DNA of 64,000 nt from Marinisporobacter sp. (lineage in GTDB: Bacteria > Bacillota > Clostridia > Peptostreptococcales > Thermotaleaceae): positions 248,001 through 312,000 of the forward strand of contig JAOARV010000067.1 in NCBI GenBank assembly GCA_025210395.1, given 5' to 3'. The stretch's first letter is position 1; every line of letters begins with the position of its first letter. The position numbers and the translations under genes were made by a program. The notes under the pieces are model-generated. The model was not told where the DNA came from. It did no database searches and saw nothing but the letters and a program-made list of their open reading frames with translations. Shown here piece after piece: positions 1 through 64,000 of the stretch.

Positions 1-283
1 GTACAATTACTCCTCCAAACACTTCTCCAATTGCCTGATGTCCAAGACATACCCCTAGTGTTGGAATATCCTTCCCAAAGGTTTTAATCATCTCCATAGA
101 TATTCCTGAATCCTTTGGAAAACCTGGTCCTGGAGAAATAATCACATGGGTAATATTCATTTTTTTTAAATCTCCTATTGTTACTTCATCATTTCTAAAA
201 ACTTTAACATCTGGATTGATTTCTCCAACATATTGATACAAATTGTAGGTAAATGAATCATAATTATCAATGATTACGATCAT
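1..283 (-). CDS. trpG: Anthranilate synthase glutamine amidotransferase subunit (partial)
   Basis: N-terminal ~94 residues of the class I glutamine amidotransferase that supplies ammonia to TrpE in the first step of tryptophan synthesis. The 3' part lies beyond the window edge. Visible motifs are the start MIVIIDNYDSFTYNL, the oxyanion-strand segment ISPGPGFP, and GVCLGHQAIGE, which carries the nucleophile Cys of the Cys-His-Glu triad. The ATG overlaps the trpE stop codon (ATGA), and a good ribosome binding site (aggagg) lies inside the end of trpE at 291-296, so the two are translationally coupled. A PabA role in folate synthesis is possible for this family, but the position behind trpE and the Trp T-box favours TrpG. 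Confidence 0.93.
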   Translation of the reverse strand, partial: MIVIIDNYDSFTYNLYQYVGEINPDVKVFRNDEVTIGDLKKMNITHVIISPGPGFPKDSGISMEMIKTFGKDIPTLGVCLGHQAIGEVFGGVIV

Positions 284-1749
284 GATAAATCCTCCTCTAC
301 TTTTTTAATAGTGTCCATAAGTGCCTTTGCTTTCCTAAGAGTCTCATCAAATTCACTTTCTGGATTTGAGTCAGCAACAATTCCTGCACCTGCCTGTATA
401 TAAGCCCTATTGTTTTTAAAAACAATAGGGCTTATAGCGATACAGGTATCCATATTTCCATTAAAACCTAGATATCCAACAGCACCTGCATATACCCCTC
501 TTTTATGATTTTCTAATTCATCAATAATTTCCATTGCCCTTATCTTTGGAGCACCTGATACAGTTCCAGCAGGAAAACAAGCTATTAAACTATCATACAT
601 ATCACAATCATCTCTCATTTTTCCAATTACATTTGATACGATATGCATTACATGAGAATACTTTTGAATCTCCATAAACTGATTGACCTCAACAGTTCCA
701 AACTCTGATATCTTTCCAATATCATTTCTTGCTAAGTCCACAAGCATCAAGTGTTCTGCTCGTTCCTTCTCGTCTTTTAGTAAAGATTCCATATGTTTTT
801 CATCTTCTTCTATATTTTTCCCTCTAGGTCTTGTACCTGCTATAGGGCAGGTCTCAACAATATCTCCCTTTACTTTCACCAGAAGTTCTGGTGATGAACC
901 TACTAAATGATATTCTCCAAAATCTATATAAAACATATATGGTGATGGATTTAAGCTTCTTAAAGTTCTATAAGCCTTAAATGGATTAATTTCTGTTTCT
1001 ATCTTTAATCTTTGTGATAATACAACTTGAAATATATCTCCATTTCTTATATACTCTTTTGCCTTTAAAACCTTTTTCATAAAAGTTTCTTTTGTTTCAT
1101 TACTCAAATAATCTATTTTCCCTGAAACTTTTCCTTGATCCTCCCTATCTAAATTATTTTTAAGTATTTCTTTTTTTATTTTCTCCAGTCTATTGATTGC
1201 ATCTTTATATTGATTTTCAACATGGCAATTGGTTGGTACATTTACAATAATCTTAATCTTTTGTTTTACATGATCATAAACAATGACCTCCTCAGTCAAT
1301 AAAAGATGTACATCTGGCATTTCTATATCATCAAAATTTATATTTTTTAATTTTTCATAATTCCTTATAACGTCATATCCTATATATCCAACTGCACCTC
1401 CAACAAAATCAGCTATCCCATCTATTTGAGCCATTTTATAATCATTCATTAAATCTTTTAATATCTTTAGTACATTTCCTTTTTTAGTAATAACTTCATT
1501 TTTTTTATAGATCATCACACGATCCCCATAACTCTTAATGATCATGAATGGATTTCTCCCAATATATGAATACCGTCCCCACTTATCGCCTCCCTCAACA
1601 CTCTCTAAAAGATAACTATTATTGTTTTTGCAAAGCTTTTTAAAAATAGTAATAGGGGTATCTATATCCCCTTCCATTTCCAGACAAATAGGAACCATCT
1701 TTGAACTTTCACTTACTATTTTAAATTTTTGGTAATCTGGATAAATCAT
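280..1749 (-). CDS. trpE: Anthranilate synthase component I
   Basis: Chorismate-binding subunit that makes anthranilate from chorismate with ammonia from TrpG; cytoplasmic. About 489 residues, normal for the family. An N-terminal anthranilate synthase domain (about 10-150) contains the LLESVEGG segment that in this family belongs to the tryptophan feedback site. The C-terminal chorismate-binding domain (about 220-485) contains SPYMFYIDFG, AGTRPRGKN and GTVSGAPKIRAMEI. The longer open frame upstream is rejected: the ATG at 1749 has a ggagtgag ribosome binding site and the extra 14 residues are unlike the family. First gene of a trpEG operon, reached only by transcripts that read through two T-box terminators. 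Confidence 0.96.
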   Translation of the reverse strand: MIYPDYQKFKIVSESSKMVPICLEMEGDIDTPITIFKKLCKNNNSYLLESVEGGDKWGRYSYIGRNPFMIIKSYGDRVMIYKKNEVITKKGNVLKILKDLMNDYKMAQIDGIADFVGGAVGYIGYDVIRNYEKLKNINFDDIEMPDVHLLLTEEVIVYDHVKQKIKIIVNVPTNCHVENQYKDAINRLEKIKKEILKNNLDREDQGKVSGKIDYLSNETKETFMKKVLKAKEYIRNGDIFQVVLSQRLKIETEINPFKAYRTLRSLNPSPYMFYIDFGEYHLVGSSPELLVKVKGDIVETCPIAGTRPRGKNIEEDEKHMESLLKDEKERAEHLMLVDLARNDIGKISEFGTVEVNQFMEIQKYSHVMHIVSNVIGKMRDDCDMYDSLIACFPAGTVSGAPKIRAMEIIDELENHKRGVYAGAVGYLGFNGNMDTCIAISPIVFKNNRAYIQAGAGIVADSNPESEFDETLRKAKALMDTIKKVEEDLS

Positions 1750-1774
1750 ATTCTCACTCCTCATATATGAAATA

Positions 1775-1860
1775 AAAAAAAAGCATTTCATCCCTATAAT
1801 TAGGGACGAAATGCTTTACATTCCGCGTTGCCACCCATGTTAGAAATAATACTATCCTAA
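1775..1860 (-). ncRNA. Second T-box antiterminator/terminator module without its own Stem I
   Basis: A second T-box core GGGTGGCAACGCGG (about 1826-1839) is followed by a second terminator hairpin (1781-1816) ending in a long T-run just before the trpE ribosome binding site. Only about 25 nt separate the end of the first terminator and its T-run from this module, far too few for a Stem I. The leader is therefore a partial tandem: one specifier domain and two antiterminator/terminator units in series. The two hairpins have closely similar stems (..CATTTCGTCC.. in both), which suggests local duplication. Confidence 0.85.
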
Positions 1861-1884
1861 ATAAATAACAAAACAATCCAAAAT

Positions 1885-2178
1885 AAAAAACACTTCATCC
1901 TATATTTAGGACGAAATGTTTATATTCCGCGTTGCCACCTATTATTAGATAGTATTTCTATCTCACTCTTCATAAGTACGGAAATAGATTCATCTATTTC
2001 GATACCCTGTCTCTATAACGTAAGACCTACGGCAAGTGATACTCTCTGATGATTTCACACTGCTTCTCATGGAACCATTCAGTAAACAATCCACATCAGG
2101 CTTCCACCATCCCCGACTCGCTATACCTTCATGTTTTACCTACTTTTTCCATTCATCGAATTTTATTACGATATCTTT
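1885..2178 (-). ncRNA. T-box riboswitch (tRNA-Trp responsive), upstream complete module
   Basis: Reading on the minus strand, Stem I begins near 2155. Its base pairs ATGGAA (2147-2152) with TTCCAT (2069-2074). The codon TGG (2075-2077) lies directly 5' of the closing strand, opposite an AGTA motif, so the specifier is UGG (tryptophan), which fits trpE. The T-box core GGTGGCAACGCGG (about 1926-1938) follows, then a terminator hairpin at 1885-1920 with a T-run. Known mechanism: uncharged tRNA-Trp pairs with the specifier and T-box bulge and favours the antiterminator over the terminator. Confidence 0.9.
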
Positions 2179-2184
2179 TTTAAA

Positions 2185-2213
2185 ATTATAATCTCAATTC
2201 TGAATTTTGTCAA
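2185..2213 (-). promoter_or_regulatory. Sigma-A promoter of the trp operon
   Basis: TTGACA (2208-2213) and TATAAT (2185-2190) on the minus strand, both perfect consensus with a 17-bp spacer. This predicts a transcription start near 2178, just before the T-box Stem I. A strong promoter upstream of an attenuator is the usual arrangement for T-box operons. Confidence 0.9.
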
Positions 2214-2234
2214 CAATATTCCAAAAATAAATTT

Positions 2235-2951
2235 TTATCTATTTTTTAGTTTTTCTAATTCTTCTTGAGTTAACTCTTTATATTCTCCCAGCTCTAAATC
2301 CTTATCTAATTTCAAATCTCCCATGGCAATCCTCTTTAAATAAGTTACTTTTTTGCCAACAGATTCAAACATCCTTTTTACTTGGTGAAATTTTCCTTCA
2401 TAAATAGTTAGTTCGATTTCTGATATTTCATCACCCTTAATAATATTTAATTCAGCTGGCAATGTTTTATATCCATCCTCTAATGTAACTCCATTTTTAA
2501 AGGCTATTTGATCTTTTTCATCTACGATTCCCTCAATATGTGCATAATAAGTCTTTGGTACATGCTTTTTAGGAGATAGTAGCTCGTGAGAGAGTTTTCC
2601 ATCATTTGTAAGAATCAATAATCCTTCTGTATCTTTATCTAATCGCCCTACTGGAAAGGGTTCAAATATATGATAAGCTGGATCTAGTAAATCTACTACT
2701 GTTTCCATCCTTGAATCAAAAGTAGCTGAAATCACTCCCTGAGGTTTATTCATCATAATGTAAACAACTTCTCTGTAAACTAATTTCACCCCATCAATTT
2801 CTATATGATTTTCATAAGGATCTATATGCATGCTACTATCCTTTATAACTTTTTCATCTACCTTTACTCTTCCCTTTTTAATAATGCTTTTTATCTCTTT
2901 TCTAGTTCCATAGCCCATATTGCTAAGTACCTTATCAAGTCTTTTTCCCAT
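2235..2951 (-). CDS. rsuA: Pseudouridine synthase, RsuA/RluB/E/F family
   Basis: Isomerises a specific uridine in rRNA to pseudouridine; the RsuA type acts on 16S rRNA. An N-terminal S4 RNA-binding domain (about 1-48) precedes the catalytic domain. The signature VGRLDKDTEGLLILTNDG contains the catalytic aspartate at residue 105. At 238 residues, length and lack of a long C-terminal tail fit RsuA-like enzymes of Gram-positives, but the target uridine cannot be read from the sequence. Start at ATG 2951, with aggagg 12 bases upstream. It follows the rsmF-like gene by 16 bases, so two rRNA modification enzymes are co-transcribed. Confidence 0.9.
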   Translation of the reverse strand: MGKRLDKVLSNMGYGTRKEIKSIIKKGRVKVDEKVIKDSSMHIDPYENHIEIDGVKLVYREVVYIMMNKPQGVISATFDSRMETVVDLLDPAYHIFEPFPVGRLDKDTEGLLILTNDGKLSHELLSPKKHVPKTYYAHIEGIVDEKDQIAFKNGVTLEDGYKTLPAELNIIKGDEISEIELTIYEGKFHQVKRMFESVGKKVTYLKRIAMGDLKLDKDLELGEYKELTQEELEKLKNR

Positions 2952-2967
2952 AGTCTATAAGTACCTC

Positions 2968-4326
2968 CTAATCCATCCAGCGCCATGCTGCTGGGTAATA
3001 GTTTTTGAGCATATTTCCTGTTTGCTTTGCCCATCCTAATGGAAAATGATCTACACAAACAAGGGTCCATCCCTTTTCTCCACCTATATTTAAGGTTTCT
3101 CCTTTTAAATATTTAATAACGTCTATATCATCTTTTTTTAAATTCACCATTCTTTTAACATCTTTACAAGTTAGACCCATTGCCAAAGCATGGCTTGGCT
3201 CAAATCTATTTTTCTTAAAAGTACCTAAAAACCACCCTGATCTTAAAACCTTTAATCCCTTTAACTGTGGTAAACCTTTTGGTACTAAATAAAGCTTATC
3301 ACTATATATTTCAAATAGTCCTTCTATCTTTATGTTTAAGCTTTCCTTCACAAATTCATAAAATTCCTTTAAAGGTTTTATCTTTGATTTCTTTCCTTCC
3401 TCAAAAGAAATGTTTTCTCCTGATTCTTTTTCTAAAAGGGATAAAAAATGTCCTTCTCCATTTAGCTTATGTGGCCACAATCTTGCGCATTTCTCTAACT
3501 CTTTTTCACCTTGAGCCCACTCAGGCATACCTTTTGATAGTCCATGACTTTTAGGTATATTTTCCACATGGAAGCTTTCATGATTCTCTAGAAAATTTTT
3601 GATAGTGCCTTCATTTTCCTCTGGAGAGAAGGTACACGTAGAATAAAGTAATCTTCCACTATTTTTTAACATCCCTTCACTATTTTCTAAAATTTGTTTT
3701 TGTATAGGTACATAATAGCTTTCATCATTTTTTTCCCAACTCTTTACCATAGATGGATCTTTTCTAAACATGCCTTCTCCTGAACAAGGAGCATCTACTA
3801 ATATTTTGTCAAAATAATTTTCAAAATATTTTCTTATCTTTTCTGGTGTTTCATTCGTAACAATAGCATTCTTAACTCCAAATAATTCCATGTTCTTAAT
3901 TAATGCCTTTACTCTACTCATATTGATATCATTTGTAATCAATGCACCCTCGCCCTTAAGCTTTGCAGCAATTTGTACTGATTTTCCTCCAGGCGCAGCA
4001 CATAAGTCTAGTACTTTTTCATGAGGATTAGGATTTAATATCTCTACAGGCGCCATAGCACTAGGTTCTTGAATGTAATATAATCCCGCATGATAATAAG
4101 GGTGCTTTGCAGGTCTTTCTCCCTCTTCAAAATAAAATCCATCTTCACACCAAGGAATAGGTGTTAATTTGAATGGTGAAATTTTTTTAAAATCTTCTAT
4201 AGAAATTTTTAAGGTATTTACTCTTAATCCTTGAAATTTTTCATTTTCATAGGATTTTAAAAAGGATTCAAATTCATTACCTAATAGTTGCTTCATTTTA
4301 TTTGAAAATTTCTGGGGTAAATACAT
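2968..4326 (-). CDS. rsmF: 16S rRNA m5C methyltransferase, RsmB/RsmF (NOL1/NOP2/Sun) family
   Basis: S-adenosylmethionine-dependent rRNA cytosine C5 methyltransferase of 452 residues. The SAM-binding motif CAAPGGKS starts at residue 109. DAPCSGEGMF carries the motif IV Cys181, and YSTCTFSPEENE carries Cys231, the position of the covalent nucleophile in this family. The C-terminal ~150 residues (from about 300) match the layout of RsmF/YebU-type proteins, with extra RNA-binding domains after the Rossmann core. RsmF versus another m5C enzyme of the family is an inference from that C-terminal part. Start ATG preceded by aaggagag. Upstream of and probably co-transcribed with the rsuA-like gene. 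Confidence 0.9.
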   Translation of the reverse strand: MYLPQKFSNKMKQLLGNEFESFLKSYENEKFQGLRVNTLKISIEDFKKISPFKLTPIPWCEDGFYFEEGERPAKHPYYHAGLYYIQEPSAMAPVEILNPNPHEKVLDLCAAPGGKSVQIAAKLKGEGALITNDINMSRVKALIKNMELFGVKNAIVTNETPEKIRKYFENYFDKILVDAPCSGEGMFRKDPSMVKSWEKNDESYYVPIQKQILENSEGMLKNSGRLLYSTCTFSPEENEGTIKNFLENHESFHVENIPKSHGLSKGMPEWAQGEKELEKCARLWPHKLNGEGHFLSLLEKESGENISFEEGKKSKIKPLKEFYEFVKESLNIKIEGLFEIYSDKLYLVPKGLPQLKGLKVLRSGWFLGTFKKNRFEPSHALAMGLTCKDVKRMVNLKKDDIDVIKYLKGETLNIGGEKGWTLVCVDHFPLGWAKQTGNMLKNYYPAAWRWMD

Positions 4327-4382
4327 ATTGTCTCTCCTTTTTCTATATTTTCTATCCTTGACAAACTTTGGACAAAACTATA

Positions 4383-4402
4383 CCCACCTTCAATAGGTGG
4401 GC
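4383..4402 (-). terminator. Hairpin after pssA
   Basis: GCCCACC/GGTGGG stem with a 5-nt loop, immediately after the pssA stop on the minus strand. The downstream T-run is weak (tatagtttt), so termination may be partial. Confidence 0.6.
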
Positions 4403-4406
4403 TAAA

Positions 4407-4922
4407 TTATCTTTTTTTCAACTTAATTTTCTTACTTACCATAGCATAAGATAGAAATAGCATAGACACTAGCATAAAATATAAATTTGTTCCATATCTC
4501 GTAGAGTAAAGGGACATTGCAGCCACAAGACCACCACAAAGGGTTATTGGAATTCCCATATATACACCCTCAAATTCCATAATATTATATCTAGCTAATC
4601 TTACTGTACCACAAAGTACAAAAACTAATGTAACAACAATCCCTATATCTCCTGTTTCCATTAGATTTAAATGCCACATCAACAATGCTGGTGCTACACC
4701 AAAAGAAATTAAATCACATAGTGAATCTAATTCTTTTCCAAACTCACTTACCACATCTAATTTTCTTGCTAATTTTCCATCCATTCTGTCCATCATTCCT
4801 GCAATAATAATTAAGGTTGCTGATAAAACATATCCTTCATTAAATATTGCAAGAATTGCTAATATGCCCAATGTTAAATTAAAAAGTGTAAACATATTGG
4901 GTATTTGTTTCTTATACTTCAC
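4407..4922 (-). CDS. pssA: CDP-diacylglycerol--serine O-phosphatidyltransferase
   Basis: Membrane enzyme that makes phosphatidylserine from CDP-diacylglycerol and serine, the precursor of phosphatidylethanolamine. The CDP-alcohol phosphatidyltransferase signature D-G-x2-A-R-x8-G-x3-D-x3-D is seen as DRMDGKLARKLDVVSEFGKELDSLCD. Several hydrophobic segments follow, giving a multi-pass protein. Start is uncertain: the frame opens at ATG 4970, but GTG 4922 sits 5 bases after ggggaga and begins right before the conserved KKQIPNMFTLFNLTLG, as in other PssA. ATG 4940 (aaggga) is a third option. No decarboxylase gene (psd) is adjacent. Confidence 0.88.
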   Translation of the reverse strand: MKYKKQIPNMFTLFNLTLGILAILAIFNEGYVLSATLIIIAGMMDRMDGKLARKLDVVSEFGKELDSLCDLISFGVAPALLMWHLNLMETGDIGIVVTLVFVLCGTVRLARYNIMEFEGVYMGIPITLCGGLVAAMSLYSTRYGTNLYFMLVSMLFLSYAMVSKKIKLKKR

Positions 4923-5199
4923 ATTTTCTCCCCCTATCATAATTCCCTTGTGGTACTTATTCCCCTTCATTAGAAAATAAATTTTATTCTATATCCTATT
5001 TTTATTATAATATTATATGAAGATGGATAATATATCTACTATATATACCATTGTACCGTAATTTTTTTATTCTTTAAAGGTTTTTTTGTGGTATTTTTTA
5101 TGTTGTTGTTATATAATTACAATTGAGTAGATAAATTCATATATTAAGTTGTACATTGTTTTAGTTTTATCTTTTTAGTATGCTATATATTTATTTATG

Positions 5200-5208
5200 T
5201 GTTATACT
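5200..5208 (+). promoter_or_regulatory. Extended -10 promoter candidate for fba
   Basis: TGTTATACT, an extended -10 (TGn plus TATACT), lies about 70 bases before the fba ATG. No good -35 is visible at 17 bp, which is acceptable for extended -10 promoters. The rest of the 4923-5278 gap is very AT-rich and shows no gene or clear structured RNA. Confidence 0.45.
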
Positions 5209-5278
5209 AATTTTATTCTTTTATTTTACTTTTTAGATTTTTTTATCATTATGCTTTAAATACATAGGAGGTTTTATT

Positions 5279-6211
5279 ATGCCACTCATTACATCAACAC
5301 AAATGTTTAAGAATGCCCGTGAAGGACAATATGCCGTAGGTGCATTCAATGTAAATAATATGGAAATTATTCAAGGGATTGTAGAAGCTGCAAAAATAGA
5401 AAAGTCCCCTCTTATTCTTCAAGTTTCTGCTGGTGCAAGAAAATATGCTAACTCTATTTATCTGAAAAAACTTGTTGAAGCCGCTATGGAGGATAGTGGA
5501 CTTGATATTGTTCTACACCTTGACCATGGTGAAAGCTTTGAAATCTGTAAAGCATGTATTGATGATGGATTTTCTTCTGTAATGATTGATGGATCTAAGT
5601 ATCCCTTTGAAGAAAACATCGCCCTTACGAAAAAGGTAGTAGAATATGCTCATGCAAAAGGCGTTGTGGTAGAGGCTGAACTTGGAAAACTTGCAGGAAT
5701 TGAAGATGCTGTAAATGTTAGTGCCAAAGATGCTACCTTCACAGATCCTGATGAAGCCGTAGAATTCGTAGAAAGAACAGGTGTCGATTCCCTTGCTATT
5801 GCCATAGGTACTAGTCACGGTGCATACAAATTCAAAGGAGAACCAAAATTAGATTTTGAAAGATTAGAAACCATTACAAAGCTTCTTCCAAATACACCAC
5901 TAGTTTTACATGGTGCTTCTACAGTTCTTCCAGAGTTTGTAAAGCATTGTAACGAATATGGCGGAGAAATCCCAGGAGCTCAAGGTGTTCCAGAAGATAT
6001 GATTAGAAAAGCTTCAAAGCTTGGGGTATGTAAAGTAAATATTGATACCGACTTGAGACTTGCTATGACTGCTGCTGTTAGAAAATTTTTAGTAGAAAAT
6101 CCTTCTGTATTTGATCCTAGAAAATATTTAGGTCCTGCAAGAGAGGGTATTCAAAAAATGGTTCAACATAAAATGAGAAATGTTTTGGGTTCAAGCAATA
6201 AATTAAGATAA
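5279..6211 (+). CDS. fba: Class II fructose-1,6-bisphosphate aldolase
   Basis: Zinc-dependent glycolytic aldolase that cleaves fructose 1,6-bisphosphate to dihydroxyacetone phosphate and glyceraldehyde 3-phosphate; cytoplasmic. 310 residues. Metal and catalytic motifs are present: VLHLDHGESFE (Asp/His), VVEAELGKLAG, GTSHGAYKF and VLHGAST, plus KVNIDTDLR near the phosphate site. A very good ribosome binding site (aggagg) lies 7 bases before the ATG. Its dihydroxyacetone phosphate connects to the glycerol and plsY pathways encoded nearby, but it is a separate monocistronic unit. Confidence 0.96.
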   Translation: MPLITSTQMFKNAREGQYAVGAFNVNNMEIIQGIVEAAKIEKSPLILQVSAGARKYANSIYLKKLVEAAMEDSGLDIVLHLDHGESFEICKACIDDGFSSVMIDGSKYPFEENIALTKKVVEYAHAKGVVVEAELGKLAGIEDAVNVSAKDATFTDPDEAVEFVERTGVDSLAIAIGTSHGAYKFKGEPKLDFERLETITKLLPNTPLVLHGASTVLPEFVKHCNEYGGEIPGAQGVPEDMIRKASKLGVCKVNIDTDLRLAMTAAVRKFLVENPSVFDPRKYLGPAREGIQKMVQHKMRNVLGSSNKLR

Positions 6212-6215
6212 TCAC

Positions 6216-6234
6216 TGGCCAGGACATCCTGGCT
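6216..6234 (+). terminator. Hairpin after fba
   Basis: GCCAGGA/TCCTGGC stem with a very short loop, directly after the fba stop and followed by attttctat-like sequence. The T-tract is weak, so readthrough into the NUDIX gene is possible. Confidence 0.5.
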
Positions 6235-6279
6235 ATTTCTATCTTTTCAATAAAGACTTTTTTATAAGGAGTGCTTACT

Positions 6280-6666
6280 ATGAAAACAGCTGCCATTGGC
6301 ATCGTTATTAAGGATGATGAATTCCTTTTGGTAAAAAGAAGATGGCATCCTTTAGTTTGGGCCCCACCAGGAGGATTTTTAGATCCAGGAGAAACTCATA
6401 TAGAAACTGTCCTTCGTGAAGTATGGGAAGAAACAGGTGTACAGTGTAAAGTCTTAGAAAAAGTTCATGATTTTATTTATGACAATGGATATGGTGAAGC
6501 TCATATTCATGTATATGTTTGTGAATATATTTCAGGAGAACTTCAATGTAGCTTTGAAAGTAGTGATGTAAAATGGTTTACTATTGATCATCTTCCAAAT
6601 CCTATTTCTCCAGAGAGAGAAGTTTTTGAAAAAGCTCTTAATATTTCAAATAAAAAGCTGGCATAA
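6280..6666 (+). CDS. NUDIX hydrolase
   Basis: Hydrolase of nucleoside diphosphate-linked compounds, 128 residues. The NUDIX box G-x5-E-x7-REUxEExGU is complete: it starts at GGFLDPGETH and ends at REVWEETGV. The open frame begins at GTG 6271, but aaggag at 6266-6271 makes ATG 6280 the natural start. The substrate cannot be assigned. The strand GIVIKDDEFLLVKR and the short length resemble ADP-ribose pyrophosphatase or MutT-like housecleaning enzymes. Downstream of fba on the same strand. Confidence 0.9.
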   Translation: MKTAAIGIVIKDDEFLLVKRRWHPLVWAPPGGFLDPGETHIETVLREVWEETGVQCKVLEKVHDFIYDNGYGEAHIHVYVCEYISGELQCSFESSDVKWFTIDHLPNPISPEREVFEKALNISNKKLA

Positions 6667-6680
6667 TATTTGCCAGCTTT
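6654..6680. terminator. Bidirectional terminator between the NUDIX and cyclophilin genes
   Basis: Stem aaagctggca/tgccagcttt with a 7-nt loop. It overlaps the NUDIX stop codon and lies just beyond the stop of the convergent cyclophilin gene. A/T runs on both sides suit both directions. Confidence 0.8.
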
Positions 6681-6685
6681 TCTCT

Positions 6686-7204
6686 TTAAAGCTTCTCAGG
6701 TTCAGGATATTCTTCTCCGAATAACTCCACTGTCACACTTTCCATTTTTTCTTCCTCTAATGGCTTATCTTGAAAATTTGTTTTTACAGCTGCAATGCGA
6801 TCTACTTCTTCTATTCCTTCTATCACTTTACCAAAAGCTGCATATTGTCCATCAAGATGTGGAGAGTCTTGATGCATAATAAAGAACTGGGACCCTGCTG
6901 AATCAGGCTGAGCAGATCTTGCCATTGAAAGAACACCTTTGGTATGCTTTAAATCATTTTCAAAGCCATTCATACTGAATTCACCTTTAATAGAATATCC
7001 AGGACCTCCAATACCTATGCCTTTTGGACATCCTCCTTGTATCATAAACCCAGCTATTACCCTATGGAAAATCAATCCATCATAATAACCTTTCTTTACT
7101 AAATCTATAAAATTGTTTACCGTATTTGGTGCCACACCTGGATACAATTCTATTTTGATTTCATTTCCAATTTCCATTTTGATCGTTACAATAGGATTTT
7201 TCAT
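6686..7204 (-). CDS. Peptidyl-prolyl cis-trans isomerase, cyclophilin type
   Basis: Cytoplasmic cyclophilin-like prolyl isomerase of 172 residues; no signal peptide. The family motif FHRVIAGFMIQGGCPKGIGIGGPGY holds the catalytic Arg and the Phe/Met/Gln residues of the active site. SMARSAQPDSAGSQFFIM and HLDGQYAAFGKVIEGIE complete the fold. The frame opens at a GTG (7210), but ATG 7204 is better placed after ggaag. Convergent with the NUDIX gene. Confidence 0.93.
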   Translation of the reverse strand: MKNPIVTIKMEIGNEIKIELYPGVAPNTVNNFIDLVKKGYYDGLIFHRVIAGFMIQGGCPKGIGIGGPGYSIKGEFSMNGFENDLKHTKGVLSMARSAQPDSAGSQFFIMHQDSPHLDGQYAAFGKVIEGIEEVDRIAAVKTNFQDKPLEEEKMESVTVELFGEEYPEPEKL

Positions 7205-7366
7205 ATTCACTCTTCCTTTCTTTTTTCCCTTTACTCTCTATTCATTTTTACTACATTTTGGGTTTATATGCAAGATAAGTTTTCACTCGTAATATAAACT
7301 TAACACAGATTCTCTTTACACCTCTATAGAATAAATAGTATTATATTGATAATCTCTTATGTCCAT

Positions 7367-7385
7367 ACATATATATAATATATGT
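7367..7385 (+). promoter_or_regulatory. Palindrome, candidate operator of the XRE regulator
   Basis: ACATATAT-N3-ATATATGT lies about 50 bases upstream of the XRE-type gene and downstream of a weak TTTACA/TATTAT promoter (about 7315-7344). The position suits autoregulation, but such AT-rich palindromes also arise by chance. Confidence 0.3.
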
Positions 7386-7436
7386 GAAAGCAAACCCAAA
7401 TATTGAGGAAAATACTTATCTAAGGAGGAATTCTAT

Positions 7437-7646
7437 ATGATCAATGGTCTTAAGATCAGAGAATTACGCTTGAAGAAAGGATATACCTCTCGAGATTTGG
7501 CCACTCTTAGCAAATTATCTAAAAGCTATGTTGAAGAACTTGAAAGAGGAGATAAAATTAACCCAAGTTTTTCTACAGTTGAAAAACTAGCAGACGCATT
7601 AAATGTATTGATAGATGATTTGCGCTGTTCTGTAGAATGTGTATAA
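7437..7646 (+). CDS. XRE-family helix-turn-helix regulator (single domain)
   Basis: 69-residue DNA-binding protein consisting only of a Cro/CI-type HTH. The pattern LRLKKGYTSRDLATLSKLS, then SYVEELERGDKINPSFSTVEKLADAL, is typical of helices 1-5 of the domain. An excellent aaggagg site precedes the ATG. It stands alone between divergent and convergent neighbours, so its regulon is unknown. The small size and lack of a ligand domain suggest a simple repressor, perhaps of its own gene through the palindrome upstream. Confidence 0.88.
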   Translation: MINGLKIRELRLKKGYTSRDLATLSKLSKSYVEELERGDKINPSFSTVEKLADALNVLIDDLRCSVECV

Positions 7647-7660
7647 AAATTTTTCAATCT

Positions 7661-7693
7661 AGCGGCAACCCCTCTACGGTTGCTGTTATTTTT
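7661..7693 (+). terminator. Terminator after the XRE gene
   Basis: Stem agc-ggcaacc/ggttg-ctgtt with a 7-nt loop followed by attttt. It overlaps the 3' end of the convergent membrane protein gene. Confidence 0.75.
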
Positions 7694-8378
7694 CACGTAT
7701 ACCCTTTCCTTTATGGCATGCAATCCCCCCTAAAATCACCATAATTCCTACAAACCAGACAATCGTTTTTTTTGCAATATCATTAAAAAATCCTAGAGGG
7801 AGCATTTGAATTAATATATCTGTTTTAGGATTTAACAGCCATAAATCATTATTAAAAAGAAGCTTATGAAAATATGTAAAATACTTATAGAAATTGATTT
7901 GTATCAATATAAAAAGAATGGTTATGCTTCCTAAAGATAATATACTCGCACCTTTTAAGCTTCTATAAATATCTTTTTCTATTTTTTCTGATTTTTTCAT
8001 CAAAACAATTAAAGACATTCCTATAAAGAAGATTCCTATTTTTTGTAAATTATATCCTTTTTGAAATAGCTTTTTTACATCTACCATATGTAATTTTTCA
8101 CGATTTCCAAATACCTCCTTATCTTGCTCATTAATTTTTGCATGTATATTTATATTTCCCTCTTCATTCTTTAAATAATCAATTATTTTTCCTACGATTT
8201 TACTTAACTCTTTTTTTTCTATTTTTGTATTTTCTTCTATATGATATTTTTCAAATTCCTTTAAATAAAAATCTTTATCAAGGGCATAGGCTTGAAGAAT
8301 CGTTAATAATAAAACAATTGGTAAGCTTATGATAATCAATCCTTGGCTGATCCTACAAAAGTATTTCTTTTTTTTCAA
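7686..8378 (-). CDS. lit: TIGR01906/DUF1461 membrane protein, Lit-type lipoprotein intramolecular transacylase
   Basis: 230-residue protein with four predicted membrane segments (about 12-32, 112-128, 147-165, 203-222) and one extracytoplasmic loop after the first. It carries the TIGR01906 hallmarks REKLHMVDVKKLF (His97) and YFHKLLFNNDLWLLNP (His171). To my knowledge this family includes Lit, which moves an acyl chain within a lipoprotein to give the lyso form, with two invariant histidines in the active site. Assigning this protein to that activity is an inference from family membership. TTG start with ggagaagg upstream. The next gene upstream on the same strand encodes a lipoprotein. Confidence 0.75.
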   Translation of the reverse strand: MKKKKYFCRISQGLIIISLPIVLLLTILQAYALDKDFYLKEFEKYHIEENTKIEKKELSKIVGKIIDYLKNEEGNINIHAKINEQDKEVFGNREKLHMVDVKKLFQKGYNLQKIGIFFIGMSLIVLMKKSEKIEKDIYRSLKGASILSLGSITILFILIQINFYKYFTYFHKLLFNNDLWLLNPKTDILIQMLPLGFFNDIAKKTIVWFVGIMVILGGIACHKGKGIREK

Positions 8379-8455
8379 TCTACCTTCTCCATTCTTGTAA
8401 AATTTTTTCTTCTTTCTATATTTATAGCCAAAGATAAAAAAATTATGATTTTTTA

Positions 8456-8632
8456 TTACTGATCACAATAAAATTGCCGGAGTATCTCCGGCATCTTTTT
8501 AAAAACCCTTATTTTTACTAATTTCTTAAATTGATAGAAGAATAATATTTTTTGTTCTGCTATATCTTCTTCTGGGTTGGTTGCAGCATATTCAGAAAAA
8601 AATTGATTTTTATAGACTGTATGATCAGTTGA
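8456..8632 (-). pseudogene. Degraded fragment resembling the C-terminus of a zinc-peptidase-like protein
   Basis: An open stretch without a start codon begins three bases after the stop of the thioredoxin-like gene. Its first part reads FFSEYAATNPEEDIAE. The pattern S-x-YA-x-TNPxED-x-AE is one I associate with the C-terminal part of secreted zinc peptidase-like proteins of Firmicutes. The upstream catalytic part is absent and the end of the frame runs through the terminator hairpin, so only about 8550-8632 is likely to be genuine old coding sequence. Identification is from memory of the motif. Confidence 0.35.
8476..8492 (-). terminator. Terminator downstream of the thioredoxin-like lipoprotein gene
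   Basis: Perfect GCCGGAG/CTCCGGC stem with a 3-nt loop. It is flanked by T-rich sequence on both strands; in context it ends the minus-strand transcript from the lipoprotein gene. Confidence 0.75.
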
Positions 8633-8636
8633 TTAA

Positions 8637-9188
8637 TTATTTTTTCTCTAGAAACCCTTCTATCATCTTTTTAAATGTTTCATAATCACTGCCTCCAGGT
8701 ATAAATTCTTTTATAACTTCTCCTTTATTATTTACAAACAATGTTACAGGAACATAATCAAAGTTATTTACAATTTGCTTTTCTAAAGCTTCATCTGGAA
8801 TAATATTTGTGTAAGAAAGATCTTTTGTAATACTTTTTGCTTCCTCTACTGCTTTATCTGATACAATTCCTATTACTTTTACCTTTTTATCTTTAAATTC
8901 CTTTTGAATTTTATCTAATTCTGGCATTTCCTTTATACATGGCGGACAAAAGGTTCCCCACATATTTACTACTGTTATATCACTTTCTTTAAAAATTTCA
9001 TTGGTTACTTCATTCCCCTTTAAATCTTTTGCTTTAAATTCTTTTATCGTTTGGCCTGCTAATGGATTTTTTTCTTCTAAGCTTTGTTGTGTACTAGTTC
9101 CATCCCTATCAATTTCTTTCTTCTCTCCACATCCTATTAAGCTTACAACTAATAAAATACTTAATACTACTAAAATCATTTTTTTCAT
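8637..9188 (-). CDS. TlpA/ResA-like thiol-disulfide oxidoreductase lipoprotein
   Basis: Extracytoplasmic thioredoxin-fold lipoprotein, 183 residues. The N-terminal signal ends in a lipobox SLIGC (Cys20), predicting lipid anchoring. The redox motif is WGTFCPPC (Cys81, Cys84), followed by the cis-proline region DYVPVTLFVNNKGEV. TlpA/ResA proteins typically reduce disulfides in cytochrome c or other exported proteins; the partner is unknown here because no cytochrome maturation gene is nearby. ATG 9188 is preferred over ATG 9194 because of spacing from aaggag. A promoter is visible at 9261-9289. Confidence 0.9.
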   Translation of the reverse strand: MKKMILVVLSILLVVSLIGCGEKKEIDRDGTSTQQSLEEKNPLAGQTIKEFKAKDLKGNEVTNEIFKESDITVVNMWGTFCPPCIKEMPELDKIQKEFKDKKVKVIGIVSDKAVEEAKSITKDLSYTNIIPDEALEKQIVNNFDYVPVTLFVNNKGEVIKEFIPGGSDYETFKKMIEGFLEKK

Positions 9189-9260
9189 ATGCATTCTCTC
9201 CTTCTTTTTTGTTTTTTGATGATTTCATTTGATCCTATTTCTTTAGATCTAACTAATTAT

Positions 9261-9289
9261 ATTGTAAAGAAAAAAGATATTTTGATCAA
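9261..9289 (-). promoter_or_regulatory. Sigma-A promoter of the thioredoxin-like gene
   Basis: Minus-strand TTGATC (9284-9289) and TACAAT (9261-9266) with a 17-bp spacer, about 75 bases before the ATG. Confidence 0.55.
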
Positions 9290-9432
9290 TCTTTATATAA
9301 ATTTTATATATATTACTTCTGAATATCCTTCGATTCAAATTATACCAATAGTTGCAAATTTATCGTTTCTCTTCCTCTTAATAAAGCCACTCCTGAAAGG
9401 ATTGTAAAAAACAGATGAGAAATTTTAAATTT

Positions 9433-9461
9433 TTTACTAAAATATTTAAAATTTCTATACT
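9433..9461 (+). promoter_or_regulatory. Sigma-A promoter of plsY
   Basis: TTTACT (9433-9438) and TATACT (9456-9461) with a 17-bp spacer, 47 bases before the plsY ATG. With the divergent promoter at 9261-9289 this accounts for the 9189-9507 gap; nothing else was seen there. Confidence 0.5.
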
Positions 9462-9507
9462 TCTTCTTGTCAAATGATGATAAAATAAGGTGATGGGAGG
9501 TATAAAC

Positions 9508-10098
9508 ATGACAAAATATATTTTATTAGTAATCGCAGCCTATTTAGTTGGCAGTATTCCTTTTTCTTACATTACTGCAAAATTCATGGGAAATATTGAT
9601 ATAAGAAAACATGGCAGTGGAAATTCTGGTGCTACAAATGTCCTTAGAACTCTAGGTCCAAAGGCAGGGGCCATTGCTTTTATACTAGACTTTCTAAAGG
9701 GATTTATCCTTGCCATTATTGGAGAAAAGTTATTAGGTCCTCAAGGAGGGGCTATCGCTTCTACTTTTGTAGTTATTGGGCACTGTTATCCTTTCTCTCT
9801 AGGCTTTAAAGGAGGTAAAGGGGTTGCTACTGCTGGTGGAACAATTTTCGCTCTATATCCCCTTATAGGCGTTATATTATTAATTATCCATTTTTCCATT
9901 ACAGGCGTGACGAGAATGGTCTCTTTGGCTTCTATTACTGTAGCTGCTTCATTTCCAATTCTATGCTTTATTTTTAAAGAACCTATAGCCTTTACACTAT
10001 ATGCTTTATGTTTAGGTTCCTTCGTTATTTATAAACATAAAGCCAATATAAAAAGATTATTGGCTGGAACAGAATCGAAAATAAGTTTTAAAAAATAA
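9508..10098 (+). CDS. plsY: Acyl-phosphate:glycerol-3-phosphate acyltransferase
   Basis: Multi-pass membrane enzyme that acylates sn-glycerol 3-phosphate from acyl phosphate, the first step of phosphatidic acid synthesis in most bacteria. 196 residues with about six hydrophobic segments. PlsY motifs are clear: the N-terminal GSIPFSYI, the motif HGSGNSGATNVLRTLG, and GFKGGKGVATAGG. The frame opens at ATG 9490, but ATG 9508 has ggaggt 7 bases upstream. It uses glycerol 3-phosphate, the same intermediate handled by the convergent glp operon. Confidence 0.95.
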   Translation: MTKYILLVIAAYLVGSIPFSYITAKFMGNIDIRKHGSGNSGATNVLRTLGPKAGAIAFILDFLKGFILAIIGEKLLGPQGGAIASTFVVIGHCYPFSLGFKGGKGVATAGGTIFALYPLIGVILLIIHFSITGVTRMVSLASITVAASFPILCFIFKEPIAFTLYALCLGSFVIYKHKANIKRLLAGTESKISFKK

Positions 10099-10130
10099 AG
10101 AAAATTCTTTGTCTCCTCAAAGAATTTTCT
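10099..10130. terminator. Bidirectional terminator between plsY and the sigma-54 activator gene
   Basis: 13-bp stem agaaaattctttg/caaagaattttct with a 6-nt loop, flanked by A- and T-runs, between two convergent genes. Confidence 0.85.
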
Positions 10131-10136
10131 TTTCTT

Positions 10137-11225
10137 CTAACTTCCATTTTCTATAATTTTATATTTTCTTGCCTTTGATGCTACAGTTTTATGTGTAATC
10201 CCTAATGCATTTCCTGCTGCATTAAAGCTACCAAAGGTATTTAATGCCATCCTTATAATTTCCTTTTCATATTCTTCTAATGTGGCTAAAGCCCCTTTTT
10301 TATTCATATTAATTAAACTAGTAGACTCTTGGACTTTTTGGGGCCTCTTATATTTATAGGCTATATGCTTTGGTATATGTTCCATATCTACAATATATTC
10401 ATCCGCTAGAGCAATCATTCGCTCTACTATATTTTGTAGTTCCCTTATATTTCCAGGCCACTCATAGTTAAAAAAGCAATCTCCAGCTTCTTTTGTTAGC
10501 TTTATAGGTGTTAATTCCATATTTTTAGAAATGTTTTTTATAAAATATTCTAGTAACAAAGGAATATCCTTTTTTCTCTCTCTAAGAGGAGGCAAATAAA
10601 TAGGAATTACATTCAATCGATAATATAAATCTTCTCTAAATTTTCTCTCATAAATCATTTTTTCTAAATTTTTATTCGTAGCTGCAACAATTCGAATATC
10701 TATATGAATAATTCCATTTCCACCAATTCTTTCAAATTCTTTCTCCTGAAGTACTCTCAAGAGCTTCACTTGCATTTCCATTGGCAAATCTCCTATTTCA
10801 TCTAAAAAAATCGTTCCTCCACTCGCTCTTTCAAATTTTCCAATTTTTCTCTTTATTGCACCTGTAAAAGCCCCTTGCTCATGACCGAATAGTTCTGACT
10901 CTAATAATTCACAGGGAATAGCACCACAGTTTATAGCTACAAAAGGACCTTTATTTCTTTTGCTATTTTCATGAATCGCTTTTGCTACTAATTCCTTTCC
11001 TGTTCCACTTTCTCCTCTAATCAATACTGTCGATAAAATTTTAGACGCCTTTTGTGCCCTTAAAAGAGCTTTTTTTATAGACAAACTGTTTCCAATAATC
11101 TTTTGAAAGGGCGCATCTAGTTGAATATCCTTTTTTTCAAAATTAGTAGGGAACTTTAATATATTTGCATCCTCTTTCTTTGTGTTGCTTTTTTTATTGC
11201 TATAAGAAAAATTTGCCATTTCCAT
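10137..11225 (-). CDS. Sigma-54-dependent activator lacking a sensor domain (PspF-like layout)
   Basis: 362-residue enhancer-binding protein. The AAA+ domain has Walker A GESGTGKE (71-78), the sigma-54 contact loop GAFTGA (118-123) and Walker [12 protein letters not shown] (136-146). A Fis-type HTH lies at the C-terminus (about 330-355, [19 protein letters not shown]). Only ~40 uncharacteristic residues precede the AAA+ core, so no PAS, GAF or receiver domain is present; activity must be controlled by a partner or by abundance. Last gene of the glycerol block, with a sigma-54 promoter ahead of glpF, so glpFK is its probable target. Start ATG follows ggggga. Confidence 0.92.
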
Positions 11226-11246
11226 TAAATCCCCCCTATCTATATT

Positions 11247-11624
11247 TTACTGTATCCTTCCCATAGTTTTTGTAGCTACTACATCTACCCCTGTGTTTAA
11301 TATATTATGAATAATCACATCTCCCATTTTTACTGGTGCTTCAACTTCAATAGTATTGATTTTTTCCATACATTTAAAAATAAGTTCTTTAGGAATGGGT
11401 TCATTGGTTTTTACAGGAAGCCTTTTTAAAAAGGCATTTTTTATTTTTACTGTAGTTGGAAGTACTCGAGTAGGATTTGTCATTTCCTTTATGCCATAAG
11501 CTTCACCTCTTTTACAGGTATTCCCTGTAATCTGATACTTTCCTTCTTCTTTCCTTACTCTAAGATGACATCCCATTGGACAAACAATACAAATAATCTC
11601 TCTTTTATCCACCTTATTCACCAT
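11247..11624 (-). CDS. DUF1667 cysteine-rich protein associated with FAD oxidoreductases
   Basis: About 125 residues with the N-terminal pattern CIVCPMGCHLR...GNTCKRGEAYG, whose four cysteines look like a metal or iron-sulfur site. This family (DUF1667) is commonly encoded directly after the FAD/NAD oxidoreductase and GlpA-like dehydrogenase of anaerobic Firmicutes and Thermotogae, exactly as here, so it is probably a small electron-transfer or assembly subunit. That role is inference. Start is uncertain: TTG 11633, ATG 11624 and GTG 11612 are possible, all overlapping or abutting the stop of the upstream gene. Confidence 0.85.
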   Translation of the reverse strand: MVNKVDKREIICIVCPMGCHLRVRKEEGKYQITGNTCKRGEAYGIKEMTNPTRVLPTTVKIKNAFLKRLPVKTNEPIPKELIFKCMEKINTIEVEAPVKMGDVIIHNILNTGVDVVATKTMGRIQ

Positions 11625-12879
11625 CCTTAGCAACAGCTATAGCTATTTCCTTTATTTTTTTCTCTTTAAATATGCTTGCAGGTATCTTGACCCTTTCCAT
11701 TTCTCCTGGTGCCATATGGTTTTTATAGATTTCTTTTATTATTTCTCCATCTGCTTTAATAATCAGTTTACAATTTTTATAAACCTTTTTCACTCTCATG
11801 AGTAGATCTAGTGAATCTTCTATATTAGATGGTCTAATAACTTGAGGTACTATATAAGAAACTCCTTCTTCTGCAAAGGTTTTCACAATATCTATATTGT
11901 TTTTTAATTCACCTTTTATAAACTTTGCTGCACTTTTTCCTGCCCTTTGACTCTCTTTTGTAACCCAATCTACAAGATCATGTACATGGACAACATTTCC
12001 ACATGCAAAAATACCTCTTATATTGGTCTCCATAGATTCATTCACAATAGGGCCACCTGTTACAGGAGATAATTCTACATGAGCACTTTTTGATAATTCA
12101 TTTTCTGGAATTAATCCTACAGATAATAAAAGTGTATCGCACGCATATTCCTTTTCTGTTCCTGGTATAGGCTTTTTATTATCATCTACCTGAGCGATTT
12201 TAACAGCTTCTACCCTATCTTTTCCTTTGATCTTTGTAACTGTATGACTTAATAAAAGAGGAATATGATAATCCTCTAAGCATTGTACAATATTTCTTGT
12301 AAGCCCACTAGAAAAGGGCATCAATTCCGCCACTGCTAAAACCTTAGCCCCTTCTAAAGTAAGTCTTCTTGCCATAATCAGTCCAATATCTCCTGACCCT
12401 AATATGATTACTTTTTTTCCTACCATGTACCCTTCCATATTGATATACCTTTGAGCTGTTCCTGCAGTAAATACTCCAGCAGGTCTTGTTCCAGGTATGG
12501 CAATTGCACCTCTAGTTCTTTCTCTACACCCCATAGCTAAAATAACCGCTTTTGCTTTTATTTTCATCAATCCATCCTTTGTATTGACAGCACTTAACTC
12601 TCTATTTTCATGAATATCTAATACCATAGTATCTAGCTTATATGTTATCTGCATTCCTTCTAATTCATTAATAAAACGCTCTGCATATTCAGGACCAGTT
12701 AATTCTTCTTTAAATACATGAAGCCCAAATCCATTATGAATGCATTGCTGCAAAATTCCTCCTAATTCTCGATCTCTATCAATTATCAAAATACTCTCTA
12801 CACCATTTTTTCTAGCTTCTATGGCTGCTGCAAGCCCTGCAGGTCCGCCACCAATCACAACAAGATCATACTTTAACAT
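11614..12879 (-). CDS. NAD(P)/FAD-dependent oxidoreductase of the glycerol operon
   Basis: 421-residue two-dinucleotide-binding-domain flavoprotein. The N-terminal FAD motif is GGGPAGLAAAIEARKNG, the internal NAD(P) motif GSGDIGLIMARRL, and a late FAD motif reads GIFACGNVVHVHDLVD. The segment LAMGCRERTRGA is typical of the group annotated as the second subunit in anaerobic glycerol-3-phosphate oxidation. It probably passes electrons from the GlpA-like dehydrogenase to NAD or ferredoxin. Ribosome binding site gaggtgat before ATG. The 3' end overlaps the DUF1667 start, showing tight coupling. Confidence 0.9.
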   Translation of the reverse strand: MLKYDLVVIGGGPAGLAAAIEARKNGVESILIIDRDRELGGILQQCIHNGFGLHVFKEELTGPEYAERFINELEGMQITYKLDTMVLDIHENRELSAVNTKDGLMKIKAKAVILAMGCRERTRGAIAIPGTRPAGVFTAGTAQRYINMEGYMVGKKVIILGSGDIGLIMARRLTLEGAKVLAVAELMPFSSGLTRNIVQCLEDYHIPLLLSHTVTKIKGKDRVEAVKIAQVDDNKKPIPGTEKEYACDTLLLSVGLIPENELSKSAHVELSPVTGGPIVNESMETNIRGIFACGNVVHVHDLVDWVTKESQRAGKSAAKFIKGELKNNIDIVKTFAEEGVSYIVPQVIRPSNIEDSLDLLMRVKKVYKNCKLIIKADGEIIKEIYKNHMAPGEMERVKIPASIFKEKKIKEIAIAVAKDGE

Positions 12880-12890
12880 CTAATCACCTC

Positions 12891-14339
12891 CTACTTTTCT
12901 TCTTCCTCCTTCTTCGTACAACCTGTAAGAATATATGAATGAGTTCCTTCTTTTACAATCTCTTTTATATCTTCACCCAGTTCTCTAGCCAAAATTTCCA
13001 TCACCCGAGGTCCACAAAATCCCCCTTGACACCTTCCTGCTCCTGGTCTTACTCTTCTTTTTACTCCATTTACCGTTCTTGCTCCTGCATTTCTATGGAT
13101 AGCATCTACAATTTCTCCCTCTGTGATTGTCTCACATCTACAAATAATTCTCCCATATCTTGGATCTTTTTGAATAATTTCTGATTTTTCCTCATCACTT
13201 AAGGATGCAAATCGAATTCTTTTTTTCCTTCTTGGATTAAAGCTTTCCTTTTCTTGAAGCTGTCCTATTGTATTCTTTACCAATGCTACTACATATTTTG
13301 CAATAGCAGGTGAAGATGAAAGTCCTGGAGATTTAATTCCTGCCACATTAATAAACCCTTTTGCTTCTTTTGATTCCTCAATGATAAAATCTCCCGTACT
13401 CGGTTCTGCCCTAAGACCTGCAAAGGTTGTTATATTTTTATTGAGAGGTACTTTTTTACAACTTTTCATTACCATTTTCTTTATAAAGTTGAGTGCATCC
13501 TTTGTAGTTTCTGTAGCTTCTTTGTCCTCTAAATTCTCTGCATCAGGTCCTATGAGAATGTTTCCATCAACAGTAGGTGTAATCAATACTCCCTTCCCTA
13601 GCTTTGTGGGACATTGGAAAACGACTTTATTCACTATATTGCCTACACTTTTATCTAATAAATAATACTGTCCTCTTCGTGGTATAATTTTAAAAGAATG
13701 CTCTGATACCATACGATCAATATGATCTGCATATAAGCCTGCACAATTTATTACATATTTTGTGTTGATTTCATTGTCCTTTGTATAAATTTTATACCCC
13801 TCTTTATTTTTTTCTATTTTTTTCACCTCGTTGTTTAATAAAAGTTCCACCCCATTGTCTATTGCATTTTCGGCTAATGCAATGGCTAACTCAAAGGGAC
13901 CTACTATCCCTGCTGTAGGTGCATATAATGCTCCTACAATCTGATCATTTAAATACGGCTCCATCATTTTTACTTTTTTTTCATCAATGATCTCCATATT
14001 CGGTACACCTATTTTTCTTCCATTTTCATAAAGGTCTTGAATCGTCTTCATATCTTCCCTATTAAAGGCAACCACTAAAGATCCAATCCTTTTAAAGGGT
14101 ACATCCAATTCTTCACATACCTTATCAAACATAGCATTTCCTAAAACATTAAATTTTGCTTTATTACTTCCTGCCTTAGCATCATATCCTGCATGTACAA
14201 TAGCACTATTTGCTTTTGTTGTACCATTTGCCACATCATTATCCTTTTCTAAAAGAATAATTCGTAATTTATATCTAGATAATTCTCTTGCAATAAAAGT
14301 ACCAATTATACCAGCCCCTACAATGGCTATATCATACAC
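12891..14339 (-). CDS. GlpA-like glycerol-3-phosphate dehydrogenase with BFD-type [2Fe-2S] domain
   Basis: 482-residue FAD enzyme of the DAO family predicted to oxidise glycerol 3-phosphate to dihydroxyacetone phosphate. The FAD site is VGAGIIGTFIARELSRY at the N-terminus. The C-terminal ~80 residues hold a bacterioferritin-associated-ferredoxin-like domain with CRCETITEGE and GAGRCQGGFC, four cysteines for a [2Fe-2S] cluster, as in anaerobic GlpA. GTG start with aggaggg. Followed by its oxidoreductase partner (11-base gap). A strong hairpin sits immediately upstream, so expression may be attenuated relative to glpFK. Confidence 0.88.
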   Translation of the reverse strand: MYDIAIVGAGIIGTFIARELSRYKLRIILLEKDNDVANGTTKANSAIVHAGYDAKAGSNKAKFNVLGNAMFDKVCEELDVPFKRIGSLVVAFNREDMKTIQDLYENGRKIGVPNMEIIDEKKVKMMEPYLNDQIVGALYAPTAGIVGPFELAIALAENAIDNGVELLLNNEVKKIEKNKEGYKIYTKDNEINTKYVINCAGLYADHIDRMVSEHSFKIIPRRGQYYLLDKSVGNIVNKVVFQCPTKLGKGVLITPTVDGNILIGPDAENLEDKEATETTKDALNFIKKMVMKSCKKVPLNKNITTFAGLRAEPSTGDFIIEESKEAKGFINVAGIKSPGLSSSPAIAKYVVALVKNTIGQLQEKESFNPRRKKRIRFASLSDEEKSEIIQKDPRYGRIICRCETITEGEIVDAIHRNAGARTVNGVKRRVRPGAGRCQGGFCGPRVMEILARELGEDIKEIVKEGTHSYILTGCTKKEEEEK

Positions 14340-14360
14340 AAATATCCCTCCTAGCTATAT

Positions 14361-14410
14361 AAAAAAACCGTACAAAACCAACCTACCTTCTCGTAGGTTA
14401 ATTCGTACGG
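14361..14410 (-). terminator. Strong hairpin plus T-run upstream of the G3P dehydrogenase gene (attenuator candidate)
   Basis: On the minus strand CCGTAC...GTACGG (14405-14410 with 14368-14373) encloses a second stem ACCTAC/GTAGGT and is followed by seven T's. The hairpin ends about 20 bases before the GTG start, so it is either the glpFK terminator or an attenuator for the enzymes downstream. A TATAAT lies at 14448-14453 with only a weak -35 (TTTTTA), which would give a leader of about 100 nt. Confidence 0.75.
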
Positions 14411-14521
14411 CTCTCCTATTCTCCGGCCCTTCATATAGTGTTTTCTTATTATACTATATGCATTACTTTATAAAAATGTTCCTATTTTTTTCCTTTAACA
14501 CTCATATTTATTTTATCTTTT

Positions 14522-16757
<2,236 letters not shown>

Positions 16758-16882
16758 ACTTTTCCCTCCCTTTCATTTTTCATAAACCTTTACTAACTTA
16801 AAATAATCCTACCTCATCTTGAAAACTTTAATCGACCCTCCCTTCTCTTCTTAAATTTTGTTTATTCTTTTATAAAATATAT

Positions 16883-16900
16883 AAGCAAATATCATACCAA
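16883..16900 (-). promoter_or_regulatory. Sigma-54 (-24/-12) promoter of glpFK
   Basis: Minus strand TTGGTATGATATTTGCTT. The GG of the -24 element and the GC of the -12 element are spaced exactly as in the consensus TGGCAC-R-N4-TTGCW. It lies about 125 bases before the glpF ATG, and a sigma-54 activator gene ends the same gene block. No convincing sigma-A promoter was seen in the same gap. Confidence 0.75.
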
Positions 16901-16922
16901 TTCTTTTTTATTGATTTTTTAG

Positions 16923-16995
16923 TGATTCAATCAATTCTACATTCTACTTCTTGTTCTTTTTTCCCAATAAAATGATTTTCCCAATCATATATTGG
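16923..16995 (-). promoter_or_regulatory. Candidate upstream activator sites for the sigma-54 activator
   Basis: Two dyads share half-sites: TGATT-C-AATCA (16923-16933) and ATGATT-N5-AATCAT (16972-16988). The latter lies inside outer arms CCAATA/TATTGG (16964-16969, 16990-16995). They lie 25-95 bp upstream of the -24 box, a suitable place for enhancer sites. Assignment is inference; the remaining bases to 17090 show nothing else. Confidence 0.35.
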
Positions 16996-17090
16996 TAATA
17001 ACTTCCAGTATTGTATTATTTCTCTATAACCTACCACATATCCTCTTAATATATATATTTTTATAAGCATAACTTTATTAAAATTTTCCA

Positions 17091-17125
17091 AAAAAAACTT
17101 CCCTTATTTTTTATAATAAGGAAAG
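17091..17125 (-). terminator. Terminator after the DUF362 gene
   Basis: CTTTCCTTAT/ATAAGGGAAG-type stem followed on the minus strand by seven T's, 30 bases beyond the stop codon. Confidence 0.8.
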
Positions 17126-17155
17126 TAATCATTCATCTATCAATATTTTCATATT

Positions 17156-18304
17156 TTATAATTTAGCCAACCATTTCATCAACAAAGGTCGATAAATATG
17201 AACTGCCTGTACTGGACATAACTCTTGACAACAAAAACATCTTATACATTCATCTAAATTCACCATAGGTTTTTTATTCACCATCTCGATTACACGAGGT
17301 GGACAGTTATTTGCACAATCCCTACAGCCTATACATTGATCATGCATAAATACTGGCTTTGGCTGTAATAGTCCATTTAAAATATCTCTTAAAAATTTAG
17401 GAATTTTTCCTTCTAACAAATCCAAGCTTCTTATTTCTGGTACCACAAAATCATTTACTATAAATTTTTCTATATTTTCTCCCTTTAATTCTATATCTTC
17501 AAAATTTCCTTTACAAAGTTCTCTCTCTACACATCTTTCAATGGTTGGTACTTTGGTAGGCTCGATTCCAATAATAGTTGTTGCTGCTACATCTAAATGA
17601 TATGGACTAGTAGATCCTATCACAACACCTACCTCTCTTGGATCTCCTCCACTAGGACCCGCTCCTTCCATTCCTACGATTCCATCCATAAAGGATAAAA
17701 TCGGCTTAGCTGCTAAACATATATCTACCAAGGCATTTGAAAAATCAACATTATTTGGCATACGCACATGATATTCTGCTTTTTCGAGTCCTGCCACAAT
17801 CCCAAACATATTTTTTACAGCTCCAGTAAAAAGCATCATTCCATGGGTTTTTAATTTAGATACAGATATAACTTTATCTACTTCTTTTAATACCTCAATA
17901 CCTTTTATCCTTTTTAATATTAATCCTTCTTCATTGCTAATTTCTACTGAATTCGTATTATAATTTAGTACCACAGGTAAATCTTTCGCAATCTCTTCAT
18001 ATCCACAAATACTATAAATTCCTTGTAATATTTTTTTATTGAAAGGTCCTCCTGGACTATCTCCTATAATTACCTTTGCACCATAATCTATTAACTCATC
18101 TGCTAAAGCTTTAACAAATTTAGGATGGGTCGTAGTAGCTTCTTCTGGTCTCTTTTTCATGAGTAAATTTACTTTCAGAAGAACCGTTTCTCCTCTACTT
18201 ATATATTTTTCGATTCCTCCTAAATTCTCAAAGGTTTCTTTTATACATGTTTTTAATTGATCATATTCATAATCTTTACATCCTATTAAGGAAACTATCT
18301 CCAT
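17156..18304 (-). CDS. DUF362 protein with C-terminal 2x[4Fe-4S] ferredoxin domain
   Basis: 382-residue cytoplasmic protein. The first ~300 residues are the DUF362 domain (LLKVNLL, THPKFVKALADELIDYGAKVIIGDSPGG, KLKTHGMMLFTGAVKNMFG). The C-terminus has two cluster motifs, CIGCRDCANNCPP and CIRCFCCQELCPV. DUF362 proteins are widespread in anaerobes and their reaction is not established; the domain order suggests a redox role. Single gene with its own terminator. ATG follows ggaggtg. No link to the neighbouring glp operon is evident beyond shared orientation. Confidence 0.9.
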   Translation of the reverse strand: MEIVSLIGCKDYEYDQLKTCIKETFENLGGIEKYISRGETVLLKVNLLMKKRPEEATTTHPKFVKALADELIDYGAKVIIGDSPGGPFNKKILQGIYSICGYEEIAKDLPVVLNYNTNSVEISNEEGLILKRIKGIEVLKEVDKVISVSKLKTHGMMLFTGAVKNMFGIVAGLEKAEYHVRMPNNVDFSNALVDICLAAKPILSFMDGIVGMEGAGPSGGDPREVGVVIGSTSPYHLDVAATTIIGIEPTKVPTIERCVERELCKGNFEDIELKGENIEKFIVNDFVVPEIRSLDLLEGKIPKFLRDILNGLLQPKPVFMHDQCIGCRDCANNCPPRVIEMVNKKPMVNLDECIRCFCCQELCPVQAVHIYRPLLMKWLAKL

Positions 18305-18493
18305 TTTTTCACCTCCACTAAATATATTTATTTATCTACATACGATCTAATCAAATAAGATTATATTGATTATACCAAGAATTAACTTCAAAGAATAGAT
18401 TTCTTTTTATGTAAAAAAAGGGATTTATTATAGATATGTAGAATATACATAAATATAAAATATTCAGACTTTTGAGAATAGAGTGACACTATC

Positions 18494-19414
18494 TTACTCA
18501 AACATAATCATATAGGCTTTTAATCCTCTTATAGGATCTAGTTCTTTATCTCTCTTCATATAATCCATTGCATCCGGATACAAGGTAGTTGCTTTTATAA
18601 TATCTCTTAACCCTTTTTCCAAAAGATTTTCATGCGTATAAAAACAACCTCTATTATAATATAACACCCACGTTTCTGGATTATATTCAATTCCTTTTGT
18701 AATTACCTTAATAGCTTCCTTATATTCCTTTTCCTCTTTATATAAAACTGCTAAATTTAAAAAACTATAGGGATAGTTGTGATTCTCTTCTATAGATTTT
18801 CTATAATAACCTATAGCTTCATCCTTTTGTCCTAGTTTTTTCAAAATAACACCCATATTAAATAGTCCCATATAATGATTAGGATCGATTTCAAGGCTTT
18901 TTTTCATCATTTCTAAAGCATCCTCATTTTTATTTAATTCCTCATAAATAGAACCTAAATTAATATATGCCCAGATGTCTTCTGGTTCAAGGTCAATTAC
19001 CTTTTTATAATAATATATAGCTTGATCTTTGTCTCCCATTTGATCATAGGCATCTGCCAAGAAAAAATAGGCACGGTCATAACAATCATCCATCTCAATA
19101 GCTTTATGATAATACGCAATAGCTTCTTTATATTCCTTTTCACGATCATATATAATAGCTAAACCATAATAAGCTCTAGCTTCTTTCTCATCTATTTTCA
19201 GAACTTCCTTATATTTTTCTTTCGCTGAACGATAATCTTCTAATTCATCATATAGTAAAGCTAAATCTAGCAATAGCTCAACATCTTCTTTTCCACCTTC
19301 TATTCCATATGCTTTCTGATAAAATTTTAATGCTTTCATCAATTGGTTTTCTTCATAAAATTGATTTGCTATATTTTTATAATTATTTTTCATATAATCC
19401 TTTTTTGTCATCAT
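18494..19414 (-). CDS. Tetratricopeptide repeat protein
   Basis: 306 residues made almost wholly of about seven 34-residue TPR units. Helix pairs recur with the W/L-G-Y-A-F-A-P pattern, for example ALDLALLYDELEDYRSA-type and AYYGLAIIYDREKEYKEAI-type repeats, each ending in acidic turns such as YKEVLKID and KKVIDLEP. No signal peptide, so cytoplasmic. It is a scaffold for protein contacts; no partner can be named. Start ATG 19414 after ggaagg. Downstream of the chemoreceptor gene but separated from it by a terminator. Confidence 0.88.
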   Translation of the reverse strand: MMTKKDYMKNNYKNIANQFYEENQLMKALKFYQKAYGIEGGKEDVELLLDLALLYDELEDYRSAKEKYKEVLKIDEKEARAYYGLAIIYDREKEYKEAIAYYHKAIEMDDCYDRAYFFLADAYDQMGDKDQAIYYYKKVIDLEPEDIWAYINLGSIYEELNKNEDALEMMKKSLEIDPNHYMGLFNMGVILKKLGQKDEAIGYYRKSIEENHNYPYSFLNLAVLYKEEKEYKEAIKVITKGIEYNPETWVLYYNRGCFYTHENLLEKGLRDIIKATTLYPDAMDYMKRDKELDPIRGLKAYMIMFE

Positions 19415-19460
19415 TCATATCCTTCCTATATTCAATTCCCATACTATTAGCATATATAAA

Positions 19461-19485
19461 AGCATCTCTATTTTCAAGAGATGCT
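19461..19485 (-). terminator. Terminator after the chemoreceptor gene
   Basis: AGCATCTCT/AGAGATGCT stem with a 7-nt loop, followed on the minus strand by ttttatat. Confidence 0.8.
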
Positions 19486-19500
19486 AAGGATTTATTTCTT

Positions 19501-21495
19501 TTATAGCTTAAATTTACTAATAACTTCTTGCAATCCTTGTGCTAATTGAGCTAATCCCTCACTAGCACTAGTAATTTCATGCATAGAAGCTGTTTGTTCT
19601 TCTGTTGAAGCTGAAGCCTCTTCTGACCCTGCAGCATTTTCTTCTGCAACAGCCGATAGATTTTGTATAATCTCTACTATTTCTGTTTTCTTGTATTCCA
19701 CTTCTCTTTCTGCATCCCCTAATTGCTCAATCAATGATACAGCTTTTTTTATTGAATTTTCTATTTCATTATATTTTTGTTCTGTAATCTTTACTTGCTC
19801 TGATTGTTTTTGGGTAGCCTTTGATACTTTTTCTATCATAACTACTGTTTTTTTAGAATTTTGTTGCAATTCCTTTACTATTGCATCAATTTCTTTTGTT
19901 GACTCAGTAGATTGTTCTGCAAGTTTTCTGATTTCCTCCGCTACAACTGCAAATCCTTTCCCTGCTTCCCCTGCTCTTGAAGCCTCTATAGCTGCATTTA
20001 ATGCTAATAAATTTGTTTGTTCTGCAATAGAGGCAATGGTAGTACTTGCTTGTTCAATCTTTTCTGAACTTTGATTTGTTCTTATAATATCCTCATAGAT
20101 TTCCTTTGAAGAGACTGCACTTTCATCTGCTTTGTTGATCAAATCATTAATAATGCTTAATCCCTCTTGTACATTTTTCTCTACCTCTAAAGAGGCATCA
20201 TTTAATTGATTTGCATATTGCTGATTCTTCTCTATAATTTCTCCAAGTTCTAAAGTTTTAGATGCTCCGTCTTCTGTATCTTTGGCTTGATTCATGGCAC
20301 CCTTCGCTATTTCTTCTATCGTTCTAGCTACCTCTTGTGAAGCAGCTGCTGCCTGCTCAGCTGTTGCTGTTAATTCTTCTGAAGAAGCTGCCACCTGTTC
20401 TGAAGAATGAGCCACACTCCTAATTAATTCATGTAGATTTTTCTTCATTTTTTCAAGTGATTTTGCAAGCCTACCAATCTCATCTTTTTTACTTAATAAT
20501 CTTTTTGGAATTTCTTTTGTAAAATCACCACTAGCTATAATTTCAGCTTGCTCTGTGGCTTGAATAATTGGCTTTGCAATAGAATTTCCTATAATATAAG
20601 TTAATACAAATCCTATAATCAATATAATTACTGTTGCAATCATCATATAAGTTTTCAAAGCTTGTATTTCCTTAAGAATTTCAACTTTAGAAGCAGTTAT
20701 TGCAAGAGACCAGCTTGTCCCTTTTATAGGAACATATCCCATATACTTTTCTTCACCTTCAAATTTATAGCCTCCTACACCCATCTTTCCTTTGGTCATT
20801 TCTTCTGTTAAACTTGCTAATTGTTTTAAGTCCTCATTCTCTTTCGCTGCATTTAATAAATTATATTGTTCTGAAACTAATTTTTTTTCCCTATGTCCAA
20901 TAATGGTTCCATCTTTATTAATTACATAGGAATAATCATTTTCTCCATATTTAATATTTTTTGCTAAATCACTTATGAAATTTCCATCTTTAATAGCCAA
21001 TAAAACGCCTATAACTTCATTGTTATATTTTATGGGTGTAGCTAAGGCTACTACTATAGATCCATCTCTTATACTAATAATAGGATCAGATATAGTACTT
21101 TCTCCTTTTATTGCTTTTTTAAAATATTCCCGATGACTCAAATCATTTGTGCTATTATCAGAATAATTAGCAATCCCATTTTTATCCATGATGGCTATTC
21201 TTAAATATCCATTTCTATTTTTTTCTTCCTCTAATGCTTGATTTTTATCCTCTCTAGAATTTAAAGGATTGGTTATACGTATTCTTGCTGCTCCTTTTTC
21301 TAAAACGCTCAATTCTGTTTCTATTCGGCTTTCTAATCCCTTAGCTCCTTCTTCTGCAATTTGTGGAAGTACATATTCAATCTCACTTATTAAAGAATTA
21401 CTCGCCATTATGTACGCTATAGTTCCAAGACCTGCACATACAATAAATAATACTAAAGAAATTATGGCGATTAATCTAATTTTTATACTTTTCAT
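19501..21495 (-). CDS. Methyl-accepting chemotaxis protein with dCache sensor
   Basis: 664-residue receptor. TM1 lies at about 7-29. A periplasmic-type double Cache domain (about 35-280) contains [23 protein letters not shown]2 is at about 284-306, HAMP at about 308-360, then a long signalling coiled coil. The CheA/CheW contact tip is [21 protein letters not shown], followed by [16 protein letters not shown]. Methylation-type helices flank the tip. It senses an external small molecule, perhaps an amino acid or organic acid, and signals to CheA. A sigma-D-like promoter lies at 21590-21616, consistent with flagellar-class expression. Confidence 0.94.
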
Positions 21496-21589
21496 TGCTA
21501 CACCATCCTTATATAGTTTGTCCTATTCAGCTTGCTATTCTTATACCCCACTTTTCAAACGATTAACAACTTTAGCAGTTATTATATAT

Positions 21590-21616
21590 TTATCGACATT
21601 TTTCAATTTTCCCTTA
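21590..21616 (-). promoter_or_regulatory. Sigma-D (flagellar/chemotaxis) type promoter
   Basis: Minus strand TAAG (21613-21616), 15-bp spacer, GTCGATAA (21590-21597). This is one base from each half of the TAAA-N15-GCCGATAA consensus. It lies about 95 bases before the chemoreceptor ATG. Confidence 0.55.
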
Positions 21617-21708
21617 AATCCTATTTATAAATTTCTCCATCCAAACATTCATTTATAATTAATTTTTCGAGGGTCTTGAAGATGCATATTTGAATTTATT
21701 CTTGATCC

Positions 21709-22446
21709 TTATCTATTTTTTAAATAATTAGAAACTCCTTCACAGATAGCCTGAGCTATTTGGGCTTTATATTTTTCACTCCTAAGTAGCTGACGTTCTT
21801 GAGGGTTTGTGATAAACCCTATTTCTATCAAAACCCCTGGAATTTGTGTTTCTCTTAATACATAAAAATCTTCAGGTGCAATGCTTGCTTGAACACGATT
21901 CGTCTTTAAAAACCTTTTGTATATTCTATTGTTTACTGATGTACAAATAGATTGTGCTAATTTTTTACTTTCTGTTGATGTAGGATAATAATAAATTTTA
22001 ACTCCTCTTGTTTTTATGCTATCAGGATGAGCATCTACATGAATACTCACAAAAATATCTCCATTATTGTTCATTATATTTTTTCTCGCATCTAAATCCT
22101 TTAAATATCTTGATGCTTTTATATGACTTTTCTTTTCTAAAGAAATATCTTTATCTCTTGTCATAATTACTTTAAATTTTTTATCCATTAAATACTTCTT
22201 CAACTTTAGGGAAACCTTGAGATTTATATTTTTTTCCAATAATCCAAAATCTTCTCCTGTCCCACCATCAATTCCACCATGACCAGGATCTATAACAACT
22301 TTTCTATAGAAAGAATGGTGAAATACTGATTTTAACGGTTCTTCTTTCCAAATAAACAAAATAGATAACATGATCATCAATAAGATGCCTGTTAATAAAA
22401 TCTTTTTATTTATTTTAATAGCAATAAAAATATTTGTTTTTATCAT
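21709..22446 (-). CDS. cwlD: N-acetylmuramoyl-L-alanine amidase CwlD (spore cortex)
   Basis: 245-residue Amidase_3 zinc enzyme with an N-terminal signal anchor (about 14-32). Motifs are VIDPGHGGIDGG (zinc His), a Glu zinc ligand region around LLEKNINL, VSIHVDAHP (zinc His), and VLIEIGFITNPQE (catalytic Glu). Length and single-domain layout fit CwlD, which with PdaA forms muramic-delta-lactam in spore cortex peptidoglycan. A vegetative amidase is the alternative, though those usually carry binding domains. Followed upstream by a phosphodiesterase and a peptidase in the same direction. Confidence 0.85.
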   Translation of the reverse strand: MIKTNIFIAIKINKKILLTGILLMIMLSILFIWKEEPLKSVFHHSFYRKVVIDPGHGGIDGGTGEDFGLLEKNINLKVSLKLKKYLMDKKFKVIMTRDKDISLEKKSHIKASRYLKDLDARKNIMNNNGDIFVSIHVDAHPDSIKTRGVKIYYYPTSTESKKLAQSICTSVNNRIYKRFLKTNRVQASIAPEDFYVLRETQIPGVLIEIGFITNPQERQLLRSEKYKAQIAQAICEGVSNYLKNR

Positions 22447-22549
22447 TTCATCACCTTTTTATGAGATTATACAATAAAATATATTCAGCTGCCCTTCCCT
22501 ATATTAATTTTCTTGTAAAAATTATTCATGTAAAGGTAATGATTCAAAA

Positions 22550-22585
22550 AAATTTCTCATGGTCTTTAAAGACCATGAGAAATTT
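22550..22585 (-). terminator. Perfect long hairpin after the phosphodiesterase gene
   Basis: A fully self-complementary 36-nt palindrome (aaatttctcatggtcttt and its complement) overlapping the region just beyond the stop codon, with T-runs on both strands. Confidence 0.85.
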
Positions 22586-22586
22586 T

Positions 22587-23129
22587 TTATAGCTCAATCG
22601 ATTTTACTAACTTTCCATCTAACTCTTTAATCTCAAATAAATTATTTTCTAAAATACCATAAGTATTTGGGTTATTCTCCTTTGGTAAAGTAATAGACCC
22701 TGGATTTAATAAATAAATATGTTCATATTTTTCTGCTACTGGAATATGCGTATGTCCATGGATTAAAACATCATTTTCACTTAAGTTTGGCATATTATCC
22801 TTATTATAAATATGTCCATGGGTTAAAAATAATCTTCTATTATCACAAAGAACAATGGTATAATCCCCCATCATTGGATAATCAATAACCATTTGATCTA
22901 CTTCACTATCACAATTTCCTCTTACAGCTATAATTTTTTCCTTATGTGTATTTAATAATGCTGCTACTTCCTTTGGATTATAATCCTTTGGCAGTGGATT
23001 TCTAGCACCATGGTATAGTGCATCCCCTAAAAGCACTAAATAATCTGCTTTTTCCTTGTCATAAATTTCTAATGCTTTTTTCAAATAATATAATGACCCA
23101 TGAATATCTGATACAAAAAATAGTTTCAT
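22587..23129 (-). CDS. YfcE-type metallophosphodiesterase
   Basis: 180-residue calcineurin-like phosphoesterase with all five metal blocks: FVSDIHGS, LLGDALYHG, VRGNCDSEVD, LTHGH and IHGHTHIP, ending with NPGSITLP. The small size and motif spacing match YfcE/MJ0936 phosphodiesterases, whose natural substrate is unclear. Cytoplasmic. ATG with aggagt upstream; 20 bases after the M1 peptidase gene, so probably co-transcribed with it. Confidence 0.92.
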   Translation of the reverse strand: MKLFFVSDIHGSLYYLKKALEIYDKEKADYLVLLGDALYHGARNPLPKDYNPKEVAALLNTHKEKIIAVRGNCDSEVDQMVIDYPMMGDYTIVLCDNRRLFLTHGHIYNKDNMPNLSENDVLIHGHTHIPVAEKYEHIYLLNPGSITLPKENNPNTYGILENNLFEIKELDGKLVKSIEL

Positions 23130-23149
23130 CTTAACTCCTCTTTCTTATA

Positions 23150-24658
23150 TTATTTTTGATATAACCAGGTGTTAGCTAAATCATCAAAATCATCATTAGT
23201 AATTTCTTCACACATCTTTAAAAAATCATATGTGGTAGCATTTTTAAATTGATAATCCATGTAATAGTTCCTTAAAATATTATATATTTCTCTTTCCCCA
23301 TATTTCTTTTCTATTTCATAAAAAAACATGGCTCCCTTCTTATAAGCTACTGCATGGTACTCAGAATCATTTTTAAATTTATCCAAAGATTTTGCAATGA
23401 CTTCATCACTTAATTGATTTTTTCTATTTTTATAGCTATTGTATATATTTTTATTAAAATAATTTTCTCCACTTTTTTTCCCATATGCTTCTTTAAAAAA
23501 GACATACTCAGAATATGTTACAAGTCCTTCATCTAGCCAAGGTTCATCTACTTCATTATTGCCTACTACACCATACCACCATTGATGGGCTGTCTCATGA
23601 ACAACTATTCTTTTGAGCCTTTCTAACAATTGTTCATTATAAAACTTTTCATTGATAAAAACAAACCCAGGATATTCCATTCCCCCAGTGTGATTAGATG
23701 CTACTACCGTATACTGCTCATAAGGATATTTTCCAAATATACGATTAAATGTTTTCAATGCATCACAAGCTGTTTTTAAGACTTCTTCATTTAATTTTTT
23801 ATCATTTCTTAGAAAATAACCTTTCACAATAATTCCATCTACTTCTTTTTCTAATTTTATAAATTCACTACTAGCTGTAAAAGCAAAGTCCCTCATGAGC
23901 ATAGCTTCTATTTTCCATGTTTTTTTATTGTTTTCTATTTTTTCAGATATAACATTTCCAGATGATGCAATCATCATTTCTTTAGGTGCTGTAATACTCA
24001 CCCTATAATTCCCTATATCACTATAAAAAGGATCTCCTAAATTATAATAAGGATCAAGATTCCAACCTGTATCATCATATACAGCTGCTATAGGATACCA
24101 ATTCCCAAAATTATAGGTATTTTTGCCATAACCAAACCTTTGCCTTGCTCGAGGTAATAAAGCTTCATATTCCATATAGATTTCAATATTTTCTTTAGGT
24201 TTAAGACCTTGAGATAATTTTATATTTAAAACACTCACATTTTCTTTATTCATATGATAAGTGGCATTTTCTCCATTTACAAATAATTTATTCAATTTAA
24301 AATCACCTTTACTAAATCCATTCGTATAGGGTGTCCCATAATCATCAACAATATAGGGAGTTGTTTCTTTACTTTTGAAAACATTTGGATAAGTATACAA
24401 ATAAATTTCCTTTAAATTTGTTTCTGTATTGTTTACATATATAATCCTTTGTTTCCCATAATACTTTTTTTGTTGTGGATCAAAATCTACAGAAATATCA
24501 TAGTTATTCATCAATTGATCTGAATATATAATGTTTGACTTTTCTTTTTCTTCTGTAAATCTTAATTTTCCAGCTAAACTATTTATACATGTCCAAACAA
24601 TAAAATATAAAACAACAGCATAGATTGCTAGCAATAATGCAATAGTTCTTTTTTTCAT
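23150..24658 (-). CDS. M1-family metallopeptidase, membrane-anchored
   Basis: 502 residues with an N-terminal membrane segment (about 6-26) and no cytoplasmic domain, so the catalytic part is extracytoplasmic. Zinc site HETAHQWW (354-358) with the third ligand Glu377 in EPWLDEG. The exopeptidase-type motif GGMEYP (325-330) replaces the usual GAMEN. The protein ends soon after the catalytic domain and lacks the long C-terminal ARM-like domain of aminopeptidase N. It probably trims peptides outside the cell. ATG after aggaggg. Confidence 0.9.
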   Translation of the reverse strand: MKKRTIALLLAIYAVVLYFIVWTCINSLAGKLRFTEEKEKSNIIYSDQLMNNYDISVDFDPQQKKYYGKQRIIYVNNTETNLKEIYLYTYPNVFKSKETTPYIVDDYGTPYTNGFSKGDFKLNKLFVNGENATYHMNKENVSVLNIKLSQGLKPKENIEIYMEYEALLPRARQRFGYGKNTYNFGNWYPIAAVYDDTGWNLDPYYNLGDPFYSDIGNYRVSITAPKEMMIASSGNVISEKIENNKKTWKIEAMLMRDFAFTASSEFIKLEKEVDGIIVKGYFLRNDKKLNEEVLKTACDALKTFNRIFGKYPYEQYTVVASNHTGGMEYPGFVFINEKFYNEQLLERLKRIVVHETAHQWWYGVVGNNEVDEPWLDEGLVTYSEYVFFKEAYGKKSGENYFNKNIYNSYKNRKNQLSDEVIAKSLDKFKNDSEYHAVAYKKGAMFFYEIEKKYGEREIYNILRNYYMDYQFKNATTYDFLKMCEEITNDDFDDLANTWLYQK

Positions 24659-24890
24659 TGATTCCCTCCTGAAACGATTGAGTATTCATCATCAGTATAT
24701 ATGAAATACTATTATTTTTCAACAAATCTCTCCTATGCTTTATTCCAATTAAAGGTAAATCCTAAATACAACTTCTTTCTAAATTTGAATTTTTAGGCAT
24801 GAATCAAAAGAAATATGGAGATATTTTAAGTATACCAAAGGATATATATGATTTTGTCGAATTTTAGAATGTCAAATGCGATTTATGCAA

Positions 24891-24919
24891 TTTTAGTTCC
24901 CAAATGAGTATGCTATACT
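24891..24919 (+). promoter_or_regulatory. Promoter of the alanine racemase gene
   Basis: TTTTAG, then 17 bp, then TATACT (24914-24919) preceded by TGC, an extended -10. It lies 42 bases before the ATG. The rest of the 24659-24960 gap has only a short open stretch (24765-24867) of doubtful meaning. Confidence 0.5.
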
Positions 24920-24960
24920 AATATGGGAAAGTATGATGAAACTAACAGGAGATGAAATTT

Positions 24961-26118
24961 ATGTGTAATGCTTTTTTTGAAATAAACCTAGATCATATTA
25001 TAAGTAATGTAGAAGAACTCAAAAATGAAATGTTTCAACAATCCATCATGGCCATTGTTAAAGGAGAAGCTTATGGTCATGGATCAGTAGAGGTTGCTAA
25101 GGCTATAGAAAATCATGTAGATTATTTAGGAGTTGGCCTTGAATATGAAGCCATCAAATTAAGAGAAAATGGGATTCATAAACCTATTTTAATATTGAGC
25201 CCCTACTTTGATGCAGAGCGAGTATTAGATTTTCATATAACACCTAGTATTGACAACATAGACGATTTAATTCATTTATCAGAAAAAGCAGCTGAAAGAG
25301 ATGCAGTTGCAAAGTTCCATTTAAAAATTAATACGGGTATGAATCGTTTTGGTATTAGCCCTGAAAAACTAGATTCCTTTATTGATACCTATTTAAATTT
25401 AAAAAACATTTCCTTAGAAGGTATTTTCTCTCATTTTGCTGCTGTATATAATCAAGCTTATGTTAATCATCAATTAGCTATTTTCAATAGTTCTATAGAA
25501 AAACTAAAGGAAAAAAATATAGATATCCCTTTTATCCATATGGCAAATAGCAAAGCAGCCATTGAAATGCCTAAAGCAAGATTTAACATGATTCGCGTGG
25601 GAAATGCAATATATGGAAAAATCATGAATAAAAAAGGACTTTCCATAAAAACAGCCGGTAAATTTAAAGCAAAAATTATTGATACAAGAGAAATCAAAAA
25701 AGGAGAGTTAGTTGGATACGGCATTGCTTACAAAGCCGAAAGAGATATTCGCGTCGGGATTATTCCAATAGGCTTTTATGATGGATTTGAAGTTGGAAGA
25801 GAGATTAAAAATTATTCATTAAAAGATATCTTAAGAAGTGCTCTTAAATCCTTTTATAGATACAAAAAGCCTAGAGATTTAGTTTATATAGACAATAAGC
25901 CCTTAAAAACAGTAGGAAAAGCAAACATGCAATTTTTACTAGTAGATCTAACGGATCAAAATGATATAGGAGTAGATCAGATAGTAGAAATTGTAACACC
26001 TTCCTTCTTTGTAGGTAGAGATATTGAAAGAAAATATGTAAAAACAATTGATCCATCCCTACAAGATGAAACTAAACTAGTTGATAAAGAAGTTGCCATT
26101 TCTTCTTTAGATAAATAA
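24961..26118 (+). CDS. alr: Alanine racemase
   Basis: PLP enzyme, 385 residues, that interconverts L- and D-alanine for peptidoglycan. The PLP lysine lies in AIVKGEAYGHGS, which differs from the usual VKANAYGHG. The racemase region GYGIAYKAERDIRVGIIPIGFYDGF holds the expected GYG..Y pattern. The TIM-barrel segment KINTGMNRFGI and the motif MIRVGNAIYG are typical. The C-terminal part (about 280-320) has a basic insertion relative to common Alr. A racemase of another amino acid is possible. Start: ATG 24961 is better spaced from aggag than ATG 24952. Confidence 0.82.
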   Translation: MCNAFFEINLDHIISNVEELKNEMFQQSIMAIVKGEAYGHGSVEVAKAIENHVDYLGVGLEYEAIKLRENGIHKPILILSPYFDAERVLDFHITPSIDNIDDLIHLSEKAAERDAVAKFHLKINTGMNRFGISPEKLDSFIDTYLNLKNISLEGIFSHFAAVYNQAYVNHQLAIFNSSIEKLKEKNIDIPFIHMANSKAAIEMPKARFNMIRVGNAIYGKIMNKKGLSIKTAGKFKAKIIDTREIKKGELVGYGIAYKAERDIRVGIIPIGFYDGFEVGREIKNYSLKDILRSALKSFYRYKKPRDLVYIDNKPLKTVGKANMQFLLVDLTDQNDIGVDQIVEIVTPSFFVGRDIERKYVKTIDPSLQDETKLVDKEVAISSLDK

Positions 26119-26166
26119 TCACTAAAAATACATTTATATCTAAATTTAACTATTTCAATAATAGTT

Positions 26167-26208
26167 AAACCCCTTTAAAATATCAGATCCATTCCTTTAA
26201 AGGGGTTT
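26167..26208. terminator. Bidirectional terminator between alr and the FemAB-like gene
   Basis: aaacccctttaa/ttaaaggggttt stem (12 bp) with an 18-nt loop between convergent genes. Confidence 0.75.
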
Positions 26209-26220
26209 ATTGCTTCAATT

Positions 26221-27555
26221 TTATTTTTTCTTTTTAAGCTTAGCTCTAATCTTTTTAAACTTCGGAAGGGCAAATCTAAACATACTATATACAAAGCTAT
26301 TGATAACTAAATCAAACTCTCCAACAAATTCTACAAAATCTCCATTAAAGCCTTTTTTAAATTTATACAGTCCATAAAGTGGATTATCTGGATTTAAATC
26401 TCCTGAAACCCCTCTAAAGTCATACATATAACAATCTAAATCTAAGGTATCTTCAATCATTTTCCACTGCATTAGATAATTTGGCATGGTATCACGAAGT
26501 TCATTATGGGATGCTCCATATAAATACCATCCTTTGCCTCCATAATATAAATAGATTGCTCCTGATACATAAACATCCCCTTGATCTTTATAAGGTGCAA
26601 TACTATCAATTCTTTCTTGAAAACTTGCTATTTGTCTTTCGCTATCTGCAATTCTTTTCTCTATATCCGATAGCTTTTTATTATGCTTTTCTATTTTCTT
26701 TTCATCTTTCTCGTTTTTTAATAAAACTTGTGTATCATTTTTTCTCTTTTCAAGTCTTTCTTTATTTTTTTGCTGACTATCAAGTTTTTCTTTCATTCTA
26801 TTGTAGTCTAAATCATAATTATACTTCACCATATACATTCTACAAAATGGAACAATTTTTTCAATCATATCTTTAAAATAATTTTTAGGTCTTGTAATAA
26901 AATTGTCTCTTTGTCCTGTAATTACCATAATTTCATGAAATTTATCAATGATTTTTTCTGTAATATTCTCTTGATCATAAACTTCTACTGTAAGTCCTCT
27001 ATTTTCAGCAACTTTAATATTATATTTTGTTTTTTTTGAAAAATCATCAAAAATTGCTTTTTTTCTTTCCTCTAATTCCTTCTCCATATCAAAATTTAAT
27101 CGAAATACAAAGTTAGGTTGTATATTTTCAAAGTTTTTTGTATTCTTATGATTATATCCAATATTGATGAGCATATCCTTAACATCATTTCCAAACTCAA
27201 TCAATTTTTCATTTTCATTTAAATGAATATCTGGATCAACAGAAATAAAGGCTATTTTGTTTTTCTTTGCATAATCTTTTATAAATTTTGTAAATTCCGT
27301 AATTAATGTTTGATCCCTATAATCACAATGAAATCCTCTAGGGATATATCCCATATATTGATTCATATAAGGAATTTTTCTTAAAAGGATTGTACTTGTT
27401 AAGACAATTTCTCCTTTTTGATTGTATCCTCCTATGAATTTAGCTCTCCATTCCTTTTTTACATCTGCCCAATAAGATGTCTGAAAGATATGTCCTCTTT
27501 CATCATTATTAAAATCATTTACTTGCTTTTTTTCTATTTCCTTAAAATTATACAT
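26221..27555 (-). CDS. FemAB-family peptidoglycan interpeptide-bridge aminoacyltransferase
   Basis: 444 residues of the FemA/FemB/FemX type: two GNAT-like subdomains (YMGYIPRGFHCDYRD; GAIYLYYGGKGWYLYGAS; LMQWKMIEDTLDLDCYMYDFRGVSG). They are interrupted by a highly charged antiparallel coiled coil at about 245-305, a hallmark of Fem enzymes. The ending NPLYGLYKFKKGFNG is also typical. Fem enzymes transfer an amino acid from tRNA to lipid II or a nascent stem peptide; which amino acid is not readable. The C-terminus is very basic. Convergent with alr, giving a small cell-wall neighbourhood. Confidence 0.9.
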   Translation of the reverse strand: MYNFKEIEKKQVNDFNNDERGHIFQTSYWADVKKEWRAKFIGGYNQKGEIVLTSTILLRKIPYMNQYMGYIPRGFHCDYRDQTLITEFTKFIKDYAKKNKIAFISVDPDIHLNENEKLIEFGNDVKDMLINIGYNHKNTKNFENIQPNFVFRLNFDMEKELEERKKAIFDDFSKKTKYNIKVAENRGLTVEVYDQENITEKIIDKFHEIMVITGQRDNFITRPKNYFKDMIEKIVPFCRMYMVKYNYDLDYNRMKEKLDSQQKNKERLEKRKNDTQVLLKNEKDEKKIEKHNKKLSDIEKRIADSERQIASFQERIDSIAPYKDQGDVYVSGAIYLYYGGKGWYLYGASHNELRDTMPNYLMQWKMIEDTLDLDCYMYDFRGVSGDLNPDNPLYGLYKFKKGFNGDFVEFVGEFDLVINSFVYSMFRFALPKFKKIRAKLKKKK

Positions 27556-27746
27556 TCTGAATCTCCTCGCTAGTATTTTTAGATATTAAATTTGTCCCTA
27601 TGCTATGTAAATATTTTCTTATAACTTTCAAATCCACAAATTTCTGCTAAACTACAATTATCTCATTATATATAATCATAAATAATTGATAAACTCAATA
27701 GCATTTATTTCTTCATATCGTCAATATAATTGACTATTTTCTTATT

Positions 27747-28184
27747 TCATATTCTTTCGAGTTCATTTTCCGTGTAGATTTTAATCCCATTTTCTATCAA
27801 CAGTTCTACTACCAAACCATTTCCTTTTTTTAATGTTCCATTAAATGTTCCATCATAAATACGTCCATACCCACAAGAAGGGCTTCTTGATTGAAGTATT
27901 GCTTTTTTTATACCAAGAACTTTTATAATTTCTAAAGTTTTTATTGCCACATCTATAAATTCTTTTGTAAAGTCCTCTCCTTCAGTACTAACAATTTTTT
28001 TATGCCCCTCTTGGTCTTTTACCATTTCACAGCAAGCTCTTGGCGTATTTAAACCAGCTATCACCTCTGGACATATGGCTATAGCCTTTCCTTCCTGAAC
28101 TAGCTGAGCAACTTTTTTATTCAATGTATTACTACCATCATATCTGCAATTTACTCCTGCTAAACAAGCACTTACTAAATACAA
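27747..28184 (-). CDS. DUF523 protein
   Basis: 145 residues with conserved cysteines: SACLAGVNCRYDG, CPEVIAGLNTPR and LQSRSPSCGYGRIYDGTF. DUF523 is a widespread small family of unknown reaction; the cysteine pattern suggests a metal or Fe-S centre. TTG start 10 bases after aggagg; the nearer ATG is in another frame. Single gene. Confidence 0.88.
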   Translation of the reverse strand: MYLVSACLAGVNCRYDGSNTLNKKVAQLVQEGKAIAICPEVIAGLNTPRACCEMVKDQEGHKKIVSTEGEDFTKEFIDVAIKTLEIIKVLGIKKAILQSRSPSCGYGRIYDGTFNGTLKKGNGLVVELLIENGIKIYTENELERI

Positions 28185-28360
28185 ATTTTCCCATCCTCCT
28201 TTAAGCCTTTTGTATTTATATATAAATTCTATTACAAATACATCATTTTAACAAATTTTATTATACCATATTCACTTTTCTCAATATTATAGTAATATTC
28301 CAAACTACTTCAATATACACTATTATATTTTATCAATAAAAATATTTCTATAAACTTGTA

Positions 28361-28388
28361 ACACCTGTCCTTTAAACTACATATTTTA
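28361..28388 (+). promoter_or_regulatory. Sigma-K-type (late mother-cell) promoter
   Basis: AC (28361-28362), 17 bp, CATA-TTT-TA (28380-28388), matching the AC-N16/17-CATAnnnTA pattern of sigma-K. The surrounding bases (TTGTAACAC ... TTTATATTA) recur almost unchanged upstream of the small gene at 42745. Confidence 0.55.
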
Positions 28389-28448
28389 TATTAAAACAAA
28401 TCAAGAAAAATCCTATATGACATATTTTTAATAGAAAGGAGTACTTCT

Positions 28449-28742
28449 ATGTTCAATTATTTCTTTAATTCATCAGGAATGTCCCCTTTTACACCAGGTG
28501 GTCCACCATTAGGACCACCTCCATCAGAGGTTCCTATGCAAGCGCCATACAGAGTCGATCCTGGTTCTATTAGACGATGTAAACGAAAATACACATATAT
28601 CTGGCTCCATAATGGAGATAGTTTTTGGTTCTATCCTGTGCATGTAGGAAGAAAATCTATTGCTGGATATCGCTGGTTTGGATTTTGGTGGCTTTATTAC
28701 GGTATAGATTTAAATAAAATAGAATCCTTTGTATGTGTTTGA
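28449..28742 (+). CDS. Small Pro/Gly-rich, Trp/Tyr-rich protein, probable sporulation protein
   Basis: 97-residue protein. Residues 10-35 are rich in Gly and Pro (PGGPPLGPPPSEVP). The remainder is aromatic and basic, with SIRRCKRKYTYIWL, FWFYPVHVGRKS and YRWFGFWWLYYGIDL. No signal peptide. I believe homologues occur in spore-forming Clostridia without assigned function. The sigma-K-type promoter, good aaggag site and own terminator suggest a late mother-cell (coat-type) product; this is inference. Confidence 0.75.
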   Translation: MFNYFFNSSGMSPFTPGGPPLGPPPSEVPMQAPYRVDPGSIRRCKRKYTYIWLHNGDSFWFYPVHVGRKSIAGYRWFGFWWLYYGIDLNKIESFVCV

Positions 28743-28752
28743 TTCTCTCATG

Positions 28753-28777
28753 AAAGAATTGGGTTTGCCAATTCTTT
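28753..28777 (+). terminator. Terminator of the small sporulation-type gene
   Basis: aaagaattgg/ccaattcttt stem, 5-nt loop, then attttttattt. The stem is nearly the same as that of the terminator at 42878-42908. Confidence 0.85.
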
Positions 28778-28908
28778 TATTTTTTATTTCATCTTGTACA
28801 ATTAATTCTGAATAACAAAAATTTTCAACTGTTTTTTAAAGGATATTGTAAAAAAATATCGAAATATTATATAGAATTCATAATTTATAATCATAAGGAG
28901 GAAACTTC

Positions 28909-30714
28909 TTGAAAATAAAAATTAGAAGTAAAATCACCATCATCATACTTATATTGATTACTATTTCTGTTTCAACATTAGGATTTCTAACCTACAATGA
29001 TTCTAAAAAAATAGTTATCAATCAAATAAAAATAGATAATTTAAAAACATTGCAAAATGTAAATGATTACTTTTTAAAAAATTTCATGTATGACATGGAA
29101 TATATCGTTAATTATTGGGCTTCTAAGGATGAAATCATCAATTATCGTAATTTGCTTAATCAACAAAAAATGGTTACTTCTATTCCAAAAAATTTCAAAC
29201 CTATATCAAATCAATGGACAGGTTATGTTACTTCAAATCCTGACATTGCTTGGATTTATTTAGGTGTGGAAGAGGATGGTTCAATTTTTATTACACCTAT
29301 AGATCCTACCATGCCTGATGATTATGATTGTCGAAAGCGAGAATGGTATGTTTCAACAGTGAAAAACAACGGAAAAACTATTTGGACTGAACCTTATGTA
29401 GATGCAGGAGATCTTGGTAATATTATTGTAACTGTAGCAAAAGCTGTTCATAAAGATGACCAATTAGTAGGTGTAATCGGTATGGATATCAAGCTAAAAA
29501 AATTTTCTAACATCATCAATACCATCCACTTCGGTAAAGCTGGTTATCTTATGCTTCTTAGTGAAAAAGGAGTTGTTTATGCTCATCCAAGTACTAACAT
29601 GCTTACAAGAAACATAAGCCATGAGCCATGGATGAAAACAATCCTTTCTACTGAAAAAGGAACAAATATACATATTTTGAACAATAAAAAAGTAGTTGTA
29701 TCTCATCTAACTGTACCAAATACACAATGGAAGCTAGTAGGAATTAATCCATTAAATATTGATAAAGAAGTAGCTCCAATAAAAAATCGCTTTATTGCTA
29801 TTGGCATATTTAGTATTCTCTTTACTTTTATAATAGGTTATTTTTTATCTTTAATCATTACCAATCCTGTAAAAAATATAATGGAGGCAATCCATCAAGT
29901 ATCTACCCATAATGATTTTAACGTTCATGTAAAAATCAAATCAAATGATGAATTTAAGGTTCTAGGTGATAATTTTAATCATATGATTTATAAAATCAAA
30001 ACCCTTCTTGAAGAAAGGAATATTCACGTTCAAGAACTCTTAGATAAAAATAAAGAAATATTATCACAAAAAGAAGAAATTCTTGCTTATTCAGAAGAAA
30101 CAGAAGCTATGAATGAAGAATTATTCAATCTTTTAGATGAAATCAGAAAAAATTATCTTTCGACCGTTAAAGTTCTTGCCAATTCAATCGAAGCCAATGA
30201 CAAATATACAAGAGGTCATTGTGACCGCGTTAGAAATTTTTCTATAAGTATTGCTAAAGAGCTGGATCTAAGTCAAACTAAAATCACTATTCTTGAATTT
30301 GCTAGCCTTCTTCACGATATAGGAAAAATAGGTATTCCCTCTTCCATTCTAAATAAAGAAGGTAAGCTGACAGATGAGGAATTTAAGCTCATTCAACAGC
30401 ATTCTCAAATCGGCTATGACATTCTTAAGGATGTAGAATTTCTTTGGGAAAGTAGAAATATCTTACTTCAACATCATGAGCGTATTGACGGGAAAGGATA
30501 TCCCCATCAATTAAAGGGGGATGAGATTCATCTATTAGCAAAAATATTAATGGTTGCAGATGCTTATGATGCCATGACTAGTGCACGTCCTTATAGAAAA
30601 AAGCCTCTAACAAAAGAAGAAGCCATCTCTCAGCTTCAATTAGGTAAAGGTACTCAATTTGATGAAACAATCACAGATGTATTTTTAAATCTTCTAAAGA
30701 AAAATAAAATTTAA
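28909..30714 (+). CDS. Cache-HAMP-HD-GYP membrane phosphodiesterase
   Basis: 601 residues: TM1 (about 8-28), dCache sensor (about 35-285, including DCRKREWYVSTVKNNGKTIWTEPY), TM2 (about 295-317), HAMP (about 320-372), a short coiled coil, then HD-GYP. The catalytic elements HDIGKIGIP and HHERIDGKGYP are intact, so cyclic di-GMP hydrolysis is likely. TTG start with a strong aaggagg. Single gene with its own terminator. A GGDEF protein of the same sensor layout lies at 56.7 kb. Confidence 0.93.
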   Translation: MKIKIRSKITIIILILITISVSTLGFLTYNDSKKIVINQIKIDNLKTLQNVNDYFLKNFMYDMEYIVNYWASKDEIINYRNLLNQQKMVTSIPKNFKPISNQWTGYVTSNPDIAWIYLGVEEDGSIFITPIDPTMPDDYDCRKREWYVSTVKNNGKTIWTEPYVDAGDLGNIIVTVAKAVHKDDQLVGVIGMDIKLKKFSNIINTIHFGKAGYLMLLSEKGVVYAHPSTNMLTRNISHEPWMKTILSTEKGTNIHILNNKKVVVSHLTVPNTQWKLVGINPLNIDKEVAPIKNRFIAIGIFSILFTFIIGYFLSLIITNPVKNIMEAIHQVSTHNDFNVHVKIKSNDEFKVLGDNFNHMIYKIKTLLEERNIHVQELLDKNKEILSQKEEILAYSEETEAMNEELFNLLDEIRKNYLSTVKVLANSIEANDKYTRGHCDRVRNFSISIAKELDLSQTKITILEFASLLHDIGKIGIPSSILNKEGKLTDEEFKLIQQHSQIGYDILKDVEFLWESRNILLQHHERIDGKGYPHQLKGDEIHLLAKILMVADAYDAMTSARPYRKKPLTKEEAISQLQLGKGTQFDETITDVFLNLLKKNKI

Positions 30715-30717
30715 TTC

Positions 30718-30757
30718 ACAAAAGACTTCTTATTTATATAAATAAGAAGTCTTTTGT
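30718..30757. terminator. Bidirectional terminator between the HD-GYP and rubrerythrin-like genes
   Basis: acaaaagacttctta/taagaagtcttttgt long stem between convergent genes with flanking T-runs. Confidence 0.85.
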
Positions 30758-30758
30758 T

Positions 30759-31328
30759 TTATATATATTTATCAGCAATGTTTTCATGTTGCTTTTCTAC
30801 ATCTGATAAAGCCTTAAAGATTTCTTTTACAAGATCACTACAGACCCTTACGCTATTTTTCTTATAAAAGGCTATGGCGTGTTCTTCTCGTTTACACGCT
30901 TCCTCAAGTAATAATTTATCTGTATTCAATCTACTTTCATAATCAGGTTTATGTAGCTTTGGCAATTCTTTAAACCCGCCTATCCTTTTATGAACTCTTG
31001 CATGCATAAATTCAATATTGCTTAAATCCTTGAAAAGCTTTCGAACCTCTCCATCTTTTGCAAGATAACTAGCTTCTTTATAAAATTCTCCATTAAATAC
31101 TTCTAATTTCATAGCATGGTCTAATACTTTTAAGCTTTCTTCATCTAAAGTATCATGAGCTACATGATAAATTCCTTTTTCATCATCTAAATAAATTTTG
31201 CCCACACCACAAAAAGGACAATTGATTATTTTCCCCTTTTCATTTTTTTCCTCAAATGAATAATTATTTAAATCATAAGTATTTGGATGGATCTTCATCC
31301 CACATATTAAGCACTTTAATTGACTCAT
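30759..31328 (-). CDS. Rubrerythrin-like ferritin-fold protein with N-terminal zinc ribbon
   Basis: 189 residues. The N-terminal ~45 residues hold two CxxC pairs (CLICGMKI, CPFCGVGK), like a zinc ribbon or rubredoxin-like metal site. The rest is a four-helix ferritin-like domain with candidate diiron ligands in EVFNGEFY, EFMHARVHKR, EACKREEHAIAFY and DVEKQHEN. Rubrerythrins reduce peroxide in anaerobes; unlike the classic protein the metal ribbon is N-terminal here. Start ATG after gggggag. Single gene. Confidence 0.82.
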   Translation of the reverse strand: MSQLKCLICGMKIHPNTYDLNNYSFEEKNEKGKIINCPFCGVGKIYLDDEKGIYHVAHDTLDEESLKVLDHAMKLEVFNGEFYKEASYLAKDGEVRKLFKDLSNIEFMHARVHKRIGGFKELPKLHKPDYESRLNTDKLLLEEACKREEHAIAFYKKNSVRVCSDLVKEIFKALSDVEKQHENIADKYI

Positions 31329-31400
31329 TTCGTCTCCCCCTAAAAAAATTATTCCTATAACTTCTCTTTTCTATTTATTTTACATCAGCTATGTAAAAAA

Positions 31401-31428
31401 AGCACCTACTATTCAAGCTGTAGATGCT
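31401..31428 (-). terminator. Terminator of the PLP-enzyme operon
   Basis: AGCATCTAC/GTAGGTGCT stem with a 10-nt loop and a seven-T run on the minus strand, 37 bases after the aminotransferase stop. Confidence 0.8.
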
Positions 31429-31464
31429 CTTCATCCTTCATTCCAATTACAGATCTCATCTTAT

Positions 31465-32583
31465 TTATAATTTTCTCAAAAACTCTGATACTTTTTTAAG
31501 GCCTTCCTCTATGATTTGAGGTGTATTGGCATAACCGATTCTAATGAACCCTTCCATATCCATGGCTTTCCCTGGAACAAACATAACTCCCGTTTCTTTC
31601 AATAGCTTTGTACAAAATTCTTCTGATAACATATCAAAATCATATTTTACAAAAGCAGTCGTTCCTGCCTTTGGTTTCACATAGCTTAATTTAGGTTCAT
31701 TCTTAATCCATTTGTCTAATAGCTCAACATTATTTCTTACAATCTTTAAATTTCTTTCAACAATCTTTTCTTTATTTTCTAAAGCAACTTCTGCTAAATA
31801 CTCGTCAATCATCCCACAGCTGATGGTATTGTAATCTCTTCTTCTATTGATTTTTTCAATAAATTCTTCTGGAGCACAAATCCATCCAATTCTAAGTCCT
31901 GCTAATGAAAAAGTTTTTGACATACTTCCTGTACTAATTCCCTTCTCATATAAATCAGCAATAGATGGTGAAAAGCTTTCTCCTTTATGATTTAATCCTC
32001 TATATACTTCATCAGATAATATATAGGCATCTACAGATTTAGCTATTTTAATAATTTCTTTAAGAAAATCCTCATCCATCAATGCTCCTGTTGGATTATT
32101 TGGATTATTAATACAAATTAAATTTGTTTTCTCATTCACATAACCTCTTAATTCATCTAAATCGGGCAAAAAATTATTTTCAGGTAACAGCTTTAAGATT
32201 TTCACATCTGCTCCAATAGATTCTGGAATAGAATAATGTTGCTGATAAGTAGGTAATACAGAAATCACACGATCCTTTGGTTCTACCAAAGTCATAAGCG
32301 CTAATTCATTGGCACCAATAGCACCATGGGTCGTTACGATATTTTGAACCTTTGCTTTTTTATATAACGATGCAATGTTTTTTCTAAGGGGAATAGCTCC
32401 TTCTATAGCTCCATAGGTCAATTTCATATCTAAAATATTTTCAATAGCTTCCTTTTCTTTCCCTGCTATTTCTAATAATTCCTTTACCGTTAAAGATTCT
32501 ACACAAGTTTCTGCCAAATTATATTCACAATTGTTCTCGTATAAATTCATCCAAATTTCTACACCAAAATCTTTTATTTTCAT
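31465..32583 (-). CDS. PLP-dependent aminotransferase, class I/II
   Basis: 372 residues, fold type I. PLP lysine in TGSMSKTFSLAGLRIGW, with NNPNNPTGALMD and LSDEVYRGLNH as the usual PLP-binding strands. Third enzyme of an operon with a dehydratase-like and an ornithine cyclodeaminase-like protein, so probably catabolic for a non-standard amino acid. Substrate not assignable. ATG after aggagggg. Confidence 0.9.
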   Translation of the reverse strand: MKIKDFGVEIWMNLYENNCEYNLAETCVESLTVKELLEIAGKEKEAIENILDMKLTYGAIEGAIPLRKNIASLYKKAKVQNIVTTHGAIGANELALMTLVEPKDRVISVLPTYQQHYSIPESIGADVKILKLLPENNFLPDLDELRGYVNEKTNLICINNPNNPTGALMDEDFLKEIIKIAKSVDAYILSDEVYRGLNHKGESFSPSIADLYEKGISTGSMSKTFSLAGLRIGWICAPEEFIEKINRRRDYNTISCGMIDEYLAEVALENKEKIVERNLKIVRNNVELLDKWIKNEPKLSYVKPKAGTTAFVKYDFDMLSEEFCTKLLKETGVMFVPGKAMDMEGFIRIGYANTPQIIEEGLKKVSEFLRKL

Positions 32584-32594
32584 GGTACCCCCTC

Positions 32595-33650
32595 CTATAA
32601 TAAGATTTCTTCCCCAATACCCTTTTCCTTTGCTAGATCAAGGGCTAATTTTGAAACCATTAAATCCTGAAGAGCAATCCCTGTTGTATCATAAACCGTT
32701 ATATCTTCTTTAGCATTTCTTCCCTTTATATTTCCTAAAATTAATTCCCCTATTTCTCCAAGAATGTCCCCCTCTTGAATAACTCCTTTTTTAATGGCTA
32801 TCTCCGTCTCTCCAACATGCTTTGCTTGATTTATATCATCTACAAATACTTTTGCACTGCTAAAAATGTTTTCGTCTATTTCCTGTTTACCAGACATATC
32901 TGCTCCTACACAGCTAATATGCGTCCCCTTACTTACCCACTCTTTCATGATCATGGGTTTTTTAGATGGAGTTGCTGTTGTAATGATCTCACTTTTCTTC
33001 ACAGCATCTTCTAAATTTTCTACAGCTTCAAAGCTTACATCAAATTTTTTCTTCAGGCTAATATACGTTTCTTCATTTTCTTTATAATAAGAAAGAAACT
33101 TCTCTTCTAATAAGTCCTTGATATTTTCTTCTAATTTTTTCGCTTTTTCAAAATCTACTGGATCATATAATCTTACCTTTTTAATATGGTTCATCACCAT
33201 TAACATAGCTGCTATTTGAAAGGGGGCTTGATGTCCAGTCCCTACCATTAAGAAACTTTCTGATTCTTCATTTGCTAAATATTTAGCACCAATAGCTCCA
33301 GCAGCCCCTGTTCTCATGCCTGTAATATGCTCTGCACTTAAAAGTCCTATAGGCACTCCTGTTTTCATATCAAATACAAGGGTTGTTCCAATTAATGGTG
33401 GCAATTCTTTTTTATTGTTTTCACCATACCAAGAAACTAGCTTTAAACCATAAATATCTGCATCCTTTAAATATCCAGATTTAATATCCATATCCGCTAC
33501 CCCTGGTTCAAATTCATGAAAAATCATTGGCCAAACGTCAGCTTTTTCTTCAGCTTTTAAAGTATACACCTTTTCTACCGCTTCAATAACTTCTTTCATT
33601 CCTAAAGTCTCTTTAATAACCTCTTGGTTTAAAACCTTCACCTTAAACAT
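32595..33650 (-). CDS. Ornithine cyclodeaminase / mu-crystallin family protein (EutC-like)
   Basis: 351 residues with a Rossmann NAD(P) site (MVGTGHQAPFQIAAML). The family segment around MDIKSGYLK and LVSWYG is present, as is GMRTGAAGAIGAKYLA. Members are NAD-dependent imine reductases, amino-acid dehydrogenases or cyclodeaminases. The pairing with an adjacent threonine dehydratase-like gene recalls EutB-EutC of ectoine use and similar catabolic pairs. Which reaction applies is unknown. ATG with aaaggaggag. Confidence 0.88.
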   Translation of the reverse strand: MFKVKVLNQEVIKETLGMKEVIEAVEKVYTLKAEEKADVWPMIFHEFEPGVADMDIKSGYLKDADIYGLKLVSWYGENNKKELPPLIGTTLVFDMKTGVPIGLLSAEHITGMRTGAAGAIGAKYLANEESESFLMVGTGHQAPFQIAAMLMVMNHIKKVRLYDPVDFEKAKKLEENIKDLLEEKFLSYYKENEETYISLKKKFDVSFEAVENLEDAVKKSEIITTATPSKKPMIMKEWVSKGTHISCVGADMSGKQEIDENIFSSAKVFVDDINQAKHVGETEIAIKKGVIQEGDILGEIGELILGNIKGRNAKEDITVYDTTGIALQDLMVSKLALDLAKEKGIGEEILL

Positions 33651-33665
33651 AAGTCTCCTCCTTTA

Positions 33666-34628
33666 TTAATCATATTGATTGATTAGTTTTTTTAATAATT
33701 CATCCTTCATATTTCCTCCAGTAATCACTAAAGCTACCTTTTTTCCTTTAAAACGCTCTTTATTTTCTTCATAAGCAGCATATACAATGGCACTAGATGG
33801 CTCACATATTATTTTTTCATCTTTCATCATAGCGACTGTAGCTTTTGCCAAATCTTCCTCTTTTACAAGGATTACATCATCAATACACTTCTTTGCCATA
33901 ATATAAGGGGTTTTAGCTATACCCCCAACTAAAGCATCACAAATGCTTTCAGTAGATTCAAAATACTCATAGCAAACTCCATCCTCTAAAGATTTTTTCA
34001 TAGCTGGACTAGCCTTTGTTTGAACACCAATCACTTCAATATTTGGATTTCTATGCTTGGCATAAACACTAATACCTGTAATCAATCCTCCACCGCCAAT
34101 AGGCACTAGAATTACATCAATATCTGAATTCTGATTGAATATTTCTAAACTAATCGTTCCTGCTCCAGCCATACAAGCAGGATCTTCACAAGGGTTTACT
34201 TCCATCAGCCCTAGTTCTTTTATTCTTTCTTCCCCAATATGATGGGCTTCATCAAAATCTTTCCCCACCTTATTCACCTTTGCTCCAAAACGGCTCATTT
34301 TTTCAATTTTAGAAAAAGGAGTCGTTTCTGGAACAAAAATTTCTGTTGGATAAATATTTAATCTTGAAGCTGCGTAAGCTAACGCTGCCCCGTGATTTCC
34401 TGAAGAAATTGCTGTTACTCCTCTTTTTATTTCCTCTTTTGTTAAGCTCATCAATTTATTCATGGCACCTCTTATTTTATAACTCTTTACAACAGGTTGC
34501 TGATTTTCAAGCTTCATAAAAACTTCAGCATTTTGATCACTTAACTTAAAGCTTTTTTCTAAAGGTGTCATATAAATATGCTCTTTAATTCTTTCATAGG
34601 CTAATTCAATATCCTTATAAGTTAACAA
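33666..34628 (-). CDS. Threonine/serine dehydratase-like PLP enzyme (EutB-like)
   Basis: About 320 residues, fold type II. PLP lysine in VVKSYKIRGAMNKL, substrate loop SSGNHGAALAYAAS and phosphate-binding glycine loop VPIGGGGLITG. No C-terminal regulatory (ACT) domain, so it is of the catabolic or 3-hydroxyaspartate/ectoine-type group. GTG 34637 overlaps the ribosome binding site; TTG 34628, 8 bases after aggagg, is the better start. First enzyme gene of the operon, 15 bases ahead of the cyclodeaminase-like gene. Confidence 0.85.
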   Translation of the reverse strand: MLTYKDIELAYERIKEHIYMTPLEKSFKLSDQNAEVFMKLENQQPVVKSYKIRGAMNKLMSLTKEEIKRGVTAISSGNHGAALAYAASRLNIYPTEIFVPETTPFSKIEKMSRFGAKVNKVGKDFDEAHHIGEERIKELGLMEVNPCEDPACMAGAGTISLEIFNQNSDIDVILVPIGGGGLITGISVYAKHRNPNIEVIGVQTKASPAMKKSLEDGVCYEYFESTESICDALVGGIAKTPYIMAKKCIDDVILVKEEDLAKATVAMMKDEKIICEPSSAIVYAAYEENKERFKGKKVALVITGGNMKDELLKKLINQYD

Positions 34629-34745
34629 ACAATGCACCTCCTACTATTTTCGAATAATTATTCCTTTATAAGTATTATTATAAGTGTCTTTTAATTGTAA
34701 ATGTTCTAATAATTTCTTTGTTTATTTGTGAATTTTACAAAAAAA

Positions 34746-34763
34746 GAACATCCATAGATGTCC
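34746..34763 (-). terminator. Terminator after the pucR-type gene
   Basis: GGACATC/GATGTTC stem, 4-nt loop and seven T's on the minus strand, separating the regulator from the enzymes it may control. Confidence 0.8.
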
Positions 34764-34778
34764 TCCTATTTATACTGC

Positions 34779-35903
34779 TTATTCTATTAACATATATACT
34801 CTCACCATAAAGGCTAATTGCTCATAAAAACCCGATATATTTTCTTCAATAGATAGGATTTCTTTGATCTTTTTGATCCGATATCGAATCGTATTCCCAT
34901 GTTGAAATAATAATTTTGCTGTTTTGTTAATATCACCATCATTATTTACATAAATACACGCCGTTTTTACTAACTCTGTTTCATGTTTTTTATCATAATC
35001 AAGAAGTGGCATAATCATACTATGATAATATTCTTTTAACCACTCATTTTCTAACATAGGTACAATAACCTTATTGAGTCCTATCTGATCAAACCTCATC
35101 AATTCGCAATGATAAGCTTCTGCTACTTTCCCTGCATATAAGGCTTCTTTTATAGCCTCATCCAATTTATTTAAAGCTTTTATTCTGCTAGAAGTGCCTA
35201 TTACATAATCCCTTGAATTCATACCCAATCTTGACAAGAACTCTGTTATATTTAACTTTTCATCTTCTCTTGATATAATTAGTAATACGCCATTTTTAAT
35301 GAGCAATGCTGTACTGTAAAGATCTCTTGATGGTCCATTATTAATAGTAGAAATAATATATTTAGGATCTTCATGACATTTCATATATGCAACGAAAACA
35401 TTTTCTTTAAAACTTGAATTGATTTCTAAAGCTACTCTTCTAACCATGGTTTCTGAAAGATTCGCACTTAAAAGGCCATGAACCTTTGAAGAAAGATATA
35501 GATTATCTTCATCATTCTTTAAAGCTTTGATAATATCATAAATAATATTTTCTGTATAAAGCTCTTTAGGGTATAAAAAGATCGGAAAATCATTTTTATT
35601 ACAATAATCAATAACTTCTTTTGGCAATTCTTTAAAATAAATATTTTTTATAGCTAAACCACAAACCCCTATATCTATCAATTCCCTTAAAACATCTAAT
35701 AACTGATCCTGCTTTTTTCTTATAGGATATAGGCTACTTACTAGAAAATCTCCCCTTCTAAAAACATCCTTGATCCCTCCACCTATTTCATAGTCCAAAA
35801 TTCCCACAGCTTTAATAGTTCTCTCTAATCCATTTTCTCCAGCTATTAAGCTTACCTCTCTTACTCCTTGCAGATTGCAAGCATCTCCCACACTTAAGCT
35901 CAA
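34779..35903 (-). CDS. PucR-family transcriptional regulator
   Basis: 374 residues. The N-terminal PucR domain (about 5-120, starting SVGDACNLQGVREVSLIAG) precedes a middle segment and a C-terminal PucR-type HTH (about 315-370: NNDGDINKTAKLLFQHGNTIRYRIKKIKEIL). PucR proteins control purine and other nitrogen-compound catabolism. The location directly ahead of three PLP/NAD amino-acid enzymes suggests it is their activator. TTG start after gggtg. Confidence 0.88.
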   Translation of the reverse strand: MSLSVGDACNLQGVREVSLIAGENGLERTIKAVGILDYEIGGGIKDVFRRGDFLVSSLYPIRKKQDQLLDVLRELIDIGVCGLAIKNIYFKELPKEVIDYCNKNDFPIFLYPKELYTENIIYDIIKALKNDEDNLYLSSKVHGLLSANLSETMVRRVALEINSSFKENVFVAYMKCHEDPKYIISTINNGPSRDLYSTALLIKNGVLLIISREDEKLNITEFLSRLGMNSRDYVIGTSSRIKALNKLDEAIKEALYAGKVAEAYHCELMRFDQIGLNKVIVPMLENEWLKEYYHSMIMPLLDYDKKHETELVKTACIYVNNDGDINKTAKLLFQHGNTIRYRIKKIKEILSIEENISGFYEQLAFMVRVYMLIE

Positions 35904-36018
35904 CTTTTTTCACCCACTTTGTTCTAATATCATCTTTTATTTTATCCCATTTGCTCATGAAATCATATACAAATTCTATGAATTAGATCTTTTTCTTCTT
36001 TTACTACAAAAACAAAAA

Positions 36019-36035
36019 GAATAGCAACGCTATCC
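36019..36035 (-). terminator. Terminator after the MATE gene
   Basis: GGATAGC/GCTATTC stem with a 3-nt loop and T-run on the minus strand. Confidence 0.8.
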
Positions 36036-36068
36036 TTTTTTATATACTATATCAGCTTACTTTTTCTA

Positions 36069-37430
36069 TTAAAACTCTCCTTGGATTTTATGCTCATTAA
36101 AAACTTCTCTTTCCTTCATTATTAATATAAAAGTAACTACCGTTGCACTAATATCTGCTATAGGATAAGAATAAAAGATTCCTTTAATTCCTATGAATAG
36201 GGGTAAGATTAAAACCAATGGAATTAAAATAATAAGCTGTCTTGACATGGTGAGAATTAATGATTCTAATCCTTTTCCGATAGATTGGAATAGGGTTGAT
36301 CCTATTATTTGAAAACCTATAAATGGTAGTCCCCATATAATCATTTTAAGTCCCTCTACTCCTAATTCTATGGTTTTAGGATCTTTTGTAAATATACTTA
36401 TGATGGCTTTAGGGAAGATCAACATCACTAGAAAAGCAAATATACTTTGAATACTCGCATAAAGAGCTGCATATTTAAAACACGCTTCTACTCGATCAAA
36501 TTTTCTAGCCCCATAATTAAATCCTGCAATAGGTTGAAATCCTTGAGCCAAACCAAATAGAGGCATAAACATAAACATAAAAAATCTATTAATAATCCCA
36601 AGAACTACAACATGATAATCTGTTCCATATTTAACCAAACTCTTATTTACAATAATCATCAAAATGCTTCCCGCTATTTGTCTAAAAAACGCAGCCATTC
36701 CTACTGAAATAATTTCTTTTACATTTTCTTTTGTTAAAGTAAAATTTGAAACTCTAATCTTAAGAAGACTTTCTCCTTTGATATAATAATATAAAAGCCA
36801 AATAGCACTACATATTTGAGCAATAACCGTTGCAAGGGCTGCTCCCTTTATACCCATCTTCAGTACAAGTATAAAAATAGCATCTAATAAAATATTAACT
36901 CCTGCCCCTACAATCATACTAATCATTGCCACTTTTGCATTACCTTCGGCTCTTACATAATTATTTGTAGACATAGCAAAGCTATTTAAAATGATTCCAT
37001 AAGCTATAATCTTTGTGTATTCTCTTGCATAAGGCATAGTTAGCTCTGTAGCACCACATAAAATCAATAATCGATCTACAAATGCAAAAACAATCACTGT
37101 AATAATCGTATTAATAATCAAATTAAGAAGAATCGCTTCTCCTAATACTTTTTCTGCACCTTTTATATTTTTTTCTCCCATTCTTCTTGAAATTGCAGAT
37201 GCAGCACCTGTTCCTACAGTAAAGGCTATTGCCATCATGACCATCATAATAGGCATAGCAATAGTTGTTCCTCCCAAAGCTAATGGTCCTACCCCATGTC
37301 CTATAAAAATCCCATCTGCTATATTATAAAAAGCATTTACAAGCATTCCAATAATAGCTGGAATTGAAAACTTTAAAAGCAACTTATTAATCGGTTCATT
37401 GCTCATCATATCTCTTCTTTTTTCATCCAT
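36069..37430 (-). CDS. MATE-family efflux transporter
   Basis: 453 residues, twelve predicted membrane segments in two MatE repeats. Family features are the N-terminal KFSIPAIIGMLVNAFYNIADGIFIG, the mid-protein ALATVIAQI and the second-repeat GFNYGARKFDRV. It exports drugs or metabolites by sodium or proton antiport. Co-transcribed with a MarR regulator 16 bases upstream, which suggests induction by a substrate. ATG after gggggagg. Confidence 0.93.
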   Translation of the reverse strand: MDEKRRDMMSNEPINKLLLKFSIPAIIGMLVNAFYNIADGIFIGHGVGPLALGGTTIAMPIMMVMMAIAFTVGTGAASAISRRMGEKNIKGAEKVLGEAILLNLIINTIITVIVFAFVDRLLILCGATELTMPYAREYTKIIAYGIILNSFAMSTNNYVRAEGNAKVAMISMIVGAGVNILLDAIFILVLKMGIKGAALATVIAQICSAIWLLYYYIKGESLLKIRVSNFTLTKENVKEIISVGMAAFFRQIAGSILMIIVNKSLVKYGTDYHVVVLGIINRFFMFMFMPLFGLAQGFQPIAGFNYGARKFDRVEACFKYAALYASIQSIFAFLVMLIFPKAIISIFTKDPKTIELGVEGLKMIIWGLPFIGFQIIGSTLFQSIGKGLESLILTMSRQLIILIPLVLILPLFIGIKGIFYSYPIADISATVVTFILIMKEREVFNEHKIQGEF

Positions 37431-37446
37431 ATATACGCCTCCCCAT

Positions 37447-37890
37447 CTATAATTTATTAGATATTTCCTCTAAAGTTTTCATAGCTTCTAAGAATTTTAC
37501 CATCTCGTCTTCTGATAATTTATCCAATTTTTTCATTAAATGTTCATTTAATTTATTAATTTGCCCATTTGCAAAGTTTATTCCATTTTGGGTTAATTGA
37601 ATGACATGCTTTCTTCTATCTTTCTCATCTTTTGTTCGAATAACATATCCTTTTTCTGTAAGTACATCGATGATGGTTGTAAAGCTCCCCTTTTCTAATT
37701 GAAGCATACTACATAACTCTGTCATACTTTTAGAACCCTGACTTCTAAGAATCATTACTGTTTTATGCTGCGTTTTATTCATCTTACACATAGTACACTC
37801 TTTTTTGAAAAAGTCCATAAATAAATGCTTTCGCATATGTCCCATTGTTCTAAAAAAGAATTTTCTAATTTCTCTTAACTCCCCCTCCAC
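37447..37890 (-). CDS. MarR-family regulator of the MATE pump
   Basis: About 147 residues with a winged HTH: MTELCSMLQLEKGSFTTIIDVLTEKGYVIR, then the wing TKDEKDRRKHVIQLTQNG. The N-terminus is Met-, Lys- and Cys-rich (FFKKECTMCKMNKTQH), with two cysteines that could sense metals or thiol stress. GTG 37890 sits 6 bases after ggaggg; TTG 37893 is too close. Promoter at 37948-37977. Confidence 0.88.
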   Translation of the reverse strand: MEGELREIRKFFFRTMGHMRKHLFMDFFKKECTMCKMNKTQHKTVMILRSQGSKSMTELCSMLQLEKGSFTTIIDVLTEKGYVIRTKDEKDRRKHVIQLTQNGINFANGQINKLNEHLMKKLDKLSEDEMVKFLEAMKTLEEISNKL

Positions 37891-37947
37891 CAAAAACCCT
37901 CCCTTTACATAATACGTTTTCTAATAGTTATATTTCTTACTTTATGC

Positions 37948-37977
37948 ATTCTAACATATTTTTTATCCCTTCGTCAA
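37948..37977 (-). promoter_or_regulatory. Sigma-A promoter of marR-MATE
   Basis: Minus strand TTGACG (37972-37977), 18-bp spacer, TAGAAT (37948-37953), about 58 bases before the MarR start. Confidence 0.6.
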
Positions 37978-37986
37978 TATAAAAAA

Positions 37987-38009
37987 CATCCAGTTTTTTA
38001 TACTAGATG
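37987..38009 (-). terminator. Terminator after the MFS gene
   Basis: CATCTAG/CTGGATG stem with a 9-nt loop and T-run on the minus strand, just upstream of the marR promoter. Confidence 0.75.
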
Positions 38010-38108
38010 CTTTCCATTCTATAAACACTTGCTAACGTCTTTAGTTTTGCTCAATTTAAATGATTATCATACTTTTATACTCCATTTTTTATTGTCCATA
38101 TTAAAAAA

Positions 38109-39338
38109 TTATCCGTTCCGTTGGGTCCCTTTTCCTTCTCTTACTTTACTTGCTACATACAAATTCACTAAAGATAGGGATGCTGCTAAAAAGAATATAT
38201 ATTGAGGTCCCCATAAACTCCAAACAATCCCACCTACATATGCACAAATAATTGAAACACTATGATCTAAACTAAGTCCTAGAGACAATGTAGGTGTTAT
38301 ATCGGAAGTCTTTACAGCTATGGAACGTAAATAGATAGTTCTCACCATTCCCATTTGGGTGGACATCCTATCAAATATAAATAACATATATGCCATAAAT
38401 ACAGGAATCCCAATAGTAGGTAATGCACCGGTTGAAAAGCCTGCACTCAATAGACCATATACTAAATACACTACAATAAAAGATAATGCATCTGCATAAA
38501 GAAGTTTCTTAATTCCAAATCGGTCAATCCATCTTCCTACAGCAGGAATAAAGAATACCCCTATAAAAGAACCTATTATACCTAAAATAGCTAACGTATC
38601 TGCTTTTTTATTTAATATTTCAATCAGTACCCAGGGACCATAAACAATCATGATCTGCTTTTGTACTCCCCACATAACAACTAACGTATAATAATACTTA
38701 TATTCTTTCCTAAAAATAAAGTTCACCTTTTTATTGATTTTAATTGACCGACCTACTTCTTTTTCTAAAATAAAAAATAAAATAAATACTACCATTAAAA
38801 TACTCGCAGATATAATAAATATCCATTTCCATTTGCTTGTAAAGCTAAAGAAACCCACTCGAAACCCAATAAATACCAATATCCCAGCAAGCATTGTAAA
38901 GATCGTAGAAACACCTTTATATTGCCCCATTCTTTTACCAATATTCTCATCCTTAATCAATAACATACCAATACTGTCTTTCAATGGCATAAACATATGC
39001 ATTCCTATAGAATTAATAAATATATAAATTAACATCGTAGCAAAGGGTGGTGTAATAAAGCCTAATGCTCCTATACCTATAATACTTAGTATTTGCGCCA
39101 CCATAGCAATGCGAATATCTGAAAATAATGACAAGCTCGCTACAATAAATATAACTAGTACACCTGGTAATTCCCTTGGAAACTCTATAATTCCCCGTTG
39201 ATAAGCTGTAATTTTATAAGCATCTTTAAAGTAATTAGCAAGGACATCATTACTAAGCCCTAATCCAAATGCCGTAAGAGCAATAATGCAAAAATAGATA
39301 AATTGAGCCTTGCTTACATTCTCAAATCTTTTAATCAT
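38109..39338 (-). CDS. MFS transporter
   Basis: About 409 residues with twelve hydrophobic segments. The loop RMGQYKGVSTIF and the mid-protein GRWIDRFGIKKLLYADALSFI are typical of major facilitator proteins. Substrate unknown. The open frame extends 32 residues upstream, but ATG 39338 has a gggggag site and begins the first helix naturally. Confidence 0.88.
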   Translation of the reverse strand: MIKRFENVSKAQFIYFCIIALTAFGLGLSNDVLANYFKDAYKITAYQRGIIEFPRELPGVLVIFIVASLSLFSDIRIAMVAQILSIIGIGALGFITPPFATMLIYIFINSIGMHMFMPLKDSIGMLLIKDENIGKRMGQYKGVSTIFTMLAGILVFIGFRVGFFSFTSKWKWIFIISASILMVVFILFFILEKEVGRSIKINKKVNFIFRKEYKYYYTLVVMWGVQKQIMIVYGPWVLIEILNKKADTLAILGIIGSFIGVFFIPAVGRWIDRFGIKKLLYADALSFIVVYLVYGLLSAGFSTGALPTIGIPVFMAYMLFIFDRMSTQMGMVRTIYLRSIAVKTSDITPTLSLGLSLDHSVSIICAYVGGIVWSLWGPQYIFFLAASLSLVNLYVASKVREGKGTQRNG

Positions 39339-39467
39339 CCTATTCTCCCCCTCTTCTTTTATCCCTATATAATAGTCAAAAACTAATATAGACAAATATT
39401 TTATCCTTCTTCTTTCTGTTCCTATGGCTTTCAATTAGTGTTAATGATACCATATAACTACAAAAAA

Positions 39468-39493
39468 GGCACCTAGCACTTTGGCTAGCTGCT
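39468..39493 (-). terminator. Terminator after htpG
   Basis: GCAGCTAGC/GCTAGGTGC stem with a 6-nt loop and six T's on the minus strand. Confidence 0.8.
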
Positions 39494-39534
39494 CTTTTTA
39501 TAATTTATTAATTGATTTCATCATCTAGAATACC

Positions 39535-41406
39535 TTACATGATTTTACAAATATCATTTGTAAATTCTACAGGATCATGAATCGGCAATCCTTCGATCAA
39601 TAAAGCTTGATTATATAATAAATTTGTATATAAGTTAAGCTTTTCTTTATCTTTTTCAAATGCTTCTTTTAAAGAATTAAATACATCATGGTGGATATTT
39701 ATTTCTAAAACTTTATCTGCTTTTATATTTTGGTTATTTGGCATAGCATTTAATACCTTTTCCATCTCTATTGTAAGTTCACCCTCATTGGCTAAACATA
39801 CAGGATGATTTTTTAATCTTTTCGATGCACGAACAGCTTTCACCTTATCAGATAAAGCATTTTTCATATATTCAAATAAATCTTTATGCTCTTCCTCATT
39901 GATTTTAGCATCCTTTTCATTTTCTTCTATGCCTAAATCGCCACTAGATACAGATTTAAATTCCTTTTCTTTATAGTTCATAATCATTCTTATAGCAAAT
40001 TCATCTACTTCATCTGTAAAGTATAAGATTTCATAGCCTTTATCTGCTACTAATTCTGTTTGTGGTAATTTTTCAATTCTTTCATTAGATTCTCCAGCAG
40101 CATAATAAATATACTTTTGATCCTCTGGCATACGAGAGATGTATTCATCTAAAGTAATCATCTTCTTCTCTTTTGATGAATAGAACATCAATAAATCTTG
40201 TAATACATCTTTATTGCTTCCAAAATCCGTATAAATTCCATATTTTAATTGTCTTCCAAAGGCTTCATAAAATGCTTCATATTTTTCTCTTTCATTCTTT
40301 AATAGATTCTTAAGCTCATTTTTGATCTTATTTTTGATATTTTTAGCAATTAATTTCAATTGTCTATCATGTTGTAGCATTTCTCTAGATATATTAAGAG
40401 ATAAATCCTCTGAATCTACTATTCCTTTTACAAATCCAAAATAATCAGGTAGTAAATCTGCACATTTATTCATAATTAGAACACCATTAGAATATAGCTC
40501 TAATCCCTTTTCATACTCTTTTGTATAGAAATCATACGGCATTTTTTCAGGAATAAATAGAATAGCACTATAGCTTACAGCTCCATCTGCCTTTATATGA
40601 ATATGCTTTACAGGTTGATCAAAGCCATAATGCTTTTCTGCATAAAATTTATCATAATCTTCCTTCTTTAATTCGCTTTTATTTTTTTTCCATATAGGAA
40701 CCATACTATTTAAAATCTTTTCTTCTATGTACTTTTCGTACTCTGTTTCACTACCCTCTTTCAATTTTTCTTCTGTCATATCCATTTTGATAGGGTATCT
40801 AATAAAATCAGAATATTTCTTTATAATACCTTTTAATCTATACTCTTCAAGATATTCAGTAAAATTTTCATCTTCTGTATTTTCTTTTATTTTAAGGATG
40901 ATCTCTGTTCCAATAGCATCTTTTTCACAGGGTTCAATCGTATACCCTTCTGCACCATTAGATTCCCATCTATAAGCTTCATCACTTCCAAAAGCTTTAC
41001 TAATCACTGTAACTGTATCTGCTACCATAAATGCAGAATAAAACCCAACACCAAACTGTCCAATAATATCGTATCCATCTTTTAGCTCGTTTTCTTTTTT
41101 AAATGCTAAAGATCCACTCTTAGCAATAACCCCAAGGTTATCATCAAGCTCCTCTTTTGTCATTCCAATCCCTGTATCCATAATCTTTAATATTCTATTT
41201 TCTTTATCAGCACTTATTTTTATATAGTAATGATCTTTATCAAAACTTAAAGAATCATCTGTTAATGCTTTATAATAAATTTTATCTATTGCATCACTAG
41301 CATTAGAAATAAGCTCTCTTAAAAAAATCTCCTTATGGGTATAGATAGAATTGATCATCATATCTAGTAGTCTCTTAGATTCTGCTTTAAATTGTTTTGT
41401 TGCCAA
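39535..41406 (-). CDS. htpG: Hsp90-family chaperone HtpG
   Basis: 623-residue ATP-dependent chaperone. GHKL ATPase motifs are [16 protein letters not shown] and [12 protein letters not shown]; the middle-domain segment [12 protein letters not shown] and a C-terminal dimerisation part follow. The open frame extends to 41466, but TTG 41406 lies 6 bases after aaggagag and gives the usual start [10 protein letters not shown] perfect CIRCE element overlaps the transcript start, so HrcA control is expected. Single gene. Confidence 0.95.
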
Positions 41407-41459
41407 GTAAATCTCTCCTTTCAAAATTAAAACTCTCCGTACATAGATAAGCTTTTTTA

Positions 41460-41486
41460 TTAGCACTCTCTTTTAGTGAGTGCTAA
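41460..41486 (-). promoter_or_regulatory. CIRCE operator (HrcA binding site)
   Basis: TTAGCACTC-N9-GAGTGCTAA, identical to the consensus inverted repeat. It lies between the htpG promoter (41497-41525) and the start codon. Confidence 0.95.
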
Positions 41487-41496
41487 TTTTAATTTT

Positions 41497-41525
41497 AAAA
41501 TACACCTTTCTCTATATTTTGTCAA
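41497..41525 (-). promoter_or_regulatory. Sigma-A promoter of htpG
   Basis: Minus strand TTGACA (41520-41525), 17-bp spacer, TATTTT (41497-41502). Transcription would begin at the edge of the CIRCE element. Confidence 0.75.
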
Positions 41526-41689
41526 TACCTTTTTCGCTCTTTTAACATTTTTTCCATAAATTTTCTCATTTCTATATTATTCAATAAGAAAATTCCCGTA
41601 GCTAATGGCCTATGCTCATTTTGAAAGTTTTATTATAACATGTGTTATGAGCTTTTATCCTTACCTATCTAGCACTGATCTTTTATTGA

Positions 41690-42508
41690 TTATATGAAAA
41701 GTTCAGGCGCTCTTCTTTCAGCGAAATCAACTTCTAATTCATATTTATGCCTTAAATAATCTTCGTCATCATAGTATTTTGCCTCAGCAGGACATTTTTT
41801 AATACAGGCACCACATTTAATGCAAATTCCATTAAATTTAGATACATCATCTTGATCAATAGACCCCATTGGGCAAACACTTACACAAAGTTTACAATCA
41901 ATACAATTGTCATTTGTCTTTGGTTTGACCTTTCTTATATCTACAGAAACACCTTCTTTGTTTTTAGGTCTATAATATTGTCTATAAGGTGTATTTCCTT
42001 TTACTACTACATTTTCGATTTTCTCTTGTGTTATTATTTTTTTATAGATTTCATGAGCAAAATCATCTGCTATAGCTAAGTCTTTTTCATCTGGTCTATT
42101 TTTTGCAAGGATTTTAGAAAAAGAATGTTCTCCAATAAATGCTCCTCCTGCAATCACTTTAAAACCATTATCTACAAGAATATCTCTTAATTCTATTAAC
42201 GCATCATCATAATTTCTATTTCCATAAAGAACAACAGGAATTGCTAATGCTCCATTCCCTATAATTCTATTTAAATATTTTAGTAATACATTAGGAACTC
42301 TTCCTGCATAAACTGGTACCCCTACAACTACAAGGTCCTCTTCTGTAAAAGATGTGGGTTCTTTTCTAGCTTCTGGCAATGTAAAATCTATATGATTTAT
42401 AATCATTGCTCCATTCATATTCTCTGCAATTTTATTTGCTACTTGGACTACTACTTTTTTAGTTGTATCTGTAGAACTAAAAAACATTGTATTTATTTTT
42501 TTATTCAC
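41690..42508 (-). CDS. EFR1-type flavodoxin/ferredoxin fusion protein
   Basis: 272 residues. The N-terminal flavodoxin-like domain (about 1-165) has a flavin phosphate loop FSSTDTTKK and VGVPVYAGRVP. The C-terminal ferredoxin domain has two [4Fe-4S] motifs, CIDCKLCVSVCPMGSI and CIKCGACIKKCPAEAK. Such EFR1-family proteins are common in anaerobes and probably move electrons between a flavin and clusters. GTG start (ggggcc-ttagg upstream), weak site. Single gene. Confidence 0.88.
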   Translation of the reverse strand: MNKKINTMFFSSTDTTKKVVVQVANKIAENMNGAMIINHIDFTLPEARKEPTSFTEEDLVVVGVPVYAGRVPNVLLKYLNRIIGNGALAIPVVLYGNRNYDDALIELRDILVDNGFKVIAGGAFIGEHSFSKILAKNRPDEKDLAIADDFAHEIYKKIITQEKIENVVVKGNTPYRQYYRPKNKEGVSVDIRKVKPKTNDNCIDCKLCVSVCPMGSIDQDDVSKFNGICIKCGACIKKCPAEAKYYDDEDYLRHKYELEVDFAERRAPELFI

Positions 42509-42665
42509 CCTAAGGCCCCCTCTTTATTCATTCCTTAAAAGCTTATTCCATTAGTTGCCAACTCTTATTATACTATACTCCTAATCATTATTTCTAAAAA
42601 ATTTGTAATTTCTATACTATCCTTACCTTTTATAAAAAGAAATCATAAATTTTATAACTTTTGTA

Positions 42666-42693
42666 ACACACTTCCTTACAACTGCATACTTTA
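42666..42693 (+). promoter_or_regulatory. Sigma-K-type promoter of the 41-residue gene
   Basis: AC (42666-42667), 17 bp, CATA-CTT-TA (42685-42693). Both the spacing and flanking bases match those upstream of the gene at 28449. Confidence 0.6.
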
Positions 42694-42744
42694 TATTAGG
42701 ACAAAGAAAAAACAAAAATAATGATTATAAAAGGAGGTATTTTC

Positions 42745-42870
42745 ATGGCTAATGCTCAATGCGGTGGAATCGGCGGTATTTTTGGTGGATGTGACAGCAG
42801 TTTACTTTTCTTCTTCTTATTATTAGTAGTTTTATTCTGTATGCCTTTCTGTGGAGGCTGTGGTTGCTAA
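42745..42870 (+). CDS. 41-residue Cys/Gly-rich hydrophobic peptide, probable sporulation protein
   Basis: Short gene with aaggagg 7 bases before ATG. The N-terminus MANAQCGGIGGIFGGCDSS is followed by an uninterrupted hydrophobic stretch (about 20-34) and a Cys/Gly-rich tail CMPFCGGCGC; seven cysteines in all. It resembles the small hydrophobic YjcZ-type sporulation peptides of Bacilli in layout and size, though with many more cysteines. A sigma-K-type promoter and a dedicated terminator frame it. The function is unknown; a membrane or coat role in the spore is inference. Confidence 0.75.
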   Translation: MANAQCGGIGGIFGGCDSSLLFFFLLLVVLFCMPFCGGCGC

Positions 42871-42877
42871 TTATATT

Positions 42878-42908
42878 AAAAGAATTGGGTATTTTCCCCA
42901 ATTCTTTT
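42878..42908 (+). terminator. Terminator of the 41-residue gene
   Basis: aaaagaattggg/cccaattctttt stem with a 7-nt loop, close in sequence to the terminator at 28753-28777. Confidence 0.85.
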
Positions 42909-43034
42909 ACATAATAATCTTCCTTATCAATTAAAACAATCTTCACATACTTTCATCTTTTTTATGAGTCCAAATTAATAATAGACAAGGATTCATCCAC
43001 TTCCCTTTTTCATTTTTAAACCGTCTCTCAATAC

Positions 43035-44180
43035 CTATATAAAACGCTTCATAGTTTCATCAATAATTTCATCAACATTGTTAACAGTAATGTTATTTTC
43101 TTTAATAATAGTCCTTACTCTTTTTCTTCTATTCGGTTCAGATAAATCATATCTGCTATTCATAATGCCTGTCCTTCTTCCAACTCTAAAAATCATTTGT
43201 TCTTCTGCATTAAGTTCTAGGTACCATTTTAAAGCAGAAATCATTTTCTCCTTATCACGTGGTAATACTCCCTCTACTTCTGGAATCAGATTCAGTATAT
43301 GGTCACTCTTTATGGTACTTGATATACCATTTAAATTTTCAATTAATAATAGTATTTCTTCAACCATTTTTGTATCATTGGTTCTAGTAAATATACCTTT
43401 TTTATAATCATCAAAAAGTAGTGATTGGTTCGTTACTGCTAGAGTTCTAATACGAATAAAATCAGGATTAATCTGATTTAATGCATCTGCTGTTTCTAAA
43501 GCATTTTCTTTTGAATATTCACTCCCACCAAGTCCTGGCATAAAATATTCAGAAAGCTCAATATTTGTCCTCTTTACCTTCTGACCTGCTAGTATATGAG
43601 TCCCTTTATCTACTCCTTTTTTCACTAACTTTAATACTTCATCTGCTGCTGTTTCCATACCTATATGAATTCTATTCAGTCCTGCATCAGCAATTCTTTT
43701 AAGATCTTCATCACTCATTCTTGCTATGGTATGAGATCTTGCATAACTTGTTATTCTCTCTACCTCTTTAAAATTCTTTCTTATATAGTTCAAAATTTCT
43801 ACCATATCATCCGGTTTTATGATCATGCTATTTGCGTCTTGTAAAAATACTGACTTCATACCACTTCTATACCAGCTTATTGCAGAATGATATGCCCAAT
43901 TATTCCCTGAACCTAAAGACTCCTTTAATATATCCAATAATGGTTGTCTTCCTTTGTTCCTTGCATCTTCTATTTGTTTAAATATATCAATGCATACTTT
44001 TATTAAGTCAATATCTTTAAAAATATGTTCTTTAGCTCTTATGCTAAATTTTTCACCTTTGTATAAAGTACAAAATTTACATTGATTCCATGGGCAATTC
44101 CTTGTAATTCTTAATAATAAACTTTCTGCTTCACTAGGTGGTCTTATGGTTCCTATTTCAAATCCATTATAAATTTCCAT
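43035..44180 (-). CDS. Radical SAM protein
   Basis: 381 residues. The cluster motif is ITRNCPWNQCKFCTLY, that is C-x4-C-x2-C rather than the common C-x3-C-x2-C. SAM-binding elements include the mid-barrel RIHIGMETAADEVLKLVKKG, a GxxE-type motif. The C-terminal part (from about 300) is basic. The family is common in anaerobes with unassigned reaction. ATG after ggaggg. A coding-like fragment ends four bases before this gene. Confidence 0.88.
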   Translation of the reverse strand: MEIYNGFEIGTIRPPSEAESLLLRITRNCPWNQCKFCTLYKGEKFSIRAKEHIFKDIDLIKVCIDIFKQIEDARNKGRQPLLDILKESLGSGNNWAYHSAISWYRSGMKSVFLQDANSMIIKPDDMVEILNYIRKNFKEVERITSYARSHTIARMSDEDLKRIADAGLNRIHIGMETAADEVLKLVKKGVDKGTHILAGQKVKRTNIELSEYFMPGLGGSEYSKENALETADALNQINPDFIRIRTLAVTNQSLLFDDYKKGIFTRTNDTKMVEEILLLIENLNGISSTIKSDHILNLIPEVEGVLPRDKEKMISALKWYLELNAEEQMIFRVGRRTGIMNSRYDLSEPNRRKRVRTIIKENNITVNNVDEIIDETMKRFI

Positions 44181-44183
44181 CTA

Positions 44184-44282
44184 TTATCCCTCCGTATAGT
44201 TTTTACTAACCCTTACCATCAAAACCTCTGCTTTTTCTTGATCCAACACGCTTTCTCTACATTCTTTTAAATCACCACATTC
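44184..44282 (-). pseudogene. Short coding-like remnant before the radical SAM gene
   Basis: A 32-codon open stretch (ECGDLKECRESVLDQEKAEV...SKNYTEG) lacks a start and is preceded in frame by two stops. Its stop lies four bases before the radical SAM ATG, as the end of an operon partner would. It may be the relic of a lost upstream gene. The remainder of the 44181-44561 gap holds a terminator and nothing else recognised. Confidence 0.25.
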
Positions 44283-44445
44283 TTAACACATATATCAAAT
44301 TACTCTAAAATTCTTCTGATCCCATTTCAAGCTAAAAATTTGATTCATCTATCCCTTGAAATAAATTATAATGTTCTTAATGCTCCATGACAAGATACAC
44401 TAAATTAAAGATATTTATGTTGAAATGACAATGGTTGATAAAAAA

Positions 44446-44481
44446 AATGACCTACATCACAGTCCTTAACCGTAGGTCATT
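44446..44481 (-). terminator. Terminator after the second chemoreceptor gene
   Basis: AATGACCTAC/GTAGGTCATT stem with a 16-nt loop and a T-run on the minus strand. Confidence 0.8.
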
Positions 44482-44561
44482 TTGAATATGCATATTTAAT
44501 TTTTGTTACAAATCACTTCTTTAACACTTCCCATGCTTCTTATTCACTTCTCCTCATCATA

Positions 44562-46652
44562 CTATAATTTTCTTGTAAGTTTTTCTGCTTCATCTTCAAC
44601 TTTTGTTACAATATTTTGTAACTTTTGTGACATTTGTTCTAGGCAATAAGCCATATTCGAAACATTTTCCATTGAATTTAATTGTTTTTTTGAATCTTCA
44701 ACCACATTTTCTGTAATATCCGCATTATCTTTAGCAATATGAGAAATGTGTTGTATAGACGCTAATATTTCATGGGTTCCAGCTGATGCTTCCTGAGTTG
44801 CTGCTGAGACTTCTTCTACTTTACCAGCAACATCATTGATTCTAACTAATATTTGGCTAAATGAATTTCTAGCATCATCAGCAATGCCAATCCCTTCTAT
44901 AACTTCTTTTGTCACAACATCCATGGTATCAACTGCTAGCTCTATTTCTCTTTGAGTTTCACTAATAAGGTTTGAAATTAAAGCTGCTGATTGAGTTGAC
45001 CGTTCTGCAAGTTGTCTCACCTCATCTGCTACAACTGAAAATCCTTTTCCATGTTCTCCTGCTCTAGCAGACTCAATTGCAGCATTCAAAGCCAATAAAT
45101 TAGTTTGAGAAGAAATTGCTTCAATTAACTTAACAATTTCTCCTATCTTTTTAGAATTTTCATCTAATAACTTAACTTTTGATGCTGCATTTTCTACTGA
45201 TTTGCTAATTGAATTCATCTGATTGATTGTATTATCAATTGCCCTATTTCCTTCATTAGCTTTTTCATTTGAATCAATTGCAAGTTCTGTTACATTTAGA
45301 GATGTCTCTGCGATTTGTTGAATCCCCTTTGACATTTCTTCAATTGTTGTAACACTTGACTCAGTTCTTTCAATATTTTCTTCAGATCTATTTGCTATTT
45401 CATGCACACTATTTACAATAACACCATTTGAATTTTTTATATCAAAGGTATCATTAGACAACTCTTTTGCAAATTGCATTACTTCACTTGAAATAGCTGA
45501 AAGGTCTTTAATTAAAATCAAAGTAATATCTTTACTATCCTTTAATGATTTCTCTGCTTTTTTACGTTGTAAATACATTTTGCAAAATAGCCATGAAATT
45601 CCTAAAGATGCTATGATCAGAATTAAATATATTACTATAGCTGTTTTTAATAAATCATTTCTAATACCACTTAAAACTTTTTTTGAAGTGTAAAGTAGAA
45701 TCTTCCAGTTTTGTTTCTTATTTTGTTGAGAATTTGTATTCTTAAGTTCTCCTGTTTCCGTGCTAACTTTAAATGCTTCTATCTTAGGATAAATTGTTGT
45801 AAAAGTAAATAATTCATTATCTGAATAAAACTGACCTTCTTCCTCTTTAGAAACAATTTTCCACGCTTCTGAAAAATCATTTCCAAAACTTCTATCATTT
45901 TTATACATGAATCCCCATTGGTCTTCCTCTTTTAATCCTTTTAAATAAAACCCTTCAGCATTTAATAATAAGACCTCTCCAAAGGCTCCACTATCTTTGT
46001 TAAAATCATCAAGCAGTTTCTCTCCTAAATAATTTAGTATGATTATTCCTCTCTTTTCTCCATCCTTATCAAAGACAGGTGTACAAAAGCGTATCATGGG
46101 TTTGATAGGTTTTTCAATCTCTCCATGTTCTTTATTTAGGTCAAATGGAGATACGTATACTTCTCCCTTTTGTAGAGGCAATGCTTCAAGTACATAATAT
46201 CTATCCGCTTTTAACTGAAGCTCTGACTTGTCAACTGCTTGTGGCGTGCCTTTATTATAGTTTACTCTAACAATCTCCATTCCTGAAGTATCTACAAAAC
46301 GTATTTGATCATATAATCCCTTTCGCTTTGCAAAAACCTTAAATTCCTCTTGTAAAATATTTTTCTCTTCTTCAGTACTATTATCCAAATTTTTCATTAA
46401 AATCTCTTTTTCAGATAGATACATCAAATCAGAAACAACTTGTTTAAAATTTCCTTCTAAGGACTGTTTCTTTAATTGCATATCATATTTCTCAGTATTC
46501 TGGATTGCATACTTTTCTCTGCCATAATCTATAAAAAAGTATCCAAAAACTACAATCGTTATTATTGTAAACATTGGGATAAAATATTTTAAAAAATGTT
46601 TGCTTATGTTTTCTTCTTTAAAACTTTTCTTCATAATATCTTTTTTGCTCAT
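44562..46652 (-). CDS. Methyl-accepting chemotaxis protein with Cache_3-type sensor
   Basis: 696 residues. TM1 is at about 20-42. The external sensor (about 60-330) has [34 protein letters not shown] and [17 protein letters not shown], typical of double-Cache (Cache_3) receptors. TM2 is at about 337-358. No clear HAMP follows; a short linker leads to the signalling domain. Tip [21 protein letters not shown], then [16 protein letters not shown]. The C-terminal half is otherwise a long coiled coil. Ligand unknown. ATG after agggtg. Confidence 0.93.
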
Positions 46653-46838
46653 GAATTCACCCTCTATCTTTTAAACATAATAAAATAATCATCTCTTTAT
46701 GGTATTATTTGATTGTACCATATTTTTCTACATCTTTTATTATTTATACTGTTTTCACAGTGAATTATGCAAATGAAAAACCTAGAAATAATAGATTTGG
46801 AATTGTTAAATCCATTTCAATTTATGATTCGCATCATC

Positions 46839-47108
46839 CTATTTCACATTCTTAAGAATATTGTTTTGCATCTCCCTTAAAACAAACCCTATATAAACAT
46901 AGATCTTTATATCTCTTGTTTCCATCAGTCTTTCCATCATATGCGCCATCTGCACAAATCCAACGTGGCTCAGTTCTTCTATATTCTTTTCGAGTTTGCC
47001 ACGAAAAGTCTCATCCATCCTTCCTATATTACTTACTCCAAAGCTTGCTATCTCATCCATATATTCCTTTGTTCTTTTAATGATATCAATTTCCCTATCA
47101 AAAGCCAT
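46839..47108 (-). CDS. 89-residue protein at the end of the MoxR/VWA operon
   Basis: 89 residues, mostly helical and charged (MAFDREIDIIKRTKEYMDEI; MAHMMERLMETRDIKIYVY). No signal peptide, no cysteines and no known domain recognised. The ATG lies one base after the SWIM gene stop, so it is translationally coupled and belongs to the operon. Possibly a small adaptor or the detached end of a neighbouring subunit. The 46653-46838 gap that follows shows no strong terminator. Confidence 0.75.
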   Translation of the reverse strand: MAFDREIDIIKRTKEYMDEIASFGVSNIGRMDETFRGKLEKNIEELSHVGFVQMAHMMERLMETRDIKIYVYIGFVLREMQNNILKNVK

Positions 47109-47109
47109 C

Positions 47110-48642
47110 TTAATTCTCCCTTAAAATGATTTTTTTGTCATCGACCCATACGGCAATCATCTTTGCCTCTATATGAAAATCTTTCCTGCTTAGCTTCACA
47201 AGCATATAATCCACCTGCTTTAATGACTTGAGATATGCGATCATCTTGTCATCCTCTTTTCCTTCGTATTTGAAATATGCACAGAACTCCCTGACACTTA
47301 TTTCAAACCTCTGAATCTCTTCTCTGAATTTAAAATCATAAAAGAAGTCCATTTTTTTAGAGAGTATGAAGCATCGTTGACCCTCGTCTATGTATCGGTC
47401 TATTGCCTGATATATGGGAACCTGGTAATCCCTAAGATCCAGTTCCTCTTCATCTACAAGAGAAAGCTTTAAATTCGACGAGTTTGATATCCTATTTTGA
47501 TCCTTCATCACCACATTTTTAAGAATAAAACTCTTGTCACTCAAAGAACGGGCGCTTTGGGTGTTTTGGACAAACAATGACATGGATGATAGGTGACTCG
47601 CCTTCTGATTGGTATTTCTTCTAAGGTTGGTTATTTCATATATTTCTCCATCTTCCCTGTCCAAAACCAACATATTTATCAGCTTTGCCCCATCCTTTAG
47701 GTTGACGACTTCATACCCCAGTCCATATCCTGAAATCTCGCTGGTTTCGTATTTGTATTCTTTTTTCCTAAATAACCTATACTTTTCCGAATCTTCAGCG
47801 TCTCCTAACAGGATATATATATTAAAAAGAATGTCTATGATCTGACTGTTTATGTCCTCAAGCTTACTGTCTATATGATCATCAAGATATCTTTTTATGG
47901 TTCGTTTCAAGTTTTGTACCTTCTTAAAAAGAAAATTGTACTTTTCAAGCTTCAGCTTTATGCTCAAAAACTCTATCCTGTCTATCTCCCTTTTCTTTAT
48001 GGCATACAGCCCTATTCCTATCAGGTTTTCGAAATATTCCACAACCTCTTTTAATACCTTCCTATCAGGAATCTTAAACTCCACTTTTAGATTCTCAACT
48101 CCGTTAAGATTCTGGATATATTTTATGGCATATATAACTTCCTTTTCGTCATTTCCCTTGAAGGCTTCTTCCATATGAAACGGATATGTAAAGTTCACGT
48201 GCTTTTTCTTCCCAAGATCAATCTTTAAAAGAGAGCCTATCTCATGACTTATCTTCATGAAATCAAAATTGATAACAACATCATTTATAGTCTTTTGACT
48301 GCTATATTTTCTTATATCCTTAGATGTCACTTGGTTGATTGGTGCAAAATCTTCTATGGTAAGGGGTACCTCCTCTGCCTCTTTCCCCTCTTCCTTATTG
48401 TTCATCATATAAAGATAGGCCATGATTACATGCTTGCAATATTCCTTCCCAGGACAGGTACAGTGAAAGTCTTCTAACTTTCCATTAAATATTACCCTTT
48501 CTTCACCGATCTTAAACTCCCATTCTTTTATCATGGACACCTTTTCCTTGTCCATTGCCTTCAGAGCACGCTTATACATCCCCTTGTTCGTAAGGCTTAT
48601 TATATAATCCGAGTCTATTCGTTTTATCTGTTCTCTTATCAT
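47110..48642 (-). CDS. SWIM zinc-finger protein (YehQ-like position)
   Basis: 510 residues. The SWIM motif C-x-C-x5-C-x-H is seen near residue 58-70 (FHCTCPGKEYCKHV). The remaining ~430 residues are mixed helix and strand with no domain recognised. SWIM fingers bind nucleic acid or protein. Its start overlaps the VWA stop by four bases. In the Escherichia coli yeh cluster the SWIM protein YehQ likewise follows the VWA protein. Confidence 0.88.
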   Translation of the reverse strand: MIREQIKRIDSDYIISLTNKGMYKRALKAMDKEKVSMIKEWEFKIGEERVIFNGKLEDFHCTCPGKEYCKHVIMAYLYMMNNKEEGKEAEEVPLTIEDFAPINQVTSKDIRKYSSQKTINDVVINFDFMKISHEIGSLLKIDLGKKKHVNFTYPFHMEEAFKGNDEKEVIYAIKYIQNLNGVENLKVEFKIPDRKVLKEVVEYFENLIGIGLYAIKKREIDRIEFLSIKLKLEKYNFLFKKVQNLKRTIKRYLDDHIDSKLEDINSQIIDILFNIYILLGDAEDSEKYRLFRKKEYKYETSEISGYGLGYEVVNLKDGAKLINMLVLDREDGEIYEITNLRRNTNQKASHLSSMSLFVQNTQSARSLSDKSFILKNVVMKDQNRISNSSNLKLSLVDEEELDLRDYQVPIYQAIDRYIDEGQRCFILSKKMDFFYDFKFREEIQRFEISVREFCAYFKYEGKEDDKMIAYLKSLKQVDYMLVKLSRKDFHIEAKMIAVWVDDKKIILREN

Positions 48643-49730
48643 CTTCCAGCCCCCTTTATATAGTTGGCTAGTTCCTTCACTGTAACCCCTTCAACGGGTA
48701 TTCCTATCTTGCCCAGCTTCTTTGCAAAGTTTGAATTGTAGTACGAATTCGAATCATTCTGTATTCCTGTCAGCACCAAAGTCCTCGCCCCTGTATTTTT
48801 GACCTCCTCAAATTCCTTCAACATGGAAGTCTCTTCCGAAAACAGGTCCGTTATCACTATAAAAAGGGTCTTGTCAGGTCTTTTTATGAGGTTCCTTGAG
48901 TAGGCCAGCCCTCGCGCCACATCCGTTCCTCCACCCAGCTGAACATCAAGCAATATGTTTATAGGGTCTTCCTTAACATCGGACAGGTCCACAATCCTCG
49001 TGTCAAACAGCACGATCTTTATGTCTATATTGCTTATGTTGTAAAATATAGAGGATACTATGGCTATATAGATCAAGGATTCCACCATACTTCCACTACA
49101 GTCCACTACCAGAACGATATCCGCTGGCTTGTTTTTAGCTTTATTTGGATAGAAGTATACATCCTCCACATAAAGCTTTCCCTCTTCCTTATTATAGTTT
49201 TTCATGCTCTTTTCTATGGTCTTTTTCATATCTAAAGCTTTCGATCGGTTGTATCTTGACGAGTTAGACTTGTTTATGGTTCCTATCCTAGATAAATCAA
49301 TCTCAAATAATAACTCTTTCTTAATCTCATTAGCAATCTGTCTAATCTTGTACTTTATTTTGTTGCGCTCTTCTTCCTTTGTGTAGTCCTTGTACATGAT
49401 CAGCTTTTTCAAAAGATCCATGTCAGCCTTTGCATTTTCTAGGTAATTATCATCAGCAAGAACCTCGTACATTCCATATGTTTCGAATGCATCCGTTGCA
49501 ATCTTGTTAACTATGTCCTGATGGAGAATTTTTTGCACCTCTTTTAAGTTCTTGATGACCATTACGCCGCTTGACTCGCTTCCGTACATGCCTTTTTCAT
49601 TGGAATACTCGTTATCATACACGCTGTCTAGAAGTCTTTCAACGGCAAGATTATCCTGAGACAAGTTTACCTCCAAATTCTGCTTTGAAAATTTTCCAAG
49701 TATCAATCTCCATTTTTCAAGATTATTCAT
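48639..49730 (-). CDS. VWA domain protein (YehP-like)
   Basis: 363 residues. The N-terminal ~190 residues are helical; the C-terminal von Willebrand A domain (about 205-360) has an intact MIDAS: VVDCSGSMVES, the Thr of GGGTDVARGL and the Asp of IVITDLFSE. VWA proteins of this sort pair with MoxR ATPases, the metal site gripping an acidic side chain of a partner. The 5' end overlaps DUF5682 by 8 bases and the 3' end overlaps the SWIM gene. Confidence 0.93.
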   Translation of the reverse strand: MNNLEKWRLILGKFSKQNLEVNLSQDNLAVERLLDSVYDNEYSNEKGMYGSESSGVMVIKNLKEVQKILHQDIVNKIATDAFETYGMYEVLADDNYLENAKADMDLLKKLIMYKDYTKEEERNKIKYKIRQIANEIKKELLFEIDLSRIGTINKSNSSRYNRSKALDMKKTIEKSMKNYNKEEGKLYVEDVYFYPNKAKNKPADIVLVVDCSGSMVESLIYIAIVSSIFYNISNIDIKIVLFDTRIVDLSDVKEDPINILLDVQLGGGTDVARGLAYSRNLIKRPDKTLFIVITDLFSEETSMLKEFEEVKNTGARTLVLTGIQNDSNSYYNSNFAKKLGKIGIPVEGVTVKELANYIKGAGR

Positions 49731-51975
49731 AATAAATACCTCGCTGTCTCAATCCCTCAAGGGAAACAATTTCCACATTTCTATTCCTTTCAAAGTCCTC
49801 TTGGCTTATATCAAACTTCACAAGAAGATTTTCCGATATCTGGTTTAGCTTCCCTATATCTTTACTCAATCTTATAGTCTCCACAGGTCTGAGTTTTGTA
49901 AATATTTTCCTAAAATTCGGAAGCACCTTGAAAAATTCTTCTATTTTAAGATCTTCCACAAACTTATTCAATATATTAAGGAACCTATGGTTCCTTAATA
50001 TAATCTGATAGTTATTCAATAATAAATACGAAAGAAATAACGTGGTTCCTTCCATCTGATTTTCACTTAAAAGAAAGTTGTTTTCTATGGTCTTTATCAA
50101 CTTTTCTTCCTGAAGACGTCCCATTATATACAGTATAGAAAGGCTTATCCCCTTTAGGGATGTGGTCCATCTCAAAGCAAGAAGCTTTTCAAGCGTCTCC
50201 GCAAACAATTCTCTGTCCACCTTTTCGTTTTTCGATCCGTTTATAAATGAGTACACATGGTTGATGGAATCCGAAAGCTTCACTTCGTCTTCAAGCCTAA
50301 GTTCTTCAAGATTCTGAAGCGAAACCATAATCTTTGTATAAAGCTCATTTACCAAGTCGTTGAGTTCTTTTTCATATCTATTGCCGAAGGTCTCGTAGTG
50401 GTATGCCGTTCTCGTTATTTCGTTGAAAGCTTCTGTCAGTTCCAATAGGTTGCTCTCCTTCATCATGGCATGCTTGATCTTTTCCACAATGTCAACTGTT
50501 TTGCTTTCAACCTGAAGTACCACACAATCCTTCAGGCACGATACAGCCTTGGAAATCGTAGTAGACTCCTTTATCTTAAGTTTCAACCTTGATTCAACAG
50601 CCATATCTATGCTTTCCCCTAGAAACGCTGCTTCTATCACGGAAGGCATGACTTTTTCCCTGCTCGCCGTCTTGTATGTCTGTGTCATGTATTGGTCTAT
50701 ATCTATGTCAAAAAGGTCTATCCCCTTGATCCTTTCTGCAAATTCTATTTCAAGATATGATAGCTTGCTCAAAAACACACTTCGATTATATGCCTTCCTG
50801 TTGTTCAATATATTCAGCGTATAAATGCTGTTGGGTTTTGTGAACTTGTTTTTGACAAGCTCCTTTTGGAAATCATCCACAATAGGCGGAAGGTTGGATA
50901 TGTCGTGAACCTGTCCATATTCATCTCCTATCAGGTACCTCTTAAAATCTTCAAGTATGGCGTTCGTATCAATGTACTGGTTGAATTCGGTAAAGGTACT
51001 TATAGCACCGTCGAAAAGCTCATATACTCCCGGAAGCTTCTTTTCTCTAAGGGATGCAAGTCCATATGCCAAATCTATCGCACTGATTATCTTGGGTATA
51101 GATACCTGTTTTTTCGCCTTCTTGGCGTATTTTGTAAGCAATTCAACAAAAGTATCCCTTGGGTTCAGCCCATTTTTCAAAAATACCTTGTAGTAGTGAG
51201 GATAGTATATTCCTGCTCTGTATCCATTCAAGGTCGATATATTCTGAACGTTATACGGTATCAGATAATTCTTGTTGTCCTTGGTGAGCACCTTTTCCCT
51301 CTTTTCGTTCATTTCTATACTCCGTTTGATCATATTTGGAAGAACAACGCTATGAAAGCCTCCCGTGATCACAAGGGTTCTCTTCTTTTTATATTCATTG
51401 ATCTTCTTCGCCATGTACGACTCCCGAAGGTCGTTATATGGATTCGAAGGGCTCAGCTCCCTTGTGACACTGCAGTATGTCAGCATCTGCATCATATAAT
51501 CTTCTATCTTCTTTCCACTAAGCCCTATCTCGAAATACTTCTCATAATACTCGTCAAAGCTTTCAAGTCCGCTTTTTCTTACTAGCGCCCCTATATAGTT
51601 CGAATACTCAAAATCTATCTTTTCATCTCTTACAACATCAATATCGTATACGGGAAAATCTATAAACCTAGTTTCTATCTTCTTTTTGAATCCCAGCTCT
51701 ATGGCTACATATTCAGGAGAGGTATTGAAAAATGGAAAGTTTACGCCAACCTTGATTTCCTTATCATCTATATTTCCATATATGGAAACAGGCATCTTCG
51801 ACTGGGCAATATTTTCTATGAGATGATTCCCATCGCTTGGTCCTTCTATCAATATGACATCTGGCTTAAACTCCTCTATGGCGACTTTCACAAATTTCGA
51901 GCTTACAAGGCTATGGTGCCTTACGGGAAAAAAGAATATCTCTTCATTTTTAAATTGATTAAGGTCTATTTTCAT
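49723..51975 (-). CDS. DUF5682 protein (YehM-like)
   Basis: 750 residues. The N-terminal part has FFFPVRHHSLVSS, VILIEGPSDGNH and LVITGGFHSVVLPN. The spaced His, Glu and His residues resemble the TIKI/ChaN/EreA-like fold, so a metallo-hydrolase activity is conceivable but unproven. The rest is helical and repeat-like. Start overlaps the MoxR stop (ATGA). Always seen, to my knowledge, with MoxR and VWA partners in yeh-type loci. Confidence 0.85.
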   Translation of the reverse strand: MKIDLNQFKNEEIFFFPVRHHSLVSSKFVKVAIEEFKPDVILIEGPSDGNHLIENIAQSKMPVSIYGNIDDKEIKVGVNFPFFNTSPEYVAIELGFKKKIETRFIDFPVYDIDVVRDEKIDFEYSNYIGALVRKSGLESFDEYYEKYFEIGLSGKKIEDYMMQMLTYCSVTRELSPSNPYNDLRESYMAKKINEYKKKRTLVITGGFHSVVLPNMIKRSIEMNEKREKVLTKDNKNYLIPYNVQNISTLNGYRAGIYYPHYYKVFLKNGLNPRDTFVELLTKYAKKAKKQVSIPKIISAIDLAYGLASLREKKLPGVYELFDGAISTFTEFNQYIDTNAILEDFKRYLIGDEYGQVHDISNLPPIVDDFQKELVKNKFTKPNSIYTLNILNNRKAYNRSVFLSKLSYLEIEFAERIKGIDLFDIDIDQYMTQTYKTASREKVMPSVIEAAFLGESIDMAVESRLKLKIKESTTISKAVSCLKDCVVLQVESKTVDIVEKIKHAMMKESNLLELTEAFNEITRTAYHYETFGNRYEKELNDLVNELYTKIMVSLQNLEELRLEDEVKLSDSINHVYSFINGSKNEKVDRELFAETLEKLLALRWTTSLKGISLSILYIMGRLQEEKLIKTIENNFLLSENQMEGTTLFLSYLLLNNYQIILRNHRFLNILNKFVEDLKIEEFFKVLPNFRKIFTKLRPVETIRLSKDIGKLNQISENLLVKFDISQEDFERNRNVEIVSLEGLRQRGIYYE

Positions 51976-53039
51976 CTTATCTCAACTCTTGATTTGTATA
52001 GTTCCCTGTAGATCTCACTCTTTTTTGCCCTTTCCTTTACCACCTTTTCAAAATAATATTTAAGAGAACTTATATCCGCATCATCTTCAAAATCGAAACT
52101 ATTTATGAGATTTTGTGACACGCTTTGCATATCCATCTGGCTGTCGTTGAAGAATTTCGCATGCACGGCACATTCGTGGTAGACGTTTACAAGTTCCGCC
52201 GTTGAAAGGTTCTTCGTAGGCTTTTCAAGCTTCTTTCCGTCCACTGACTCTCCGTTTCTCATCTCCACGAAAACAGTTGTTAGCATGTCTATTACATCTT
52301 CCTCTATTACTATATTTTCTTCTAGCTTCATTACCTGATTTTTGACAATTTCCTTCTCAAGCTTTATGTTATTTACAGGATTGATCACTTCTATATTGAA
52401 TCTTCTCTTTAGGGCACTGCTCATTTCGTTTACTCCCTTGTCAAGGGTATTTGCAGTGGCTATTATGTTGAATCCTTCTTTCGCGAAGATATGGTTGTTT
52501 TCAGGAAGTTCAGGTATCATCATAACCTTGTCACTCATTATGGATATGAGCATATCCTGCACTTCCTGAGGAGTTCTCGTTATCTCCTCAAATCTCATAA
52601 GACTTCCGTCCATCATGGACTTCATCACAGGAGACTTGATGAGGGACTTCTCACTTGGACCATTGGCAATCAAAAGGGCATAGTTCCACGAGTATTTAAG
52701 GTCGGCTTCGCTTGTTCCAGCATTTCCCTGTATCGTATTAAGGGAGTTGTTGCATATTGCAGCGCTTAAAAGTTCACTGAGCATGGTCTTTGCAGTTCCT
52801 GGAACTCCTATCAGAAGAAGTCCCCTATTGGTAGCAAGGGTGACTATGGAGCGTTCTACAACCTTGTCATTTCCATAGATCTTCTTGCTTATTCCTAGCT
52901 CGTCGTCTCCAAGTATAAACTTTCTAACGGATTTCGGAGACATCTGCCAGCCTGTCGGGCATATGTCTCCTTCGTTTTCTATAAGTTTTTTGATCTCTTC
53001 TTTATAAAGCCTTTCCACAGGCAGTTTTTGAATTTCCAT
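51972..53039 (-). CDS. MoxR-family AAA+ ATPase (YehL-like)
   Basis: 355 residues. Walker A GVPGTAKTM (about 78-86), Walker B-like LMRFEEITRTP, sensor 1 IIATANTLDKG and the arginine-finger region ALKRRFNIEVI. MoxR ATPases form hexamers and act as remodelling chaperones with VWA partners. The open frame reaches 53102 inside the DUF4132 gene, but ATG 53039 is preceded by aaggtgaag and avoids the overlap. Second gene of the operon. Confidence 0.93.
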   Translation of the reverse strand: MEIQKLPVERLYKEEIKKLIENEGDICPTGWQMSPKSVRKFILGDDELGISKKIYGNDKVVERSIVTLATNRGLLLIGVPGTAKTMLSELLSAAICNNSLNTIQGNAGTSEADLKYSWNYALLIANGPSEKSLIKSPVMKSMMDGSLMRFEEITRTPQEVQDMLISIMSDKVMMIPELPENNHIFAKEGFNIIATANTLDKGVNEMSSALKRRFNIEVINPVNNIKLEKEIVKNQVMKLEENIVIEEDVIDMLTTVFVEMRNGESVDGKKLEKPTKNLSTAELVNVYHECAVHAKFFNDSQMDMQSVSQNLINSFDFEDDADISSLKYYFEKVVKERAKKSEIYRELYKSRVEIR

Positions 53040-53061
53040 TTGCTTCACCTTTTTCGTTGAT

Positions 53062-56000
53062 TTATTTTGTGCATATTGCCCTAATCTGAGATATGACAGC
53101 ATTTAGGAACTTCGGCTCCACCTGGCAGAGCTTTGCCTCATTAGAAGCATTCACATCATCATACATGTAGCTTCCACGCTCTATGGTTCCCCTTTTATAG
53201 AACTTAAGATCCTTAACAGTGACACTCTCGTCTCCCATTCCTATATACAAATATTCTGCGTCTATCTGCGCTCCGTACTCAAGCTCTTCAAATTCTATAT
53301 AAAGTCCGTCATATCCTCCTCCGTCTACTATAGATGTCTTGTACCATCCCTGTTTTTCAAGTTTTGAAACAAGACTTATGGCAGGAATTTTCGTTCCATT
53401 AAACCCATCATATAGGGTATTGTTCATTTTCTCTTCATCTATTTGAACAATCTCTATTTCAAGCTGTTTTATGGGCTGGATGATCTCGTTATCTTCAAGA
53501 TTTTCTTTCCACATCTCAAGTTCTTCTTCCGCCAAGTCCATAGGATGGATAAGACCAAATTCTTCTCCCTCTTGAAGCTCGATCTCTTCGTAGTCCGCAT
53601 CTGCAAAGGTTCCATCATCCATGTACCTAAAGGATTTTACAAGCTTGTTTTGGGAATCGTATTTTCCCCATATGAGATTTACAGCGAACATATTCATGAT
53701 AGGATTTTTTACGAATACCTTTTTAAATGTTTCCATATCCCATCTTCTCTCAATGAATATAGCCCGTTCAAGTCTTGTCTTCTGAGCTGCAACAATTGTC
53801 TTGAGCTGCTTTTTGACCGCCGTAAGATGCTTTTTCGAAGCTTTCCCTATCTCTTCGTCATCTGATTTGGAAGGCTTCGGAAGAGTCTTTATCATCTTCC
53901 CGTCCGGATTTGAAAGCTGTATGGTAAGGTCTTTTTTAAGAGTAGCTGTAAACGTCCTGCTTCCGTAGTCGAGCTTCAATTCCTTGTTTGCGTCAAAGCC
54001 AAGATTCGGAATAATCAGGTCTGCAAGTTCTTCTTTCGTAAGTCCCATATTCTTAGCAGCTATGAGAAAATACTCCCCTGCAGTCTTTTTAACCATCTTG
54101 TTTTTATATTTTCTACTTATGGAATCTAGCTGCATCAGGGCATAGTCGCTTCCATGAAATGCCATGGCCTTAACTCCTTCTGAAGCTATGGCACCTCTTG
54201 AATTTTGCGTCCACTCGTCTATTTGTTTCTTAAAATCCATCATAAACAGCTCGTCACAATTGTATACGGCAAACACCATAGCCATCTTCATTTTGGCAAC
54301 AGCTCCAAGACCAAACCACTTGTCATATACATATCTTCCAAGCTGGTTTAAGTCCTCTTTTTTGAGCCTTGACTTTATTATAGGTGCCGTAAGGGGAAGC
54401 TCTACCTTGGGACTAAGAAGAAATGTGGCTAGGTAGTATTTTAATATGTTCTGAGAAACTTCTTCCCCCGTATTCTCATCCTTAACCTCTGGAAGAGTGT
54501 CTATTTCAAGCTTTCCAATAGCCTTGTCCATCTTTTTCGGATTATAGAACTCCTCAACAATAGTGTCGAGACTTATATTCTCCATATCCATCCTTTGAAG
54601 CTTGTTGTAGTCTACTATATATTCCACTAGCTCCTTGTTCGCCTTAGGCAGCTTCCCCTTCAAAAGCTTTTCAAGTTCTCCGTTGTACTCAGTCCTTCCC
54701 ATGAAGTACTCCCTTGATATTTTCTGGATGCTCTTGTATTTGTTTTTCAGTCCATTAAGGGCAACTTCTAGGTCTTTTGGTTCCTTTTCATAGTAATATT
54801 TCATAAACAACATCTCGTATCTGGAATCTTCCAGCTCCGTTTGAAGCCTTTCCTTATATTTTTCTATATTTGAATCTAGATATTCAAAGTATGGAGACTT
54901 GATCTCTCCCTTAAAGGAATAACTTCTTTCCATCCTTGTAAGAAGTTTGTTTTCATCCATTCCTGCCTCTATTAGCTCCTTGATCTTCTCTTTTTCATTT
55001 CCTCTTGCATAGATATATTTTTCAAGGACCCTATAATCATTTGAATACATGAAACTGAAAAGTATGTAGTTTATGGCAAGATCGCTCATCCCAAACATCA
55101 TAGAGCACGATATGATAATTTGTGTATCGTACCTCTGGTTATTAAAATAATGATTGTATAATGTATGATCTTTTTCACTTCTTCCTGCCTCTATATCTTC
55201 TACTATAGAAGGGCTGTTTTTCGTCTTGTTTTCCTCCGTTAGGAGTCTTTTCACCTTGGAATCGAAATCTTTTACATATTTTCCTTTGTCTTCAGACTGC
55301 TTTATAAGAACAGCATACAATATAAGGGAATCAGCTATGTCACCTGCCTTCTCTAATGAGCATATGACATCCATAAACTCTTGGGACTGCTCTCTTGAAA
55401 ACCTTATCTTTTCAAGGCTTACTTTTGTATCATACGCTCTTCTGATCATGCTTGTGGCTATTTCCTTTATTAGCAGTTCCGACATTTTAAACTTCGAACT
55501 CATGTATTTGTATTCATCTATGTAGAAATCTTCCCTTGTTTCACTCTTTACCATATTCGAAAGTATATACAACTTTTCATGTGCTACTATAAACGCCCTG
55601 TCCGCATCTGTGTATTCCTGTGTTTTTCCACTCTTATACAGATAGTATACGATAAGGGCAAAGGCGTCTTTTTTCTTCGTCATTTTTTGTGCATATTGGG
55701 GTGATTTTTGGATAAGATCCTCAAATGATTCTTTCCTTCCTTCATTTATATACCTACAAAACTGAATCTGCCCCTTTAGAGAATCGTCTTTAGTATTTTC
55801 ATAAAGGGTGTCTATATGCTCCTTGTATTTTTCGTAGTCCTTAAGATACCATCGTCCATTTTCAGATACATCTTCATGCCCCCTTATGCGTTTTGCTATA
55901 TTAAACCTAAAGTTCGCAAGAATATAAAGGTATGATACAAGGATAGGATCATCTTCAAAGGCTGCGTCTATCCATACTTTCTGAAGGTCTTGTATCCTTT

Positions 56001-56232
56001 TTGGCTCCACTAATAGGGAATATACCTTGAACAGTCGGATATCCATTTCCCTATTCTTTGAATCTTCAGGAGTATACCAGCTGTAACTATATATGCCAAA
56101 ATCAAATCTTTCCTCTATCTCTTGGAAAATACCGAGTATGTTTCCTCCCTTTTCTATATAATCATCTATCTGGTCCTGCTTTGACTTTTCGTAATTCGAA
56201 TAGTATTTCTTAAGCGTACTTTTTATTCTCAT
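53062..56232 (-). CDS. DUF4132 protein (YehI/MolR-like)
   Basis: 1056 residues. A long helical N-terminal region (HEAT/ARM-like in appearance) is followed by the C-terminal DUF4132 domain (about 830-980). This holds KTRLERAIFIERRWDMETF, NPIMNMFAVNLIWGKYD, GLIHPMDLAEEEL and IIQPIKQLE. A final ~80-residue piece follows. The biochemical role is unknown. First gene of the operon; GTG 56241 is rejected in favour of ATG 56232 after agaggtg. The codon and base composition here and in the next genes is richer in G and C than in the flanks. Confidence 0.88.
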   Translation of the reverse strand: MRIKSTLKKYYSNYEKSKQDQIDDYIEKGGNILGIFQEIEERFDFGIYSYSWYTPEDSKNREMDIRLFKVYSLLVEPKRIQDLQKVWIDAAFEDDPILVSYLYILANFRFNIAKRIRGHEDVSENGRWYLKDYEKYKEHIDTLYENTKDDSLKGQIQFCRYINEGRKESFEDLIQKSPQYAQKMTKKKDAFALIVYYLYKSGKTQEYTDADRAFIVAHEKLYILSNMVKSETREDFYIDEYKYMSSKFKMSELLIKEIATSMIRRAYDTKVSLEKIRFSREQSQEFMDVICSLEKAGDIADSLILYAVLIKQSEDKGKYVKDFDSKVKRLLTEENKTKNSPSIVEDIEAGRSEKDHTLYNHYFNNQRYDTQIIISCSMMFGMSDLAINYILFSFMYSNDYRVLEKYIYARGNEKEKIKELIEAGMDENKLLTRMERSYSFKGEIKSPYFEYLDSNIEKYKERLQTELEDSRYEMLFMKYYYEKEPKDLEVALNGLKNKYKSIQKISREYFMGRTEYNGELEKLLKGKLPKANKELVEYIVDYNKLQRMDMENISLDTIVEEFYNPKKMDKAIGKLEIDTLPEVKDENTGEEVSQNILKYYLATFLLSPKVELPLTAPIIKSRLKKEDLNQLGRYVYDKWFGLGAVAKMKMAMVFAVYNCDELFMMDFKKQIDEWTQNSRGAIASEGVKAMAFHGSDYALMQLDSISRKYKNKMVKKTAGEYFLIAAKNMGLTKEELADLIIPNLGFDANKELKLDYGSRTFTATLKKDLTIQLSNPDGKMIKTLPKPSKSDDEEIGKASKKHLTAVKKQLKTIVAAQKTRLERAIFIERRWDMETFKKVFVKNPIMNMFAVNLIWGKYDSQNKLVKSFRYMDDGTFADADYEEIELQEGEEFGLIHPMDLAEEELEMWKENLEDNEIIQPIKQLEIEIVQIDEEKMNNTLYDGFNGTKIPAISLVSKLEKQGWYKTSIVDGGGYDGLYIEFEELEYGAQIDAEYLYIGMGDESVTVKDLKFYKRGTIERGSYMYDDVNASNEAKLCQVEPKFLNAVISQIRAICTK

Positions 56233-56326
56233 TTTCTTCACCTCTTCTTAGTATTTTCTTAAGCATACTCTAGTTCTCGAGCTGCTTTTCGAATTTCATC
56301 CTATTCTATTATCAATACGGATGCTT

Positions 56327-56485
56327 TTAGTGAGACTGTACATCATATTCATCTGCAACAACTATATCTCCAACATTATACTTAAATTATAAAATCTCTA
56401 CATCTAAGTTGTTCAATCCCATAAACCTATTGACATTTACAAGAATTACCATAATTTCACTTCCAAAGTCTTTCTTATGTATCCA
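56327..56485 (-). pseudogene. Degraded coding remnant upstream of the DUF4132 gene
   Basis: In one frame, a stretch starting WIHKKDFGSEIMVILVNVNR continues to a TAA and then reads on in the same frame as FKYNVGDIVVADEYDVQSH before a second stop. It has no start or ribosome binding site. The codon pattern looks like former protein-coding DNA with one nonsense change. Not identified. Confidence 0.3.
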
Positions 56486-56672
56486 TTATAATCCAATATG
56501 CTAAATTTCTCCATATTTTTCATCATATAATTCTCCATAAACATATATAAACTAAGACAAAGAAGTCATCGTCACGAGAAATTTGTAATATTTTTAACTA
56601 TTGATTGCCCCATTGCAAAATATGACCCTTTCGAAAATTTCTAATTTCAAGAAATTATTTACCCCTACAACA

Positions 56673-56704
56673 AAATTCCCCCAAACCATAGTCTGAGGGA
56701 ATTT
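56673..56704 (-). terminator. Terminator after the GGDEF gene
   Basis: AAATTCCCTC.../...GGGGGAATTT imperfect stem followed on the minus strand by tgttgtagg; modest T-tract. Confidence 0.65.
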
Positions 56705-56720
56705 CCTGCTATTTAAAACT

Positions 56721-58544
56721 CTATTTAATTACTTTATTCCTACCGCTTTTTTTCGCTTTGTATAAATTACTATCTGCTCTATTAACAATATCTAATAATG
56801 ACTCACCCGTCCTATATTCTGCAACACCACCACTAATTGTTATTTTGATATTTTTACTTCCTATAACCAATTTACTCAATTCATCCCTATACCTTTCAGC
56901 AGCAATATAAGCTTCATCAAGTTCAGTATTTGCCATAATAATCATAAATTCTTCACCACCATAACGACCAAGAACATCAACAGCTCTTACTCTCGATGAT
57001 AAGAAATTTGACACTTCTCTCAATGTTACATCCCCTTCTATATGACCATAAGTATCATTCACTTTCTTAAAGTGATCAATATCAAAAATGACTATAGAAA
57101 AAGTTTCATTGTATCTCTTAGATATCTGAATATTTTGGGTAAGATTCTCCATTAGATATCTTTTATTATAAAGGTTCGTTAAACTATCTGTAATACTTAA
57201 TAATTCTAATTCTTTTGTCCTTTCATATACAATTTCTTCTAAAGAAGCATTGACCTCTTCTAACTCTTTTTGCTTATCATTCACCATCATTAAATAATCT
57301 CTTAATTTAACAGACATACTATTAAATGATCTTGTTAGCTGACCAAGTTCATCACTTCTCTCCGTTTCGATTTGTACCCCCCAATTATCATTAGCCATTT
57401 GATTCACTCTACTATTAAGAAATATTATCGGTTTTAATATCCATCTTGAGATAAATATATACGCAATCAATATTAATAGAGCAACAGTAAAAAATATTAT
57501 ACTAAACTTAAAAAATAATAGCTCTATATCACCTACTAAATCATCTCTAGGAATTGCTATCATAAGATTCCAATTTATTTTATCATTATGGGAATACTTA
57601 CTGAAACTATAATAGTAATCTTCCCCCATCACCTTAATAGGTGCTTTGATCTCTTCATAAAAAAAATGATTGTATTCATTGTTGATTGTATTATACCCTT
57701 CTCTAATTACAGCATTTTTACTTTCAATAGCAGCTAATCTAACTTGCGCCCCATCCATATCTTTAAAAGGTTTTTCACTTGTAGATGATGCCACAATTAA
57801 TCCTTTTTCATCAACTAAACAAACAACACCATTCTCGGTTATTTCTATAGTTTTTAGAAATTCCGACATCTGATCTAGTAAAATATCAGTTCCAAAAACA
57901 CCTAATTTCTCTCCATTAGGCGAAATAAGTGGATAAGAAGTACTCATTCCTAAGATATCTTCTTGGGCACCAGAATATACATCAGTCCAATATGCTTTCC
58001 CATCTTCATTTGCTTTAGCATACCAAGATCTAGTTCTTGGATCAAAATTCTCAACGGATTTAATATAATTTAGGATATTCCCATCTTCATCAGCTTCATA
58101 TATTTTAAAAGCTCCTGCTTTCAGATCCTCCGTGTAAGAAATTCGATTAGTACCTTGATATAGTCCAGAAGAAACTATTCCACCATCAGCATTAGCAAAA
58201 TATGCGTAATCAATGGAAGTGTTGCTGTTCACTTCATTCAAAAGTATTTTCCCTAACAGTCGTTCATCCTGCAAGTTGAGTTGTTTGTTTTTTGCAAGAA
58301 TAGCATTAAATTTGTTCACAGTCTCAGGAATCTCAAAATAATCATCTAAATGATCATAAATATGATTTGTAATTCTCACTTGATTTGTCGCTATAACTTT
58401 TGCACTATACTCATTAACAAAATTTTCAATTTGAAAATAACTTAAAGTACTACTGAATAGCAAAATAAGAAAAACTGGAATTACAATTATCGTTCTAAGA
58501 GATAATTTATTTACTACCCGAAAATATACTGATTGCTTTTTCAC
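56721..58544 (-). CDS. Cache-HAMP-GGDEF diguanylate cyclase
   Basis: 607 residues: TM1 (about 14-34), dCache sensor (about 40-335, with FDPRTRSWYAKANEDGKAYWTDVY), TM2 (about 345-367), HAMP (about 370-420), coiled coil and GGDEF. The active-site loop is RYGGEEFMII with metal-binding FDIDHFKKVNDTYGH; no RxxD inhibitory site is obvious upstream. It should make cyclic di-GMP in response to an external ligand, opposing the HD-GYP protein at 28.9 kb. GTG start after aggagg. Confidence 0.94.
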   Translation of the reverse strand: MKKQSVYFRVVNKLSLRTIIVIPVFLILLFSSTLSYFQIENFVNEYSAKVIATNQVRITNHIYDHLDDYFEIPETVNKFNAILAKNKQLNLQDERLLGKILLNEVNSNTSIDYAYFANADGGIVSSGLYQGTNRISYTEDLKAGAFKIYEADEDGNILNYIKSVENFDPRTRSWYAKANEDGKAYWTDVYSGAQEDILGMSTSYPLISPNGEKLGVFGTDILLDQMSEFLKTIEITENGVVCLVDEKGLIVASSTSEKPFKDMDGAQVRLAAIESKNAVIREGYNTINNEYNHFFYEEIKAPIKVMGEDYYYSFSKYSHNDKINWNLMIAIPRDDLVGDIELLFFKFSIIFFTVALLILIAYIFISRWILKPIIFLNSRVNQMANDNWGVQIETERSDELGQLTRSFNSMSVKLRDYLMMVNDKQKELEEVNASLEEIVYERTKELELLSITDSLTNLYNKRYLMENLTQNIQISKRYNETFSIVIFDIDHFKKVNDTYGHIEGDVTLREVSNFLSSRVRAVDVLGRYGGEEFMIIMANTELDEAYIAAERYRDELSKLVIGSKNIKITISGGVAEYRTGESLLDIVNRADSNLYKAKKSGRNKVIK

Positions 58545-58851
58545 TTCAAAAACCTCCTCTTAGAAACATTTGGTTATTTAAAACTTATCTCAGCAATGAG
58601 GATACGACCATCTCATCCTTAATTTTGAAAATTTTGTAGAAATACCAATCATCTACTTTTTATCATAATACCATTCAATGCGTTTCTAGTAAAGTATTTC
58701 AAGCTTATTTTAATACCTTTAATAAGCCCTTCACCTGTATAGGTGAAGGGCTTATGTGTTAGATAAATGATAATAATTTTTCTATTTTCATGATACATAT
58801 ATTGATACTATACTTAATTAATCGTCAATTTAAGCTTTGCAAGAACTACTC
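58545..58851. other. 307-base gap between the GGDEF and nitroreductase genes
   Basis: Holds the GGDEF gene leader and a perfect hairpin (58721-58755). No gene, riboswitch or clear sigma-A promoter was recognised. Confidence 0.5.
58721..58755 (-). terminator. Hairpin downstream of the nitroreductase gene
   Basis: aataagcccttcacct/aggtgaagggcttat perfect long stem with a 3-4 nt loop; poor T-tracts on both strands. Likely ends or stabilises the minus-strand transcript. Confidence 0.65.
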
Positions 58852-59673
58852 CTACATCCAATATACTTGTGCTTCTTTTCTTGGAACTGTTCTCAAATAT
58901 TTAACTTTAGGATATCCTACTATCATACATGTTACAATCTGCTTCCCCTTCTCAACCCCAAGAAATTCCATAATTCTTTTATTTTCTTGTGCAGCTTTTA
59001 CAAAAAAACCACTGAAGAATGTTCCAAGACCTAAAGCATTCGTCATAAGCTCCATATTTGAAGAAGCTAAAGTCCCATTTATAGTTGAATTTGCTGTAAC
59101 GATGATCACTGCGGGTGCATTAAAGAACAACTTATCATTCCCATTAGGATTTTTTTTGTATTCTTGATACATTTGTATCCACATATCGGCATATTTCTTA
59201 AATGGCATAATCTCTGGCGTTAGGTTGTGCAATATATTCTCTCCAATTTTATTTAAAGTTTCTAGTGTCATGGCTTTTAATTCCTGTAGCCCTTCTCTTA
59301 CAACTACATAAGATACATCTTGCAAGTTAATTCCTGTTTGAGTAAATCTTCCACTCTCTATAATTTTACAAATTTTTTCTTCTTCTACTTCTTTATTTTC
59401 AAACTGTCTTACACTTCTTCTAAATTTTATAAAATTCAATAAATAATCCGGATTTATTGAAAATTCTTCTTTATTATAATTTTTTACTTCTTCCATATCA
59501 TATTCATCTATTGATACTGCATCTTTAGGACAGATAGCTATACAGTGCCCACACTTAATACAATTTAAACTTTTACGCTTAGCTTTACCCTCAGATATTT
59601 CTAGGTGTCTAGAGATACAATCTTGAACACATTTTCCACAGCCTATGCACTTTTCTTTATCAATATTTATCAT
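58852..59673 (-). CDS. Nitroreductase-family protein with N-terminal 2x[4Fe-4S] domain
   Basis: 273 residues. The ferredoxin part has CIGCGKCVQDCI and CIKCGHCIAICPKDAV. The nitroreductase FMN domain starts at FIKFRRSVRQFENKEV and continues through SGRFTQTGINLQDV and MELMTNALGLGTFFSGFF. Such fusions reduce nitro or quinone-like compounds using ferredoxin electrons. The frame opens at 59691, but ATG 59673 is spaced correctly from aggaga. With the next two genes it forms a redox-stress set. Confidence 0.9.
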   Translation of the reverse strand: MINIDKEKCIGCGKCVQDCISRHLEISEGKAKRKSLNCIKCGHCIAICPKDAVSIDEYDMEEVKNYNKEEFSINPDYLLNFIKFRRSVRQFENKEVEEEKICKIIESGRFTQTGINLQDVSYVVVREGLQELKAMTLETLNKIGENILHNLTPEIMPFKKYADMWIQMYQEYKKNPNGNDKLFFNAPAVIIVTANSTINGTLASSNMELMTNALGLGTFFSGFFVKAAQENKRIMEFLGVEKGKQIVTCMIVGYPKVKYLRTVPRKEAQVYWM

Positions 59674-59728
59674 AAATAATTTTCTCCTCATATCTTTATT
59701 TTTTTCATTTCTTCACCAGATTTCTAAT

Positions 59729-60133
59729 TTAGAATATGAACGTTTCAGCTGGATCTCCTGTCATTAATTTTGTAAAACTTGCTTTTCCATGCTCTAAATA
59801 GAAGACCTCTAACAATGGATTATCTGCTGTTTGGTATCCTTTTTTAACTAAAGGTGCATGTTCTAGAACCATTTGCTTCTCCTCTATATTATTAGTAAAC
59901 TTAATTTCACCACTTATTCTGACAATGGTAAAATCTTCTGTGGTTACGACAAACTCAATATACGGATTCTCTTTAAGCTGAGCGTAAGCTTTTTTAACAT
60001 TTGCTGTAGTAAAATAAAACTTCCCATCCTTTATTAAGTGTACATGCTGTGGTCTTGCATGTGGTTTATTATTTTCTGATGTAGCTAAAACACCTGATTT
60101 ATTTTCCTGTAAAAATACAATAACCTTTTTCAT
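59729..60133 (-). CDS. Pyridoxamine 5'-phosphate oxidase-like FMN-binding protein
   Basis: 134 residues with the split-barrel fold features SGVLATSENNKPHARPQHV and KFYFTTANVKKAYAQLKENP. Members bind FMN or F420 and act as oxidoreductases or flavin-handling proteins. ATG 60133 after gggagtg is preferred over ATG 60154. Between the OhrR-like regulator and the nitroreductase. Confidence 0.88.
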   Translation of the reverse strand: MKKVIVFLQENKSGVLATSENNKPHARPQHVHLIKDGKFYFTTANVKKAYAQLKENPYIEFVVTTEDFTIVRISGEIKFTNNIEEKQMVLEHAPLVKKGYQTADNPLLEVFYLEHGKASFTKLMTGDPAETFIF

Positions 60134-60168
60134 ATAAAACACTCCCTTTTTCATATTTAATATTCTAT

Positions 60169-60609
60169 TTATTGATTCTGATCCATTAAACTCTTTAATA
60201 AATTTTTTAACTGAGACCTTAGATGAGTTAATTCTTCTAGACTAAGTCCCGTTTGACAAAAAGCATTTTGCGGAATGCTGATTGCTTTTTCCTTCATTTC
60301 AATACCCTTTTTTGTTAATTTAATATAAACATTTCTTTCATCCTTTTTATTACGAACTCTTTCAACCAAACCAATGCTTTCCAATTTTTTCAGCACAGGA
60401 GTAAGTGTATTAGAACCGAGTAATAATTTAGCACCAAGATCTTTAACAACCATGTTATCTTCTTCCCATAAAACAAGCAAAGTAATATATTGTGTATAAG
60501 TTATGCCAAATTCATTCAATAGTGGTTTATAAAGTCTAATTATTTCTTTTGAACAAGCATATAATGCAAAACATAATTGATTATCTAACTTTAAAATATC
60601 ATCTTTCAT
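60169..60609 (-). CDS. MarR-family redox-type regulator (OhrR-like)
   Basis: 146 residues. The N-terminus has the pattern NQLCFALYACSKEI with Cys13 at the position of the peroxide-sensing cysteine of OhrR. Winged HTH is LGAKLLLGSNTLTPVLKKLESIGLVER, wing KDERNVYIKLTKKG. First gene of a three-gene set, so it probably controls the PNPOx-like and nitroreductase genes in response to organic peroxide or electrophiles. The frame is open to 60690, but ATG 60609 begins the conserved part. Confidence 0.87.
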   Translation of the reverse strand: MKDDILKLDNQLCFALYACSKEIIRLYKPLLNEFGITYTQYITLLVLWEEDNMVVKDLGAKLLLGSNTLTPVLKKLESIGLVERVRNKKDERNVYIKLTKKGIEMKEKAISIPQNAFCQTGLSLEELTHLRSQLKNLLKSLMDQNQ

Positions 60610-60849
60610 ATTCTTTACTGACCACCTTCCTTTTAGTCGTTCACGATTTAATCTTGTGCGTATCTTATCACAAATAAGTCTACACTTCAATACCTTTTAT
60701 TAATTTTTTTAATATACGTTATTGATTTATTGCTAAACCCTTCTGGTTTATAATTTTTCATACTATTCTATTTGATTTTTTCTTTCTCTACATATCCTAC
60801 TTTTTATAATTCGTTGACCAATAATCTAACTGTAAATTGATCTTTCCCG

Positions 60850-60878
60850 TTGACATTGAGTTTTTTTTTATTTATACT
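60850..60878 (+). promoter_or_regulatory. Sigma-A promoter of the FMN reductase gene
   Basis: TTGACA (60850-60855), 17-bp spacer, TATACT (60873-60878), 74 bases before the ATG. The rest of the 60610-60951 gap shows no other gene. Confidence 0.75.
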
Positions 60879-60951
60879 TTCCATGTAGTGGTAATATATT
60901 ATTAAAGTAATGATTAGAATATGATCCCATAAGGAAGAAAGGACTCTTACT

Positions 60952-61494
60952 ATGAATATTATTGTATTAAATGGTAGCCCTAGGTTAGATGGTAACACCT
61001 CCGCATTGATAAAAGAACTATCTAAAGGCGTTGAATCATCAGGAAAGCATCAAATTGAAATCATCAATGTGACAAAGAAAAACCTACTTGGCTGTTTAGC
61101 TTGTGAGGGATGTAGAAAAAATGATGGTAACTGTGTTTTAAAGGATGATAGTTCAGAAATTATAACTCAACTTGTAAACTCAGATATGATTATTTTCGCA
61201 ACTCCTGTATATTGGTGGGGAGTATCTGCACAATTAAAAATTGTAATTGACAAGTTTTACAGTACCATGCATCTTAACACATTGAAAAACAAGAAGATCG
61301 GCGTATTATCTGTTGGCGCCAACAAACTTTCAAATCCTCAATATGAATTAATCTCTCAACAATTTGCCTGTATATCCAAGTTTTTAGATTGGGAAATACT
61401 ATTTGATGAATCCGTTTCAGCATATGAGCGTAATGAAGTCCTCAAAGATGAAGAACTGCTTAACAGATTTAAATCTCTAGGTACTAACTTATAG
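60952..61494 (+). CDS. NAD(P)H-dependent FMN reductase / flavodoxin-like protein
   Basis: 180 residues. The flavodoxin-like phosphate loop is NGSPRLDGNTSALIK, followed by the cysteine-bearing insert CLACEGCRKNDGNCVLKDD and the flavin segment TPVYWWGVSAQLKIVIDKFY. Such proteins reduce FMN or act as iron-sulfur flavoproteins. Divergent from the OhrR-like set, so it may share regulation. ATG after aagaaagga. Confidence 0.9.
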   Translation: MNIIVLNGSPRLDGNTSALIKELSKGVESSGKHQIEIINVTKKNLLGCLACEGCRKNDGNCVLKDDSSEIITQLVNSDMIIFATPVYWWGVSAQLKIVIDKFYSTMHLNTLKNKKIGVLSVGANKLSNPQYELISQQFACISKFLDWEILFDESVSAYERNEVLKDEELLNRFKSLGTNL

Positions 61495-61555
61495 TAATTA
61501 ACTATTTGATTTTCAAAATACCTTTGTCTATTGACAAACCATAAAAGTCTAAAAA

Positions 61556-61677
61556 GGGGCTGTCGGGAAATAGTTAATTTCAGCTTTTTGAATAAGAAAA
61601 AGTTAAAACCGCTGGATTGAGGTCTTATAAGAACCTTGTTCAATCCTAGCGGTTTCTTTTTTCTGAGAACTATTTCA
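61556..61677. mobile_element. Hairpin element, possible IS1182-like terminal remnant
   Basis: The left end GGGCTGTCGGGAAATAGTT (61557-61575) resembles termini of IS1182-family elements. It is mirrored by AACTATTTC (61669-61677). Inside lies a 15-bp imperfect stem centred on accgctggattga/tcaatcctagcggt (61606-61654), as often seen at the ends of such elements. No complete transposase is present. An open stretch reading minus through the element has no recognised domain. Confidence 0.4.
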
Positions 61678-61775
61678 AAATTTAGATCAATTAAAGATAT
61701 ATCATCTTTAGCAAGGCTTCTCACTTGATCCAGTGAGATTCCCCCAAAAAGTAAAAATTGAACCTAAAAAGAGTA

Positions 61776-61807
61776 AATCCAGTAAGAGTTAATTCTCCTA
61801 CTGGATT
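61776..61807 (-). terminator. Terminator after the third chemoreceptor gene
   Basis: aatccagta/tactggatt stem with a 14-nt loop, 29 bases after the stop codon; T-tract moderate (ttactcttttt). Confidence 0.65.
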
Positions 61808-61835
61808 AAATTTTATCAGGTATACAATTCAATTT

Positions 61836-63833
61836 CTATACATCTATATTAAATTTTTCAATCATTTTCTCCATTTCGTTAGCAATTTCAAACAACCTCT
61901 CACTGGATTTTACCATTCCTTCCATGGATGCCGTTTGTTCTTCAACAGAAGCATTAACTTCTTCTGTTGATGCTGCCGCTTTTGCAGATACCTCTGAAAT
62001 GCTTTCAATTGATGTAAAAGTTTTTGTTTTATTTTCATAAATTTGTTGTAATGCATTTCTAAGTTTTTGAAATTGTATGATTAGCTGTTGCGTTGAATTT
62101 TCTATAACATCGTAAGAAGATACTGTTTCTTCTAAATGTACATTTACATCTCCTACAACCTTTCCAGCTTGATCCATTTCATTGTTTGTACTCTGGATTT
62201 TGTTTGTCATAGTAATAATAATGTTCGATATATCAGATGTAGCACTTTCAGTTTCTTCTGCTAATTTCCTTATTTCCTCTGCCACAACTGCAAATCCTCG
62301 TCCTGATTCTCCCGCTCTAGCCGCCTCAATAGAGGCATTCAATGCCAATAAATTAGTTTGGCTAGCTATATTTGAAATTATATCCAAAATACTTGCTATA
62401 GATTTTGATTGCTCTACTAATTCTTCTGTATTATTTCTTACATTTTGTGTGATTTCAAAGTTTAGATCAAATTTTCTCTTAAGTTTTAGTAATGTATCTT
62501 TACCACTTAATGTAACTTTTTTCACTTGACTTGTACGATCATTTACTTCTTGGGCTGTTTCTTGAGAGTTTAAAATCAATCCATCTAATTGAGAAAGTTG
62601 TACTACAGCATTTTCACATTCTTCTGATTGTGTATTGGCACCAGCAGTAATTTCTTCTACTGCCCTTGATATTTCTTCTGCAGTCATTGCATTTTCATTA
62701 ATTGAATCAGAAAGTTCTTTGGAGGAATTCGTAAGTTCGATAGCAAATTCTTGAATTTCAGAAACCACCGCTTTTACATTTTTGGAAATTGTATCAAAAG
62801 CTCTACCTAAATCGCCAATTTCATCTTTTTCTTTCATAAATTTTGTAGGAACTTCTATTGTGAAGTCTAATTCAGACATTGTTGTAGCATGCTTAGTAGC
62901 TAATATAATAGGTTCTACAAATTTACTTCCTATCAAATATATAATTATAATCGCAAAAATCATTATTGCAATAGTCATAAATATTAAATTATTTCTAAGT
63001 CTAAAAACATCCTCAAAAAGTTCATTTTCTGGTGCTCTTATGGCTATACTCCACCCTGTATCTCCAATAGGGTGATACCCACAATAATATGTCTCTCCTT
63101 CATATACGTATCTATTAACATGTGATTCTCCCTTTATCATTTTCTCAACTATTTCTGCTAATTGCAATAATCCACTATCTTTTTTAGCTTCTTCTATAAC
63201 GTTATATTGACTGATCACCATTTTGATATTAGGATGAGCAATTACTGTACCTTCTTTATTTACAATAAAGGCTCCTCCCGTTTCCTTTAATTTTATGCTA
63301 TTGATCTTATTTCTCATAACCATTCCATCAGGAATACCTACAATCACACCATCTATTAAATCATTTTTAATAGGGACTGATACAAAAAGATTTAAAGTCT
63401 TATTTTTAGGATCCATAATAAGAGAACTAAAATATGTATTTCCCTTCATAGCTTCTTTAAAATAAATACTATCAGCTACATTCATCATGGACCCATCTAT
63501 AAACCTTGCAGTTCCTTCCTTATCTACAATAAATACGTCTTTAAACTCGGAACTATTTTGAATTACATCTTTTAATATTTCTTTTTGTACTTGCCAATCC
63601 ATAGAACGTATAGTGCTCATATAAGACAATCTTTCTATGATTTTCTCTCTTTCTAACATTAGTTCATACACATTTTCACTATATCCTTTTGTTAAGGCCA
63701 TTAATTCTTCATCCACAGTTTTCCTTAGTGCTTTTGTCGAAGAAGTGGATGCCACTATTCCAATAGAACCACTAATTAACATTATTATCACTGAAAAATA
63801 AGTTATTAGCCTAATTTTAACACTTTTCAACAT
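61836..63833 (-). CDS. Methyl-accepting chemotaxis protein with dCache sensor
   Basis: 665 residues. TM1 (about 7-28), dCache sensor (about 32-275, with [21 protein letters not shown] and [17 protein letters not shown]), TM2 (about 280-302), HAMP (about 305-357), and the signalling domain. Tip [21 protein letters not shown], then [16 protein letters not shown]. The receptor is similar in plan to the one at 19.5 kb. ATG 63833 after aaggagg is chosen over the longer frame (63863). The last 167 bases of the window hold its upstream region without a clear promoter. Confidence 0.93.
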
Positions 63834-64000
63834 TTCAATTTCCTCCTTAAGACTCAAATCCACAAATAGTTTTTTGTATTTTTTACAATATATTAAATAA
63901 TTTTCATATTTTTCTTATCCTATTCTACAAAAAACTTTTTAACATTTTTATACTTTGTATCCATATTTTATTATAAAGTATTATATCATACATTTTTCTA

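Follow-up and report, generated by a model that had tools for sequence, protein, structure and literature searches.

The window analysed here, a stretch of 64,000 nucleotides from Marinisporobacter sp., carries a compact operon in which a MoxR ATPase and a VWA protein are encoded together with four further proteins, and the question that it raises is what such an assembly might act on and when it is made. An earlier note on this DNA had described it as the counterpart of an E. coli gene cluster and as a protein-remodelling or conflict-type machine. Our analysis leads us to a MoxR-VWA remodelling machine of the YehL type, which would probably dismantle other proteins or complexes. Several lineages would have placed it under the control of DNA damage, though for that of the window this cannot be demonstrated; we put this reading forward tentatively, with somewhat less than an even chance of being right.

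A six-gene operon of the YehL type

The composition of the six-gene cluster is settled. The features, in the direction of transcription, are:

56233..56720, minus strand: upstream intergenic region with sigma-70-like hexamers
53062..56232, minus strand: DUF4132 protein (about 1056 aa), counterpart of YehI (Pfam, BLASTP)
51972..53039, minus strand: MoxR AAA+ ATPase of the YehL subfamily (355 aa; Pfam, BLASTP, alignment)
49723..51975, minus strand: DUF5682 protein (750 aa), counterpart of YehM (Pfam, AlphaFold, hhalign with TraB)
48639..49730, minus strand: CoxE-type VWA protein (363 aa), counterpart of YehP (Pfam, BLASTP, alignment)
47110..48642, minus strand: SWIM zinc-finger protein (510 aa), counterpart of YehQ (Pfam, BLASTP, motif)
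46839..47108, minus strand: 89-aa helical protein (position 1 nt after the SWIM gene)

All six ORFs are intact and abut each other on the minus strand, with a gap of 22 nt, overlaps of 4, 8 and 4 nt and a gap of 1 nt from the DUF4132 gene to the 89-aa gene; order, gaps and overlaps agree exactly with those in the earlier note. The DUF4132 gene might instead begin at a GTG at 56241, and the MoxR gene most likely starts at the ATG at 53039, because the longer ORF starting at 53102 would overlap the end of the DUF4132 gene. The G+C content of the operon is 37.9%, versus 31.9% for the window.

The family assignments first made from the sequence alone were recovered by Pfam well above the respective cut-offs for DUF4132 (6.5e-45), MoxR (AAA_5, 2.7e-34), DUF5682 (5e-71) and the VWA protein (VWA_CoxE, 1.1e-30). 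The SWIM domain scored just under the gathering score (9.6e-4), but its zinc-ligand motif is intact (CTCPGKEYCKH), the CxC...CxH pattern is kept in all 57 SWIM relatives compared, and the protein matches YehQ. In the MoxR protein both Walker A (GVPGTAKT) and Walker B (RFEEITR) are intact, and the identity to four aligned relatives from the Bacillota is 48-53% for three and 44% for the fourth; its closest solved relatives by sequence are the midasins (E 2e-19). The VWA protein (363 aa, versus a median of 383 aa in 73 relatives) carries its VWA domain at the end, and the MIDAS is indeed intact, with DCSGSM, GGGT and D295 all present.

The proposed kinship with E. coli holds for order as well as for content. 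The order in E. coli K-12 is yehI-yehK-yehL-yehM-yehP-yehQ, and BLASTP matched all five proteins to their counterparts: MoxR to YehL (44% identity, 1e-101), the VWA protein to YehP (26%, 1e-52), DUF5682 to YehM (21%, 4e-36), DUF4132 to YehI (29% over 350 aa, 3e-44) and the SWIM protein to YehQ (24%, 5e-6). YehL is one of seven recognised subfamilies of MoxR ATPases. The subfamily already has a name and a definition, which draws on sequence and on the local arrangement of genes (PMC3893208), and since it is thus established in the literature, the window cluster is counted as a known type. In the literature searched we found no paper assigning a function to the YehL cluster and none mentioning DUF5682.

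Conservation, subtypes and a possible role in biological conflict

Scanning with the MoxR alignment yielded at least 80 named loci, with members of the cluster in seven phyla. MoxR, DUF5682 and VWA genes are adjacent in almost all loci listed, with SWIM and DUF4132 within the same cluster. In the co-occurrence survey suggested by the earlier note, all five families lay within 21 kb in at least 42 of 51 well-covered named loci among the matches listed, a lower bound obtained with a simple ORF caller on loci of at least 20 kb. The cluster is thus conserved to a degree far above what chance would produce.

The gene order of the window is shared by Clostridium ganghwense, Oceanirhabdus, Bacillus, Priestia, Proteus and E. 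coli, and an order with MoxR first is found in gut clostridia and Paenibacillaceae; the same gene sets also occur in Deinococcus, Hymenobacter, Rhizobium, Agrobacterium, Fusobacterium and Iodobacter. A second subtype, SWIM-DUF5691-MoxR-DUF5682-VWA, is present in Deinococcus, Hymenobacter, Rhizobium, Methylosinus and some Paenibacillaceae, and Fusobacterium was placed in it by size. That DUF5691 takes the place of DUF4132 in this subtype is new here.

The distribution is patchy: DUF5682 was detected above the cut-off in 2 of 16 genomes from the family to which the window belongs and in 5 of 299 from its phylum, while YehL-type MoxR proteins occur in 75 of 151 Paenibacillaceae genomes and in 51 of 399 genomes from the class that includes them, and some copies of the cluster are plasmid-borne. 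Patchiness and plasmids would suit an antiphage or anti-plasmid conflict system with DUF5682 as the effector hydrolase, and MoxR-vWA cores do serve in conflict systems (PMC7159879). The best PADLOC match, however, was to IetA (6e-4 over 27 residues), and all matches were generic and at the level of the ATPase. Recurrent neighbours of the cluster are generic regulators and transporters, with no recurrent defence gene in the survey of neighbourhoods, and the same domain set is retained in the families surveyed, without variable effector fusions; the variable effectors and the third components by which published MoxR-vWA conflict systems are defined are absent. Viral contigs gave no match to the cluster, and the sole phage record is an unverified contig with a bacterial-looking operon; on the same grounds a phage origin of the cluster was rejected. 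Because the PADLOC, virus and neighbourhood searches were negative and the hallmarks of ternary systems are missing, the conflict role offered in the earlier note is not supported, and we regard it as improbable.

Putative scaffold proteins and the 89-aa gene

The DUF4132 protein consists of a long alpha-solenoid or HEAT-like part followed by the C-terminal DUF4132 domain. A profile search of the PDB led to HEAT and alphaRep structures, HEAT_2 was matched by 14 of 34 relatives, and the AlphaFold model reached a pLDDT of 75, with good confidence starting at about residue 500; the protein is largely HEAT-like. Foldseek with the whole model returned helical-repeat matches only. The profiles of DUF5691 and DUF4132 align weakly with each other (43%), and both families appear to be HEAT-type scaffolds.

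A separate gene for a helical protein of 89-142 aa follows the SWIM gene in 23 loci, and in 23 other loci the same domain of about 90 aa is fused to the C-terminus of the SWIM protein; three loci have a second, internal copy of this domain within the SWIM protein. The 89-aa gene of the window occupies the place of the stand-alone form, an observation that is new here. With phmmer no significant direct homologue of its product was found, and its own score for the domain, 6 bits, ranks roughly with the top three of 500 shuffles. Given the position and size of the gene together with this weak score, the 89-aa protein is probably the stand-alone form of the domain, a link with moderate support.

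DUF5682 and the case for metal insertion

The AlphaFold model of the DUF5682 protein (pLDDT 84) comprises an alpha/beta domain (residues 1 to about 250) and a C-terminal helical solenoid. The N-terminal motif residues in the window are R19 H20 H21, E44, R184 E185 M188 and G205 H208, and the positions invariant among 39 relatives include R19 H20, E44, R184 E185 M188, G205 and H208. TraB proteins show the same series, i.e. a histidine after strand 1, a glutamate after strand 2, R..M and GxH. With hhalign, DUF5682 and TraB aligned over 224 columns with the motifs in register (82% probability, E 1.1e-5), compared with 1.6% and 0.1% for unrelated control profiles, and ChaN was matched directly by 11 of 30 DUF5682 relatives (best 8e-4). 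No Tiki member was among the matches of the PDB profile search, and in the Foldseek search with the whole model the solenoid swamped the fold, leaving helical repeats only. Because the motifs are in register with TraB and ChaN is matched, the N-terminus of DUF5682 is probably a divergent (TraB/ChaN-like) domain of the Tiki superfamily, an assignment new here which bears out the likeness to TIKI/ChaN hydrolases seen in the earlier note.

A Tiki-type site with conserved histidine and glutamate residues, in a protein that adjoins MoxR almost everywhere, also fits another account, in which the cluster is a chaperone for metal or cofactor insertion comparable to CoxDE or NorQD, its client being most likely DUF5682 itself or a molybdenum enzyme. 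The VWA protein is of the CoxE type, CoxDE and NorQD insert metals (PMC3471820, PMC9976466, PMC13036017), and molR was named from a molybdate phenotype (1990 work, as cited in PMC8533742). Against this, no respiratory or molybdenum-enzyme genes recur beside the cluster, moeA and moeB of D. radiodurans are unchanged in the DdrO response (PMC8533742), and neither the HEAT and SWIM partners nor the damage operators described below would be expected of such a chaperone. We consider metal or cofactor insertion rather unlikely.

Putative DNA-damage operators upstream of the cluster

In D. radiodurans two proteins, DRA0166 (DUF4132) and DR2173 (WGR), are reported to increase upon mitomycin C treatment, and to need IrrE for this (PMC8533742). 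E. coli MolR is described as a member of the LexA regulon, as noted in the same paper, and molR is listed as LexA-regulated (PMC11039860, PMC4576408). We therefore examined the promoters of the clusters. The published Gram-positive LexA consensus CGAACRNRYGTTYG, tested on one promoter per lineage, gave a combined p of 7e-7 over 21 lineages and of 3e-6 without the Paenibacillaceae, values that derive from mononucleotide shuffles of lineages which are in part related and thus not fully independent, and for which one form of the motif had been noticed before being tested.

The exact box CGAACAAATGTTTG precedes the DUF4132 gene in a congener of the window's organism and in Clostridium ganghwense, both of which have the gene order of the window. 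In Deinococcus taeanensis a DdrO-like element, TTACGCCAGAAACATAA, lies 36 nt before the first gene, and no other match within 2 mismatches occurs over 21 kb. Near-LexA sites were found in Proteus, 32 nt before the first gene of the cluster (CTGTTTATCCATACAT), and in E. coli, 25 nt before the WGR gene yehF and not before yehL (CTGGATAAAATTACAG). In Paenibacillaceae an invariant LexA-like element, GAACRTAYGATC, stands just before MoxR in 30 of 30 cases, and in four of four genomes its extended pattern has a single occurrence, the one before the cluster. Compared with the lexA-promoter sites of the same genomes, which are of the form GAAC..GTTC, one invariant base differs (GATC for GTTC), and a distinct regulator is therefore possible; given also its single occurrence per genome, we do not accept a general LexA site as the full account of the element.

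No LexA/DinR box was found in the 250 nt before the window operon, where the best match has 4 mismatches (p 0.67), and a full LexA was not found in the window's genome (assembly 91.6% complete), which gave only a short off-type match; the palindrome GAACN4GTTC is rarer there than its control (12 versus 31). LexA-type boxes were likewise absent before the clusters checked in Rhizobiales, Streptomyces, Iodobacter, Orbaceae, Acinetobacter and Pseudomonas, as was the alphaproteobacterial box (GTTCN7GTTC) before those of Rhizobiales.

The promoter of the window without a box and the genome-unique, non-standard element of the Paenibacillaceae are what one would expect if the cluster encoded a general stress chaperone without any link to DNA, the palindromes belonging to another repressor; MoxR proteins are often linked to stress (PMC11834572, PMC11432383). 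This would leave unexplained why two clostridia that share the window's gene order have exact LexA boxes, and also that LexA-, DinR- and DdrO-type sites are each found in a lineage using that very regulator, and we give such a chaperone little credence. The recurrence of putative DNA-damage operators before the first gene in relatives is new here. Taken with the published induction of related genes, these sites support DNA-damage control of the cluster in several lineages and suggest that many bacteria switch it on upon DNA damage.

A probable remodelling machine and its possible target

The MoxR ATPase and the CoxE-type VWA protein have intact motifs and linked genes, and by analogy with the established pairs NorQD, CoxDE and RavA-ViaA this strongly suggests that the cluster encodes a MoxR-VWA remodelling machine, the part of the earlier interpretation that we retain. 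As in NorQD and RavA-ViaA, the VWA protein would hold a target for the MoxR ring to act on. This target would be chosen by the SWIM protein with its small helical partner and by the HEAT-repeat scaffold, which is DUF4132 or, in the second subtype, DUF5691, and DUF5682 would contribute an active site of the Tiki type, possibly dependent on metal, carried on its solenoid. As the cluster appears to be under a DNA-damage repressor in several lineages, the machine would come into play once DNA has been damaged; our guess is that it perhaps strips or processes protein complexes on damaged DNA. A bolder version of this reading, in which the DNA-damage response of bacteria includes the YehL cluster as an arm so far overlooked, one that combines a MoxR-VWA pair with a Tiki-type hydrolase, came independently under LexA, DinR or DdrO and acts on nucleoprotein complexes after damage, seems to us possible but doubtful.

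Since the cluster is present in E. coli K-12, it is testable there, and if the damage operators are real, the direct hypothesis is that it is mitomycin-inducible and lexA-dependent. The Tiki assignment and the fusion of SWIM with the domain of the 89-aa protein name catalytic residues and contacts to probe.

Comparison with known systems

With the ternary vWA-MoxR conflict systems (PMC7159879) the window cluster shares the MoxR and vWA core. It lacks, however, their VMAP, iSTAND and beta-propeller domains in Pfam searches and has DUF5682 and DUF4132 instead, no effector domain is fused to its VWA protein, and its MoxR protein scores 19 bits against bpMoxR, below the cut-off of 27 (Pfam). NorQ-NorD and CoxD-CoxE likewise combine MoxR with a CoxE-type VWA protein with MIDAS, whereas the window cluster adds the HEAT, SWIM and DUF5682 proteins and has no client-enzyme operon nearby. 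RavA-ViaA is also a MoxR-VWA pair, but RavA belongs to another MoxR subfamily (PMC3893208), and no shared accessory genes were found. The N-terminus of DUF5682 resembles the Tiki superfamily (TraB/PrgY/GumN, ChaN, erythromycin esterase) in fold profile and in the H, E, R..M and GxH motifs; it differs in continuing into a long helical solenoid and in sitting beside a MoxR-VWA machine. Midasin/Rea1, the eukaryotic remodeller of ribosome assembly, likewise has an AAA+ ring with a MIDAS partner, in eukaryotes on a single giant chain and in the window on separate subunits. The E. coli yeh cluster has the same five families in the same order. E. coli differs in having yehK between yehI and yehL and, upstream, the pseudogene yehH and the WGR gene yehF, the latter preceded by a LexA-like site that has no equivalent in the window, while the window has the additional gene for the 89-aa protein.

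A conserved upstream element and the LexA background

In all 30 of the 30 Paenibacillaceae loci (L104-L133) an invariant element, RGAACRTAYGATCY, is located upstream of the operon, about 30 nt before the MoxR gene, and it occurs exactly once per genome in the four genomes tested (L134-L137 are listed with the element). It is possibly an operon-specific operator of another regulator, or a variant of the site bound by the SOS repressor LexA. For LexA (PF01726) no clear match was found in the genome of the window (G000), and GAACN4GTTC palindromes are fewer there than the control pattern; the congener genome G007 has two LexA matches. G000 may have lost its classical SOS repressor, or the lack of a clear LexA match may come from a gap in the assembly.

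Genomic surroundings and variation of the cluster

The operon (window 46839-56241) has a G+C content of 37.9%, versus 31.9% for the whole window, which could reflect acquisition or simply coding density. It is flanked on either side by the following genes, with no sign of a function shared between them and the operon:

44562-46652, methyl-accepting chemotaxis protein
56721-58544, Cache-HAMP-GGDEF diguanylate cyclase

A second subtype of the cluster encodes DUF5691 instead of DUF4132 (L012, L142, L145-L147, L149), and at L142 an additional 78-aa gene is located in the interval between MoxR and DUF5682.

The unverified 14-kb GenBank entry MT835988.1 (L141), labelled 'Bacteriophage sp.', carries a DUF5682 gene inside a bacterial-looking operon and is probably a mislabelled bacterial contig. 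On the short contig of L005 (G171), the DUF5682 copy has one in-frame TAG stop; it is possibly a pseudogene, or the stop is possibly recoded.

Several tandem DUF4132 genes precede MoxR at L071, L075, L077, L078, L079 and L002, which suggests that this scaffold has been duplicated repeatedly; such arrangements are found in Orbaceae, in Clostridium ganghwense and in E. coli, there together with the pseudogene yehH.
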